Assembly (NCBI GenBank): GCA_023251775.1
Contig: JAHEYC010000013.1
Location: 4,494-56,174 of the forward strand
Source of the DNA: Sphingobacteriaceae bacterium
Lineage (GTDB): Bacteria; Bacteroidota; Bacteroidia; B-17B0; Aurantibacillaceae
Direction of reading: 5' to 3'
DNA length: 51,681 nucleotides
Positions 1-51,681 of the stretch are shown piece by piece. The notes under the pieces are model-generated. The model had not been told where the DNA came from, ran no database searches, and was given only the letters and a program-made list of their open reading frames with translations. Both the position numbers and the translations under genes were made by a program. Numbering within the stretch: position 1 is the first letter of the stretch; each line of letters begins with the position of its first letter.

Positions 1-2
1 AC

Positions 3-320
3 AGTGTGATCATGGATAATTGTGTGATAGGTGATGAATGCATTATTGGTGCATTAACGTTTGTGCCCGCAGATACAATTATCTCCAAACGAAAAGTGGT
101 TGTTGGAAATCCGGCGAAAGAAGTGAAGGATGTAAGTGATGAGATGATAGCGTGGAAAACCGAAGGCACAAAATTGTATCAGCAATTACCAAAAGAATGT
201 CACGAAACATTAAAAGTTTGCGAACCTTTGCGTCGCTCGCCAGCTTACAAACCAAAGCAGCAAGATATTTACAAGACCTGGAACGAAAAGAAGGAGATAA
301 AGAAAACCTCAAAAAAATAA
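3..320 (+). CDS. Hexapeptide-repeat transferase, PaaY / gamma-carbonic anhydrase-like (3' part)
   Basis: The reading frame is open to the left edge, so only the last ~105 residues of a protein usually near 200 residues are seen. The visible part starts inside the left-handed beta-helix (NCVIGDECIIGALTFVPADT, short hexapeptide-type turns). It continues with the GNPAKEVKDVSDEM segment typical of PaaY/CaiE-like proteins and a helical C-terminal tail. Family knowledge: these are trimeric metal-dependent thioesterase or carbonic-anhydrase-like enzymes, PaaY acting on CoA thioesters in phenylacetate breakdown. Whether this copy belongs to a phenylacetate operon cannot be told, because the upstream genes lie outside the window. 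The next gene starts 5 bases after its stop. The GTG at 6 is only an internal codon. Confidence 0.75.
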   Translation, partial: SVIMDNCVIGDECIIGALTFVPADTIISKRKVVVGNPAKEVKDVSDEMIAWKTEGTKLYQQLPKECHETLKVCEPLRRSPAYKPKQQDIYKTWNEKKEIKKTSKK

Positions 321-325
321 TTCCT

Positions 326-997
326 ATGAAACTAAAACGCAAGCTATTTTGTTTTTTACTATCATTCGCACTGTTTTTTAATAGTTCTGCTCAAGCAGTG
401 GAAGAAGGCGATGAGGTTATCACTCCTTATTACGGACCATCGTTCTTTAAAGGTGTTTTTGGAAATCCATATAGTTCAAGTATTATAAGCTCTTCACAAA
501 ATTATAAAGTGGATGATATAGGCACGTTTGGTATTTATTCGGAATATTTACTAAACGATATAGTGGGTGTTGGAATAGATATTTATTATAATAAGTCGGT
601 AAGTTCATGGAATGAGACCAACGATGTATATAATCCTACAACGATGCAATATGAACCTAAAACCTACGATTATAAAGTAACTGCGCCAACCTTTGCAGCT
701 TTGGGAAGATTTAATTTTCATTATTCAAGCTTTTACTCATTATTTTCTGACGACTTTGATACTTACGTGATATTGGCATTTGGGTATAAAAAAACAAATT
801 ATAAGGTGCAAACAAATGACCCTAATTATAATTTTGATCCAAACAAAAACACTTTTAGCTTGTTCAATGCCTCAAATCCAATTGGCGGAAAGCTTGGCGC
901 CGGATTTAGATTTTTTATTACCGATGAGGCCGGTATCACTTTAGAATTGTACGCGGGCAGGCCTTATGTTTCGGGAGGAGTATCCTTTAGATTTTAA
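326..997 (+). CDS. Small outer-membrane beta-barrel protein
   Basis: A 223-residue exported protein of unknown specific role. The start at 326 is chosen because it opens a clear Sec signal peptide (charged MKLKRK, hydrophobic core, cleavage after about SSAQA). The longer open frame from 152 lies over the end of the preceding gene and carries no signal. The mature part is rich in alternating aromatic and polar stretches (YKVTAPTFAALGRFNFHYSS, ILAFGYKKTNYKV) and ends in VSFRF, a terminal aromatic residue as in outer-membrane barrels. It is likely an 8-strand-size porin-like or structural barrel. It follows the PaaY-like gene by 5 bases and may be co-transcribed. A strong terminator follows. Confidence 0.65.
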   Translation: MKLKRKLFCFLLSFALFFNSSAQAVEEGDEVITPYYGPSFFKGVFGNPYSSSIISSSQNYKVDDIGTFGIYSEYLLNDIVGVGIDIYYNKSVSSWNETNDVYNPTTMQYEPKTYDYKVTAPTFAALGRFNFHYSSFYSLFSDDFDTYVILAFGYKKTNYKVQTNDPNYNFDPNKNTFSLFNASNPIGGKLGAGFRFFITDEAGITLELYAGRPYVSGGVSFRF

Positions 998-1002
998 GTA
1001 AT

Positions 1003-1034
1003 AAAAAAAGGGAGCCGAACGACTCCCTTTTTTA
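1003..1034. terminator. Bidirectional intrinsic terminator
   Basis: An A-run plus GGGAG (1003-1014) pairs with CTCCC plus a T-run (1023-1033) around an 8-base loop. It lies between the convergent genes ending at 997 and 1046, with U-tracts in both directions. Confidence 0.85.
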
Positions 1035-1045
1035 TTTGGATCAAA

Positions 1046-3868
1046 TTATTTACTGATCAGTATTTTTTGTCGTACCAAACCAAGATCATTTTTACCAACA
1101 ATGAAATAAATACCAGCGGATAAATTAGTCAAATTAATTTTTTGTTCGCTTGCCGCGGTTAAATTGATTTTATTTACAGTCTCACCTAAACTATTTACAA
1201 CTATCAAATTAATATCTGCACCCGAAATGATCATGAATTCTCCGTTGTTTGGATTAGGATAAATAGATAAAGAATTTCCTTTTGTAGTTATCTCAGCAAG
1301 TCCCGTTGAGCAAGTGGTCGTGTTTTGAGTATACGTTGCTGTATTTACGCAACCCGCAGCACTTGTTCCTGTTGCTGTATACACAGTTGTAACAGTTGGA
1401 GAAACTGCAATAGAAGATGTAGTTGCTGTTGTATTCCATGTATAAGTGTTTGCGCCGCTTGCAATAATATTTGCCACCGATCCAACACAAATAACGCTTG
1501 GGCCATTAATTGTAATTACCGGTAAAGGATTTACACTTATAGAACTTACCGCACTTGATGTACATGTGTTTACACCCGTTCCAACAACTGTGTATGAAGT
1601 TGTAACACTTGGATTCACAACAATGGCACTTGTGGTTGGTCCGCTATTCCAACTATAGGTATTAGCACCCGTAACATTAAATGTTGCAGAATTACCTGCG
1701 CACATTACAGTTGGTGTACCACTCACCGTTAAACTCGGAAGTGGAAGAACGGTTGCGCAAGAAATGGCTGTGTTGGTACATCCAAAAGCACTTGCGCCTG
1801 TAACAGTATAACATCCCGAATTAACCGGCTGCGCATTCACAATAGTTGGATTTTGCACTGCACTAACAAATGCATTTGGACCAACCCATGTAACTACAGT
1901 TCCACCACTCGCAGTTAATATTAAATTACTGTTTGTACATGCAGTTGGACTATTTACTGTAATAGTTGGCAGTGGATTAACTATAACTTGCAGTGTTTTT
2001 GAATCTACGCAAGGTCCGTTACCTGTTGCATTTAATGTATAAACACTGGTGGTTGTTGGAGAAACAATGGTAGATGTTGTTGTAACATTAGAAGGTTGCC
2101 AAGTATAACTAAATGCATTTCCTGTTACTGAGAGTGTGGAAGAATTTCCTGTACAAATTACAGAACTGTTGGCAACGGGATTAGAAACTAAACCTGTAAC
2201 CAAAATTGAATCTGCTCCAAACGCACAAGCGTTCTTTACAGTTACGATCCACAAGCTGGGTGTATTTACGGTTGTTGAATTTGTAATGGTAGCATTATTC
2301 CATAACACCTGACTATACGCGCCCGTGATACTAAGTGTAAGTGTATTGGCGGGACACAATAACCAAGTATTTCCTTGATTAATTGTTACAGCAACCGTTG
2401 GTTGATTGATACTAAAATCAGCAGTAAGGAATGTAGCATTATCAATAAATTTAAAATTACTTGTTGTGCCCGGATCATTTGCAACCGTTAATTCTCCATA
2501 AACAGCTGCTAATTTATAAGTACCTGCAACCGGTTCTAATACTTCAGAAGCTAAATGCGGAAATAAGATCAATCCGTTCATGGCACCATTACACGATGTA
2601 AAATCTTTTATGTTGGTCCATTTATTTACCGTTACATCAAATCCTCTTGAAAAGAAATTCGGTAATTGGTTTGCAGCGCCAAGTGTGTAAGTTGAGTTAT
2701 TTACCCAGGTATAAAATACTTTTTTTCCATCAGATGTTCTCGAAATTTGTGGTTCCATGTCCATGGTCACTGAATTTGTAGGAATAGTTCCCCATCCACC
2801 GCGACCGGCATTTACGTTGGCAACGTCGTATGCATTCCAAACCCCATTTAAAGAAGTGATATCGAACATATGATGAGTTGAACCAAAATAAACAGCGTAG
2901 GCATTATTTCCATTACAAAGTGTAGTAAATAAATGCGGACTTCCATTTACATCCACCGCAAGATCATGTTCAAAGCCGCAACTTAAAATATTTGTTCCCG
3001 ATAAAATAGAAGTGGCGCAACTAAATTGGTTGATGTCAACTTGAATTGGACCAACCCAAGTATTTCCACCATCTAATGTTTTATAAAAAACAGGATAGTA
3101 TGCATAGTTGGTTGGTCCGCCGGTTAAGTGACCTAAAAAGCTCATCCATCCTTTTACACCGGTTGGATCAAATGCGATATTGTAATCAGACACGTGTAGC
3201 GTACCATCATAAGCTAAATTAAACGACGGTGTAGTTGTAAAATTTGTTGCCCATGCAATATCTGATCCTGTCCATGTGCCTTTATAAATTTGAAATCCTG
3301 TAACCAATGTTCCATTGTAAATTGCATCAGTAGCCCAAAAAACTCCGGGAGCACCTTTTACAAGAGAGTGCGGGATGAGTGGACTTGGACTTGCTGCTTG
3401 ATTATAATTTTCGGTATTACCTGAATTGTTTAATTGTCTCACACCGGTTACTTGACCATTCCATACACTAGTAACAGTATTAATAGTAGCAGCCATATAA
3501 CCTAAATAGGCATTGTTCGGATTTAAATTCGCAGGAGGATTATAAATGGTTACGTTTGGATAACGCGCGTAACTCGAAAGATTTGGATTTAGCGTGCCAA
3601 TATTATTTGTCCATGTTGTACCACCGTTTGTTGAAATATCATATCGAATATTTCCTGAACTACCCCCAAAACTTACTGTGCTGTTTCGGTGTGCATAAAT
3701 AACGGTGTTTAGATCTTTATCTGCAGCAATAGGATTTGTTGCATTGCGAATGATCGTCAATAGATTTGTTGATTGACCCATGGAAGGTGACGTTGCACAT
3801 TGCGCATGTGATCTGAAATTTATACTTAATAAAATAAGAAAGGCAAAGAGGAATTTAAAATTTTTCAT
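1046..3868 (-). CDS. Large exported surface protein with PKD/Ig-like repeats and T9SS sorting domain
   Basis: About 940 residues. The start at 3868 is preferred over 3898 because it directly opens the signal peptide MKNFKFLFAFLILLSINFRS, cleaved after about HAQ. Residues ~25-490 resemble secreted sialidase/BNR-type beta-propeller proteins (repeated GG.TW motifs such as STNGGTTWTN and LDGGNTWVG), but no catalytic set is recognised. Then come several ~75-residue Ig/PKD-like modules with the recurring pattern P.IT..SP..C.G......SG...YTW. The last ~75 residues are a type-A T9SS domain beginning SIYPNPNNGEF and ending QKILISK. It is therefore predicted to be secreted across the outer membrane and anchored or released by T9SS. 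The binding or adhesion target is unknown. It sits alone, convergent with the barrel gene. Confidence 0.75.
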   Translation of the reverse strand: MKNFKFLFAFLILLSINFRSHAQCATSPSMGQSTNLLTIIRNATNPIAADKDLNTVIYAHRNSTVSFGGSSGNIRYDISTNGGTTWTNNIGTLNPNLSSYARYPNVTIYNPPANLNPNNAYLGYMAATINTVTSVWNGQVTGVRQLNNSGNTENYNQAASPSPLIPHSLVKGAPGVFWATDAIYNGTLVTGFQIYKGTWTGSDIAWATNFTTTPSFNLAYDGTLHVSDYNIAFDPTGVKGWMSFLGHLTGGPTNYAYYPVFYKTLDGGNTWVGPIQVDINQFSCATSILSGTNILSCGFEHDLAVDVNGSPHLFTTLCNGNNAYAVYFGSTHHMFDITSLNGVWNAYDVANVNAGRGGWGTIPTNSVTMDMEPQISRTSDGKKVFYTWVNNSTYTLGAANQLPNFFSRGFDVTVNKWTNIKDFTSCNGAMNGLILFPHLASEVLEPVAGTYKLAAVYGELTVANDPGTTSNFKFIDNATFLTADFSINQPTVAVTINQGNTWLLCPANTLTLSITGAYSQVLWNNATITNSTTVNTPSLWIVTVKNACAFGADSILVTGLVSNPVANSSVICTGNSSTLSVTGNAFSYTWQPSNVTTTSTIVSPTTTSVYTLNATGNGPCVDSKTLQVIVNPLPTITVNSPTACTNSNLILTASGGTVVTWVGPNAFVSAVQNPTIVNAQPVNSGCYTVTGASAFGCTNTAISCATVLPLPSLTVSGTPTVMCAGNSATFNVTGANTYSWNSGPTTSAIVVNPSVTTSYTVVGTGVNTCTSSAVSSISVNPLPVITINGPSVICVGSVANIIASGANTYTWNTTATTSSIAVSPTVTTVYTATGTSAAGCVNTATYTQNTTTCSTGLAEITTKGNSLSIYPNPNNGEFMIISGADINLIVVNSLGETVNKINLTAASEQKINLTNLSAGIYFIVGKNDLGLVRQKILISK

Positions 3869-3895
3869 GGTTTTGATTTGGACTTTAAAATTATG

Positions 3896-3903
3896 CAAAA
3901 TTA
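3896..3903 (-). promoter_or_regulatory. Candidate -7 promoter box
   Basis: Read on the minus strand this is TAATTTTG, matching the Bacteroidota TAnnTTTG box, 27 bases before the start at 3868. No clear TTTG -33 element is visible at the usual distance. Confidence 0.4.
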
Positions 3904-3962
3904 GGCCAGCTTAATGTTAAATGATGAGCTTAATCCCAAGGGAGAACGTTAAATAAATCGTT

Positions 3963-5852
3963 TTAAACTCTGCCCTTCTTTATTTCTTCAACTACGTTGG
4001 GATCAAGAAGAGTGCTTATATCACCTAAATTATTTACATCGCCTTCGGCAATTTTTCTTAAAATTCTTCTCATAATTTTTCCGCTGCGTGTTTTTGGTAA
4101 ACCGCTTACAATTTGAATTTTATCAGGTTTAGCTATCGGACTAATTAATTTACTGACAACGGAAATAATTTCGGTTGTCAACGTTGAATTATTTTTTGTG
4201 ATACTAGGGGCAATTACAAAAGCATATATCCCTTGACCCTTTATGTCGTGGGGGTAACCAACCACGGCGCTTTCTACAACATCTGCGTGAGAATTAATGG
4301 CGCTTTCAACTTCCGCTGTCCCAATTCTATGCCCACTGATATTCATTACATCATCTACCCTTCCTGTGATCCGATAATTTCCTGTTTCATCTCGTTTGCA
4401 ACCATCACCTGTAAAATATAAATTAGGGTAGGTAGTAAAATACGTTTGCTTGCAGCGATCATGATCGCCAAAAGTTGTACGAATAATAGAAGGCCAAGGA
4501 TATTTGATACATAAATTGCCTTCAACGTTGTTGCCTATTATTTCATTTCCTTTATCATCCACCAAAATTGGTTGTACCCCCGGTAAAGGTAAAGTTGCAT
4601 AGCTTGGTTTTTGCGGAGTTACTCCCGCCAAAGAAGAAATTAAAATTCCTCCCGTTTCGGTTTGCCACCATGTATCTACGATGGGACATTTTTCTTTGCC
4701 AATATTTTTATTATACCACTGCCATGCTTCAATATTAATTGGCTCACCAACACTGCCCAAAACTTTTAACGAACTAAGATGATAAGGCGTTACAAATTCT
4801 ATCCCGCAAGCCTCGAGAGCTCTAATTGCGGTTGGAGCGGTATAAAAATGCGTTACTTTATATTTATCAATGATCTTCCAGAATCTTCCGGAATCAGGAA
4901 ATACTGGGACACCTTCATAAATAATAGAAGTAGCGCCGGCTAATAAAGGACCATAAGTAATGTATGAATGTCCGGTGATCCAACCAACATCGGCAGTACA
5001 CCAATAAATATCATTAGCATCATATTGAAAAACATTTACAAATGTATAGGCGGTATAAACCATATAACCACCACACGTATGTACAACACCTTTTGGTTTT
5101 CCGGTAGACCCGGAAGTATATAAAATAAACAACTCATCTTCGCTATCCATTATTTCGGGTTTGCAAAAATTATCGCACGTTGGAACTAGATCATTCCACC
5201 AAATATCAAAACCAACTTTAAAATCAACTAACTCGTTAGTGACCTTTAGTACGATGGTATTTGTTATGGAAGGACATGTTTCTATCGCCTCATCCACCAC
5301 ATTTTTTAAATTAAGAATTTTGTCTCCTCTATATGAACCGTCCGAACAAATAATTATTTTGCATTCGCAATCTTGAATTCTACCGGCCAAGGATGCGGCC
5401 GAAAAACCGGCAAATACAACTGAATGAATGGCTCCAATTCTTGCACAAGCCAACATGGAATAAACTGCTTGCGGGACCATTGGTAAATAAATACAAACAC
5501 GATCGCCTTTTTTTACGCCTAATTTTTTTAAAGCATTTGCGGTTTTACAAACTTCGTCGTGTAATTGCTGATAGGTAATTTTACGATTGGGCGCATTATC
5601 AAAATTCGACTCCCAAATAAAAGCAATATCATTTGCTTTATGAGGCAAATGTCTATCAATACAATTCTCGGTGATATTTAAACTAGCGCCCTCAAACCAT
5701 TTTACTTTGTAATCTTTAAAATCCCAGTCAACAACTTTATCCCATTTTTTGTACCATGTAAAATTTTCGGCAATATCATTCCAAAAATTTTCGGGCTGCT
5801 CAACGCTTTTTTTATACGCTGTTTCGTATTCTTGAAATGAACGAATTCTCAT
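3963..5852 (-). CDS. acs: Acetyl-CoA synthetase (AMP-forming)
   Basis: A 629-residue acetate--CoA ligase of the ANL superfamily. It makes acetyl-CoA from acetate, ATP and CoA by way of acetyl-AMP. Visible family features are the phosphate-binding loop YTSGSTGKPKG (residues 245-255) and the acetyl-pocket motif WWQTETGG (395-402). The hinge region YFTGDGCKRDETGNYRITGR follows. The C-terminal PKTRSGKIMRR contains the catalytic Lys592, equivalent to the lysine silenced by acetylation in other Acs enzymes. Length is slightly short of the 650 typical of proteobacterial Acs but complete at both ends. The gene begins 3 bases after the stop of the TPR/SpoIIE phosphatase gene, so the two are almost certainly one transcript. 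Confidence 0.95.
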   Translation of the reverse strand: MRIRSFQEYETAYKKSVEQPENFWNDIAENFTWYKKWDKVVDWDFKDYKVKWFEGASLNITENCIDRHLPHKANDIAFIWESNFDNAPNRKITYQQLHDEVCKTANALKKLGVKKGDRVCIYLPMVPQAVYSMLACARIGAIHSVVFAGFSAASLAGRIQDCECKIIICSDGSYRGDKILNLKNVVDEAIETCPSITNTIVLKVTNELVDFKVGFDIWWNDLVPTCDNFCKPEIMDSEDELFILYTSGSTGKPKGVVHTCGGYMVYTAYTFVNVFQYDANDIYWCTADVGWITGHSYITYGPLLAGATSIIYEGVPVFPDSGRFWKIIDKYKVTHFYTAPTAIRALEACGIEFVTPYHLSSLKVLGSVGEPINIEAWQWYNKNIGKEKCPIVDTWWQTETGGILISSLAGVTPQKPSYATLPLPGVQPILVDDKGNEIIGNNVEGNLCIKYPWPSIIRTTFGDHDRCKQTYFTTYPNLYFTGDGCKRDETGNYRITGRVDDVMNISGHRIGTAEVESAINSHADVVESAVVGYPHDIKGQGIYAFVIAPSITKNNSTLTTEIISVVSKLISPIAKPDKIQIVSGLPKTRSGKIMRRILRKIAEGDVNNLGDISTLLDPNVVEEIKKGRV

Positions 5853-5855
5853 GTT

Positions 5856-7937
5856 CTAGATCTTTATTCCCATTAATAAAACATCATCCACCTGTTCGAG
5901 TTCGCCTTTCCATGTATTAAATGCTTTCGAAAGTGCGGAGTATTGTTCTTGTGGCTGCAATGATTCCACCGAAAGAAGTAATTCTTCTAATTGTTTATGC
6001 TTATATTTTTTTCCGAGCGGTCCGCCAAACTGATCGGCAAAACCATCGGTAAATAAATAAAGACTGTCGCCCTTTTTCAACTCTAAATTAAAAAGTGTGA
6101 ACGGAACCATTTTTAGTCCTTTACCAACTGGCATTTTATCTACTTCTAATATTTTAAGAGTTTTCTCTCTTATCAAGATCGGTGCATTATTTGCTGCGGC
6201 GTACGTTACTATATTATTTTTTTTATTAAAACACATCAGTATCCCATCCATCCCGTCTTGCTGACCTTCATTTCCAATTCCTTCTATCAATCGCGTTCGT
6301 ACATAATCCAAAATTTTATTTGGTTCAAATATATTTCGCTCTTTTATAGCCTCACTTAAAAATCCAATGTTGAGTAAACTCATAAATGCGCCCGGCACAC
6401 CGTGCCCTGTACAATCACAAACGGCCATATAATAATGGTCTTTAGTTTCGGTTGTCCAATAAAAATCGCCTGCTACAATATCCTTTGGCAGATAAAGAAT
6501 AAAATTACTTGGGAAAAAAGAACTCACCACTTCCAGCTTTGGCAAAATGGCTTCTTGCAATCGTTTTGCATAAGTAATAGAATCAATAATAGAAGTTTGT
6601 TTTTCTTCCACCAAAGCTTTTTGCGATTCAATGATCTTGTGTGATCTACGTTTATCTCTGTAGGCAAAAGAAGCCATAACGAGCAAGATAAGAATAAGGA
6701 TCCCAACAATAAGAGCTGCTCGTGTTACAAGTTTTTGACTTTTGAGTTGCTCCTCCGCATAAATATCTTTTTTTAATTGCTCTTGCTTTAATTGTTCTTC
6801 TTTTTTATGGAAATCGTAGGTCATTTTTTCTTCCACTATTCGCTTGGTGCTTTCTTCGCTAAGCGTACTGTCTCTGTATGAGATATATGATTGGTGTGCA
6901 TTCAAAGCTTCTTTGAATAATTGTTTTTTTTCATATATCTGGGTCATTAATAAATAACAATCACTTAATTGGTGATTATCTCTACTTTGTTTTGCAAGAT
7001 CAATGACCTCCAATAATCTCTTTCTAGCATCATCGTATTGTTTGCGAAGAGTTAAGATCCGCGCCAAACCAAAATTGATCTCGGCAATATTGTTCATGTC
7101 TTTGGTCTCAACATATAGATCGAGGGCCAATTTCAGATTTGTTTCAGATTCCTTAAGATCATTTTTATATAAATTCATTTCAGCAACACTTTCATAGCAA
7201 GAAGCGATCCCTCTTTTATCACCGATCTCAAGATTTAATCCTAGTGCCTTCTTATAATATACTAAAGCGCTATCATACATGTGTTTTCTGCCATAAATTA
7301 TTCCAATATTATGGTTTGCATTGGCGATCCCGAACTTGTTGGTTTTTTTATCAAAAAGATCTCGGGCCATTATGTAATATTTGATGGCCTCTTTAAAATT
7401 TTCTTGCTGATAATATACATTGCCTATATTCAAATAGGAAGCTGCAATATCGCCCTTATTGTTTTCCTTTTCTCTTATCTCTAATCCTAACAGATAATAT
7501 TTAAGCGCTTCCGAAGATTTCCCTTGTTTTATGTAAATGATCCCCATATTATTATAGGCACCGGCAATTATTTTTTTTTCGTTATACTTCTCAGCTTCTT
7601 TTACCGCGTGATTCAAGTTTTCATAGGCCTCGGCATAATTGTTCATATTCATATTTGCAGTTCCTACGATGAAATACGAATAACTTATTCCTTTTTTAAA
7701 AGCGCTTTTATTATAAATTTCCAAAGCTTGTTTTGCGTACATAACAGCGCGCTCAGGATCATTCCTTCTGAATTCAAAAGCCAATTGATTTAATTTTCTT
7801 GCTTTTATTGTATCAATTTTTTCGCCGGAGATAACATTTAGTAGGGAATCCCGTGATGTTGGCTTTTGAGAAAACGCGGGAAGCGAAAAGAGGATCGCCA
7901 ATAAAGAAACTAAAAACCAACGCATGCTATTGCTCAT
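5856..7937 (-). CDS. Exported TPR protein with transmembrane helix and cytoplasmic SpoIIE-type phosphatase
   Basis: A 693-residue sensor-like protein. It has an N-terminal signal segment (RWFLVSLLAILFSLPAFS), about seven tetratricopeptide repeats between residues 40 and 360, and a charged coiled coil (365-400). A transmembrane helix (404-426) follows, then a second coiled linker. The PPM/SpoIIE-type serine phosphatase domain runs from ~465 to the end, with VAGDFYW (488-494) and the metal-site motif CDCTGHGVPGAFMS (507-520). Predicted topology is periplasmic TPR and cytosolic phosphatase. Family knowledge: such proteins act in partner-switching or signalling. The target is unknown. ATGs at 7937 and 7925 are both possible; the second gives a shorter signal n-region. 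It is directly upstream of acs, suggesting linked expression. Confidence 0.85.
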   Translation of the reverse strand: MSNSMRWFLVSLLAILFSLPAFSQKPTSRDSLLNVISGEKIDTIKARKLNQLAFEFRRNDPERAVMYAKQALEIYNKSAFKKGISYSYFIVGTANMNMNNYAEAYENLNHAVKEAEKYNEKKIIAGAYNNMGIIYIKQGKSSEALKYYLLGLEIREKENNKGDIAASYLNIGNVYYQQENFKEAIKYYIMARDLFDKKTNKFGIANANHNIGIIYGRKHMYDSALVYYKKALGLNLEIGDKRGIASCYESVAEMNLYKNDLKESETNLKLALDLYVETKDMNNIAEINFGLARILTLRKQYDDARKRLLEVIDLAKQSRDNHQLSDCYLLMTQIYEKKQLFKEALNAHQSYISYRDSTLSEESTKRIVEEKMTYDFHKKEEQLKQEQLKKDIYAEEQLKSQKLVTRAALIVGILILILLVMASFAYRDKRRSHKIIESQKALVEEKQTSIIDSITYAKRLQEAILPKLEVVSSFFPSNFILYLPKDIVAGDFYWTTETKDHYYMAVCDCTGHGVPGAFMSLLNIGFLSEAIKERNIFEPNKILDYVRTRLIEGIGNEGQQDGMDGILMCFNKKNNIVTYAAANNAPILIREKTLKILEVDKMPVGKGLKMVPFTLFNLELKKGDSLYLFTDGFADQFGGPLGKKYKHKQLEELLLSVESLQPQEQYSALSKAFNTWKGELEQVDDVLLMGIKI

Positions 7938-7964
7938 AAAAAAACCTTACCATTAAAGGTAAGG
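7938..7964 (-). terminator. Intrinsic terminator after the 3-hydroxyanthranilate dioxygenase gene
   Basis: CCTTACC (7945-7951) pairs perfectly with GGTAAGG (7958-7964) around a 6-base loop. On the minus strand it is followed by a run of T (7944-7938). The T-run touches the ATG at 7937 of the next gene, which leaves almost no room for a leader. Confidence 0.75.
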
Positions 7965-7990
7965 CTTTTTAAAACATCTGCAAAGATGAA

Positions 7991-8512
7991 TTATGAAATG
8001 GTTGGAGGCGGTTCTAAGACAGCGTTGCACTTTTTACAGGTGCGAAGATCTTTGCTTTCGTAGAATTTTTTGAACTCGGTTTGAAATTGTGTTTGAATAT
8101 TCTCTAATTGAAAATACACTTCATGTAATTTATTATTACAGCTTTCGCAAAACCACATTAAGCCATCTTTTTCGGTGCTTTTTCGTTTGCGCTCTATTAC
8201 CAAACCAATGGTACCCAAAAAACGACGAGGATTGTGCGGAATAGTTGGTGGCAATAAAAATATATCACCTTCTTTAATGGGCACTTCTTTCATTTTACCG
8301 TCAATTTGCAATTGGACAATAATATCGCCTTCTAATTGGTAAAAGAATTCCTCGCTCTCATTATAGTGATAATCTTTTCGCGAGTTTGGTCCGCCAACCA
8401 CCATAATTATGAATTCAGTATCTGTGTAAACAACTTTATTATTTACCGGCGGTTTTAGAAGATCGCGATTTTCTTCGATCCACTTTTTGAAGTTAAATGG
8501 AAATGTTAGCAT
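7991..8512 (-). CDS. nbaC: 3-hydroxyanthranilate 3,4-dioxygenase
   Basis: A 173-residue cupin iron dioxygenase opening 3-hydroxyanthranilate to aminocarboxymuconate semialdehyde, the precursor of quinolinate in de novo NAD synthesis from tryptophan. Residues matching the known bacterial enzyme are present in order. Arg45, Arg97 and Glu107 are for substrate, and His49, Glu55 and His93 are for catalytic iron. The rubredoxin-like second iron site of the bacterial form is complete: Cys122/Cys125 and Cys159/Cys162. No other kynurenine-pathway gene is in the window. It is a monocistronic unit with its own promoter-like sequence just upstream and a terminator downstream. The -7 box lies 4 bases before the ATG, so a leaderless mRNA is likely. 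Confidence 0.93.
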   Translation of the reverse strand: MLTFPFNFKKWIEENRDLLKPPVNNKVVYTDTEFIIMVVGGPNSRKDYHYNESEEFFYQLEGDIIVQLQIDGKMKEVPIKEGDIFLLPPTIPHNPRRFLGTIGLVIERKRKSTEKDGLMWFCESCNNKLHEVYFQLENIQTQFQTEFKKFYESKDLRTCKKCNAVLEPPPTIS

Positions 8513-8516
8513 ACCT

Positions 8517-8547
8517 TAAAGTTAATGCAAAAAATCAAAAAATCAAA
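8517..8547 (-). promoter_or_regulatory. Promoter of the 3-hydroxyanthranilate dioxygenase gene
   Basis: On the minus strand TTTG (8547-8544), 19 bases, then TAACTTTA (8524-8517), a 7/8 match to TAnnTTTG. Only AGGT separates the box from the ATG at 8512. Confidence 0.55.
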
Positions 8548-8554
8548 GGTTTTT

Positions 8555-8722
8555 AGAGGCAGAAACCACAGAGCGGCCTTCGGCCTACACAGAGGTTCGC
8601 ACAGAGAACCACGGAGGATCAACTAAACTCATAAAAAAGAAAGCTATGCTTTCTTTTCTCTGTGACCTCTGTGTATCCCGATAATTATCGGGACTCTGTG
8701 AAGCGCTTTAGCGCTCTCTGTA
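8555..8722. repeat. Intergenic inverted-repeat element, copy A
   Basis: This gap of about 210 bases contains no gene. It begins with AGAGGCAGAAACCACAGAG (8555-8573), identical to the left end of the element at 45364. It then carries repeated CACAGAG/CTCTGTG words in opposite orientations and a central hairpin with AAAGAAAGC/GCTTTCTTT arms (about 8634-8656). The 16-base palindrome CCCGATAATTATCGGG lies at 8677-8692. The right end is degraded (CTCTGTAGTT) and stops at the asd stop codon. It may serve as the asd terminator. Confidence 0.8.
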
Positions 8723-8723
8723 G

Positions 8724-9719
8724 TTAAAAGGGATGGACTTTATTCGCCACCAAATACTCCGCAATTTGCACTGCATTTGTAGCCGCGCCTTTACGTAAAT
8801 TATCCGAAACGATCCACATGTTCAGCGTTTTTGCTTGAGTTTCATCTCTTCGTATCCTTCCAACAAATACCTCATCTTTTTCGTGTGCGTTCATCGGCAT
8901 AGGATAGATCTGATTCTTAATATCATCTTGAACAATGATGCCTTTAGTATTTTTTAAAAGAGTTATCACTTCATTTACATCAAATTCTTTTTCAAATTCA
9001 ATGTTCACACTTTCGCTATGCCCGCCCATTACCGGAATGCGAACCGTAGTTGCTGTAACTTTAATGGCATCATCGCCCATGATCTTTTTTGTTTCGTTCA
9101 CCAATTTCATTTCTTCTTTGGTATAACCGTTATCCATAAAGACATCTATTTGCGGAATGGCATTCATATCAATTTGATATTTATACGCCATCTCTCCTTT
9201 TACACCTTTGCGCTCGTTCATTAATTGATCAACCGCTTTTACACCGGTGCCTGTTACACTTTGATACGTGGAAACTACAACGCGTTTTATTTTATAAGCC
9301 TTATGCAATGGTTCCAATGCAACCACCATTTGAATGGTAGAACAATTTGGATTGGCAATTACAAGATCACTTTTTGTAAGCACATGTGCATTCACTTCCG
9401 GCACTACTAATTTTTTTGTTGGGTCCATACGCCATGCCGATGAATTATCGATCACAACAGTTCCTGCTGCTGCAAATTTTGGTGCCCATTCTAACGATGT
9501 TGATCCTCCGGCAGAGAATAAAGCAATATGTGGTTTTGCCACAATAGCATCTAACATGCTGTGAACTTTATATTTTTTCCCCTTGAATTCAATTTCTTTT
9601 CCAACCGAACGCTCAGAGGCAACGGGAATTAATTCAGTAACCGGAAAATTTCTTTCCTTTAGTACTTGTAACATTTTTGTGCCAACTAATCCTGTAGCAC
9701 CAACGACTGCAATTTTCAT
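8724..9719 (-). CDS. asd: Aspartate-semialdehyde dehydrogenase
   Basis: A 331-residue NADP-dependent enzyme reducing aspartyl phosphate to aspartate semialdehyde for lysine/diaminopimelate, threonine and methionine synthesis. The N-terminal Rossmann motif is VGATGLVGTKM (residues 6-16). The catalytic cysteine is Cys126 in NPNCSTIQMV. The C-terminal half has the substrate Arg/His segment RIPVMGGHSE. The sequence is of the short bacterial (Gram-positive/Bacteroidota) type rather than the longer E. coli type. The ATG at 9719 fits the Rossmann start exactly. It is not in an operon with other amino-acid genes; it diverges from the EamA gene. The leader contains a terminator-like hairpin (see 9738-9812). 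Confidence 0.95.
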   Translation of the reverse strand: MKIAVVGATGLVGTKMLQVLKERNFPVTELIPVASERSVGKEIEFKGKKYKVHSMLDAIVAKPHIALFSAGGSTSLEWAPKFAAAGTVVIDNSSAWRMDPTKKLVVPEVNAHVLTKSDLVIANPNCSTIQMVVALEPLHKAYKIKRVVVSTYQSVTGTGVKAVDQLMNERKGVKGEMAYKYQIDMNAIPQIDVFMDNGYTKEEMKLVNETKKIMGDDAIKVTATTVRIPVMGGHSESVNIEFEKEFDVNEVITLLKNTKGIIVQDDIKNQIYPMPMNAHEKDEVFVGRIRRDETQAKTLNMWIVSDNLRKGAATNAVQIAEYLVANKVHPF

Positions 9720-9737
9720 TTTTTGTTTTCTATAAGT

Positions 9738-9812
9738 AAAAAAGCCTCTCCACTATGGAAAGGCTTTGCTTTATATCTGTATAAAATAAATGCCTCTCCT
9801 TTATAAAGGAAA
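9738..9812 (-). promoter_or_regulatory. Possible transcription attenuator in the asd leader
   Basis: On the minus strand the leader contains GGAGAGGC (9799-9792), then GCCTTTCC (9764-9757), a 5-base loop and a second GGAGAGGC (9751-9744), followed by a six-base T-run (9743-9738). The middle segment can pair with either copy, giving a terminator or a competing antiterminator. The first copy is also part of a CCTTTATAAAGG palindrome (9798-9809). No minus-strand gene lies upstream that would need this terminator. Function is inferred. Confidence 0.4.
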
Positions 9813-9903
9813 CTTCTTAAGACATTTTATTTTTTTAGTATTCATTTTACGGGGACAAATATCTACAATTTTTTATGATCTACAAAATATGCGAAAGAAA
9901 AAT

Positions 9904-9970
9904 TAACCACCAAGACACCAAGGCACGGTTAGAACAAATTTAAAACCGTGTCTCCGTGTCTTGGTGGTTA
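9904..9970. repeat. 67-base inverted-repeat element
   Basis: TAACCACCAAGACAC (9904-9918) is perfectly repeated in inverse at 9956-9970, with inner CACGGTT/AACCGTG arms. It is the smallest example of the CCGTGTCT/AGACACGG repeat type also seen near 29997 and 48588. The rest of the 9720-9990 gap shows only the asd leader. Confidence 0.8.
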
Positions 9971-9990
9971 TAAAAACATACCTTCGTGTT

Positions 9991-10863
9991 ATGAAAGCAA
10001 GCGCATCTTCCTGGCTTATATTAATTGTTCTTTCGGTGGTGTGGGGCAGTTCATTCATTCTTATGAAAAGGGGAATGGAAGTTTTTAGCGCTGATGAAGT
10101 GGGCGGTTTACGAATTGCCATCGCGTTTGTATTCTTACTTCCTCTCTTTTTAAAGAAACAAGAAATAAATTTCAAAAAGAATTGGAAAGGTCTTGTGTTA
10201 ATGGGCGTATTCGGGAATTTGATCCCCGCATTTTTATTTACCGCAGCCGAAATTCAAATTAGCAGCAGCTTGGCGGGAATGCTGAACGCACTCACGCCAC
10301 TTTTTACAATAACTGTTGCCGTTATTTGGTTCAAGGATAAATTCAAAACCATTCAAGTGATCGGAATTTTGAGCGGATTAGTTGGCGCCATGTTGCTTTT
10401 ACTTTTTAATGAAGGAGGAGATGCATCCACAAATATCATGTACAGTTTATTGGTGGTTTTGGCTACCATTTGTTATGCAATTAGCGTTAATGGGATCAAA
10501 CATTACCTAAAAGGCTTGAATTCGGTGACGGCCACGCTGGGAGCTTTTACTATTACGGGGCCAATAGCATTAGCTTACTTGTTTTTTAGAACGGACTTTG
10601 TCAATGACCTGAAAACCAATGAATTAGCTTTAAAAGCATTCGGATATGTTTGTATTTTGGCCATTATTGGAACGGCTCTCTCGGTAGTCATTTTTAATCT
10701 TCTTATTAAGAATGCGGGTGCACTTTTCGCTTCTACTTGCACCTATCTGATCCCCGTGGTTGCTGTGATCTGGGGCCTTGTTGATGGGGAAGCCGTGAAT
10801 TTAGTGCAAATGGGAGGGGTAATTATTATAATTCTGAGCGTTTACCTTATTAATAGGCGCTAA
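9991..10863 (+). CDS. EamA/DMT-family transporter
   Basis: A 290-residue inner-membrane protein with ten predicted transmembrane helices in two EamA halves. The first half begins WLILIVLSVVWGSSFILMK, the second around residue 145 (IMYSLLVVLATICYAISVNG). Family knowledge: drug/metabolite exporters or small-molecule carriers; the substrate cannot be predicted. ATG 9991 is chosen because it gives a normal N-terminus. The longer frame from 9961 starts with TTG inside the inverted repeat at 9904-9970. It stands alone and diverges from asd. The next gene, rplU, has its own promoter. Confidence 0.85.
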   Translation: MKASASSWLILIVLSVVWGSSFILMKRGMEVFSADEVGGLRIAIAFVFLLPLFLKKQEINFKKNWKGLVLMGVFGNLIPAFLFTAAEIQISSSLAGMLNALTPLFTITVAVIWFKDKFKTIQVIGILSGLVGAMLLLLFNEGGDASTNIMYSLLVVLATICYAISVNGIKHYLKGLNSVTATLGAFTITGPIALAYLFFRTDFVNDLKTNELALKAFGYVCILAIIGTALSVVIFNLLIKNAGALFASTCTYLIPVVAVIWGLVDGEAVNLVQMGGVIIIILSVYLINRR

Positions 10864-10866
10864 ATA

Positions 10867-10898
10867 TTTGTCAAAATCCGATTTTTCTCATACATTTG
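10867..10898 (+). promoter_or_regulatory. Promoter of rplU-rpmA
   Basis: TTTG (10867-10870), 20 bases, TACATTTG (10891-10898): a full match to the Bacteroidota sigma-A consensus. It leaves a leader of about 70 bases before rplU, room for ribosomal-protein feedback control, though no known leader motif was recognised. Confidence 0.75.
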
Positions 10899-10974
10899 CG
10901 TCCCCTAATTTTTTAAGTATTAACGATCTGGATAGGCTTTAGGGAAGTTGAAACAGAATTAAAAACGAACGCAC

Positions 10975-11451
10975 ATGTACGCAATTGTAGAAATAGCCGG
11001 GCAACAGTTCAAAGTAGAGCGTGGACAACGAGTTTATGTTCACCGCCTAGAGGCTAACGAAGGTACTAATGTGGAATTCAAGAACGTATTGTTGTTAGAC
11101 AATGCCGGAAAAATTTCAGTTGGTAATCCTTTGATTGATGGCGCCAAAGTAGCAGCCACAGTAGTATCGCACGTAAAAGGCGATAAAGTAGCGGTTTTCA
11201 AAAAGAAACGCCGTAAAACATATCAAAAGTGGAATAACCACCGTCAACTTTTCACCGAGATCTTAATTCAAGGAGTATTAGCTAAAGGTGAAACATTGAA
11301 GGATTCATTACCATCAGTTAAACATCCGGTTAAAACTCACAGAAAATATGTTGCACCAACCGAAGCTTCAACAGAAGAAGTTGAGACAGAAGTAAAAAAA
11401 GCGCCGGCAAAAAAAGCAGCAGCTAAAAAAGTAACAAAGAAAAAAGACTAA
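10975..11451 (+). CDS. rplU: Ribosomal protein bL21 with lysine-rich C-terminal extension
   Basis: A 158-residue large-subunit protein. Residues 1-103 are a normal bL21 ([18 protein letters not shown] at the start, [19 protein letters not shown] for 23S rRNA contact). The last ~55 residues are an extension rich in Glu/Thr/Val, then Ala/Lys ([18 protein letters not shown]), absent from E. coli L21 but common in this phylum. It is likely flexible and RNA-binding. It is first in the rplU-rpmA pair. The intercistronic space of 83 bases holds a strong hairpin. Confidence 0.97.
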
Positions 11452-11477
11452 TAACCAAATGCTGAGATAGCGAAATA

Positions 11478-11515
11478 GTGAGTTAGTGAATTAACTCATC
11501 AATTCACTAACTCAC
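11478..11515 (+). repeat. 15-bp perfect hairpin between rplU and rpmA
   Basis: GTGAGTTAGTGAATT (11478-11492) is followed after 8 bases by its exact reverse complement (11501-11515). There is no T-run after it, so it is not a standard terminator. It could stabilise the rplU message or be a small repeat element. Confidence 0.8.
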
Positions 11516-11534
11516 CAACTAAAAAAATAAAACC

Positions 11535-11795
11535 ATGGCACACAAAAAAGGAGCGGGTAGCTCAGATAACGGTAGAGAGTCACACGCAAAACGTTTAGGC
11601 GTTAAAATATTTGGTGGTCAAACTTGTGTTGCGGGCAATATCATTGTTCGTCAACGCGGAACAAAACACAATCCCGATAAGAACGTTGGTATTGGTAAAG
11701 ACCACACATTATATGCATTAACAGACGGAGTTGTTGTTTTCAAAAAGAAAAGAGACGACAGATCCTATGTATCGGTAATTCCGCCTCAGGCATAA
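11535..11795 (+). CDS. rpmA: Ribosomal protein bL27
   Basis: An 86-residue large-subunit protein near the peptidyl-transferase centre. The N-terminus [20 protein letters not shown] is the canonical form without a cleavable leader. [18 protein letters not shown] and the basic tail match the family over the whole length. It is co-transcribed with rplU, the usual bacterial order, and followed by a strong terminator. Confidence 0.98.
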
Positions 11796-11814
11796 TAACC
11801 GAGAATTTATTATT

Positions 11815-11850
11815 AAAAGCCTGTGTCGGTAAAACGGCGCAGGCTTTTTT
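11815..11850 (+). terminator. Intrinsic terminator of rplU-rpmA
   Basis: AAAAGCCTG pairs with CAGGCTTTT and the stem extends inward (TGTCG/CGGCG); a T-run ends at 11850. Confidence 0.85.
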
Positions 11851-11853
11851 ATT

Positions 11854-11861
11854 TATATTTG
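11854..11861 (+). promoter_or_regulatory. -7 box of the serS promoter
   Basis: TATATTTG lies 5 bases before the serS ATG (11867) and just after the rpmA terminator. Initiation at the normal distance would fall on or next to the start codon. No -33 TTTG is obvious. Confidence 0.5.
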
Positions 11862-11866
11862 AACCT

Positions 11867-13141
11867 ATGTTACAATTAAATTATATACGCGAAAATAAAG
11901 AGGAAGTCTTAAAACGCCTTGCCATAAAAAATTTCAAAGATGCTGAAAGCATTATTGGAAATGTGATGGACTTGGATGCTAAACGCAGAAATACACAACA
12001 GGAAACCGAAAGTGTAAAAGCAGAAGCAAACAGTTTAGCAAAACAAATTGGCGACTTGATGAAGAGCGGAAAGAAAGAAGAAGCCGAGCAAATAAAATCA
12101 AAGACCGCATCGTTAAAACAAAAGGAAAAAGAATTTGATGAGCAATTGGCCGGGATAGAAAAAAGTATTCGCGATATTTTAGTTACTGTACCAAATTTAC
12201 CGAACACAACAGTTCCTTTAGGAAAAACTCCCGAAGATAATACAGTTGTACTTGAACATGGAGAAAAACCAAAACTGCACGATAAAGCTGTTCCGCATTG
12301 GGAATTAACGGCTAAATATGATCTGATAGATTTTGAATTGGGCGTTAAATTAACCGGTGCAGGTTTTCCGGTTTACAAAGGCAAAGGCGCAAAAATGCAA
12401 CGCGCATTAGTAAATTATTTTTTAGATAAAGCTAGCGCTGAAGGTTACAGAGAAGTTCAGCCTCCTATTTTAGTAAATGAAGACAGTGGTTTTGGTACCG
12501 GACAATTACCCGATAAAGAAGGACAAATGTACCATGTGGGCGTAGATAATTTTTATTTGATCCCAACCGCTGAGGTCCCAATTACCAATATGTATCGCGA
12601 TGTTATTTTAAAGGAAGCAGATCTTCCCATAAAAAATTGTGGTTATACGCCGTGTTTTAGAAGAGAAGCAGGAAGTTATGGTAAAGATGTGCGTGGATTA
12701 AATCGTTTACATCAATTTGATAAAGTAGAGATCGTGCAAATTGCGCATCCCGAAAAAAGTTACGAAATTTTAGAAGGCATGCGCGATTATGTGGCCGGCT
12801 TATTAAAGGAATTGAATTTGCCTTTTCGCATTTTAAAATTATGCGGAGGCGATATGAGTTTTGCTTCAGCATTAACTTATGATCTGGAAGTATGGAGTGC
12901 AGCACAACAACGTTGGTTAGAAGTAAGCAGCGTTTCTAATTTTGAAGCGTTTCAAACCAATCGTTTAAAATGCAGATTCAAAGATAAAGATGGCAAAACA
13001 CAATTGGCTCATAGTTTAAATGGAAGTGCTTTAGCATTGCCGCGTATTGTTGCAGCAATTTTAGAAAATAATCAAACGGCCGATGGAATTACCATGCCAA
13101 AAGTATTAGTTCCGTACTTAGGATTTGATACAATTAAATAA
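11867..13141 (+). CDS. serS: Seryl-tRNA synthetase
   Basis: A 424-residue class II aminoacyl-tRNA synthetase charging tRNA-Ser (and tRNA-Sec where present). Residues ~1-110 form the long antiparallel coiled-coil arm that holds the tRNA variable arm (ESVKAEANSLAKQIGDLMKS onward). Motif 2 is CFRREAGSYGKDVRGLNRLH. Motif 3 is LNGSALALPRIVAAILENNQ. The serine-specific loop GTGQLPDKEGQMYHV is present. It is first in a tight operon: a lipoprotein gene starts 4 bases after its stop and ybeY 2 bases after that. Confidence 0.97.
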   Translation: MLQLNYIRENKEEVLKRLAIKNFKDAESIIGNVMDLDAKRRNTQQETESVKAEANSLAKQIGDLMKSGKKEEAEQIKSKTASLKQKEKEFDEQLAGIEKSIRDILVTVPNLPNTTVPLGKTPEDNTVVLEHGEKPKLHDKAVPHWELTAKYDLIDFELGVKLTGAGFPVYKGKGAKMQRALVNYFLDKASAEGYREVQPPILVNEDSGFGTGQLPDKEGQMYHVGVDNFYLIPTAEVPITNMYRDVILKEADLPIKNCGYTPCFRREAGSYGKDVRGLNRLHQFDKVEIVQIAHPEKSYEILEGMRDYVAGLLKELNLPFRILKLCGGDMSFASALTYDLEVWSAAQQRWLEVSSVSNFEAFQTNRLKCRFKDKDGKTQLAHSLNGSALALPRIVAAILENNQTADGITMPKVLVPYLGFDTIK

Positions 13142-13145
13142 GCCA

Positions 13146-13727
13146 ATGAAAAACGCGTTTGTCATATCAGTTCTTTCTGCGTTCTTGTTCTTGCAAAGTT
13201 GTAGTATCAAAGATCAGGTGGCTGCCGAAGCAAAACGGTTGGACAGTGTAAGCATTATTCTCAATAGTAAATTACAGGAATTAAATAAATGCGATACCGC
13301 TTTATTGGAAAGAGCGATCGCAAAATTTACTATTTACTCTACGTTTGTAGAGAATAATATCACCGATACCATCACAAAAGAAGAAGCCAATAGCTTGCAA
13401 CAATTTTATCAAGGCGGAAAAAACTTAAAAGCATTCAGCGTTAATTATAAAAGCCTGCGTTCGCGCACATCATTGGTTTCTGATCAAATAAAAAAATTAA
13501 TGAGTGATGTGGAGAAGGGAAGTATCTCCAAAAAAGATTTTTTATCCAATTTTGATAATGAAGTGAGTGCGGCCTCTCAATTGATCTCGTTAACTTCAAA
13601 TGAACTAAAAAATAATTTGAACAGTGTTCAGGATTTTAAAAATTCTTTATTACCGGTGGAAGCCTTGATAAAATCGCGCAACAACGGACAGTTGCCTGAA
13701 GCCATTAAAGATAAAGTTGATCTATAA
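13146..13727 (+). CDS. Predicted lipoprotein of unknown function
   Basis: A 193-residue protein with a lipoprotein signal: MKNAFVISVLSAFLFLQSC, lipid-modified Cys19. The following Ser-Ile-Lys has no obvious surface-export signal. The start at 13146 is chosen because it begins the signal; the frame from 13125 would overlap serS. The mature part is almost entirely helical with heptad-like stretches (DSVSIILNSKLQELNKCDTA, SLTSNELKNNLNSVQDFKNS). It resembles small periplasmic coiled-coil lipoproteins seen next to ybeY in this phylum. No enzymatic motif is seen. It lies between serS and ybeY with 4- and 2-base gaps. Confidence 0.75.
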   Translation: MKNAFVISVLSAFLFLQSCSIKDQVAAEAKRLDSVSIILNSKLQELNKCDTALLERAIAKFTIYSTFVENNITDTITKEEANSLQQFYQGGKNLKAFSVNYKSLRSRTSLVSDQIKKLMSDVEKGSISKKDFLSNFDNEVSAASQLISLTSNELKNNLNSVQDFKNSLLPVEALIKSRNNGQLPEAIKDKVDL

Positions 13728-13729
13728 TT

Positions 13730-14149
13730 ATGGCAATTTCATTTACGGCACAATATAAAAAGATCAAGCTTTTAAAAAGTGCGGCCATCAAAACATGGAT
13801 AGAATCTGTTATCACTAAGGAGAAAAGAAAAACAGGGAACATCCATTTTATTTTTGTGAGCGATGAAGAGCTTTTAAAAATGAACATGCAATTCTTAAAA
13901 CATGATACCTATACCGACATTATCACATTTGATTACTGCGAAGGCAAAACAATTAACGGCGATATTTTTATTAGCATTGATCGCGTGAAAGAGAATGCCA
14001 TAAAATTTAAGACAGAATTCAACGATGAACTTCATAGGGTAATGATCCATGGTGTTTTGCACCTTTGCGGGTATAAGGATAAAACCAAAAAAGACGCAGC
14101 TTTGATCCGTAAAATGGAGAATTATTCCCTCAATAAAAGACCCTTCTAA
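13730..14149 (+). CDS. ybeY: rRNA maturation endonuclease YbeY
   Basis: A 139-residue metalloprotein for 16S rRNA 3'-end processing and ribosome quality control. The family core is present: FVSDEELLKMN, HDTYTDIITFDY, GDIFIS and the metal motif HGVLHLCGYKDKTKKD. The first two histidines of H-x3-H-x5-H are kept, but the third position is not His. Bacteroidota members commonly have GYKDK here, so this is a lineage feature rather than decay. It ends the serS operon. Confidence 0.93.
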   Translation: MAISFTAQYKKIKLLKSAAIKTWIESVITKEKRKTGNIHFIFVSDEELLKMNMQFLKHDTYTDIITFDYCEGKTINGDIFISIDRVKENAIKFKTEFNDELHRVMIHGVLHLCGYKDKTKKDAALIRKMENYSLNKRPF

Positions 14150-14203
14150 AACGTTATAGCACTAGGCTTAGCCATGTTTTCCCAAAACGTATGTTTATTT
14201 TGT

Positions 14204-14211
14204 TACATTTG
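14204..14211 (+). promoter_or_regulatory. -7 box upstream of the T9SS protein
   Basis: TACATTTG, 24 bases before the chosen start at 14236. A T-rich stretch at 14177-14180 lies at about the -33 distance, but it is not TTTG. Confidence 0.5.
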
Positions 14212-14235
14212 GCAGGATCAAAAAATCTATATCAA

Positions 14236-16419
14236 ATGAAAAAACTTATACTCCTTTTTTCTAGTGTTTTTTTAGCAAGCAATATAAGCGCGCAAAGCAG
14301 TCAAGATGCAGCCGTTGAGTTATGGGCAAAAGTTCAAACTGCAGCGCCGAGCGTTACGCTTAATTGGGTAAGCAGTGCTATCGCTACAAATTACGATGTG
14401 GCAAAAAAATTAAAAACAACATCTTCTTGGACAACTTTAGCAGTTGGACTTTCGGGAACTACAACATCGTTTGTGGATAACAGTGTTGCTGTAGGAGGAA
14501 ATTATGAATATCGTGTTATAAAATATGCGCCAAGTTTAACTTACAATGGTTACGGATATATCAACGTTGGTATTGAAGCAGCAGTAGTTGAAAATCGCGG
14601 GAAGTTGATGTTACTTGTTGAGACCGGCTTTAGTGTTTCACTTGCTCCGGAAATAAAACGTTTACAAGATGACCTTGAAGGCGACGGATGGGAAGTGCTA
14701 ACAAGTTATGTGAGTTCAACATTAGCAGTAACTGCTGTTAAAACAATGATCAATAACACTTATAATCTTGATCCTTTAAATACAAAAGCATTATTTATTT
14801 TAGGACATGTTCCCGTTGCGTACAGCGGAAATTTTGGTCCTGATGCACATCCTGATCACCAAGGCGCATGGCCTGCAGATTCTTATTATGCAGAAATGAC
14901 AGGTTCGTGGACAGATGCAACGGTAAATGTTACCACAGGACTTCCGGTGCGCACACAAAATATTCCCGGCGATGGAAAATTTGATCAAAGCAGTTCGGGT
15001 GTTGTTGAATTACAAGTTGGTCGCGTTGACCTTTCGAGTATGCCAATATTTACATTGACCGAAACACAATTGACAAAAAATTATTTAGATAAAGATCACG
15101 ACTATCGCAAAAAAGTATTTTCAGCGACAAGAAGAGCAGTGATAGATGATAATTTTGGTTATTTCAGCGGTGAGGCATTTGCATCAAGCGGCTACAAAAA
15201 CTTTGGTCCTTTGGTTACCCCAACAAACGTTGTGGCAGGTGATTATTTAACTACCATGGCAGCAGGCGCCAGTTATTTATGGTCGTACGGTTGTGGAGGT
15301 GGAAGTTTTACAAGTTGTAGCGGCGTTGGTGTTTCTACAGATTTTACAACATCGAATTTAGGAGGCGTATTTACCATGTTATTTGGAAGTTATTTTGGCG
15401 ATTGGGATATTGCCAATAATTTTTTACGCGCACCATTATGTCAGGGTAAAACGCTAACGAATATGTGGTCGGGTCGTCCGCATTTACAAGTACATCATAT
15501 GGGACTTGGCGAGAATATTGGTTACAGTATTCGCATCTCACAAAATAACACGGGGACATATTATTACAGTTACGCACAAAACTTTGTTGGAATTTCTTTA
15601 ATGGGCGATCCTTCTTTACGAAATGATGTTGTTATGCCTGTATCAAATGTTGTGGCAACTCGCATTGGTAATAATTGCAATATCTCCTGGTCTGCCTCCA
15701 CACAAACTAATGTATTAGGATATAATATTTACATGAAGAATGATACGAACAAAACGTATGTAAAAATTAATCCGGCATTAATTACGGGAACAACCTATAC
15801 AAATTTATGTTTGGTTTATCCGGGCATATATAAATATATGGTACGTGCTTTAGTATTAGAAGATGTACCAAGCGGAACGTATTATAATATGAGCGAAGGA
15901 ATTGCTGATACCGCTATGAATACAAGCAATCTTGCTATTTATCCAAACGCCGGAATTCAAACTCAAATTGGAAGTACGGTTAATTTTACAGCTTCGGCAA
16001 TTGGCGGAACGGTATTTAGCTGGAATTTTGGTGATGCAGGAACAAGCAGTTTGCAAAATCCTTCTCACATTTATGCGGTTAATGGAAATTACACAGCAAC
16101 TTTAACTGTGAGTAATTCGTGTAACTCAAAAACATTTACTATATCAGTTGGAATTACAACAGGCATTACACCTAATATTTTAGATGAGTCGTTTGTATTA
16201 TTCCCAAATCCAAGCTCAGGAAAAATAAAAATAAACACAACTTATATTGATAATTTTGATATTACTGTTTATAGCAGCGATGGACGTCAAGTATATTCGC
16301 AAAACGCTGTTGGCAACGATAAAGAAGTGAATTTACAAAGCTTATCAAAAGGCGTTTATATTATCAAGTTAAAGGATAAAGAAAATCGCACAGTTAATAA
16401 GCGATTGATCATTGAATAA
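14236..16419 (+). CDS. Exported C25-peptidase-like protein with FnIII, PKD and T9SS domains
   Basis: A 727-residue secreted protein. ATG 14236 begins a signal peptide (MKKLILLFSSVFLASNISAQ); the longer frame from 14191 has none. Order: a fibronectin-III-like module (~25-115), then a region resembling the gingipain/C25 fold (GKLMLLVETGFSVSLAPEIK, ILGHVPVAYSG, HPDHQGAWPADSYYAE). A glycine/cysteine-rich stretch (YGCGGGSFTSC, Cys353) is followed by a second FnIII-like module, a PKD domain (FSWNFGDAGTSSLQNPSHIY) and a T9SS domain (VLFPNPSSGKIKINT to RLIIE). The classical gingipain His-Gly catalytic motif was not found, so peptidase activity is uncertain. It is a single gene between its own promoter and a strong terminator. 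Confidence 0.7.
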   Translation: MKKLILLFSSVFLASNISAQSSQDAAVELWAKVQTAAPSVTLNWVSSAIATNYDVAKKLKTTSSWTTLAVGLSGTTTSFVDNSVAVGGNYEYRVIKYAPSLTYNGYGYINVGIEAAVVENRGKLMLLVETGFSVSLAPEIKRLQDDLEGDGWEVLTSYVSSTLAVTAVKTMINNTYNLDPLNTKALFILGHVPVAYSGNFGPDAHPDHQGAWPADSYYAEMTGSWTDATVNVTTGLPVRTQNIPGDGKFDQSSSGVVELQVGRVDLSSMPIFTLTETQLTKNYLDKDHDYRKKVFSATRRAVIDDNFGYFSGEAFASSGYKNFGPLVTPTNVVAGDYLTTMAAGASYLWSYGCGGGSFTSCSGVGVSTDFTTSNLGGVFTMLFGSYFGDWDIANNFLRAPLCQGKTLTNMWSGRPHLQVHHMGLGENIGYSIRISQNNTGTYYYSYAQNFVGISLMGDPSLRNDVVMPVSNVVATRIGNNCNISWSASTQTNVLGYNIYMKNDTNKTYVKINPALITGTTYTNLCLVYPGIYKYMVRALVLEDVPSGTYYNMSEGIADTAMNTSNLAIYPNAGIQTQIGSTVNFTASAIGGTVFSWNFGDAGTSSLQNPSHIYAVNGNYTATLTVSNSCNSKTFTISVGITTGITPNILDESFVLFPNPSSGKIKINTTYIDNFDITVYSSDGRQVYSQNAVGNDKEVNLQSLSKGVYIIKLKDKENRTVNKRLIIE

Positions 16420-16425
16420 AAAATT

Positions 16426-16453
16426 AAAGCCCCGAGAGATCGGGGCTTTTTTT
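16426..16453. terminator. Bidirectional intrinsic terminator
   Basis: AAAGCCCCGA (16426-16435) pairs with TCGGGGCTTT (16440-16449) across a 4-base loop, with a T-run on the plus side and an A-run on the other. It serves the convergent genes ending at 16419 and 16465. Confidence 0.92.
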
Positions 16454-16464
16454 ATTCTATTAAT

Positions 16465-16842
16465 TTATTTTTTCTTGGAGAGGTATTTTGCATTATTTTC
16501 TGTAACGCGAAATTTTATCATATCAGTTATTAATTTTAGTGGCATAGGTTCATCAAGTGGAAATTGCACCGAGCCCTTTCCTTGTTTGTATTTGGAAAGT
16601 TGTTTCTCAAATTTTTTATGTCCGCTTGGTGTCGCATAAAATCCAATGTGTTTTTCATAACCCGCAAAATAAACTAAGGCCTTATCATTTAATTTATAAG
16701 CAGGCATTCCGTAACTAATACTCTCGGCACTTTTGGGCGCTGATGCTATTACTGCTTTACGAACTTGTTTTAATAATTTTTGAGTTTTCGGCGGAAAACT
16801 AAATATATAATCGTCAACATTTTTTATGGCAACAGCTCTCAT
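16465..16842 (-). CDS. DUF1801 family protein
   Basis: A 125-residue cytosolic protein of the DUF1801/YdhG fold. Family marks are the Y.......P.....L..VR start (DDYIFSFPPKTQKLLKQVRK), SISYGMPAYKLNDKALVYFAG, and GFYATPSGHKKFEKQLSKYK near the middle. Function is unknown; the domain resembles frataxin-like folds. It is the last gene of a leftward trio with a VOC protein (1 base away) and an SRPBCC protein. This set of families is commonly found together in soil and aquatic bacteria. Confidence 0.85.
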   Translation of the reverse strand: MRAVAIKNVDDYIFSFPPKTQKLLKQVRKAVIASAPKSAESISYGMPAYKLNDKALVYFAGYEKHIGFYATPSGHKKFEKQLSKYKQGKGSVQFPLDEPMPLKLITDMIKFRVTENNAKYLSKKK

Positions 16843-16843
16843 C

Positions 16844-17677
16844 TCAAGCGTTCTTTAATGTTTCAATATCAAATTTTTTCATTTTCATAAAGGCTTGTAT
16901 CACACGCGGACCTTTTACCGGATCGCTCATTAAACTTCCCAACATACTTGGCACAACTTGCCACGAAACACCAAATTTATCTTTGCACCATCCGCACATA
17001 CTTTCTTCTCCCTCTTTTGTAAAACCATTCCAATAATGATCTATCTCTTGTTGCGTATCGCATTCAATGGCCAATGAAACGCCTTCATCAAATGTGTATT
17101 TATGATCTCCCGGCCCATCCATAGCGATCATTAACTGATCGTTCAATTTAAATTCGGAGAACATCACCTTTCCTGCATTTGCATCTTCTTTAGGATAAAG
17201 GATCATATTTTCTATAGATGTATTCTTAAAAAGCGAACAATACAATTTTATAGCTTCCTCGGCTTTACCAAATTGTTTTTGGGTGAATAACATCGAAAGC
17301 GTGATCTTTTGCTTTGGTGTTTTGCTGTCAAATGAGATCTGCCAGGTAAACCCAAATTTATCTTGTAACCATCCGTAACGTTCGCTCCAGGGATATGCAT
17401 CAATGGGCATTAAAGCTTTTCCACCATCCATGAGTTTACCCCAAAGTTTATTGGTCTCTTCTAATGAAGGACTGATAACAAAGGCCGAAATAGACGGATT
17501 CATTTTAAACATTGGTCCACCGTTTAGGCACATGAATTTTTTCCCGCAAATTTCAGCAACACTTACTATTGGGTTGGAAGCTATTATTTTAGAATTATTA
17601 AATGCCGAACAATAAAACTCTGCAGCTTCTTTTGCATTTCCGTCAAACCATAAGCAAGGATAAATAGAATGTATCAT
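16844..17677 (-). CDS. Two-domain PhnB-like VOC protein
   Basis: A 277-residue protein of two fused vicinal-oxygen-chelate (glyoxalase-like) domains of the PhnB type. Domain 1 (~1-125) contains PCLWFDGNAKEAAEFYCSAF and the DKFGFTWQIS end motif. Domain 2 (~125-270) repeats the pattern (KAEEAIKLYCSLF, CGWCKDKFGVSWQVVPSML). Family proteins are often mislabelled 3-demethylubiquinone methyltransferase; no methyltransferase motif is present. The reaction is unknown. It lies 5 bases after the SRPBCC gene and 1 base before DUF1801. Confidence 0.88.
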   Translation of the reverse strand: MIHSIYPCLWFDGNAKEAAEFYCSAFNNSKIIASNPIVSVAEICGKKFMCLNGGPMFKMNPSISAFVISPSLEETNKLWGKLMDGGKALMPIDAYPWSERYGWLQDKFGFTWQISFDSKTPKQKITLSMLFTQKQFGKAEEAIKLYCSLFKNTSIENMILYPKEDANAGKVMFSEFKLNDQLMIAMDGPGDHKYTFDEGVSLAIECDTQQEIDHYWNGFTKEGEESMCGWCKDKFGVSWQVVPSMLGSLMSDPVKGPRVIQAFMKMKKFDIETLKNA

Positions 17678-17682
17678 ACTAA

Positions 17683-18099
17683 TTAATGTGTTTCGGCGTA
17701 ATTTTTAAAATTATTTAATATCGCTTGCCATCCGGCTTTTTGCATCTCCACAGGATTCATGCCTTCAGCTTCAAATGTTGTGGTGATATGTGTTTTTCCA
17801 TTGTCGTTCTTAAAACGCGTATCTGCTTTGCGACCATCGCCCATGGTATAAGCCAATTGTTTGTTTGGGTCTACAACATCAAATGTTCCGCCAAAATCAA
17901 ATCCAAAACTTCCGTCTTTCGCTTCCATGCGATACACAAATGTTCCGCCCACTTTAAGATCATGTTTCGCACTTGGCGAATGCCATTCGGGTGATGCGCT
18001 GTTCCATTTCACAATGTGTTCGGTGCCTGTCCAAAGTTTCCAAGTTTTTTCTACGGGCGTATTTATTGTAGCCTCTATAGTAATTTTTGTTTTTTCCAT
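17683..18099 (-). CDS. SRPBCC / AHSA1-like ligand-binding protein
   Basis: A 138-residue START-like protein related to the Aha1 C-terminal domain. Features are the N-terminal strand TKITIEATINTPVEKTWKLW, the W....HI..W motif, and the C-terminal helix GWQAILNNFKNYAE. Family members bind hydrophobic ligands in a helix-grip fold; no ligand is predictable. It is first of the trio with the VOC and DUF1801 genes. A 39-base gap separates it from the preceding membrane-protein gene, so it may belong to the same long transcript. Confidence 0.88.
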   Translation of the reverse strand: MEKTKITIEATINTPVEKTWKLWTGTEHIVKWNSASPEWHSPSAKHDLKVGGTFVYRMEAKDGSFGFDFGGTFDVVDPNKQLAYTMGDGRKADTRFKNDNGKTHITTTFEAEGMNPVEMQKAGWQAILNNFKNYAETH

Positions 18100-18138
18100 A
18101 GTCTTAATTTTATGGCGATAAATATAATAGTTTATTTT

Positions 18139-18546
18139 CTAATCATAAATTGGTCGGAATGCATTCCAAATAAAAATTGTGCTTAAATAGATCCATAAGA
18201 GTGAGAAAAGAATATGCAAAGTGGTCTCAAATTTCTTCCCTTTCCATAATTCCGGAGAATACACAAAGAATTGCACGAACAAACGGATGGTCCAAAATAT
18301 GCCAAGACCCAACGAAACCTTTTTTCCGAAAGTTGAGGCAGCAAGTTCTGTTGCACAGAAAAAACTTAATGCGCCCATTAAAAAAACAACAATGGCAATA
18401 AAAAAAGTGTGCACCACCATCATTTGTCGGTTCATTAAACTCAAGCTCTTTAGTTCTTGCGCCCAATTAAAACGTTTGGGAAAACCAATATGGATCAATG
18501 CCAACAGCATTAATAAAATTCCTATGATCCTAAAATGTAGTTCCAT
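18139..18546 (-). CDS. Small four-helix membrane protein
   Basis: A 135-residue integral membrane protein of unknown function with four predicted helices (ILLMLLALIHIGF; MVVHTFFIAIVVFLMGALSF; FGKKVSLGLGIFWTIRLFVQ; TTLHILFSLLWIYLSTIF). A conserved-looking His in helix 1 (LIHIGFPKRF) and FNWAQELKSLSLMNRQMM in the first loop are its most distinctive parts. It starts 17 bases inside the methyltransferase gene, so the two are translationally coupled. It is the last of five overlapping genes that begin with a UbiA-like prenyltransferase. Confidence 0.75.
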   Translation of the reverse strand: MELHFRIIGILLMLLALIHIGFPKRFNWAQELKSLSLMNRQMMVVHTFFIAIVVFLMGALSFFCATELAASTFGKKVSLGLGIFWTIRLFVQFFVYSPELWKGKKFETTLHILFSLLWIYLSTIFIWNAFRPIYD

Positions 18547-19282
18547 TTTTTTGTAAAGTAAATATATTAATAAAAGGTGTAAATTTTTCTTTTTTCAAAA
18601 CATTAAATCCCGACTCATTAAACGTTGTTTGCCACGATGAAAGCGATAAGAAATGAAAGAAGCCTACAGTATACGCCATAAAATTGGGAAGATCGCGAAG
18701 ATGTTCGGTGACGATCACCTGTCCCTTTGGTTTTAACACACGATAAAGTTCTTTAAAGAAAGTTATCCGCTCTTCATCATTTCTAATTTCATGTGCAGCA
18801 AAAATAACATAGATAGTATACACACTTTCTTTTTCTAAAGGAATTTTACTTGTGGTAATACTAATTGTCCCTTTATAGGGAGGGTAAGCGTTTCGTGCAC
18901 GCTTAATGGATGGTTCGGTATGCTTTAGCGGATCGTAAAAATCAAATACGATCAGACCTGAACTCGGATAACGACGTCTTAATAAAGTACTGGTCTCATC
19001 AAATCCCGCATTGATATTAAGTATTTTTTTGTTATTGTCTTCTTTGGAAAGCCAGTCTAATTTGTACAATCCCGAAAGATCATACACATAATAAGAAACG
19101 AGCAAAGAAATAAGAATAGGTAAAACAAAAATAATGGCTCCTAATAACACGTAGACTTGGTATGTTGTAAAGAAAGAATAAATTATAAGAAAAAGAACAA
19201 GGTCAAACGACACAAGATAAAACGGCCAATTAAAGCGAACAATATTGGTTACTCCCTGATAAGGTTTTCTTAAACTTTCCAT
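18530..19282 (-). CDS. Membrane-anchored SAM-dependent methyltransferase
   Basis: A 250-residue protein. Two transmembrane helices lie near residues 20-40 and 45-67. They are followed by a class I methyltransferase domain with motif I as KILNINAGFDETS (86-98), an acidic motif II VFDFYDP (112-118), AAHEIRNDEE (162-171) and the post-motif III pattern YRVLKPKGQVIVTEHLRD. Motif I is a degenerate form of the usual E/DxGxGxG (NAGFDE), so SAM binding is likely but not certain. The membrane anchor suggests a lipid or isoprenoid substrate. It overlaps the DUF2071 gene by 13 bases and the next gene by 17. Confidence 0.8.
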   Translation of the reverse strand: MESLRKPYQGVTNIVRFNWPFYLVSFDLVLFLIIYSFFTTYQVYVLLGAIIFVLPILISLLVSYYVYDLSGLYKLDWLSKEDNNKKILNINAGFDETSTLLRRRYPSSGLIVFDFYDPLKHTEPSIKRARNAYPPYKGTISITTSKIPLEKESVYTIYVIFAAHEIRNDEERITFFKELYRVLKPKGQVIVTEHLRDLPNFMAYTVGFFHFLSLSSWQTTFNESGFNVLKKEKFTPFINIFTLQKNGTTF

Positions 19283-20007
19283 TTTTCTATTCTCCCTTTT
19301 TTCCAGTAGTACGGAATATTATTAATGATAAATGCATTTGCTAATATAGCATCCGATAAATTCAATGTATCCAAAAAAGCTACTTTGTAATTAGTTATTT
19401 GAATTGGTTTGGGATCCCAATCTTCGCGCACGCCTTCAATGATCAATACTTCTTTGGTTTTTTTATTATACGTAAATGTAAATGGTAAAGGACCGGCATA
19501 TCTCCTCGCTTCTTTCCAATCGGCAAAAGGAGAGCCTTTTGGTAGAGGAACATTTTCTGCATGTGTTTCTAAATGAATTTCAAGCCCGGAATTTTTGGAA
19601 CGGATGATGGTTTCATTTTCTGTAGTTGTTTTTTCAATATCGGTTGTTGTATAATTATAATGTGTAAATATATTCCCGAAAAAACTCATTTGTTTTTTAT
19701 CGGTCTCCGACTTTAAAATATACAAACCGCGTAAACGTTTTCCGGCATTGGTATGGTATTTTACAAATACGCGATAACCGGTAAGAAAAAAATCATTACC
19801 CATGAATTTCGGGAAACCTTTAGGACGCAATCCCTTTGTTTGAACCATGGCAACGGCAACAAATGCCCATTTATCTTGAAATGTATCTAATTCCAAACAC
19901 TCCGGGATCAAAGTTTGCAATTTTTCTTTGGGAACCGCAAAAGTCAATACGATCGAACTGTCAAAAAATGCTTCTACGGCAAAGGGATGATCTTTTAAAC
20001 TAAACAT
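19270..20007 (-). CDS. DUF2071 family protein (acetoacetate-decarboxylase-like fold)
   Basis: A 245-residue cytosolic protein of the DUF2071/YqjF family. It is recognised by the strand pattern HPFAVEAFFDSSIVLTFAVP, the VPKEKLQTLIPECLELD stretch, the central GYRVFVKYHTNAGKRLRGLY and the FADWKEARRYAGPLPFTF region. Its fold is related to acetoacetate decarboxylase. ATG 20007 is chosen over 20034 because AAAGGAGG stands at the right distance before it, an unusually strong Shine-Dalgarno for this genome. It also gives an 8-base overlap with the DoxX-like gene like the others in the cluster. Function is unknown. Confidence 0.85.
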   Translation of the reverse strand: MFSLKDHPFAVEAFFDSSIVLTFAVPKEKLQTLIPECLELDTFQDKWAFVAVAMVQTKGLRPKGFPKFMGNDFFLTGYRVFVKYHTNAGKRLRGLYILKSETDKKQMSFFGNIFTHYNYTTTDIEKTTTENETIIRSKNSGLEIHLETHAENVPLPKGSPFADWKEARRYAGPLPFTFTYNKKTKEVLIIEGVREDWDPKPIQITNYKVAFLDTLNLSDAILANAFIINNIPYYWKKGRIEKWKV

Positions 20008-20422
20008 GTTTTTCCTCCTTTGCTTTTTTGCCAATATAAAAATGATCTAGAGCGATGATCACAATAAATAGGAATGCGAATAATGAATTAAACTTTCCCC
20101 ACAATAAAAGCTCGGGGACTAAAATATATTCCAAGGTATTCATGATAGCTATGATCCCAATTTGCATTAGCCCATTTAAACGAGACCATAAATTCGTGAG
20201 GATCCAAATTCCCATGCAAACTTCCGAAATTCCAATAAGTATGGTGAATAACCTCGCATGCTCTTCGCCCAAAATAGTTCCCACGATTAATTTATGACGC
20301 GGAACAAGATCAAGCACTTTACATAATAGTCCGTTCGCAAACCATATAAGGGCAAAACAATATCTTAACGTAATATGAAGAGTTTTGAAGATGTGATCGT
20401 AATTGTACTTAAAGTTACGCAA
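20000..20422 (-). CDS. DoxX-like membrane protein
   Basis: A 140-residue membrane protein with four predicted helices, resembling DoxX-like proteins: LRYCFALIWFANGLLCKVLD in helix 1, FTILIGISEVCMGIWILTNL in helix 2, then two more helices, and a basic cytosolic tail. Family knowledge: DoxX relatives are quinone-linked or of unknown function. The gene overlaps the UbiA-like gene by 8 bases upstream and the DUF2071 gene by 8 downstream, so all three are probably made together. Confidence 0.75.
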   Translation of the reverse strand: MRNFKYNYDHIFKTLHITLRYCFALIWFANGLLCKVLDLVPRHKLIVGTILGEEHARLFTILIGISEVCMGIWILTNLWSRLNGLMQIGIIAIMNTLEYILVPELLLWGKFNSLFAFLFIVIIALDHFYIGKKAKEEKHV

Positions 20423-21278
20423 AGTATTTCAGGAAAGAAAAACCAATAACTAAAAGTCCTTGCAAAAGTATAGTGCCGTCTAATATAGCATAATGATACA
20501 GCGTTGATCTTTTAGCTCTATCCCATTTTAGAAATACTAAAGTACTTATGGAGGAAACTACCATGGCCATCATCAAAAAAAATTGATCAAGTGCGCTATA
20601 ATGAAGAACTGAGATCAAAAGAAAAAGCAGAATGGAGCCGTAAGCAATTACCATTGATCTTTTTTCTCCAAATAACAAGGGAATTGTTTTTGTATTTGCT
20701 GTGCGATCGGCTTCCATATCTCTTATATCAAAAGGAATTGTGATCGCAAAAATAAACACAAAACGCTCAATGAGCATTAAGGAAATATGCGTCGTACCAA
20801 ATTCTTGTCCGCTTTGAATTAATGGTAACAAAACCGTGGTGGCCGACCAAGTAAACGAAATGATAAAGATCTTGACATAAGGAATTTCGCGCAATCGGAA
20901 AATACTTTTTTTAGTTCCGTACACCGGAATAGAGTAGAGGAGTGTTAAAGCGGCAATGGGAGCAAGAGTGATAAGCACTTGTTTTTTTGCCATAAAAGCA
21001 GTAACAATAAAACCTGCGATCGATAAAATAACGAGCGCATAAAAAGCGATGAGATTATCTTTTACCCATTTATGTTTATGAGAATTTAATGCGGCTTTAT
21101 TTGTAAGTACAGTTATAAACCTATGAATATTATATTCACAAAGTGTAGCAAAGAAAATAAGAAATAGATACGGATGCCATTGGGGTTCCATGCCCAATTG
21201 TATCTGTGTTTCGACGGTAAACAAAACAGCAGCAAGGGAAATGTAAATATTAGAATTTATAAGGGCTTTTACGATCAT
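20415..21278 (-). CDS. UbiA-like prenyltransferase, divergent first motif
   Basis: A 287-residue membrane protein with about nine helices of the UbiA superfamily, which transfer isoprenoid chains to aromatic or lipid acceptors. The second Asp motif is intact as DIRDMEAD (184-191). The R.IP..K segment of the family is seen as LREIPYVKIF (129-138). The first motif, normally NDxxD, is replaced by EYNIHRF (48-54), so metal and pyrophosphate binding must differ or be reduced. It leads a set of five overlapping genes. It is 44 bases downstream of a small exported protein, so a longer transcript from 22698 is possible. Confidence 0.8.
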   Translation of the reverse strand: MIVKALINSNIYISLAAVLFTVETQIQLGMEPQWHPYLFLIFFATLCEYNIHRFITVLTNKAALNSHKHKWVKDNLIAFYALVILSIAGFIVTAFMAKKQVLITLAPIAALTLLYSIPVYGTKKSIFRLREIPYVKIFIISFTWSATTVLLPLIQSGQEFGTTHISLMLIERFVFIFAITIPFDIRDMEADRTANTKTIPLLFGEKRSMVIAYGSILLFLLISVLHYSALDQFFLMMAMVVSSISTLVFLKWDRAKRSTLYHYAILDGTILLQGLLVIGFSFLKYFA

Positions 21279-21322
21279 TGTGGTTCTTTGGGAAAATAAT
21301 TATTTTAAAAGCATCCGCATTA

Positions 21323-21799
21323 TTAATGCATACATCCAAGATACACTTTACTTTTTTTCACATAACTTTTAGGATATACCTTCTTCACCTTTTTCACGGC
21401 TTGTTTAAACTCCTCATCTTCTAATGAACCATTAACAGCGATGACAATAAAAAATCCTTTTTGAAATCCTTCATAGGGCGTTGAATATTCAACTGTAATA
21501 TACGCCCCATCATCATAGCGTCCTCGTGCAAAATAGCAAGGGTATTCTTCACCCCACTTTTTGCATGAATCTGCAGAATAAGTAGCGCCGTAAGAGTCAT
21601 GAGCTTTTAGTTTGTTGTTATGGTAATCCAAACCTGTTTTTGTAGATGCGCTCATTGCAACGCGAGATGCTTCCTCAACACTTTTTGTAGAAGCAATAAT
21701 TAAAAAATATTTATCTACAAAGGCAGCTGGATTTTGTGCAAAGGAAAATTTGCAAAAGAAAGAGAAAATAATGGCGCTATGAACTAAAGCTCTATTCAT
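21323..21799 (-). CDS. Small exported protein of unknown function
   Basis: A 158-residue protein with a signal peptide (MNRALVHSAIIFSFFCKFSF, cleaved near AQNP). The mature part has three cysteines (two in DSCKKWGEEYPCYF, one in the terminal LGCMH) and an alternating basic/hydrophobic end (KQAVKKVKKVYPKSYVKK). I recognise no family. The repeated KSYVKKSKVY style suggests a small beta-rich periplasmic domain. It lies 26 bases after the esterase gene and 44 before the UbiA-like gene on the same strand. Confidence 0.65.
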   Translation of the reverse strand: MNRALVHSAIIFSFFCKFSFAQNPAAFVDKYFLIIASTKSVEEASRVAMSASTKTGLDYHNNKLKAHDSYGATYSADSCKKWGEEYPCYFARGRYDDGAYITVEYSTPYEGFQKGFFIVIAVNGSLEDEEFKQAVKKVKKVYPKSYVKKSKVYLGCMH

Positions 21800-21825
21800 G
21801 AATAATGATACAAAGATACAAAAGC

Positions 21826-22698
21826 TTATTGTTCTTCACCAAATACCCATTGTACTCCTTTCACAAAAGTGGGGAAACCGGTGTCCATGTGATCGAGATT
21901 TGAATAAAGATCACCCTTAAAGACCATTTTGTTTTTTTCTTTAAGAGATAAGGCAAAAAACCCAAGTACATCCTGTGAACTAATAACTGTTGAATCGGCG
22001 TCGCTTTCATCTTCAAGGCCACCAAATGTGATGTAGGTTTTAATTTTGTTTGGGTGTTCTAAGTTTATTTTTTCAAATTCTTTAAGAATAAAATTATGAT
22101 TGTAATGAGTTGAGGGACTAGCTGCGATGTAGGCGGCAAATGAATTATTATCGGAAACAAGGCTTCGATGCAATGCATAAAGTGTAAAATATCCTCCAAG
22201 CGAATGCCCCATCAAAACGCGTTTGCTTTTGTCAACAGGATAATTAGAATCAATATAAGGAATGAGCTCTTTATTAATAAATCCAAGAAATTTATCGGCC
22301 CCGCCGCTCACAAACATTTCGTATTCTGGAAGTGCCTTGGGGAAAGTAAGATCTCTACTACGCAAAGAGTCCATCGTTTGAAAGTTTTTATAACCTATTC
22401 CAATTAAAATAGCCGGGGGAAGTAAACCAACTTCAGAATATTTTTTGATGGCAGAAGCCATTACATCAAAATATAAATTGGCATCCAAAATAAAAATTAC
22501 CGGATAGATTTTTGCTCGCTCTGCGCTCATATTTTCTGGTAAACAAACAGAAATGAAAAAGGTATCTCTTATCGAATAAGAATACAGTTTGACCGGACTT
22601 TCTTTTTGCTTGAATAATTCTGTTATTTCATTGTCATCAGAAGAGGTACAGGCGAAAAGACAAACAGTACATAAGCTTATTAGACGTAGTTTTCTCAT
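21826..22698 (-). CDS. Alpha/beta-hydrolase lipoprotein, esterase D / IroE-like
   Basis: A 290-residue lipoprotein (signal ending LFAC, Cys17) of the putative esterase family PF00756. The nucleophile motif is GHSLGG with Ser166. The oxyanion region is VIFILDANLYFD, and the catalytic His is in SNLDHMDTGFP near the end. Relatives hydrolyse siderophores, S-formylglutathione or sugar esters; no siderophore transport gene is nearby, so the substrate is open. It is first in the leftward run 22698-16465, with a TAGATTTG box upstream. Confidence 0.85.
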   Translation of the reverse strand: MRKLRLISLCTVCLFACTSSDDNEITELFKQKESPVKLYSYSIRDTFFISVCLPENMSAERAKIYPVIFILDANLYFDVMASAIKKYSEVGLLPPAILIGIGYKNFQTMDSLRSRDLTFPKALPEYEMFVSGGADKFLGFINKELIPYIDSNYPVDKSKRVLMGHSLGGYFTLYALHRSLVSDNNSFAAYIAASPSTHYNHNFILKEFEKINLEHPNKIKTYITFGGLEDESDADSTVISSQDVLGFFALSLKEKNKMVFKGDLYSNLDHMDTGFPTFVKGVQWVFGEEQ

Positions 22699-22721
22699 TG
22701 TATATTGTTTTTAACGGTTCA

Positions 22722-22729
22722 CAAATCTA
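22722..22729 (-). promoter_or_regulatory. -7 box for the leftward run
   Basis: On the minus strand TAGATTTG, 23 bases before the esterase start. It lies in a divergent promoter region with the peroxiredoxin gene. Confidence 0.5.
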
Positions 22730-22768
22730 ATTATACCTTTTAAGCGTAGATAATATCAATAGATTTAA

Positions 22769-22776
22769 TATATTTG
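22769..22776 (+). promoter_or_regulatory. -7 box of the peroxiredoxin-like gene
   Basis: TATATTTG, 17 bases before ATG 22794. No clear -33 element. Confidence 0.5.
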
Positions 22777-22793
22777 TAATAACACTTTTTAAC

Positions 22794-23780
22794 ATGAAAA
22801 ACTTCGGCATTAAATTTTTACTTTCTCTGCCGTTCACTATTGGCAGTGTTGTTCTCATTGTTTTACACCAACCTCTTTATGCAGCCATAGCAGGATTGTT
22901 GGCTTTTGTTCTTAATTTAAAAGAGGTAAAAGATTATTCAAGTTATTTTCAATTCATAAATTTCAGGGTCCACACCTTAACTCTTGGTTATGCTTTGGAT
23001 ATGTTACAGGGCGACGGTACATATTGGTACACGGCTTGCATGTTCGCTTCGTCATTTGCCGGTGTATTGCGATTAGAATTATTTGATATAATGCTTGTGG
23101 AAAGAATGGTGTGGGTAGAAGTATTTGGTATAGTTTCCATGTATGGTCTTTATGTTTATGCAAATCTTCAACATCCCGCACAATGGGCCGGTTGGGCACT
23201 TCCTGCATTTCCATTAGTATTTATGACCTTCATAGGATCAGGGATAGCGATGGCACGTGGAAAATATGATAAGATCAGAGAACATAAAAAAAAGGAAGAG
23301 GGTTCTGTATTGGGACAATTAGCTCCAACCTTTACGCTTGATGATATGGAAGGAAAAAAAGTGAGCCTCACCGATTTCACAAATAAAAATCATGTACTTT
23401 TAATTTTTGTTCGCGGCGATTGGTGTCCTACATGTCATATCATGATCCGCGAATACGAACGCAACAGCAGTAAATTTATGGAGAAAAGCATTGTTCCCAT
23501 AGGAATAAGTCCCGATACCACCGAAGTAAATAAAAGTATGATGGAGCGTTTAGGATGGAAGAATATGTTGCTATCGGATATAAAACAAGAAGTAGCATCT
23601 AAATATGGGATCTTATTTTTTGAGAGTAGTGGTGAAGCAAAATACGAACAAGGCGTAGCATTACCCGCTTCTTTTTTAATTGATAAATCAGGCGTTGTTC
23701 GTTACATGTCGCGCTCCGATAGAGCGGGAGAATTTTTAAGTCCGAATTTAATTTTCCCTGTTATTGAAACATTGTCTTAG
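22794..23780 (+). CDS. Membrane-anchored peroxiredoxin/thioredoxin-like protein
   Basis: A 328-residue two-part protein. Residues 1-155 are a membrane domain of about five helices (FLLSLPFTIGSVVLIVLH; AAIAGLLAFVLNL; helices near 77-97, 105-123 and 133-153). Residues ~170-328 are an AhpC/TSA domain (LGQLAPTFTLDDMEGKKVSL) with active-site GDWCPTC (Cys211, Cys214) and later ASFLIDKSGVVRY. The Cys-Pro-Thr-Cys pair looks more like a thioredoxin or bacterioferritin-comigratory peroxiredoxin than a classic 2-Cys enzyme. It is likely on the cytosolic or periplasmic face as a membrane thiol peroxidase or reductase. The 3' end overlaps the convergent gene by 4 bases. Confidence 0.8.
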   Translation: MKNFGIKFLLSLPFTIGSVVLIVLHQPLYAAIAGLLAFVLNLKEVKDYSSYFQFINFRVHTLTLGYALDMLQGDGTYWYTACMFASSFAGVLRLELFDIMLVERMVWVEVFGIVSMYGLYVYANLQHPAQWAGWALPAFPLVFMTFIGSGIAMARGKYDKIREHKKKEEGSVLGQLAPTFTLDDMEGKKVSLTDFTNKNHVLLIFVRGDWCPTCHIMIREYERNSSKFMEKSIVPIGISPDTTEVNKSMMERLGWKNMLLSDIKQEVASKYGILFFESSGEAKYEQGVALPASFLIDKSGVVRYMSRSDRAGEFLSPNLIFPVIETLS

Positions 23781-24322
23781 ACTTTCTTAGAATGATGTTC
23801 ATCAAATTTATCATCCAATAATTTTTTTAATTCAGGATAAGTACATTGCAAACGACCAACGGGAATTGCGATCACTACGCCTTTAAGTTTATAATTGTTG
23901 AACATGGTCTTTCGTTTGATCCAACTTTTTTGTTTGTTAAGGTAATCGTTCGGATTTTTTACAAGCACGCCAATATATTTTTGATTTAATTCATGCGCAT
24001 CTTTAAAGCCAATGATATCGGTCCAAGGAATAAATCCCGGACATTCCATACTTGCGTTTTCGCTTATTCCTTCAGGAGTGATCAATAAACCCGGGCCTTT
24101 CTTTTTGATCTCGGGGAAATACACAATGAACAGTCCTGCACATAAAAGAAAAGTAAAAAGTCCTGAGGAACCAAATACTTCTGCCCAAAATTCATTGGCA
24201 GCTTCCATATAGAAGGAATATATAAAACCAAACAAGCCCACTAAAAAGAGCAATGTAAGTGTGGTAAAGATCCGAACTAATTTTTTCTGATCTAAGGGGA
24301 TCTCAATAGTTGATAAACTCAT
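23777..24322 (-). CDS. STM3941-like membrane protein
   Basis: A 181-residue protein with two N-terminal helices (IFTTLTLLFLVGLFGFIYSF; SSGLFTFLLCAGLFIVYF) and a PH-like C-terminal domain. The domain contains GPGLLITPEGISENASMECP, PWTDIIGF and VLVKNPNDYLNKQKSWIKRK. The same order marks the STM3941 family, whose function is unknown. The IPL...K N-terminus (MSLSTIEIPLDQKK) also fits. It is a monocistronic gene convergent with the peroxiredoxin-like gene. Confidence 0.75.
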   Translation of the reverse strand: MSLSTIEIPLDQKKLVRIFTTLTLLFLVGLFGFIYSFYMEAANEFWAEVFGSSGLFTFLLCAGLFIVYFPEIKKKGPGLLITPEGISENASMECPGFIPWTDIIGFKDAHELNQKYIGVLVKNPNDYLNKQKSWIKRKTMFNNYKLKGVVIAIPVGRLQCTYPELKKLLDDKFDEHHSKKV

Positions 24323-24460
24323 GTATTTAAAATAAAGCGTTCGCTTATGTTAAATATAGAAACATTCTTCCACTCATTGTTTTCCTTCTCAAAAAAGTGC
24401 AGGGGTTTTATGAATTTAATTATAAATGAAGCTTTAGACCCCTTTTACTATGTTAAATTC

Positions 24461-24491
24461 CTTGTAAGGGCTGTTTATTTTCCTAAATTTA
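24461..24491 (+). promoter_or_regulatory. Promoter of the Omp28-like gene
   Basis: CTTG (24461-24464), 19 bases, TAAATTTA (24484-24491), a 7/8 match to the -7 consensus, 18 bases before ATG 24510. Confidence 0.5.
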
Positions 24492-24509
24492 CTAGACAAT
24501 AACACTATC

Positions 24510-26420
24510 ATGAAAAAATTTTTATCAATTATTGCTTTGGTGATCGTCGGAATGGCAAATGCACAAACCTGGACACAGAACTTCAATGCAACCACACCTC
24601 CTGCATTACCTGCAGGTTGGTTACAAATTAATGGTGATGGTAACACAACGTTAGGAATGTCATCCTATAGTTTCGGCACAAATGCCGGTGTAAGCTACAA
24701 TGTTTGGAATTGGGTGCCTACTTATGGAAATGCGTTGCTCACAACCTCTTCGTATTCTCCTTCGGGAACCTCAAACGATTGGGTAATTACGCCATCGTTT
24801 TCGGTTCCGGCAAATTCAGCATTTAGTTGGGAGGCCGCATCATATCTTAATGGTTGGTTAGAAGCTTATGAAATAAGAGTTTCAACTACAGGAACAACTC
24901 AGGCCGACTTTTTAGCGAATCCACCCTTGTACTCAACTCCCGGCGAAACGTGGTATCAGCCATATCAGAAACTCTTTCATCAAAGAAGCGTGCTTTTAAG
25001 TGCTTATACAGGACAAACCGTACGTTTGGCTATTCATGATATTTCAAATAATAAATATATGGCCGGTTATGATAATTTTTCTGTTGCCGTTGTTCAAAGT
25101 GTTGATGGAAATATTACAAGCATTGACGGACTAAAACGCTATCAGGCCGGTGCAGGTAATCACACTATTACCGGAACATTTAGAGAAATGGGTTTTAGTA
25201 ATGCCAATACCGCTGTTCTAAATTATAAGCTAAACTCTAATGCGGTAGTAACTGAAACAATAACATTTGCTTCATCCTTACCGTATTTTTCATCATCGTC
25301 ATTTACCTTTTCAACATTGGCTCCATTTGCTTTAGGAACAAATAATCTTAAAGTATGGGTTAGTGCTGTTAATGGGATCCCGGAAGTTGTAAATGCTAAT
25401 GATACCGCTAAAACTGTTGTGTATGTTGCATCTGCTCCTCAACTAATGAATGTATTAATTGAGGAATTTACATCTGAGTCATGCGGACCATGTGTTTCTT
25501 TAAATTCCACCTTTGATCCATTAGTAAATTCTAATTTTCCAAATACAGGGGGACGTGTTAATGTGGTAAAAGATCAAGCTTACTGGCCACTCGTTGATCC
25601 AAGTAATAACGCTCATTCAACTTCAAGGATAAATTATTACCAAATTGGAGGTATACCTGAGACACAAATTGGTGGTAATTTATATATGACAAATCATACC
25701 CAAGCCGAAATTGATACAGCCAAAAATGTACCAGCTTATGCTACCATCTCGGCCTATTTAACTGTTAATGGTAATTCCATTTCGGGCTCAGCAACTGTAA
25801 CGCCTTTTGTTACTATTTCAAGCCTTTCTCCATTAAAGGTATATCAAGCTCTGATCCAAGAACATTATTATTTTCCGGGAGCGTATTATTCTCAAAAAGA
25901 TTTTTATCATGTGATGCGTAAAATGTTCCCTGATGGCAATGGAAGTTCTATCAATACCACTGATGGCGTGCCGCAAGTTGTATCGTTTAATCATAATGCA
26001 GTTCTTACGCCAACACCTGTGGCGGGCTCATTTGATACTTGGGTGGCAACCAATCTTAAATATGAATACGTTGTGTGGGTTCAAGATGTGATCAGCCACG
26101 AGATCATTCAAAGTGGATCGGCAACGCAAGTTGTCACCACAGGCATAGTTAAATTAGAAGAGAATAGTTCTATAGGTATTTATCCTAATCCCGCAAAAGA
26201 TCATGCAGTTGTTGCAATAAAATTAAGTAAACCTACAGTTGCGGATGTATTTATTTACGACCTCATGGGTAAATTAGTGTATACAAATAAAGGAGCAAAT
26301 GTTGAAGAAGGTCAAAACGAAATGACGATCAATACTTCTGAATTTGCAGCGGGAACATTCAATGTAATTGTTATAACTTCCGAAGGCGTTTTAAAAGATA
26401 AATTAATTATTGTAAAATAG
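24510..26420 (+). CDS. Secreted adhesin-like protein with Omp28/thioredoxin-like domain and T9SS sorting
   Basis: A 636-residue exported protein. The signal peptide is MKKFLSIIALVIVGMANAQ. Residues ~20-190 are a cleaved-adhesin/choice-of-anchor-J jelly-roll (WTQNFNATTPPALPAGWLQI, NDWVITPSFSVPANSAFSWE). A middle Ig-like stretch follows. Around residues 310-545 lies an Omp28-related thioredoxin-fold domain with a CGPC redox pair (Cys325/Cys328, in FTSESCGPCVSLNS). The last ~75 residues are a T9SS domain (IGIYPNPAKDHAVV to DKLIIVK). An intact CxxC in a surface-exported domain is notable, as it may make or reduce disulfides outside the cell. Confidence 0.82.
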   Translation: MKKFLSIIALVIVGMANAQTWTQNFNATTPPALPAGWLQINGDGNTTLGMSSYSFGTNAGVSYNVWNWVPTYGNALLTTSSYSPSGTSNDWVITPSFSVPANSAFSWEAASYLNGWLEAYEIRVSTTGTTQADFLANPPLYSTPGETWYQPYQKLFHQRSVLLSAYTGQTVRLAIHDISNNKYMAGYDNFSVAVVQSVDGNITSIDGLKRYQAGAGNHTITGTFREMGFSNANTAVLNYKLNSNAVVTETITFASSLPYFSSSSFTFSTLAPFALGTNNLKVWVSAVNGIPEVVNANDTAKTVVYVASAPQLMNVLIEEFTSESCGPCVSLNSTFDPLVNSNFPNTGGRVNVVKDQAYWPLVDPSNNAHSTSRINYYQIGGIPETQIGGNLYMTNHTQAEIDTAKNVPAYATISAYLTVNGNSISGSATVTPFVTISSLSPLKVYQALIQEHYYFPGAYYSQKDFYHVMRKMFPDGNGSSINTTDGVPQVVSFNHNAVLTPTPVAGSFDTWVATNLKYEYVVWVQDVISHEIIQSGSATQVVTTGIVKLEENSSIGIYPNPAKDHAVVAIKLSKPTVADVFIYDLMGKLVYTNKGANVEEGQNEMTINTSEFAAGTFNVIVITSEGVLKDKLIIVK

Positions 26421-26442
26421 ATCGTAATTTTTTCTCAATTTG

Positions 26443-26477
26443 AAAAGACCGTTTCTATGATGGAAGCGGTCTTTTTA
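26443..26477 (+). terminator. Intrinsic terminator
   Basis: AAAAGACCG.TTC pairs with GAA.CGGTCTTTT and is followed by a T-run, directly after the Omp28-like gene. Confidence 0.88.
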
Positions 26478-26511
26478 TTTGAGAATTAACTATACTAACC
26501 GAAAGAGAAAA

Positions 26512-27828
26512 ATGATAAAACATTTATTTTTTATAAGTTGCATTTTTTTAAATGTAGTTACAGCGCAAACAATCACAACGGTTGCAGGAAATGGCAATAC
26601 ATCTTTTACAGGTGATGGTGGACAGGCCACTTCTGCAAGTTTACTTAATCCTAATGTCGTTGCTGTTGACGCCAATGGAAATTTTTACATAGGCGATGGA
26701 TTTAATTACCGAATTAGAAAAGTAGATGGCAGTGGCGTAATAAATACAATTGCGGGAACAGGATCGTTTGGTTCAACCGGTGATGGCGGACCGGCAATGC
26801 TTGCAAAATTTGGTTCATTAGGAGGAATGGTGACATTTACAACAGGAGAAATTTATTTTAGCGATAAGTCAAATCATAAGATCAGAATGATAAATGCAGG
26901 TGGAACAATTACTACTGTGGCAGGAACAGGAACTGCAGGATTTTCCGGTGATGGCGCCGCTGCAACATTAGCACAATTAAATAATCCCGGTGGAATTGCA
27001 AAAGATGCCTTAGGAAATATTTATGTGGCCGATCAAAATAATCATCGCATACGAATGATCACGCCAAGTGGAAGTATCACAACTATTGCAGGAAACGGAA
27101 CACAAGGTTTTGCGGGCGATGGAAGTTTGGCGGTGAATGCGCAATTGAATTTACCTTCGGATATAAGTATTGGACAAGGCGGAAAAATATATATTGCCGA
27201 CAGAGGAAATTACAGGATCAGAATGATAGATGCAGGTGGAACAATTACAACTGTGGCGGGAACAGGAACTGCAGGATATTCGGGCGACGGCGGCTCAGCA
27301 ACAGCAGCGCAAATGCAGCCTTACGGGATAGAAACAGATGCAGTTGGAAATATTTACAGTGTTGAACGTTTTAATTTTAGAGTGCGGATCATAAATAGCA
27401 GCGGCATCATAACTAATTTTTGCGGCACAGGCGCTTTTGGTTTTTCGGGAGATGGTGGTCCTGCCACAAGCGCACAATTGTATAATGCTACTGACATTGT
27501 TTTAAAAAATGCAACAGAATTTTTGATTCCGGATGTGGATAATAATCGTATTCGAAAAATAACCTTACCAACAACCGGAATGAACTCATCGCAGTGGGAG
27601 AACGATGAGATCATTGCATTTCCAAATCCTACTGCAGATTTTATCACTCTGAGCGGAGTTGAGGGGTCTACACTTTTTGTTTATAATTTGATCGGGGAGA
27701 AAATAATTTCGGCACAACCGCAAGGAGATAAATTTATAATTGATCTTTCAAAAGAAGCCAAGGGAATTTATTTGATAAAGATCTCGAAACAAAACAAGAT
27801 CTATTATTCGCGAGTGGTGAAGGAGTGA
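26512..27828 (+). CDS. Exported NHL-repeat beta-propeller protein with T9SS domain
   Basis: A 438-residue protein. ATG 26512 begins the signal peptide MIKHLFFISCIFLNVVTAQ; the longer frame at 26479 adds a basic tail only. Residues ~20-365 hold six or so NHL repeats, recognised by the period GDGG.AT.AQL..P.......GN.Y..D..N.RIR......G.I.T.AGTG. This predicts one six-bladed propeller. The C-terminal ~75 residues are a T9SS domain (IIAFPNPTADFITL to YSRVVKE). It is likely a surface or secreted binding protein; no enzymatic residues are seen. The repeats are very alike, suggesting recent internal duplication. Confidence 0.82.
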   Translation: MIKHLFFISCIFLNVVTAQTITTVAGNGNTSFTGDGGQATSASLLNPNVVAVDANGNFYIGDGFNYRIRKVDGSGVINTIAGTGSFGSTGDGGPAMLAKFGSLGGMVTFTTGEIYFSDKSNHKIRMINAGGTITTVAGTGTAGFSGDGAAATLAQLNNPGGIAKDALGNIYVADQNNHRIRMITPSGSITTIAGNGTQGFAGDGSLAVNAQLNLPSDISIGQGGKIYIADRGNYRIRMIDAGGTITTVAGTGTAGYSGDGGSATAAQMQPYGIETDAVGNIYSVERFNFRVRIINSSGIITNFCGTGAFGFSGDGGPATSAQLYNATDIVLKNATEFLIPDVDNNRIRKITLPTTGMNSSQWENDEIIAFPNPTADFITLSGVEGSTLFVYNLIGEKIISAQPQGDKFIIDLSKEAKGIYLIKISKQNKIYYSRVVKE

Positions 27829-27830
27829 TT

Positions 27831-28187
27831 TTACTTCAATTTCAAAAAGTCACCATCAACCACAAATAATTTTACACCGTTAACGGTACTTGTGCGATGC
27901 GAACTTAATTCATCCGATACCTGGTAGCTCATGCCTTTTGTAAGTTTCACTAGTTTACCATCGGCTAATTCGGTATCCATTTCTCCTTCGATGCAATAAA
28001 TAATATGCCCTTTTTCGCACCAATGATCGGCTAAATAATTTTTCGAATATTCTACTAAGCGAATGCGCAGGCCTTCAAATTCTAAAGCTTTCCAATACGC
28101 TACGCCTGTTTCGCCTTTGTGTTCCTGGGCAGGAATTTTATCCCAATCGGTTAATTGAAATGCAATGTTCTTTTCTAAAGTTGCCAT
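27831..28187 (-). CDS. DHCW-motif cupin-fold protein
   Basis: A 118-residue single-domain cupin. The family signature appears as LADHWCEKGHIIYCIEGEMD, with possible metal ligands His and Glu and a Cys, and later SYQVSDELSSHRTST. Members of this widespread family have no assigned reaction. The stop is 2 bases from the end of the convergent NHL gene. It lies 8 bases downstream of the PsbP-like gene on the same strand and is probably co-transcribed with it. Confidence 0.82.
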   Translation of the reverse strand: MATLEKNIAFQLTDWDKIPAQEHKGETGVAYWKALEFEGLRIRLVEYSKNYLADHWCEKGHIIYCIEGEMDTELADGKLVKLTKGMSYQVSDELSSHRTSTVNGVKLFVVDGDFLKLK

Positions 28188-28195
28188 CGTATGAT

Positions 28196-28726
28196 CTATT
28201 TAAATTTAAAACTATTCATTATTTTTTCTCCCTGCAATTTATATTTCTCAAATTGCGTTTGTTCGCAGGTTAAAGTTAAAATGTATGCTTTTTCATTTAG
28301 TATCCAATAATATTGTTCAAATTTTAATTTATACATTCCCTGATCACCGGTGTATATCACTTTTTGAAATTCAGATCCTTTTTCGTTTCGTCGTTTACTT
28401 TCAATAAGTTTACCGTTGGTGACCATGGTTGCTATTTGTTCTTCCGAGACTTCAACGTACTTGTTGAGGTCCATATTTTTCCCTTTCAGATCTTGAATAA
28501 GCAAATTAATATTTTCTTTGAATTGATCTTGCGGATCGGTCAATTTAGAAAAAACAACAAAACTCATTCCCATTTGTGGAGCTCTGTCTAAGATCCAAGT
28601 ATCGGGATATTGAATGGAGTAATTATTATCGCTAAAGGTGTTCCAGCTCTTTTCGGTTTTGGGCGATGTTTGTGCAAAAGCTGTAATGCTGCAGAATATA
28701 TGGGCGAGGAGGTATAGTTTTTTCAT
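28196..28726 (-). CDS. Exported PsbP-like protein
   Basis: A 176-residue protein with a signal peptide (MKKLYLLAHIFCSITAFAQ). The mature part has the PsbP/DUF1795-like order: an N-terminal WNTFSDNNYSIQYPDTW, then long strands (MSFVVFSKLTDPQDQFKENI), a helix (YVEVSEEQIATMV) and the closing EKYKLQGEKIMNSFKFK. Family members are lipoproteins or soluble periplasmic proteins without known activity. It is first of a two-gene unit with the cupin gene. Confidence 0.7.
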   Translation of the reverse strand: MKKLYLLAHIFCSITAFAQTSPKTEKSWNTFSDNNYSIQYPDTWILDRAPQMGMSFVVFSKLTDPQDQFKENINLLIQDLKGKNMDLNKYVEVSEEQIATMVTNGKLIESKRRNEKGSEFQKVIYTGDQGMYKLKFEQYYWILNEKAYILTLTCEQTQFEKYKLQGEKIMNSFKFK

Positions 28727-28799
28727 GGATTATTTTTGTTTTTTCAGATCGGTGATCAAAGGGACTGTTTAGTGATGATCTTTCTGCTAAAGTCAATTT

Positions 28800-29228
28800 T
28801 CAGAGATCGATAGAAAATGGTTTAACGTCATCGCGTTCTGTCCATCCTATCTTTTTCCAAAATGTTTTTCCAATAGCATTGTCGCTTACCACATTAATTA
28901 GACAGCGCATTGCTCCCTTTTTTTTCATTTCATTCAAACATCGTTCCACAAGAGTTCTTCCAATGGCATTTCCGCGAAAAGTTTTTTCAACGGCAAGATG
29001 TACAATAAAGCCCCTTCGTCCGTCATAACTAGAAAGAACACAACCGGCAAGATCTCCTGATGCCTTCTCCATACAAACAAAACTCATCCCGGGGTTGTGC
29101 TGAAGAAAAATGGCGATCTTTTCTTTTGTATCCATTTTGCTGCTCACATTAATTCCTTCGGATCTTTTCCAAAGGTCGATCACCTTTTCGTAATGGGCGA
29201 TGGTAAATTCAAGGTATTCAAATTTCAT
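28800..29228 (-). CDS. GNAT acetyltransferase
   Basis: A 142-residue N-acetyltransferase. Acetyl-CoA binding motif A is VHLAVEKTFRGNAIGRTLVE (V.....RG.GIG..L), followed by CLNEMKKKGAMRCLINVVSD and a C-terminal FWKKIGWTERDD. Length and layout suit a RimI- or YpeA-like enzyme, but the acceptor is unknown. It is alone on the minus strand with a 73-base gap to the PsbP-like gene. Confidence 0.85.
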   Translation of the reverse strand: MKFEYLEFTIAHYEKVIDLWKRSEGINVSSKMDTKEKIAIFLQHNPGMSFVCMEKASGDLAGCVLSSYDGRRGFIVHLAVEKTFRGNAIGRTLVERCLNEMKKKGAMRCLINVVSDNAIGKTFWKKIGWTERDDVKPFSIDL

Positions 29229-29598
29229 ATTTTCAATTCAAATAAAAGCAGTTCTGTTTTTTTAAAAGGTCGGCCTAAAACTACCATTTATCAGAAGCTT
29301 AAGCCCTCCTTTAAAGATACATTTTTTTAAAACGGCTTTTTGTCGGTTAAAATAAAAATTATTTTCGAATCATAGAAGTTAACGAAATACATTAATAACT
29401 AACAGGTATTCAATAAGTTATAAAACATATTATTCATTTTAAAATAATCTAACCGTTTGTTGTCGACTACAATTGTTTAGTATACGGCTCCCGTTTTTAA
29501 GTGTCCATACCTTTGTGTCGTCAAACTATTAGAATGGCCGTTCGAAAAAAATTGACAACAATAATTAAAAAATAAATAACAATAAAAAAAACAAAAAC
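29229..29598. other. Intergenic region between GNAT and ssb genes
   Basis: About 370 AT-rich bases with no gene that can be supported. It holds divergent promoters. A TACCTTTG -7 box at 29508-29515 points to ssb and leaves a leader of about 75 bases ending in an A-rich stretch. No RNA gene or repeat was recognised here. Confidence 0.5.
29508..29515 (+). promoter_or_regulatory. -7 box of the ssb region
   Basis: TACCTTTG, matching TAnnTTTG, 83 bases before ssb. The -33 element is not clear. Confidence 0.5.
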
Positions 29599-29952
29599 AT
29601 GAGCACATCAGTAAAGAACCGTGTACAATTAGAAGGAAACGTTGGCAAAAACCCAGAAGTAAAGGTATTTGAGAACAATAATAAGGTAGCAAATTTCACG
29701 GTAGCTACATCCGAGTACAAAAAGAATAAAGCAGGCGAATTCATCACCGAAACCACATGGCATAATATTTCTGCATGGGGTAAACAGGCAGAGATCGCTG
29801 AAAAAACTATTGTAAAAGGAAGCCGCGTAAGCATTGAAGGCAAGATCACCAACCGCACCTACACAGATAAAGAAGGTAACAAGCGTTACTTTACCGAGAT
29901 CGTAGCGAGCGAAGTAACGCTTATAGCTAAAAAAGAAGAAGCGGCTGCGTAA
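29599..29952 (+). CDS. ssb: Single-stranded DNA-binding protein, short form 1
   Basis: A 117-residue OB-fold protein. The N-terminal VKNRVQLEGNVGKNPEVKVF, TTWHNISAWGKQAEIAEKTI and GSRVSIEGKITNRTYTDKEG match SSB over the OB domain. The C-terminus ends KKEEAAA without the acidic D-D-x-P-F tip that recruits partner enzymes in standard SSBs. It therefore looks like an accessory SSB; the cell probably has a canonical one elsewhere. The next ssb paralogue is 232 bases away with a repeat and a terminator between. Confidence 0.9.
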   Translation: MSTSVKNRVQLEGNVGKNPEVKVFENNNKVANFTVATSEYKKNKAGEFITETTWHNISAWGKQAEIAEKTIVKGSRVSIEGKITNRTYTDKEGNKRYFTEIVASEVTLIAKKEEAAA

Positions 29953-29965
29953 GCTATAAATTTTA

Positions 29966-30066
29966 GCCATGGTTCGACAAGCTCACCACGAGCTCCGACA
30001 CCAAGACACGGAGATGTATACAAGACCCGTAAGTTTGAAATACAAAAACTCCGTGTCTCAGTGGCA
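29966..30066. repeat. Inverted-repeat element after the first ssb gene
   Basis: GGTTCGACAAGCTCACC (29971-29987) is followed by GACACCAAGACACGGAG (29997-30013), whose inner part is inverted in CTCCGTGTCTCAGTGGC (30049-30065). It is the same repeat type as the 9904 and 48588 elements. Confidence 0.7.
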
Positions 30067-30113
30067 AAATTAAAACAACCGTATACCTACCGGCAAGATA
30101 GATATACGTAACT

Positions 30114-30144
30114 AAAGCGAGGGCCCCGTAAGGCCCCGCTTTTT
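30114..30144 (+). terminator. Intrinsic terminator between the two ssb genes
   Basis: AAAGCG-A-GGGCC pairs with GGCCC-CGCTTT around a 6-base loop, ending in a short T-run. Confidence 0.8.
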
Positions 30145-30184
30145 AAAAAGAAAATAATTAAATAAAAATATAAAGAGTAAAAGA

Positions 30185-30523
30185 ATGAAAACAATAAAGA
30201 ACAGAGTACAGATCGTAGGGAACTTAGGTAATACACCTGAATTGAAAACTGTGAACGATAAAAAACTAACGCATCTTAGCGTAGCCGTTAACGAACGCAA
30301 ACGTTATTCAAACGGTGAAGTGCGCACCAAAACATATTGGCACTACATTACCGTGTGGGGCAAATTAGCCGAGCAAGTTTGCGAACTCGCCAAAAAAGGA
30401 ACCTTGGTAATGATCGACGGACGATTGAAAAATATCAGTTACACTAACCGCTTAGGCAGAAACTGTATCGCCACAGAAATTGTTGCGAGTGAGGTAGTGA
30501 TCAACTATACACAAGCCGCATAA
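30185..30523 (+). CDS. Single-stranded DNA-binding protein, short form 2
   Basis: A 112-residue SSB paralogue of the gene at 29599, with the same OB layout: IKNRVQIVGNLGNTPELKTV, TYWHYITVWGKLAEQVCELA, GTLVMIDGRLKNISYTNRLG, and the ending ATEIVASEVVINYTQAA. It too lacks an acidic C-terminal tip. The two share the pattern but differ at many positions, so the duplication is not recent. A terminator lies between them, suggesting separate transcription. Its stop is 5 bases from the next repeat block. Confidence 0.9.
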   Translation: MKTIKNRVQIVGNLGNTPELKTVNDKKLTHLSVAVNERKRYSNGEVRTKTYWHYITVWGKLAEQVCELAKKGTLVMIDGRLKNISYTNRLGRNCIATEIVASEVVINYTQAA

Positions 30524-30528
30524 TAATT

Positions 30529-30626
30529 AGCCACGGAGGCGCGGAGCCACGGAGAAATATGCAGAGCTCGTAAGCTGTGTGTATTCCTTTTAAATAGCCA
30601 CGGAGACGCGGAGGCACGGAGAAAAA
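30529..30626. repeat. Two copies of a CCACGGAG repeat left of the GxxExxY gene
   Basis: Two related direct copies (30529-30556 and 30596-30626) share the words AGCCACGGAG, CGCGGAG and CACGGAGA. The second has an inverted partner at 31033-31062. Confidence 0.75.
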
Positions 30627-30638
30627 ACTAGTGAAAAT

Positions 30639-31031
30639 ATGATCAGAAATAGAGAAGAAGAAAACAGAATAGGAACAGAAATTGTAGATGCAGCTTATCA
30701 TGTTCATAAAGAACTCGGACCTGGACTATTGGAGAAAGTCTATGAAACCTGCATGGAGTATGAATTAGTAAAAAGAGGGTTTAATGTAAAAAGACAAATT
30801 ACACTTCCAATAGAATATGATGGAATGATATTTAATGAAGCCTTAAAGCTAGACCTACTAATAAACGAATCTGTGATCATCGAATTAAAGTCAATAGAAA
30901 AGCACAATAAGCTATGGGAAGCACAAATACTTAGTCATTTGAGATTAACACAGTTAAATCTTGGTTACCTTATAAATTTTAATTCTGAATTGATCAAATA
31001 TGGAATTAAGCGTTTCAAAATTAATATATAA
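30639..31031 (+). CDS. GxxExxY family protein
   Basis: A 130-residue protein of the GxxExxY family (PF13366), named for Gly29-x-x-Glu32-x-x-Tyr35, seen here in GPGLLEKVYE. An early helix (NREEENRIGTEIVDAAYHVH) and the core LDLLINESVIIELKSIEKHN give the D...E.K layout of the PD-(D/E)XK nuclease fold. The family is abundant in environmental bacteria, often scattered and flanked by short repeats. Its role is unknown, perhaps nuclease-related. It sits between ssb and helicase genes and is bracketed by inverted repeats, so it may be a passenger rather than a functional partner. Confidence 0.88.
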   Translation: MIRNREEENRIGTEIVDAAYHVHKELGPGLLEKVYETCMEYELVKRGFNVKRQITLPIEYDGMIFNEALKLDLLINESVIIELKSIEKHNKLWEAQILSHLRLTQLNLGYLINFNSELIKYGIKRFKINI

Positions 31032-31032
31032 A

Positions 31033-31062
31033 AACTCCGTGCCTCCGTGCCTCCGTGGCAAA
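31033..31062. repeat. Right inverted copy of the CCACGGAG repeat
   Basis: Reads as three tandem CTCCGTG words followed by GC. Its reverse complement matches the copies at 30529 and 30596. Confidence 0.75.
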
Positions 31063-31088
31063 AAATAAACCTAAATTAGCAAAACGAA

Positions 31089-33350
31089 ATGTCAGTAATA
31101 GAAGCGGCAGCAATTGCCGGCAAATTTATCAATCAAACAAACAGAAATGTGTTCCTCACAGGAAAGGCAGGCACCGGCAAGACCACCTTTTTAAAACACA
31201 TTATAAAGCATACGCACAAAAAAGCGGCCATTGTTGCGCCAACAGGTATTGCGGCAATTAATGCAGGGGGAACAACCATTCATTCCATGTTCAATATTCC
31301 CTTTGGAAGTTTTGTTCCGGTACAAAATTATACGCAAAGAACAAATTCATACATTCAACTTACCGATAGACATACACTTTTTAAAACACAATTCATTAAT
31401 ACTAACAAACGTGCTATCATTCGTGAATTAGAATTATTGATCATCGACGAAGTAAGTATGTTGCGCGCCGATATTTTGGATGCTATTGATGCCGTGATGC
31501 GCCACGTAAGAGGAAAAAGTTATTTACCCTTTGGCGGCGTGCAAGTTCTATTTATCGGCGACATGTATCAATTGCCTCCCGTGGTAAAAGATAATGAGTG
31601 GAATATTTTAAGCGAATTTTATAAAAGCATTTATTTTTTTGATGCACAGGTCTTGCAAAAAGAACCACCTATTTATATCGAACTTGATAAGATCTACCGA
31701 CAAAATAATCCTGAATTCATTGCGGTATTAAATAATTTGCGAAATAACTGCATCACAAAAAACGATACAGAACTATTGAACAACTATTACAAACCTAATT
31801 TTAAACAAACGGTGAATGATAATTATATTACACTCACCACACATAATCGCAAAGCAGATCTCATAAATAAATCTTTTTTATCAGAATTAAGATCTCCTTC
31901 TTTTTTTTATGAGGCACAAGTAAAAGGCGATTTCCCCGATAATATGTTCCCCCTTGAAAAAACCCTTGAATTAAAAATGGGTTCGCAGATCATGTTCATT
32001 AAAAATGATATTAGCGGCGAACAAAAATATTTTAATGGCAAATTGGCAAAGGTCATTCAACTTACAACAAAAGAGATCCATGTAGAATTTGAAGATGGTA
32101 AAAAATTAAAATTGGATGAATATACTTGGGAGAATAAAAAATATATTTTAGACCCGAATACAAATGAGATAAAAGATCAAAGCGTTGGTCAGTTCATTCA
32201 CTATCCCATAAAATTAGCTTGGTCTATTACCGTACATAAAAGTCAGGGATTAACGTTTGATAAAGCAATTATTGATGTAGTGGATGCATTCGCGCCCGGA
32301 CAAGTATACGTAGCGCTTTCGCGTTTGCGAGATCTGAGCGGATTGATATTAACATCGCCTATTAATTTTACAAGTATTTCGAGTGATGTAAAAATTAGCG
32401 AGTTCTCGGGGACAAAAGATCTGCAACATGACTTGGATATACAATTAGCAAATGAAACCACTAAATTCTTAAAGTATTACCTCAATTTTTGTTACGATCT
32501 CAGTTACCTCAATAATTCGCTCAACCGACATTATAAAGAACATTTTGAAGATCACAAAAGCAAATTCAAAAAACGATTTACCGAATGGATGCAGGATCTT
32601 ATTGAGAAAACAGAGAAACTTAAAAATCAAGCCGGTAAATTTGCGGGAGAGTTAAATTCTATTATAGAATTATCTCAACCTGGCTGGAAAGAAAATCTTA
32701 TTAAACGAACCAAAGATGCACAGGGGTATTTTCAACCGCAATTGAAAGAAATGTCGAATTCGGTATTTGCGAATATTGAATTGCTAAAAGACGAAAAGAA
32801 AGTAAAACAGTACATCGAAGAATTAGCAAAATTGGAGATGTTATTTTTTGAGCAAACAAAAAAAGTACAAAAAGCGGTTGGTTTATGCGAGGCTATTATA
32901 AATGGAGAAGAGTATACAAAGGATAATATTCAACAGATCTTGAAAGATAACCCAAGAGACGAAAAAGTAGAACTGATTGCTGAGGCAAAAAAACGAACAA
33001 GAAAAGAAAAAGTACCGAAAGAAAAAAAGATCGACACCAAACAACTTAGCTTCGATCTATACAAAGAAGGTAAAACTATTAAAGAAATTGCGGCCATCCG
33101 CGATTTTGCTATTGATACCATTGAGGGACATATGGCATATTATATAAACTTAAAACTCTTAAATGTAAACGACTTTATGTCGGAAGAAAAAGTGAAGGCC
33201 ATTATCGCCATGTACCACAGCTCGGATATTGGAAGCGTTGGACAATTAAAAGGTAAATTGAACAACGAATATTCCTTTGGGGAGATCAAAATGGCTTTGG
33301 CCTCAGCCAATCTCATAGAAGATAAGAAAAGAGTGATCGTAAAAGTGTAA
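31089..33350 (+). CDS. PIF1/RecD-like superfamily 1 helicase with C-terminal helix-turn-helix
   Basis: A 753-residue DNA helicase. Walker A is GKAGTGKTT (Lys31). PTGIAAINAGG.TIHSMF is the PIF1 signature. Walker B is LLIIDEVSMLRADIL, motif III is FIGDMYQLPPV, and motif V/VI is ITVHKSQGLTFDKAII then QVYVALSRLRDLSGLIL. Residues ~460-640 are a helical region with long coiled stretches. The last ~100 residues carry a helix-turn-helix of the helicase C-terminal type (SFDLYKEGKTIKEIAAIRDF). It likely unwinds DNA or G-quadruplex/RNA-DNA hybrids in repair. It follows the ssb pair on the same strand. Confidence 0.9.
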   Translation: MSVIEAAAIAGKFINQTNRNVFLTGKAGTGKTTFLKHIIKHTHKKAAIVAPTGIAAINAGGTTIHSMFNIPFGSFVPVQNYTQRTNSYIQLTDRHTLFKTQFINTNKRAIIRELELLIIDEVSMLRADILDAIDAVMRHVRGKSYLPFGGVQVLFIGDMYQLPPVVKDNEWNILSEFYKSIYFFDAQVLQKEPPIYIELDKIYRQNNPEFIAVLNNLRNNCITKNDTELLNNYYKPNFKQTVNDNYITLTTHNRKADLINKSFLSELRSPSFFYEAQVKGDFPDNMFPLEKTLELKMGSQIMFIKNDISGEQKYFNGKLAKVIQLTTKEIHVEFEDGKKLKLDEYTWENKKYILDPNTNEIKDQSVGQFIHYPIKLAWSITVHKSQGLTFDKAIIDVVDAFAPGQVYVALSRLRDLSGLILTSPINFTSISSDVKISEFSGTKDLQHDLDIQLANETTKFLKYYLNFCYDLSYLNNSLNRHYKEHFEDHKSKFKKRFTEWMQDLIEKTEKLKNQAGKFAGELNSIIELSQPGWKENLIKRTKDAQGYFQPQLKEMSNSVFANIELLKDEKKVKQYIEELAKLEMLFFEQTKKVQKAVGLCEAIINGEEYTKDNIQQILKDNPRDEKVELIAEAKKRTRKEKVPKEKKIDTKQLSFDLYKEGKTIKEIAAIRDFAIDTIEGHMAYYINLKLLNVNDFMSEEKVKAIIAMYHSSDIGSVGQLKGKLNNEYSFGEIKMALASANLIEDKKRVIVKV

Positions 33351-33359
33351 TTTTGCAAG

Positions 33360-34403
33360 GTGAATTCAAATTTCCTTATAACACTCAATAACGATCATCC
33401 GGAAGGTTTTGAGAATTCATTTTATGAATTGGGAAATGTTACGGATCATTTTGGAGAGAATTCAATAACGCTCATCACTTATGATCAACACCAACAATTC
33501 TATCCCGTAAAAACAAAACGCCATTTTACAATTGGAGAACTAAAAGGCAAAGAAACAAGTCTTCCTCTTAAATTGGATACGCTTACCAATAAACAAGAAT
33601 ACATCAAACGTGTTAACGCTTTAAAACATCATATTCAAATTGGCGATATCTACGAAATTAATTTTTGTGTGGAGTTTGATGCGAAAGAAGTTGAAATAGA
33701 TCCCGTTTCTGTTTTTCTAAAATTGAACGAATTAGCTAAAGCCCCTTATGCCGCTCTTGCAAAATTGGATGATACGTATATTATAAGTGCTAGTCCTGAA
33801 TTATTTTTAAAACGCAAGGGCGATCTTCTCATCACCAAACCAATTAAAGGTACGGCAAAGCGAAGTTCAGATGTACACGAGGACGAAAATCTAAAACAAC
33901 AATTACATTTAAGTTTAAAAGAGCGCACCGAAAATGTGATGATCGTAGATGTATCGCGAAATGATCTTTCTATTTTAGCGCAACGCGCAACAGTTACCGT
34001 TCCAAAATTATATACCATCGAAACATATAAAACCGTTCATCAAATGGTAAGCACGGTGCAATGTAAATTAAAGCCTGAACAAACATTTGAAAATATCATA
34101 GCCGCAACATTTCCTATGCCCAGCATGACAGGCGCGCCAAAAATTCGTGCCATGCAATTAATAGAAGAGTTTGAGCAATTTAAACGCAAAGAATATTCGG
34201 GAACGCTTGGGTATATAGATGAGAATGGTGATCTTACTTTATCTGTTCTTATTCGTACACTCGTTTATAATACAAAAACAAAACGCTTATCATTTGCAGT
34301 GGGAAGCGCCATCACGCATTTATGCGATCCCGAAAAAGAATACGATGAATGTTTATTAAAAGCAAAAGCTTTACTAAAAGCCATTAACGGCTCTATTCAA
34401 TAA
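33360..34403 (+). CDS. pabB: Aminodeoxychorismate synthase component I
   Basis: A 347-residue chorismate-utilising enzyme. With a glutaminase partner it makes 4-amino-4-deoxychorismate for folate. Motifs are IQIGDIYEINFCVEFD, SPELFLKRKGDLLITKPIKG, NVMIVDVSRNDLS and MPSMTGAPKIRAMQLIEEFE, all of the C-terminal chorismate-binding domain. The N-terminal subdomain is short. Start is a GTG at 33360, the only frame start before the conserved region, 9 bases after the helicase stop, so the two may be coupled. The 3' end overlaps the convergent M1 peptidase by 11 bases. Anthranilate synthase component I is the other possibility. Confidence 0.85.
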   Translation: MNSNFLITLNNDHPEGFENSFYELGNVTDHFGENSITLITYDQHQQFYPVKTKRHFTIGELKGKETSLPLKLDTLTNKQEYIKRVNALKHHIQIGDIYEINFCVEFDAKEVEIDPVSVFLKLNELAKAPYAALAKLDDTYIISASPELFLKRKGDLLITKPIKGTAKRSSDVHEDENLKQQLHLSLKERTENVMIVDVSRNDLSILAQRATVTVPKLYTIETYKTVHQMVSTVQCKLKPEQTFENIIAATFPMPSMTGAPKIRAMQLIEEFEQFKRKEYSGTLGYIDENGDLTLSVLIRTLVYNTKTKRLSFAVGSAITHLCDPEKEYDECLLKAKALLKAINGSIQ

Positions 34404-36837
34404 CTAACTTTTTGGTGGTAATGGTCCGATCGTTATTTTTTATCTGTACCATATAAATACCTTTTGCAAAATTCTCGGTATTTATTTTCACGGTCTTATC
34501 AGAAATTACAAGCGAGTAAACCAATTTTCCTTCGGCATTTAATATCTCAATACCATCATAACTTTGTTTTACGGCGCTGAGGTCAACCGTTACTGAACGT
34601 TTGGCAGGATTAGGGAATAAATTTACTTTACCCACATTCTTATTTATTTCTTTTACGCCAATGGCAAGAGTAGTGTCGCCATGATTACCAAATGTATATT
34701 CGCCCATTTTCAAGGTATCAATTTCAATATATCCTGATTTTGTTCCCGGAGAATTCTTAAAAAAGTTTTTCACCATTTTCCAATCATCGGTTGCATCTTT
34801 ACGGTAAAATAAACGAATGCTATCACCATTAACTCTGCACAACAAGGTATCTAAATAACCATAGGTGGTATTATAGGCAAAACCTCCATCATAATTAAAG
34901 CGAACTTTTGCAACAAAACCGGTCGACCATAAACCACCCACTTTCCAATAGTGTTGATCGGATAATAAAGCACCCGCAGGATTATTTTTAAACGGATCTG
35001 GCTTCACAAAATTATGCGCCATGTAAACAAAGTTAGAATCTGTGCCAACGTTTGTAGAGGTAACACGTAAACGCGCCCTATTAAAGTTAATAGTTGTTAC
35101 CGTTTTAAATGTAAACGATTCGGCCGAAACAGCATCACCAATTTTACTATCGTAATTTATAATGCTGTAAGCGGGAGCATGCGGAATTACCATTGTAAAT
35201 GTTTGCGCAGCACCGCTAAACGTTATTTTTCTTATGGTCTTACTCCAATCGCTTTTAAAGAAACTAATTTCTAATGGAACGCTCGAGAATAGTACAGGAG
35301 CACCATAAAGTTTTTGTTTCACACCAACTTCAACCGTATAACTTCCGGCAGATTGCTGTAATATTTTTACGGAATCAATGGCAAATTGCGGCCAACCTCC
35401 ATTGAATACCCAGTTATTAAAAAAGTCGGTGAGATTTTTTCCGCTCGATGTTTGCATCAAATTACGCATTTGAATACTGTTAAGCGACTTAAGCGTATTT
35501 TGGGTTTGCACATATTTTATCGCATTAAAAAATAATGTATCGCCTAAATACCCTCTTAGCGAATGCGCTACATCCGATCCTTTCAAATACACATGATCTC
35601 CATACGTTAAGTTGTGCGGAATACCTGAAATTGCCCTGAAGCCTGTTTCTTTATGATGTAATTTTTTCAAAAGATCATCGTGCTGTGCGCGATATGAACT
35701 TAAATACGCAGGCTTACCATATTGCCATTCGGTAAAAACAAATTGACTATAGGTTGCCATTCCTTCGTTCAGCCACATATCTTCCGCAGTTTCGCAAGTA
35801 ATATTATCTCCCCACCAATGATGCGATAATTCGTGCGCCATGATGCTTGCCTCATATGCCATATTACCTAATGTTGCTTTTGGATAGGCGATGTTTGTAG
35901 CATGTTCCATTGCACCACTATTGAACGGCACAGAACAATAACCAAAACGATTCCAAATATAGGGCCCATACTTGTTCTCAAAACCGGCAATACAATTTTG
36001 AAGATTCACAAAACCATTTTTCATGAGTGTTGTATCAGCGCCTCTTGCCACAAGTGTAATTGGTTTTACACCACTTAAAGTATTTACTGTCCAATTTACT
36101 TGTTTATAATTTGCCAAAGCCACACTTGCTAAATAGGTTGGGATCTGTTCGTTCAATACCCAAGTGCGCGTGCGATTTGGAATAGTTATAATATCCGATA
36201 ATAAATATCCATTACAATACGCACGTCGCGCAGTATCGCTTGTAATAGCAAACTGATAACGACTGCGTTCCACAAAATTATCAAAGCACGGGAACCATAC
36301 ACGACCGTAATTATGTGGCTTTGCCGAAAAACCAACACCTAAATTATAAGCATAATTGGCCCCGTCGGAATTATCAAAATAAAAACCGCCCCAAGGAGTT
36401 GCGCCGGCATCTAATTGCGGAATGCCATGATAAAATACGGTAACATAGGACGTATCGTTGATATTTTTCGCCGCCGCAAAATTTACTTTTAAAATAGTAT
36501 CGTTATACGTGTAGGTTAAAAGCGAACTTCCTTCTTTCACCGAATCGATGAGTAATTTTAAAAGATCAAAACGAATAAATGTTTTGTTATTTTGTTTTGG
36601 TGCAAATTTAATGAGCGTGTTACCTTTTATGAATTTATTGGCGGCTGTTCCAATTTCAAGATTGATGAAATACTTAAAAACATCAAACGTATCGCTCCTA
36701 AGATTTTCCGCATTATAATATGGAGGAGTAGCCGTAATAGCCGCCTGTTTGCCGGCCTGGCACGAATATCCTTGTGCCATTGAGTTCAAACTCAGAAAAA
36801 TAGCAAGGAAAAATGCCGTTAATTTTCTTAAGGTCAT
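34393..36837 (-). CDS. Exported M1-family metallopeptidase with T9SS sorting domain
   Basis: An 814-residue secreted aminopeptidase-like protein. The signal peptide is RKLTAFFLAIFLSLNSMAQ. The N-terminal beta domain runs to ~250. The catalytic domain has GAMEH (308-312, where M1 enzymes usually have GxMEN) and the zinc motif HELSHHWWGD (His335, Glu336, His339) with Glu358 in WLNEGMATY. A helical and beta C-terminal part follows, then a T9SS domain (LFPNPAKRSVTVDL to TKKLVIE). The changed fifth residue of the exopeptidase motif may alter N-terminus recognition. It probably degrades peptides outside the cell. Confidence 0.88.
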   Translation of the reverse strand: MTLRKLTAFFLAIFLSLNSMAQGYSCQAGKQAAITATPPYYNAENLRSDTFDVFKYFINLEIGTAANKFIKGNTLIKFAPKQNNKTFIRFDLLKLLIDSVKEGSSLLTYTYNDTILKVNFAAAKNINDTSYVTVFYHGIPQLDAGATPWGGFYFDNSDGANYAYNLGVGFSAKPHNYGRVWFPCFDNFVERSRYQFAITSDTARRAYCNGYLLSDIITIPNRTRTWVLNEQIPTYLASVALANYKQVNWTVNTLSGVKPITLVARGADTTLMKNGFVNLQNCIAGFENKYGPYIWNRFGYCSVPFNSGAMEHATNIAYPKATLGNMAYEASIMAHELSHHWWGDNITCETAEDMWLNEGMATYSQFVFTEWQYGKPAYLSSYRAQHDDLLKKLHHKETGFRAISGIPHNLTYGDHVYLKGSDVAHSLRGYLGDTLFFNAIKYVQTQNTLKSLNSIQMRNLMQTSSGKNLTDFFNNWVFNGGWPQFAIDSVKILQQSAGSYTVEVGVKQKLYGAPVLFSSVPLEISFFKSDWSKTIRKITFSGAAQTFTMVIPHAPAYSIINYDSKIGDAVSAESFTFKTVTTINFNRARLRVTSTNVGTDSNFVYMAHNFVKPDPFKNNPAGALLSDQHYWKVGGLWSTGFVAKVRFNYDGGFAYNTTYGYLDTLLCRVNGDSIRLFYRKDATDDWKMVKNFFKNSPGTKSGYIEIDTLKMGEYTFGNHGDTTLAIGVKEINKNVGKVNLFPNPAKRSVTVDLSAVKQSYDGIEILNAEGKLVYSLVISDKTVKINTENFAKGIYMVQIKNNDRTITTKKLVIE

Positions 36838-36919
36838 GTGTATGAAATGTGCAACTAAATGTAGTAAAAAAAATCCGTTTTTGCCCCTTTGTACGTATAT
36901 TTAACATTAGAATGTTGCC

Positions 36920-37684
36920 GTGGTAGACCTGAATGATATAGCTGATCTTATCCGTAGTCTTGGTAAAGCAGAAAAACGTTTTTTTAAGATGATGATATCA
37001 ACCGAAAATGTTGATGTTGACCTTCTAGTAAAGTTATTTAATGAGATCGAACGCGAAACGGTAAGCATCGAAAAGCTCGAACGCAGCGGATATTATACCG
37101 AATATCATATCGAAAAACTTTATACACTTCTTCTAAAATCTCTTCGCGGTTTTCACGCCGAGAGTTGCGCTATTTTTCGTATTAAGGATGAGATCCTGAA
37201 TTTGCGTTGCTTGTTTGATAAAGCGCAATACCGTCAGTGTCGAAAAATGCTAACGTCGTTGAAACGCGAACTGTACGATGATGAACAATTCGGATTTTTA
37301 CTCAAGCTATTCGATATTGAAAAAAAATTGATCGTATTTGAAGAAGGCAAGGATATCCAAATAAAACCTGCCATGATAGCGCAAGAAGAACAAAGTGTGA
37401 TCAATAAAGAACAAAAAGTATTACAGTATCAAAAATTATTGATGAGCATTATGGCGCGCGCTGCCGAAAAGGATGATACACTTTCGGGAACACTTACTAA
37501 TCCTTTGTTGACCGATAATTTGGATACATTAAGCAGAAAAGAACGTGTGTTCGTTCTAAAATGTAAAGAGCGCATCTATTCGTTCTTAAATCAAAAAATA
37601 GAATCGGAATTGTGTTGCGCGCAAATAAAAGAATTGTTTGCCAAACATAATTTTTTAAAAGAATATTTTTTAGAAATTGTATAA
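36920..37684 (+). CDS. Helical protein of unknown function, paralogue 1
   Basis: A 254-residue, probably all-helical cytosolic protein. It begins LNDIADLIRSLGKAEKRFFK and has YHIEKLYTLLLKSLRGF (~63-80) and ILNLRCLFDKAQYRQCRKML (~92-111). It resembles the N-terminal half of the next gene (shared pattern IRSL....EK...F, H.....L....LKSLR, LLFDK) and so belongs to the same family, apparently truncated at the C-terminus. The start is a GTG; the nearby ATG at 36912 is out of frame. No domain is recognised. It is 3 bases before its paralogue, in one transcript. Confidence 0.75.
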   Translation: MVDLNDIADLIRSLGKAEKRFFKMMISTENVDVDLLVKLFNEIERETVSIEKLERSGYYTEYHIEKLYTLLLKSLRGFHAESCAIFRIKDEILNLRCLFDKAQYRQCRKMLTSLKRELYDDEQFGFLLKLFDIEKKLIVFEEGKDIQIKPAMIAQEEQSVINKEQKVLQYQKLLMSIMARAAEKDDTLSGTLTNPLLTDNLDTLSRKERVFVLKCKERIYSFLNQKIESELCCAQIKELFAKHNFLKEYFLEIV

Positions 37685-37687
37685 AAA

Positions 37688-39229
37688 ATGAAACCGAGTT
37701 TACTTTTGCACGAGATCATACGATCATTGAGTCCTGAAGAAAAGGCAGCTTTTCTCCAAGGATCCTCTTTGCAGCAGGGCGAGAAGAACTATAAAAAATT
37801 GTTCGTTTATATGGACTCGGCCGAAGAGTATAATGAGGATAAGGCCAAAGAGTATTTCAAGAACGAAACGTTTGCAAAACATTTAGCTTCTGAAAAAAAT
37901 CAGTTGTTCCATCATATCTTAAAAAGTTTACGCCAACAACGTATCCATGATAAAAGTTCTGCTGCAACGTTCGAAAAAATAAAGGACGTTCAATTACTTT
38001 ACGATAAGAACCTTCCTAAAATGGCCAATAAGGAGGCCGAAAGGATCCGTTACCGAACAACGCAAGAAGAATTATTTTATTCGCACTTGGATCTTATCGA
38101 GATCGAGATCCAGTATATGCCGGTTAATAAATATTCAAGAGAAGAAGCTGATGCCAAACTGCAACAACTATTCGAAGAAAAGGATCTCATTCTTAAAAAA
38201 ATAATAACGCTCAATAAGTATCAACAATTATTGGACGAGATAGAATATTATTTCAACCAAAATATTTTGGTACACGATCGCTCTAAAAAGCATTTACTCG
38301 AAAGTTTTTTGAGCAATCCTTATATTGCCGATCTTTTATATGCCAATAGTAAAAAAGCTTTATTGCTAGGAACTTTTTGTCGATTGATCTGTTATCGCAT
38401 CATGCGCGAGAATGAGATCCAAGGAAAAGAAATAGATAATGCGGTTGAATTATTTAAGACCTACGGTTATTTAAAAGAAGAATATCCAAAGATGTATATC
38501 AGTCTCAATGGATTTTTAGCACGTTATCTTGCCATAAATGCAAATCTTAAAAAAGCGAAGATCGCCATTGATCATTTACGTTCCATTAAAGATGATAACT
38601 GTTTTCATACACAAGATCTTCAAAATACAATTTTTACACGCCTCACAGTTTATGATCTTATTTTCTATAATTACTCGGGACAATACGAAAAGGCAGAGGA
38701 ACTTTTTCCGTCGATAGAAGTGAATTTGGAAAAAAATAAAGATGATTATCCCGGCCATGAATATACCACCATTAATTTTTTAATGTTCGTAACACATTTT
38801 GCCAGGAAGAATTATAATAAAGCACTTAAATGCATTAACGCCATTAATAATTCTAATTTTGACGAATCGCGGCAAGATCTTTACCGATATGCCAAGATCT
38901 GTAATCTCGTTATCCATTACGAATTAAATAATATCGATTATCTTATTTACTCTTACAAATCAACACTGCGTTTCTTCAAACTGATCGATTATCCATTTGA
39001 ATTCGAAACAACATTCTTAAAGTATTTTAAAAATATTGCCATTTCAAAAAAACGTTCGGCAAATAAAAAAGTAATGTTCACCGAATTTAGAGCGCACCTT
39101 GAAGAAATTTTCAAGGATCCTTACCAAGTTATCGCCAGCGAATATTTTGATCTTATTGCTTGGGTGGATAGTCATTTAAATGATACGGATTATGCTACGG
39201 AGATAATTAAGGCAAGAACCGATCAGTAA
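37688..39229 (+). CDS. Helical TPR-like protein of unknown function, paralogue 2
   Basis: A 513-residue, all-helical protein. The N-terminal ~110 residues repeat the pattern of the preceding gene (LLLHEIIRSLSPEEKAAFLQ, HILKSLRQQRIHDKSSAATF). Later there are paired-helix segments like TPR repeats (KTYGYLKEEYPKMYISLNGF, LRSIKDDNCFHTQDLQNTIF, YSGQYEKAEELFPSIEVNLE). Such proteins are common in this phylum, often near membrane or signalling genes, and their role is not known. It ends just before the 39218 repeat region, whose 13-base direct repeat includes its stop codon. Confidence 0.75.
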   Translation: MKPSLLLHEIIRSLSPEEKAAFLQGSSLQQGEKNYKKLFVYMDSAEEYNEDKAKEYFKNETFAKHLASEKNQLFHHILKSLRQQRIHDKSSAATFEKIKDVQLLYDKNLPKMANKEAERIRYRTTQEELFYSHLDLIEIEIQYMPVNKYSREEADAKLQQLFEEKDLILKKIITLNKYQQLLDEIEYYFNQNILVHDRSKKHLLESFLSNPYIADLLYANSKKALLLGTFCRLICYRIMRENEIQGKEIDNAVELFKTYGYLKEEYPKMYISLNGFLARYLAINANLKKAKIAIDHLRSIKDDNCFHTQDLQNTIFTRLTVYDLIFYNYSGQYEKAEELFPSIEVNLEKNKDDYPGHEYTTINFLMFVTHFARKNYNKALKCINAINNSNFDESRQDLYRYAKICNLVIHYELNNIDYLIYSYKSTLRFFKLIDYPFEFETTFLKYFKNIAISKKRSANKKVMFTEFRAHLEEIFKDPYQVIASEYFDLIAWVDSHLNDTDYATEIIKARTDQ

Positions 39230-39522
39230 TATTTTTTGTCATATAGACTTGAGTTCTTTTAACCGATATGTCGCCCCTAAAGGGGCTTTATTTCCCTTGT
39301 AGATGTTGGTTTACCAATATGTCGTCCCTCCGGGACTCAGAACAATTCTATTACGCGCAATTTCATTATCCTCATGATATCACTTTATGAATGTTGTTCC
39401 TAACAAGGATCGTCTATTAAAGTCCCGTTAGGGACGGCATATCGGTAAAACGGCTAACTCAATTAAACAAAAGTCCCGTAGGGACGACATATTGGTTTTC
39501 TATATGCATACCGATCAGTAAT
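39218..39522. repeat. Repeat region flanked by a 13-base direct repeat
   Basis: ACCGATCAGTAAT occurs at 39218-39230 (holding the stop of the upstream gene) and again at 39510-39522 (holding the hldD stop). Between them, ACCAATATGTCGTCCC (39313-39328) has a perfect inverse at 39481-39496. A second related pair lies at 39261 and 39431. Each arm contains short CCCGTAGGG or CCCCTAAAGGGG hairpins. No gene is present. Confidence 0.8.
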
Positions 39523-40480
39523 AATTGTTTTTGTCTAGATAATTCTTCACGTAATCACTTACGCCGTCTTCTAAGGTGGTGAATTCTTTTTTATATCCCG
39601 CCGCTTTTAATTTGGCCATATTCGCTTCGGTGAAATATTGGTATTTATCGCGAATATCAATGGGCGTATCAATGAATTCTATGTTTGGTGTTTTCCCCAA
39701 AGCATTGAACGTTGCTTTTGCAAGATCAGAAAAACTGCGGGCCTTACCGCTTCCTAAATTATAAATTCCATTCTTAGGACTTTTCTCAAATAAAAAAACA
39801 AGAACATCCACCACATCTTTTACATACACAAAATCGCGGAGCTGTCCGCCATCGGTGTATTTGGGATTATGCGAACGAAATAATTTTACTTTGCCGGTAG
39901 AATTAATTTGATTGAACGAATGAAAAATAACAGAAGCCATGCGCGCTTTGTGGTATTCGTTTGGTCCGTAAACATTAAAGAATTTTAAACCGTACCAATG
40001 CGGAGGAGCTTGCGATTGGGAAATGGCCCATTTATCAAAGTCATTTTTACTTTCGCCGTAAGGGTTCAACGGTTTTAAATTTTTGATCTTTGTTTCATCA
40101 TCTTCATAACCAAATTCGCCTAAACCGTAAGTAGCGGCTGAAGAAGCATAAATGAATGGAATTTTATGTGTACTGCAAATTTGCCAAAGTGCTTTGGTAT
40201 AATTTAAATTGAGTTCATTAAAAATGTCAACGTTAAATTCGGTTGTATCTGTTCGTGCGCCAATATGAAAAATGCATTTGATGTCTTTTGTATTTTTACT
40301 TAACCATTCAATAAATTCGGAACGTTCAATTTTTTTTGAGAATTTTTTGGTGGCGTAATTAGTGTTCTTATCCAGTTTTGAGAAATCATCTACCAAAATT
40401 AGATCAGCATGCCCTAAAGCATTTAGTTTTCCAACTAAACAACTTCCAATGAATCCTGCGGCGCCCGTAACAACTAACAT
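39515..40480 (-). CDS. hldD: ADP-L-glycero-D-manno-heptose-6-epimerase
   Basis: A 321-residue extended SDR enzyme that makes the L-glycero form of ADP-heptose for the lipopolysaccharide core. The Rossmann motif TGAAGFIGS (residues 5-13) is present, as are FIYASSAATYG and the catalytic YxxxK in NPYGESK. The family-specific GLKFFNVYGPNEYHKARMAS marks substrate binding, along with GGQLRDFVYVKDVVDV. Length equals E. coli HldD plus about ten residues. It is monocistronic. Its -7 box ends 4 bases before the ATG. Confidence 0.93.
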   Translation of the reverse strand: MLVVTGAAGFIGSCLVGKLNALGHADLILVDDFSKLDKNTNYATKKFSKKIERSEFIEWLSKNTKDIKCIFHIGARTDTTEFNVDIFNELNLNYTKALWQICSTHKIPFIYASSAATYGLGEFGYEDDETKIKNLKPLNPYGESKNDFDKWAISQSQAPPHWYGLKFFNVYGPNEYHKARMASVIFHSFNQINSTGKVKLFRSHNPKYTDGGQLRDFVYVKDVVDVLVFLFEKSPKNGIYNLGSGKARSFSDLAKATFNALGKTPNIEFIDTPIDIRDKYQYFTEANMAKLKAAGYKKEFTTLEDGVSDYVKNYLDKNNYY

Positions 40481-40484
40481 GGGC

Positions 40485-40492
40485 CAAAGATA
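40485..40492 (-). promoter_or_regulatory. -7 box of hldD
   Basis: On the minus strand TATCTTTG, then GCCC, then the hldD ATG. This predicts a leaderless mRNA. TTTC at 40514-40511 or TTTG at 40519-40516 could be the -33 element. Confidence 0.55.
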
Positions 40493-40501
40493 GAAAATTC
40501 C

Positions 40502-40533
40502 CTTGTGAAAGAAAGCAAAAAATTTTATATTCG
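40502..40533 (+). promoter_or_regulatory. Promoter of the acyl-CoA synthetase gene
   Basis: CTTG (40502-40505), 20 bases, TATATTCG (40526-40533), a 7/8 match, 14 bases before ATG 40548. It overlaps the hldD promoter region in the divergent gap. Confidence 0.5.
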
Positions 40534-40547
40534 TACTTTATTATAGT

Positions 40548-42320
40548 ATGGAGATCACACGGGTATTCGATATTCTTGACCTACACAAAGGCACTTATCA
40601 AAAAGATGATATTCTTTGCGGCAAGATCAACAGGCAGTGGAAAAAGTATAGCAGTAACGATTTTGTGAATTTTTCCAATTTGGTAAGTTATGGCTTACTG
40701 GATCTTGGTTTGGGTACAGACGATAAAGTGGCGATCATTTCTGCAAATCGTCCCGAATGGTGCTTTGCCGATTATGGGTGTCAGCAAGTGGGTATTGTTA
40801 CGGTCCCTATTTTTCCAACAGCCAGTAATCACGATCTTAAATTTATTTTAAATCATGCCGAGGTAAAAGCAGTTTTTATTGATGATAAAAGTATTTTCAC
40901 CAAACTTGCAAGCATTGCTTCCGAAATTCCGGGAGTAAAACACATCATTAGTTTTAACCAATTGGGAGGAACTATTTATTTTACCGATTTTGTGGAAGCA
41001 GCTGCAAAATCTCCTGCCAAAGAAAAAGTGGAGGCCATTAAAAAAACAATTACTCCTCAACAATTACTTACCATACTTTACACATCAGGAACAACGGGCA
41101 CTCCAAAGGGCGTAATGATATCGCATAATAATTTAGTACAAAATGTTATTAGTATGCGAAATTTTGCACCATTTGCTATTTGGTGGAAGTCCCTGAGCTT
41201 TTTACCATTGAATCACGTGTACGAACGCATGTTGATCACTTTGTATTTGCAACAAGGGATCTCCACCTATTTTGCCGAGGGCTTCGAGACCATTGGAGAT
41301 AATCTAAAGGAAATTCAACCACAAATTTTTGTTTCTGTACCACGTTTAATTGAACGCGTATGGGAAAAAATATCAGCAGCCGGAGAAAAACTTAGTGGCT
41401 TTAAAAAGAAAATGTTCGATTGGAGTGTGCGCTTAGCATTAAAATATGAAGTGGATGGAGCCAACGGATTTTTTTACGAACTGCAACGTAAGATCGCCGA
41501 TAAATTAATTTACTCAAAATGGCGCGCGGCAATTGGCGGAAAATTAGTTTGCATGGCTTCGGGTGGTGCAGCTTTGAATCCAAAACTGGAACGAATTTTT
41601 TTATGTGCCGATATCATAGTTTTACAAGGCTATGGTTTAACCGAAACCTGTGTTGTTGTGAGCGTAAATCATTTCGGAAAAGGAAATATTCGCATTGGAT
41701 GTGTTGGTCCTGTTATTGAAAAAGTAGAAGTAAAAATTGCGGAAGAGGATGGAGAAATTTTGGTAAAAGGTCCAAGCATCATGATGGGATATTACAAAAA
41801 TAAAGAAGCAACCGACGAAGTGATGGATGCAGATGGATGGTTTCACACAGGAGATGTTGGAAAATTTGAAGGACGTTTTTTAAAGATCACCGATCGCAAA
41901 AAAGAAATATTTAAAACAAGTGCAGGAAAATACATTGCGCCATTAGCCATCGAAAATAAATTAAAGGAGTGTCGTTTTATTGAGCAATGTATGGTAGTAG
42001 GCGAGGGACAAAAATTTGCATCGGCCATTATTGTTCCTAATCTTGGAAATTTTAAAGACCATTGTAAACAAAATAGTATTGAGTGGTTGGATAATGTTAG
42101 CATGACGCAACACGCCGAATTAAAAACATTTATCACCGAACACATTAAGGCCATGAATAAAACGCTGGCTCCCTATGAGCAATTAAAGCGTTGCGAGATC
42201 TTAAAAGCCGAGTGGACCATTGACGGGGGAGAACTAACCCCAAAATTAAGCCTTAAACGCAAGGTAATTAAGGAAAAGAACCTCGACACTATCAATAGGA
42301 TTTACGCAGTTGAGGATTAG
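40548..42320 (+). CDS. fadD: Long-chain fatty-acid--CoA ligase
   Basis: A 590-residue AMP-forming acyl-CoA synthetase (ANL superfamily). It has the P-loop LYTSGTTGTPKGVMISHNN, the adenine motif LQGYGLTET, the hinge WFHTGDVGKFEGRFLKITDR and KKEIFKTSAGKYIAP. The last segment ends in PKLSLKRKVI, where the catalytic lysine lies. It activates long-chain fatty acids for beta-oxidation or lipid synthesis. Similar enzymes are called FadD or FadD15-like; the exact class is open, so the symbol is tentative. It is divergent from hldD and 68 bases before pntA. Confidence 0.85.
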   Translation: MEITRVFDILDLHKGTYQKDDILCGKINRQWKKYSSNDFVNFSNLVSYGLLDLGLGTDDKVAIISANRPEWCFADYGCQQVGIVTVPIFPTASNHDLKFILNHAEVKAVFIDDKSIFTKLASIASEIPGVKHIISFNQLGGTIYFTDFVEAAAKSPAKEKVEAIKKTITPQQLLTILYTSGTTGTPKGVMISHNNLVQNVISMRNFAPFAIWWKSLSFLPLNHVYERMLITLYLQQGISTYFAEGFETIGDNLKEIQPQIFVSVPRLIERVWEKISAAGEKLSGFKKKMFDWSVRLALKYEVDGANGFFYELQRKIADKLIYSKWRAAIGGKLVCMASGGAALNPKLERIFLCADIIVLQGYGLTETCVVVSVNHFGKGNIRIGCVGPVIEKVEVKIAEEDGEILVKGPSIMMGYYKNKEATDEVMDADGWFHTGDVGKFEGRFLKITDRKKEIFKTSAGKYIAPLAIENKLKECRFIEQCMVVGEGQKFASAIIVPNLGNFKDHCKQNSIEWLDNVSMTQHAELKTFITEHIKAMNKTLAPYEQLKRCEILKAEWTIDGGELTPKLSLKRKVIKEKNLDTINRIYAVED

Positions 42321-42341
42321 GAAGATACAGCTGTAAATTTA

Positions 42342-42373
42342 TTTGACTTTCTCTCAATTTTTTTCGTTATTTG
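42342..42373 (+). promoter_or_regulatory. Candidate promoter of pntAB
   Basis: TTTG (42342-42345) and a second TTTG (42370-42373), 24 bases apart, as in the consensus if the -7 box is GTTATTTG (6/8). Confidence 0.35.
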
Positions 42374-42388
42374 TTACCCTAAAATTAA

Positions 42389-43942
42389 ATGTCTATGAAA
42401 GTTGGAATTCCATCGGAAATTTCTCCAAACGAACTAAGAGTTGCAGCAACTCCAAAAACCGTTAAGCGATTACAAAAGCAAGGTTTTGAAGTTCAGATCC
42501 AAAAAGGTGCAGGCGTAAAAGCAAATTTTTCGGATAAAGAATTTGAAGAGGCCGGAGCTAAGATCGTGAACACCGCATCGGATATTTACGGAGGTTCGGA
42601 TATTGTTTTAAAAGTTAAAGAACCAACCACCGAAGAAGTTGGGATGATGAAAGAAGGATTGGTATTGTTGAGTTATTTATGGCCTGCACAAAATCCTGAT
42701 CTTCTTAAAAAATTAGCCGAGAAAAAAGTAAATGCAATTGCTATGGATGCGATCCCTCGTATTTCCAGAGCACAAAAAATGGATGTATTGTCATCAATGG
42801 CAAACATCGCAGGATATAGAGCTGTTATAGAAGGTTCATTTCATTTTGGAAGATTTTTGAACGGACAAATTACCGCAGCAGGAAAAGTTGATCCCGCAAA
42901 AATATTAGTGATAGGTGCCGGCGTTGCAGGTTTAGCAGCAATTGGAGCAGCCAATTCTTTAGGTGCAATTGTTAGAGCATTTGATACTCGTAAAGAAGTG
43001 GCAGAACAAATTGAATCGATGGGCGCGCAATTTCTTACGGTTGAAATAAACGAAGATGGTGCAACATCATCGGGTTACTCAAAAGAAATGAGTAAAGAAT
43101 TCATCGAAGCAGAGATGAAATTATTTTTAGAGCAAGCTAAAGAAGTTGATATTGTAATTACCACCGCACAAATTCCTGGCAAACCTGCACCAAAATTGTG
43201 GATGGATTATCACGTTGCTGCTATGAAACCGGGTTCAGTTGTTGTGGATTTGGCTGCATCAACAGGCGGTAACTGTGCACTTACAAAAAATGGAGAAGTT
43301 TATACAACGCCTAATGGTGTTACCATGGTTGGAAAATTAAATCAATTACCAAATCAAGCATCTCAGTTATACGGAAATAACTTATGTCATTTATTAGATG
43401 ATATGGGTAAGAACGAAAAATGGAAAATTGATATGGAAGATGCCGTTGTATCGCGTGCCATGGTTACGCATAACGGAAAAGTAAATTGGCCTCCTGCACC
43501 TTTACAAGTTAGTCCAACTGCAGGTGGCGGTGCTAAAAAAACGGTTGCGCCTACAGCCGAAGAAACAAAAGCAAATGACGCAGAAATTGCAAGAAAAAAA
43601 GCAGTGTCAACCGTTATAAGCATAGCAGTTGTTGGTGCTTTATTATTATTAGTTGGAGCATTTGCGCCTTCTGCATTTATTCAGCACTTCACCGTATTTG
43701 TATTGGCTATTTTTGTTGGATGGCAAGTGATCACCAATGTTTCTCACTCTTTACATACACCACTTATGGCTGTTACCAATGCTATTAGCGGTATCATTGT
43801 TACGGGAGGTTTGTTGCAAACAAAAAATGATATAGGTAATATCATGACCATTCTTGCTTCTGTAGGAATTTTAATTGCGAGTATTAATATTGTCGGTGGA
43901 TTTGTAGTTACACACCGTATGTTGAAAATGTTTAAAAAATAG
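42389..43942 (+). CDS. pntA: NAD(P) transhydrogenase subunit alpha
   Basis: A 517-residue subunit of the proton-translocating transhydrogenase, which uses the proton gradient to reduce NADP+ from NADH. Domain I (1-380) binds NAD(H), with [12 protein letters not shown] near the start and [11 protein letters not shown] (176-186). A linker holds a Pro/Ala-rich stretch ([18 protein letters not shown]). Four helices follow (~410-517). This is the undivided E. coli-type alpha subunit rather than the split form. ATGs at 42389 and 42395 are both possible. pntB follows by 9 bases. Confidence 0.96.
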
Positions 43943-43951
43943 AACTTAATT

Positions 43952-45355
43952 ATGATTTTTATAGCTAAAGAAATACAAACAGCCGCTTACTTATTTGCAA
44001 GTATTCTGTTTATTTTAAGTTTGAGCGGATTATCGTCTCAAGAATCTGCAAAGCGCGGAGTTTTCTACGGAATTGTTGGAATGATCATCGCTATTATTGC
44101 AACCGTATTAGGACAAGGTGTAGAAGGCCATATATATATTATTACGGCAATTGCCATTGCATCTGTGATCGGAATTTTGGTGGCTAGAAAAGTGGAGATG
44201 ACCGCCATGCCGCAATTAGTTGCCATACTTCATAGTTTTGTGGGATTAGCTGCGGTGTTAGTTGGTATTGGTTCTTATCTTGATCCTGCCACTCAAACTT
44301 TAACCGGTGCAGAGCATACGATCCATTTAATAGAAGTTTTTGCGGGAATTTTTATTGGTGCTATTACCTTCACAGGTTCCATTATTGCTTGGGGAAAATT
44401 AGATGGTAAAGTTCCTTCTAAGCCATGGAGTTTTGCTGGACTTCAACTCATGAATTTAATTTTGCTTTTAGCGTGTATTGCTTGCGGCGTTCTTTTTTGT
44501 AAAGCAGAAGGTACAAGTGGGATGATCTATTTGGATATCATGATGGCCATTGCTTCTTTTATTGGTGTGGTTTTAGTTATGGCAATTGGCGGTGGCGATA
44601 TGCCGGTGGTAGTTTCTATGCTAAATTCTTATTCGGGTTGGGCAGCAGCTGCGGCAGGTTTTATGTTGGGTAACGATCTTTTAATTGTTACCGGAGCTTT
44701 AGTAGGAAGTTCGGGTGCTATTCTTTCTATGCATATGTGTGAGGCAATGAATCGTTCGTTCTTCTCCGTAATATTTGCGAGCGCAAGTTTGGGAACCAGA
44801 ACAGGTGAGAAAAAAGCAATGGAAGGTGAAGTAACAGCATTGAATCACGAAGAGGTTGCAACGTTATTAAAAGAAGCAAAATCAGTTGTTATCGTTCCTG
44901 GTTATGGAATGGCTGTTGCAAAAGCGCAATATCCAATTTACGACATGGTACAAACATTACAAAAAGCCGGAAAAAAAGTTCGTTTCGCTATTCATCCTGT
45001 TGCGGGTCGTTTACCCGGACACATGAATGTATTATTAGCGGAAGCAAATGTACCTTACGATATTGTTTTGGAAATGGATGAAATAAACGAAGATCTTCCG
45101 AACACAGATGTGGTGATGGTAATTGGTGCGAATGATGTTGTAAATCCAAGTGCACAAGACGATCCGGGATGTTCAATTTATGGTATGCCTGTAATTGAAG
45201 CCTGGAAAGCAGAAAAAGTTATTATAATGAAACGTTCTATGTCGGCAGGTTATTCAGGCGAAGACAATCCGTTATTTTACAAACCAAATTCAGAAATGCT
45301 TTACGGTGATGCAAAAGCAAGCGTTGAGAAATTATTGACGTTTTTAAAGAATTAA
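43952..45355 (+). CDS. pntB: NAD(P) transhydrogenase subunit beta
   Basis: A 467-residue subunit with about nine transmembrane helices for the proton channel (residues ~5-275) and the NADP-binding domain III at the end. Key parts are [60 protein letters not shown] and [16 protein letters not shown], all strongly conserved. It supplies NADPH for biosynthesis. It ends 9 bases before the inverted-repeat element at 45364. Confidence 0.97.
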
Positions 45356-45363
45356 TTCAAAAT

Positions 45364-45565
45364 AGAGGCAGAAACCACAGAGCGCGTTTCACGCTTCACA
45401 GAGTCCCGATAATTATCGGGATACACAGAGAACACAGAGTTAAAAAGTAAAGCGAAGGGCTTTACTTTTTTTGTTTAGGGTAATGGTGATCCTCTGTGGT
45501 CCCTGTGCATCCCGATAATTATCGGGACTCTGTGAGGCCAAAGGTCTCTGTGGTTTCTGCCTCTA
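45364..45565. repeat. Inverted-repeat element, copy B, with perfect 19-base ends
   Basis: AGAGGCAGAAACCACAGAG (45364-45382) is exactly inverted at 45547-45565. Inside are two copies of CCCGATAATTATCGGG (45405-45420 and 45511-45526) and a central hairpin (about 45446-45472, AAAGTAAAGC/GCTTTACTTT arms). It has the same ends and palindrome as the copy at 8555. There is no open frame. It may also end pntAB transcription. Confidence 0.9.
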
Positions 45566-45605
45566 AAAACAAAAGGTGCCCCGGAAAACCGAAACACCTT
45601 TTTGT
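45566..45605 (-). terminator. Intrinsic terminator of the DUF4870-like gene
   Basis: ACAAAAGGTG (45570-45579) pairs perfectly with CACCTTTTGT (45596-45605), with an inner CCCCGG/CCG arm. The T-rich side is on the minus strand. Confidence 0.75.
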
Positions 45606-45622
45606 TAAGCTTAATTTAAGGG

Positions 45623-45988
45623 TTAAGCAAAAGCGTTACCAAACATTTTCTCGGACATTCCACCGATCAAAGGAACCGGTTTTTCTGCGCCGTTAGCTGC
45701 GTTCACAATACCCATGATAAGGAGAACAAGGATCCCTAACCCAATAAAAGGTGAGAGCATTGCTATAATAAATCCTAAAAAAGGAATGAACATCAAGATC
45801 ATAGTCACGATCCAATACCCAACACCTAGGATCAATAGGCCGGTTGCTTGACGCAAATGATACGTGCCAAGTTTAGTTTTATTGCTTCCGTGCATCACAA
45901 TTGCAATGATGTATCCTATTAAGGTGCAATAAGCTAATATCGCTACTGTTTTGTCTTCCTGTGCTGCCGGTTGATTTGTTGTTTCCAT
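45623..45988 (-). CDS. DUF4870-like membrane protein
   Basis: A 121-residue membrane protein with three to four helices. The N-terminal EDKTVAILAYCTLIGYIIAI, then KTKLGTYHLRQATGLLILGV (the H..Q motif of the Tic20/DUF4870 family) and a C-terminal IVNAANGAEKPVPLIGG are the typical order. Function is unknown. It lies between the 45364 and 46015 repeats. Confidence 0.8.
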   Translation of the reverse strand: METTNQPAAQEDKTVAILAYCTLIGYIIAIVMHGSNKTKLGTYHLRQATGLLILGVGYWIVTMILMFIPFLGFIIAMLSPFIGLGILVLLIMGIVNAANGAEKPVPLIGGMSEKMFGNAFA

Positions 45989-46014
45989 AGTTGTGTTTTT
46001 AGATTATATTTTTT

Positions 46015-46126
46015 TAGCCACTAATTACACAAATTTTACTGTGCTCTGTTTTCTAATTAGTGGATATTTATTCTTAATTTTTTTATTGCACTAATCTATT
46101 AGTTTAATTCGTGAAATTCGTGGCTA
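46015..46126. repeat. Inverted-repeat element (CCACTAATT type), left
   Basis: TAGCCAC with AATTACACAAATT at the left (46015-46034) is roughly inverted in AATTCGTGAAATTCGTGGCTA (46106-46126, broken at one or two sites). The interior is AT-rich with no gene. Confidence 0.6.
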
Positions 46127-46131
46127 TTTTT

Positions 46132-46581
46132 TTATTCTTTTTCTTCTACGTCAATATCTTTTAGATCTTCGGCTGCCAATTTTTCATCGGTGTCGTTGGC
46201 TGTATCTGCCGGCAATTCTTTTTCCAATTCTGCATCCGTTGGAGCACCTGCAGGATTTTCTTCCTTACTTAATTCCCATCCTTTTTCTACAGTGCCTTTA
46301 TTGGCTTGGATAACTAAGAATGCTAATTGTCTTGCTCTTCGAGATTGGTGAATGGCTCTTAAAAATTTACCTTGACGAAATAAAAAACGAGCATAACGTT
46401 GATGCCTTACCGATTTTGCCATATTACCGGTATACACTTTATGCTCTTTTAAAAGTTTGTGTGCATGCATCATCACCACCGTGGTTCTTCTGATACATTT
46501 TTTAGCCGCAATTCTCTGACCGGGCTGTGCAAACGACGATAAACCTATCATCATTAACAGAACGAGTGCAATATTCTTCAT
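46132..46581 (-). CDS. Small exported protein with acidic tail
   Basis: A 149-residue protein. The signal peptide is MKNIALVLLMMIGLSSFAQP, with start at 46581 rather than 46587. The middle is very basic (KKCIRRTTVVMMHAHKLLKE, SVRHQRYARFLFRQGKFLRA, HQSRRARQLAFLVIQ), giving a helical hairpin-like region. The end is strongly acidic (EKELPADTANDTDEKLAAED, DVEEKE). No family is recognised. The gene is bracketed by two related inverted repeats at 46015 and 46627. Confidence 0.65.
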   Translation of the reverse strand: MKNIALVLLMMIGLSSFAQPGQRIAAKKCIRRTTVVMMHAHKLLKEHKVYTGNMAKSVRHQRYARFLFRQGKFLRAIHQSRRARQLAFLVIQANKGTVEKGWELSKEENPAGAPTDAELEKELPADTANDTDEKLAAEDLKDIDVEEKE

Positions 46582-46626
46582 AAACATTTCTTTTAAATGC
46601 AGCTTCGCTGCCTGTTATCTTTTTAA

Positions 46627-46799
46627 GCCACTAATTTCACTAATTATACAAATTTATACGAACCTATGCATTAATTAATGAAATTTCACAAATCATGCAG
46701 CTTCGCTGCTTGCAAAACGTACCATCTCAAAATCAGTGCAATAAAGCTAACATAAATTTATCAATCTAACATTTAGAGAAAATTAGTGCAATTCGTGGC
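46627..46799. repeat. Inverted-repeat element (CCACTAATT type), right
   Basis: GCCACTAATTTCACTAATT (46627-46645) is inverted, with two or three mismatches, in AATTAGTGCAATTCGTGGC at 46781-46799. A GCAGCTTCGCTGC hairpin at 46697-46709 repeats one at 46599-46611. The remaining 46800-46950 shows only the next promoter region. Confidence 0.65.
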
Positions 46800-46950
46800 A
46801 AAAAGGGCTCAGATCAAATTTACATTTTCTTTTGTAAGCTGAGCAACAATTATTTACGAAATTCCAAAAAGCACTTCAATAAATGCAGTTTAACCTTTTT
46901 TAATTCAATGCGTTATAAATACAAACAAAAAACTTTGTACATTTATATAG

Positions 46951-48213
46951 ATGAAACGCCTTATCTGCATTTTATTGATCGCCATCTCCTCGGGTTCTTT
47001 TGCAAGTTCTCTGTTGATCCCTATGGACGATACTCAAAAGGATCATTTGAAAGCTTACGGTATTGCATTTTGGGCATTGCAAAACGAATTGGAAATTCAT
47101 TGGCTTTTGAATTACCGTGGCGGAAGTTTTATGATCCCTGCTTCAAAAACATTAACTAAGGAATGTGATATCCGTGGCATTAGCTACGAAATAATTGGAG
47201 ATGCTGCTGCTTCAAATATTTTGGCAGAGATAGCAAATCCCGAAGCAAATATGGATGCAGTGAAATTAGAAAAAGCACCAAAGATCGCTGTGTATTCGCC
47301 TCCGGGAAAACAACCTTGGGATGATGCGGTAACACTGGTTTTAAAATATGCCGAGATCCCTTACGAAATTGTTTACGATGAAGAAGTGTATTTGGATAAA
47401 TTAAAAGATTACGATTGGTTGCATTTGCATCATGAGGATTTTACGGGACAATACGGAAAATTCTATGGCTCATTTGCCAACGCTGCTTGGTATCAAAATG
47501 AAGTGAAACAAAACGAAGCGCTCGCTAAAAAATTAGGTTTTGCCAAAGTATCGCAAATGAAATTGGCCACGTGTAAAAAAATTAAAGAATTTGTTTTTAG
47601 CGGAGGATTTTTATTTGCCATGTGCAGCGCCAGCGATAGTTACGATATTGATTTGGCTGCCGAAGGGGTTGATATTTGCGAAAGTATTTTCGATCATGAC
47701 CCTGCTGATAAAGACATCAATAAAAAAATTGATCCAAGCAAAGGCTTTGCTTTTGAGAATTATACAATTCACACCAATCCTTACGAATACGAATACTCAG
47801 ATATTGATACATACACAACACGCCGCCAATTTGGTATGACCGAAAAAACAGATATGTTCACCTTGTTTGATTTCTCTGCAAAATGGGATCCCGTTCCAAG
47901 TATGTTGTGCCAAGATCACGTACAAACCATAAAAGGTTTTTGGGGACAAACAGTTGCCTTTGATAAAAAGTATATAAGAAAAAATGTATTGATCATGGGC
48001 GAGAGCAAAGCGTTTGGCGAAGCACGTTATATACATGGTGAACATGGTAAAGGCACTTGGACATTTTACGGAGGACATGATCCGGAAGATTACGAGCACA
48101 GAGTAGAGGAGCCGCCAACTGACCTGAGTTTACATCCAAATTCTCCGGGTTATCGTTTGATCTTAAATAATATTTTGTTCCCTGCGGCTAAAAAGAAAAA
48201 ACAAAAGACCTAA
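46951..48213 (+). CDS. Exported protein of the so-called asparagine synthetase B-like family
   Basis: A 420-residue protein with a short signal peptide (MKRLICILLIAISSGSFAS). It resembles proteins annotated in flavobacteria as asparagine synthetase B. It has no N-terminal nucleophilic glutaminase and no ATP-pyrophosphatase domain, so that name is wrong. The middle (KIAVYSPPGKQPWDDAVTLV, LKDYDWLHLHHEDFTGQYGK, FSGGFLFAMCSASDSYDIDL) looks like a class I glutamine amidotransferase or DUF4159-like Rossmann-like fold, with Cys in FAMCSA at the nucleophile-elbow position. Its role is unknown. It begins 5 bases after TACATTTA, a leaderless-type promoter. The holin-like gene follows by 6 bases. Confidence 0.7.
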   Translation: MKRLICILLIAISSGSFASSLLIPMDDTQKDHLKAYGIAFWALQNELEIHWLLNYRGGSFMIPASKTLTKECDIRGISYEIIGDAAASNILAEIANPEANMDAVKLEKAPKIAVYSPPGKQPWDDAVTLVLKYAEIPYEIVYDEEVYLDKLKDYDWLHLHHEDFTGQYGKFYGSFANAAWYQNEVKQNEALAKKLGFAKVSQMKLATCKKIKEFVFSGGFLFAMCSASDSYDIDLAAEGVDICESIFDHDPADKDINKKIDPSKGFAFENYTIHTNPYEYEYSDIDTYTTRRQFGMTEKTDMFTLFDFSAKWDPVPSMLCQDHVQTIKGFWGQTVAFDKKYIRKNVLIMGESKAFGEARYIHGEHGKGTWTFYGGHDPEDYEHRVEEPPTDLSLHPNSPGYRLILNNILFPAAKKKKQKT

Positions 48214-48219
48214 GCGCGA

Positions 48220-48576
48220 ATGAATTTCATCACCAACATCATTGTCACGTCGCTTGCCGTATTAATTGTATCTCATCTTTTACCGGGCGTAAAAGTAGAT
48301 TCGTTCACCACATCGCTGCTTGTGGCGTTGGTGCTTGCTTTCATGAATGCTATTGTAAAACCTGTGCTTACCATTTTAACCATCCCTATCACGCTTTTAT
48401 CATTCGGAATTTTTTTAATTGTGATAAACGGACTCATCATTATCCTCACCGATAAATTAGTGGATGGTTTTGAAGTGCGAAGTTTTTGGTGGGCTTTGTT
48501 GTTCAGTTTTATTTTATCTATTACTACCGGAATTCTCAATATGATCATTGGGAATAATAAGAGGGAAGAGGAGTAA
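48220..48576 (+). CDS. Phage holin family 4 / YvlD-like membrane protein
   Basis: A 118-residue membrane protein with four helices (IIVTSLAVLIVSHLLPGVKV; SLLVALVLAFMNAIVKPVLT; ILTIPITLLSFGIFLIVING; SFWWALLFSFILSITTGILN). The motif N.....K.....TIP is that of the PF04020 family, found in most bacteria and not tied to phage. Function is unknown, probably envelope stress. It is 6 bases after the preceding gene in an operon. Confidence 0.85.
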   Translation: MNFITNIIVTSLAVLIVSHLLPGVKVDSFTTSLLVALVLAFMNAIVKPVLTILTIPITLLSFGIFLIVINGLIIILTDKLVDGFEVRSFWWALLFSFILSITTGILNMIIGNNKREEE

Positions 48577-48587
48577 CTCTTTTTTTA

Positions 48588-48849
48588 AACACGGAGACAC
48601 AATTTATTTAGAACAAATTAAACACCAAGGCACCAAGACACGGTTTTTTTATGTCCCGTAGGGACATACTCTTATTAGAAATATTGTTTCAACCGTAATC
48701 AAGCTCCGTAGGAGCGGCCTCTTAAAAAATAACATTGTTTAAATAAGAGGTCACCCCTACGGGGTTCGATCAGATCTATTTGATTTTTTAATGAGAGTTG
48801 GCTCCTACGGAGCCTTTTAAATCAAACCGTGTCTTTGTGTCTCCGTGTT
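48588..48849. repeat. Nested inverted-repeat element with four small hairpins
   Basis: AACACGGAGACACAA (48588-48602) is exactly inverted at 48835-48849, with an inner GACACGGTTT/AAACCGTGTC pair. Inside are four short hairpins: TGTCCCGTAGGGACA (48652-48666), GCTCCGTAGGAGC (48703-48715), ACCCCTACGGGGT (48753-48765) and GGCTCCTACGGAGCC (48800-48814). Each stem pairs around GTA or TAC. This 287-base gap has no gene. Confidence 0.85.
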
Positions 48850-48863
48850 GAAAAAAAGGAAAT

Positions 48864-50021
48864 TTACTCCAACAACTTTATATCCCCCACAGCATTCCCT
48901 GCAATTCCTTTTACGGAGCCATAAAAATGCGTGGTGTTTAGCAAAACCTTATCCAATTGTTTTTCGCGTTCTTTCCAGATCTTTTCCATTTGGAGTTTTT
49001 CTTTGATCATGCTTTCTCTAAGGGAAACAAAGCCTTCTACAATGGCTTCTATTTGTTGTTTGAATTCATTTCCCGTAAGGTAATTATAAAGCAATTGCAT
49101 TTTATCGCCTTTATTATCCTGACTAGATAATGCGCCGTGAATGCGAACTAAACTATCACGCAATAAAAATGCTAAAGGTTTTATATCACTAAACCTGCAG
49201 ATCCACACACCGTCTTTCATTCCAAAATGTTCCATGTCCTTTGGCAAAACTTCGGTAACAATTACGGCAATATCTGCTTGTGTTGAGCGCATGTCGGCTT
49301 TCAATTTATCTATCCATTCATTTGTAAATGCTTTGGTGCGTTTGCTTTCGTAAATAATTTTTCCGCATGGTTGCGCTAATGAATTTCGCACATGCTGAAT
49401 GCAATCTGCGCCTTTGATTCCTTTGGCAACTTCTTCAATTTCATCAAAAGGGAATGTGGATTTCAACATTTCTTCTAAAGCCAATTCCATTACTTCTCCT
49501 TGGGTTTGCATGCTGCCTTGTTCGGCTTTGCGCTGCATTTCGGCAATGAGTTTCTTTTGATCGTCAATTTGTTTTTCAAACTCTTTTACTTTGAACGAAA
49601 CTTTTTCTTGCTCTAATTTTTGAACTCTTTCGGTGATCAATAAACTTTCTTCGTTCAGTTTTTTTTGTAAATTAATTTCTAATTCCGCTTCTTTATCTTT
49701 TAACGCTTGTTCTTTCTTTAAAAATTCTAACTCCTTTGCACGCGATACTTTTAATTTTTCTTCGTTGGCAGTATTCGTCTCGCTTAATGCTTTCAACTTC
49801 GCCTCAAAATCATTACTAATATTTTTCTTCAGCGTTTCCTCAATGTTCTCCTTTTGATCTTTTAGTGCCTCGTTCATCTGAATGCGATATTCCTCTTCTT
49901 TTTTGGCCTGCCACTCTTTTGCCTTCAAATTAAGCTCACGCTGCACCTCATTTCTAAAGGCATCGGTGGCTTCAAACTCCGTAGCGCAGTTTGGGCATTT
50001 TATTGTTGATTTATTGCTCAT
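48864..50021 (-). CDS. DUF2130 domain protein
   Basis: A 385-residue protein. The N-terminus has one CPNC zinc-type pair (IKCPNCATEFEATDA). Residues ~25-170 are a long Lys/Glu-rich coiled coil. From ~165 the DUF2130 domain follows (QTQGEVMELALEEMLKSTFP, GADCIQHVRNSLAQPCGKII, YESKRTKAFTNEWIDKLKAD). The E.K pattern in YESKRTKAF recalls a PD-(D/E)XK nuclease core, though activity is not proven for the family. The role is unknown, perhaps in DNA or stress responses. It is divergent from sixA. Confidence 0.88.
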   Translation of the reverse strand: MSNKSTIKCPNCATEFEATDAFRNEVQRELNLKAKEWQAKKEEEYRIQMNEALKDQKENIEETLKKNISNDFEAKLKALSETNTANEEKLKVSRAKELEFLKKEQALKDKEAELEINLQKKLNEESLLITERVQKLEQEKVSFKVKEFEKQIDDQKKLIAEMQRKAEQGSMQTQGEVMELALEEMLKSTFPFDEIEEVAKGIKGADCIQHVRNSLAQPCGKIIYESKRTKAFTNEWIDKLKADMRSTQADIAVIVTEVLPKDMEHFGMKDGVWICRFSDIKPLAFLLRDSLVRIHGALSSQDNKGDKMQLLYNYLTGNEFKQQIEAIVEGFVSLRESMIKEKLQMEKIWKEREKQLDKVLLNTTHFYGSVKGIAGNAVGDIKLLE

Positions 50022-50108
50022 AATTAGGCCCTGCTTGTATGTAAATTTATAATTTTTATAACAATCAAATTCGCATATTTATAAACATTTAAAAGCAGGC
50101 AAAAAAGC

Positions 50109-50606
50109 ATGAAACAGCTTATTTTAGTACGACACGCTAAAAGCGATTGGGGAGATGAAGGCCTAAAGGATATTGATCGTCCCTTGGCGCCGCGCGGAAA
50201 CTCCGACGCTTACATTATGAGTGAGTGGTTTCAAAAAAAACACGAGATACCGGATCTTATTATTTCCAGCGATGCTACACGCGCTTTAAGTACGGCTATG
50301 ATCTTTGCAAGAGCTATGGCGTATCCAACCAATGATATTACAATTTTACAGCAAGTATACGAAAGCACAGCCAAGACATTAAAAGATGTGGTTGTTCAAA
50401 TTGACGATCGCCATCAAAGCGCTATGATCTTTTGTCACAACCCCGGCATTACAAATTTGGCGAACGAATTAACCGACGATCTTTCGTTTGATGAAGTTCC
50501 AACCTGTGCCATTGTTGCATTGGAATTTAATGTGAAGAATTGGAAAGACATTGCTTCCAAAAAAGCAAAGGTATTATATCATCATTTCCCAAAGGAATTT
50601 AAATAA
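50109..50606 (+). CDS. sixA: SixA-like histidine phosphatase
   Basis: A 165-residue phosphoglycerate-mutase-fold phosphatase. The catalytic RHAKS is in LILVRHAKSDWGDEGLKDID, and IDRPLAPRG and the second His in MIFCHNPGI follow. SixA removes phosphate from His in phosphotransfer proteins. It often sits next to ppk or other phosphate genes, and here ppk begins 15 bases later on the same strand, so they are likely co-expressed. Confidence 0.88.
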   Translation: MKQLILVRHAKSDWGDEGLKDIDRPLAPRGNSDAYIMSEWFQKKHEIPDLIISSDATRALSTAMIFARAMAYPTNDITILQQVYESTAKTLKDVVVQIDDRHQSAMIFCHNPGITNLANELTDDLSFDEVPTCAIVALEFNVKNWKDIASKKAKVLYHHFPKEFK

Positions 50607-50621
50607 AGCACTCCGATCACC

Positions 50622-51681
50622 ATGGCAAAGAACAGTAAAAAGAAAAAATCACCTTATATCAACCGCGAGATAAGCTGGCTTTCTTTTAACGAACGCGTGC
50701 TGCAAGAAGCCGATGATAAAACCGTTCCTCTTATCGAACGTTTGAAATTCCTTGGGATCTTTAGTAATAACCGCGATGAGTTCTACCGCGTGCGCGTGGC
50801 AACTGTTCGTCGTTTAGCTAAGCTCGGTAAAAAAGCCATGGACATTTACGGGGAAGATCCGCGCGAACTTTTAACCCGTTTGCAGCGACGTGTGATCGAA
50901 CAACAAATGAAGTTCGAGGAAATATACCGCGAAGTGCAAAAAGAATTAGCCGATCATAATGTATTTATCATCAACGAAAAACAATTAAGCAACGATCAGC
51001 AAACTTATATTCACGATTTTTTTGTACGCGAGATAATGCCTTCGTTGTTTCCGATCATTACCGACGATTCAAAACCTTTTCCTTTCTTAAAAGATAAAGC
51101 GAGCTATTTGTACTTGAAATTAAACGAGATCAAGGACACTAAGAAAAATAAATACGCCCTAATTGAAATCCCATCACGCGCTATTTCGCGTTTTATTATT
51201 ATTCCGAGCAAAGGCGATAAGCACTATGTTATTTTGTTGGATGATGTGATCCGTTTTAATACCGACTTGATATTTGAAGTATTTGGTTTGCGTACGGTTG
51301 AAGCGTACAATATCAAATTAACGCGCGATGCGGAATTAGATATTGATAATGATGTAAGCAAAAGCATGATCGAAAAAATGAGCAAAAGTTTAAAAGCGCG
51401 TAAGCAAGGACAACCGGTGCGTTTTGTTTACGATGCCGCCATGCCAAACGATATGTTACGTTATATCATGCGCAAATTGGGAATGGCCAAAAAAGATAAT
51501 GCTATTCCGGGCGGACGTTATCACAACTTCAAAGATTTTATTAATTTCCCAAACCTTGGCGATAAGAATTTGGTGTACGATCATCCCGTGCCAATGGAAC
51601 ACAAATACTTGGTGGATCATAAGCAAACCATTTTAAGTGTACTAAAAACAAAAGATATTTTATTGCATTATCCTTATCATA
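50622..51681 (+). CDS. ppk1: Polyphosphate kinase (5' part)
   Basis: Open to the right edge: about 353 of ~690 residues are seen. The ATG at 50622 is chosen because MAKNSKKKKSPYINREISWL leads into the family N-terminus (INREISWLSFNERVLQEADD). Then come ERLKFLGIFSNNRDEFYRVR and DDSKPFPFLKDKASYLYLKL. The visible part covers the N and H domains. The autophosphorylated histidine lies beyond the window. PPK1 makes polyphosphate from ATP, mainly at the inner membrane. It is preceded by sixA. Confidence 0.95.
   Translation, partial: MAKNSKKKKSPYINREISWLSFNERVLQEADDKTVPLIERLKFLGIFSNNRDEFYRVRVATVRRLAKLGKKAMDIYGEDPRELLTRLQRRVIEQQMKFEEIYREVQKELADHNVFIINEKQLSNDQQTYIHDFFVREIMPSLFPIITDDSKPFPFLKDKASYLYLKLNEIKDTKKNKYALIEIPSRAISRFIIIPSKGDKHYVILLDDVIRFNTDLIFEVFGLRTVEAYNIKLTRDAELDIDNDVSKSMIEKMSKSLKARKQGQPVRFVYDAAMPNDMLRYIMRKLGMAKKDNAIPGGRYHNFKDFINFPNLGDKNLVYDHPVPMEHKYLVDHKQTILSVLKTKDILLHYPYH

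Follow-up and report, generated by a model that had tools for sequence, protein, structure and literature searches.

Introduction

The described systems closest to the gene cassette reported here are the betaine-lipid pathway of BtaA and BtaB, the UbiE/MenG-type lipid methyltransferases, with which BtaB is grouped, the DUF2071/YqjF family (PF09844, ADC-like clan), and a DoxX complex of Mycobacterium. UbiE-type methyltransferases are SAM-dependent and carry a glycine-rich motif I, GxGxG. In PMC4520260, the Schiff-base lysine of acetoacetate decarboxylase (ADC) is reported not to be conserved in PF09844, and no tested function of the DUF2071 family was found in the literature searched, as far as its text was available. 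PMC8638967 reports that mycobacterial DoxX and a thiosulfate sulfurtransferase form a complex directed against compounds that upset thiol homeostasis.

Here, we analyzed a stretch of 51,681 nucleotides from a Sphingobacteriaceae bacterium (the window), in which the genes for a DoxX-like protein, a DUF2071 protein, a methyltransferase, and a membrane protein with four predicted transmembrane segments (4-TM) form one unit with a fixed order and mostly overlapping frames. This cassette resembles each of the known systems in part. A BtaA-family gene lies in one Streptomyces cassette, yet BtaA is not in the core, and DUF3419, the BtaA family, has no match in 33 of 42 Bacteroidota cassette genomes. 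The methyltransferase gives weak UbiE, BioC, and Methyltransf_11 matches, but differs from UbiE/MenG-type enzymes in being anchored, in its degenerate motif I, and in being bound to a cassette. A DoxX-type membrane protein is common to the cassette and the Mycobacterium complex (PMC8638967), whereas the cassette has no sulfurtransferase and its own protein belongs to DoxX_3. The second cassette gene is a DUF2071/YqjF member by Pfam score and, compared with the wider family, represents a tight, cassette-specific subfamily in which Arg61, Arg79, Arg168, and Arg194 are present in 44/44. No description of the four-gene cassette was found in the literature searched, a partly accessible body with subscription journals mostly outside its coverage, nor in the available parts of PMC4520260, PMC12542740, PMC9020721, and PMC8638967; within these bounds, this tight unit is apparently undescribed.

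A unit of four genes in fixed order

On the minus strand of the window, five genes overlap in series by 8, 8, 13, and 17 bases (Table 1), the gene coordinates confirming the overlaps given in the initial annotation. Its four family labels are also upheld, the Pfam scores being above cut-off for UbiA (48 bits vs. 34.2), DoxX_3 (54.6 vs. 25, with the plain DoxX model below its own cut-off), DUF2071 (63.1 vs. 27), and the methyltransferase (Methyltransf_11, 26.6 vs. 21.2; Ubie_methyltran, 22.7 vs. 20.1). The membrane anchor ascribed to the last of these agrees with a hydrophobic stretch seen by hydropathy at its N-terminus, residues 17-70. An alternative, longer frame of the DUF2071 gene has a TTG start at 20034.

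Table 1. Overlapping genes in the window
Gene	Positions	Strand	Remarks
UbiA-family gene	20415-21278	minus	Pfam UbiA 1.3e-12; local neighbour, overlaps cassette by 8 bases
DoxX-like (DoxX_3) membrane protein, cassette gene 1	20000-20422	minus	Pfam DoxX_3 1.8e-14; TTG start
DUF2071 protein, ADC-like fold clan, soluble, cassette gene 2	19270-20007	minus	Pfam 3.7e-17; ATG start
UbiE-like methyltransferase with N-terminal membrane anchor, cassette gene 3	18530-19282	minus	Methyltransf_11 9.7e-6; Ubie 7.1e-5
4-TM membrane protein without Pfam family, cassette gene 4	18139-18546	minus	four hydropathy segments

The window was compared with 53 other methyltransferase-carrying loci, 50 from Bacteroidota and three from Streptomyces plasmid records. 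All four cassette genes occur together, in the same order and on the same strand, in 46 of the 50 Bacteroidota loci (38/41 in the first set and 8/9 in the second), the DoxX-like gene lying upstream of DUF2071 in 46/50. In a phylum-wide sample, the methyltransferase and close matches of the 4-TM protein fall in the identical 13 of 395 genomes (hypergeometric 1.3e-24, uncorrected for relatedness), while a class-level sample has the methyltransferase in 33/395; strong matches (E < 1e-90) of DUF2071 and of the methyltransferase coincide completely, both falling in one set of 10 among 60 genomes. With start codons chosen by script, the DUF2071/methyltransferase junction overlaps in 42/43 loci and the methyltransferase/4-TM junction in 33/44, by the same 17 bases in 25/44. 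Since the overlaps at these two junctions are kept across loci, those in the window are more than chance. At one locus, the DoxX-like and DUF2071 frames are fused in frame. Between the four proteins, pairwise distances are correlated at r 0.39-0.65 when Streptomyces and locus L155, described below, are left out, a correlation to which shared ancestry contributes, and invariant polar residues are found in all four.

The initial annotation had read the overlaps as a sign that the five products probably work together. The overlaps do reflect a real unit, but one of four genes, UbiA being absent from the stretches examined at 53/53 other cassette loci; the families rarely occur together when all five are counted, which is not so for the four-gene set.

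Features of the methyltransferase, 4-TM, and DUF2071 proteins

NCBIfam matches of the methyltransferase, including UbiE/MenG and MpqE, are all far below their curated cut-offs, and solved structures returned two weak partial matches only. Its motif I in the window reads NAGFDE, with Gly93 and Asp114 kept in 45/45 copies. Because this motif is degenerate, methyl transfer by the cassette enzyme is a prediction that we hold as unproven.

The 4-TM protein has four hydrophobic segments by hydropathy and invariant His19, His46, His111, and Arg88. No Pfam family scored above cut-off for the window copy and five further cassette copies scanned, and no significant match was found among solved structures; a single-sequence model (pLDDT 67, pTM 0.40) had no Foldseek match at E <= 0.001. 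For DUF2071, solved structures likewise gave no significant match, and the single-sequence model (pLDDT 40) was too weak for use.

Probable horizontal spread and genomic neighbours

Genomes that carry the cassette are scattered over two phyla, and the cassette tree crosses the boundaries of genome families. In Streptomyces, matches of DUF2071, the methyltransferase, and 4-TM (the last searched with a Streptomyces copy) lie on the same six plasmid records, the gene layout having been read in three of them. The Streptomyces plasmids, the DoxX-DUF2071 fusion at one locus, and the tree crossing genome families together indicate that the cassette probably moves horizontally between bacteria. Among viral contigs, 86 pattern matches to the methyltransferase included no relative.

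Of a larger list of immediate neighbours, 20 and a few more were scanned; these are mostly of non-lipid types, such as carbonic anhydrase, peptidase C92, a WCX/HTH regulator, Bro-N, and UPRTase, as well as glyoxalase, CHAP, YjgF, a nuclease, a beta-lactamase fold, TauE, and others. Fixed flanking partners were rejected, none being common to at least four genome families across 44 loci and the window. Just one extended operon was seen more than once, at L151 and L153, in two genera of one family.

Several neighbours, picked out after the fact and in few lineages, are of lipid type. In the Streptomyces locus L134, a DUF3419 gene sits inside the cassette, between DoxX and DUF2071. In L155, FA_hydroxylase replaces DoxX, its nearest NCBIfam model being the ornithine-lipid hydroxylase OlsE, below that model's cut-off. 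A CMAS-like methyltransferase gene lies in front of the cassette in L153, and in L148 a partial cassette is followed, 50 bases further downstream, by a lipid A acyltransferase family gene. In L121, DoxX shares a 4-base overlap with a gene of the sphingolipid delta-4-desaturase family; the desaturase was not found in the nine other loci of the same genome family and was rejected as a steady partner. DUF3419 occurs in 9/42 cassette genomes vs. 1/38 others and is absent from the window's own genome (Fisher 0.016, uncorrected for relatedness, with 24 of the 38 controls from the window's genus); given the 33/42 cassette genomes without a match, the betaine-lipid pathway was rejected as a required core function.

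Proposed function and alternatives

We propose, with a probability of roughly 40%, that this horizontally spreading cassette encodes one inner-membrane enzyme set acting with SAM on a lipophilic substrate. The anchored methyltransferase would use SAM to act on a lipid or a quinone-like molecule soluble in the membrane, and the ADC-fold DUF2071 protein, docking on DoxX, would bind or convert this molecule at its polar end, which is probably acidic. DoxX and 4-TM would be membrane catalytic or redox partners, the three invariant histidines and the arginine of the latter lying near one membrane face. The lipid- and quinone-type neighbours, among them an isochorismate synthase gene in L115, are suggestive support for a lipophilic substrate; against a lipid reading, the ArsR, GbsR/MarR, and WCX/HTH regulators found nearby also fit stress or detoxification. 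The modified lipid- or quinone-like product put forward in the initial annotation fits the parts, and a pathway to it is still conjecture. In a further-reaching form, which we regard as doubtful, a compact complex would make modified membrane lipids or quinones of an unrecognised class, with the Pfam-less 4-TM protein as a new three-histidine type of integral-membrane enzyme, and horizontal transfer would account for the presence of the system both in Bacteroidota and on linear plasmids of actinobacteria.

Equally doubtful is a protective or detoxifying membrane system, with DoxX and 4-TM joined in a complex of oxidoreductase type and a xenobiotic, or a damaged thiol or metalloid compound, capped by the methyltransferase. 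The patchy, apparently horizontal distribution and plasmid location in Streptomyces are consistent with such a role, as are an ArsR-type regulator gene overlapping DUF2071 in L133, the DCC1-like thiol oxidoreductase and GbsR/MarR-like regulator accompanying the cassette in L151 and L153, and the mycobacterial DoxX-thiosulfate sulfurtransferase complex reported in PMC8638967. However, the regulators vary by locus among the neighbours scanned, the cassette core has no thiol enzyme, and the five window proteins have no credible PADLOC match. That search (four of the five proteins unmatched at E 0.01, and DUF2071 with a 14-bit Cas9 match only) gave no support to an anti-phage defence role, which was rejected.

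It is unlikely that the cassette is a menaquinone-modifying set, with DoxX binding the quinone and the UbiE-like enzyme methylating its ring or a derivative of it. UbiE/MenG and MpqE are among the methyltransferase's weak family matches, but all its NCBIfam matches fall far short of the curated cut-offs; an isochorismate synthase gene lies 3 bases upstream of the cassette in L115, but among the neighbours scanned a menaquinone-type gene is adjacent in that locus only. The UbiA gene in the window favours this reading, and the occurrence of the cassette in just 13/395 (phylum sample) to 33/395 (class sample) genomes speaks against it.

DoxX_3, DUF2071, and the Pfam-less membrane protein, all poorly understood families, now constitute one testable unit, and one DUF2071 subfamily gains a firm partner set. 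A modified membrane lipid or quinone, should that be the product, would add new and transferable membrane chemistry; a detoxifying system, if that is what it is, would explain an accessory trait of the cassette-bearing genomes in both samples.

The UbiA gene in front of the cassette

In the initial annotation, the five genes were proposed to be an isoprenoid pathway in which UbiA carries out prenyl transfer; we consider this very improbable despite the 8-base UbiA/DoxX overlap in the window. Within the stretches examined, UbiA is near none of the 53 other cassette loci, and 80/80 UbiA loci have none of the four cassette genes nearby; the gene in front of the cassette is UbiA in the window and others in the remaining genomes read. 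Outside the genus, a close UbiA relative is absent at E 1e-45 from 41/44 cassette genomes. On these counts, the five-gene unit was rejected. UbiA is not wholly dismissed, since within the genus a close UbiA (>50% identity) co-occurs with the cassette in 6/7 genomes vs. 2/30 without it (3/30 if a 37% match in one genome, G024, is included; Fisher 8e-5, uncorrected for relatedness). Also in favour, 3/44 cassette genomes outside the genus vs. 0/36 others have one. However, the within-genus association rests largely on one clade, to which the cassettes of five of the six UbiA-bearing genomes belong, and, the window excepted, UbiA lies on a different contig from the cassette. The UbiA gene looks like a local neighbour, with prenyl transfer outside the conserved unit.

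The loss of the first Asp-rich motif noted for this UbiA corresponds to a real atypical site, EYNIHR, which departs from the canonical form, but is a family-wide trait: YNxHR-type residues occupy the site in 37/39 close members, the window included, and a loose canonical pattern occurs anywhere in the sequence in only 1/39. The second Asp motif, DxxDxxxD, is kept in 39/39 close and 42/42 distant members.

Results

The conserved unit is four genes, not five: DoxX-like (DoxX_3), DUF2071, a membrane-anchored UbiE-like methyltransferase and a protein with four predicted membrane segments (4-TM), hereafter the cassette. The initial annotation had read these, together with the UbiA-family prenyltransferase gene in front of them, as one undescribed isoprenoid or lipid pathway; its overlaps of 8, 8, 13 and 17 bases are exact, and Pfam bears out its family labels for the first four genes (see table), while the inclusion of UbiA did not survive comparison, the gene being present in the fetched stretch of 0 of 50 Bacteroidota loci (window not counted) and 0 of 3 Streptomyces cassette loci.

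Features of the window's gene block and annotated gene content of three Streptomyces plasmid loci (L133-L135)
Locus	Feature	Position	Strand	Length	Basis
Window	Five overlapping genes	21278-18139	minus		Gene calls
Window	UbiA		minus	287 aa	Pfam, above curated cut-off
Window	DoxX-like	TTG start	minus	140 aa	Pfam, above curated cut-off
Window	DUF2071	ATG at 20007	minus	245 aa, from this ATG	Pfam, above curated cut-off
Window	Methyltransferase		minus	250 aa	Pfam, above curated cut-off
Window	Membrane protein (4-TM), fifth gene		minus	135 aa	Hydropathy
L133, L135	ArsR-type regulator, DUF2071, methyltransferase, hypothetical protein				Annotation
L134	DoxX-like, BtaA family, DUF2071, methyltransferase, hypothetical				Annotation

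All four genes are present, with constant order and orientation, at 38 of 41 Bacteroidota loci in one set and 8 of 9 in another. The cassette is incomplete at L122, where the contig starts 183 bases ahead of DUF2071; L148 (1236-2376) has the methyltransferase and 4-TM genes only, DUF2071 and DoxX being missing, and L173 (7318-8760) keeps the same pair with a DUF2071 fragment and no DoxX, so that both look decayed or partial. DoxX is also missing at L155, where an OlsE-like FA_hydroxylase gene (5921-6772) stands at the usual DoxX position.

In the window's genome and its relatives, strong DUF2071 and methyltransferase matches fell in the identical 10 of 60 genomes, the two genes adjoining, with weak extra matches in three cases for DUF2071 (E 1.3e-6 to 8.5e-4) and one for the methyltransferase (3.1e-4). 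Across a phylum sample, the methyltransferase profile matched 13 of 395 genomes and the 4-TM profile 19, comprising the same 13 strongly and six distant members (6e-12 to 6e-15), at whose fetched loci tblastn found none of the other three genes. Distant 4-TM relatives without a cassette (L127-L132) have His19, Trp28, Arg88 and Gln92 in common; His46, His111 and the WxGK segment are missing from them. The cassette itself occurs in 33 of 395 genomes of a class sample and in 10 of 147 within one genome family.

With gene starts picked by script, the DUF2071 and methyltransferase frames overlap in 42 of 43 loci (13 bases in 15, 10 in 14, 4 in 10), methyltransferase and 4-TM in 33 of 44 (17 bases in 25), and DoxX and DUF2071 in 14 of 39, counting a fusion at L142; the last pair overlaps or lies <30 bases apart in 35 of 39. 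The fusion (7272-8414), present in one Bacteroidota genome and possibly an assembly error, is a single 380-aa frame with both Pfam domains. Pairwise distances of the four proteins correlate, in part owing to shared ancestry.

Eight of the 37 genomes of the genus carry a close UbiA relative (>50% identity), and another genome (G024) has a 37% match. Of the seven genomes of the genus with a cassette, six have a close UbiA (Fisher p 8e-5 for co-occurrence, uncorrected for relatedness), which shares the cassette's contig solely in the window, and in five of these six the cassettes group closely. Outside the genus, UbiA was matched at E 1e-45 in 3 of 44 cassette genomes versus 0 of 36 others, on contigs different from the cassette's. 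None of the other four genes appeared in the stretch examined at 80 UbiA loci from genome contigs, many clipped by contig ends, and surroundings vary among the 46 loci compared. Taken together, this makes UbiA a local and optional partner at best. Its altered first Asp motif, which the initial annotation called lost, is real but common to nearly all close members; the second is invariant among them.

Hydropathy revealed four hydrophobic segments in the 4-TM protein, for which a Pfam scan of the window's copy returned nothing above cut-off, a hydrophobic stretch at the methyltransferase N-terminus and no such segment in the DUF2071 protein. In the 4-TM protein, His19, His46, His111, Arg88 and Trp101 are invariant (45/45); given four membrane segments, they would sit at helix ends facing one side, a placement that suggests an active site. 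The methyltransferase keeps Gly93, Glu96 and Asp114 (45/45) with a degenerate glycine motif, and DUF2071 keeps four arginines (44/44); one study reports the ADC lysine as lost in the latter's Pfam family (PMC4520260). Upstream of the L175 cassette, at 5962-7346, lie a 142-aa membrane protein and then an unassigned 321-aa protein, neither with an NCBIfam match at 0.001; the former resembles the 4-TM family by eye.

By tblastn against 72,556 plasmid records, the methyltransferase (>=80% of length) and DUF2071 were both found on the same six Streptomyces records, and a search with the 4-TM protein from Streptomyces hit these six too; a seventh methyltransferase match, in Aulosira, is partial (E 8e-4). 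The L134 hypothetical protein is a 4-TM homologue (34% identity, E 4e-28, single comparison). In a concatenated tree, with enclosing-node support of 0.23 to 0.90 and Streptomyces rows serving as root only, 8 of the 10 Bacteroidota genome families that contribute two or more cassettes, the window's own among them, are not monophyletic, and cassette flanks differ between loci. The plasmid copies, non-monophyletic families and differing flanks are best read as horizontal transfer.

Discussion

No description of the four-gene cassette was found in the literature searched, whose coverage mostly excludes subscription journals. Its parts are known families, the 4-TM protein excepted, and we file it as a small, putative membrane-modifying operon.

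From the invariant residues and the adjoining lipid- or quinone-type genes, our leading reading, at a probability of about 0.4, is that the cassette would act on a lipophilic substrate. These neighbours, each from single lineages, are a BtaA-like gene (L134), an FA_hydroxylase closest to OlsE (L155), a delta-4 desaturase family gene (L121), a CMAS-like methyltransferase (L153), isochorismate synthase (L115) and, behind a partial cassette, a lipid A acyltransferase family gene (L148). Of the neighbours listed, 20 were scanned, and most of these have no tie to lipids (carbonic anhydrase, UPRTase, peptidases, regulators, nuclease and others). That the cassette instead serves stress or detoxification we consider less likely.

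Downstream on the same strand (16465-18099), the window carries AHSA1-like, PhnB-like and DUF1801-like genes. Of the other cassettes in its genus, five have DUF1801-like genes nearby and one a PhnB-like gene; neither kind occurs at the remaining loci of the 41-locus set. Two genera of one family share a longer operon around the cassette (L153, 5992-13234; L151, 5396-10587), comprising a GbsR/MarR-like regulator, the cassette, a DCC1-like thiol oxidoreductase, a second DUF2071 and an SDR-like protein, to which L153 adds its CMAS-like methyltransferase and a third DUF2071.
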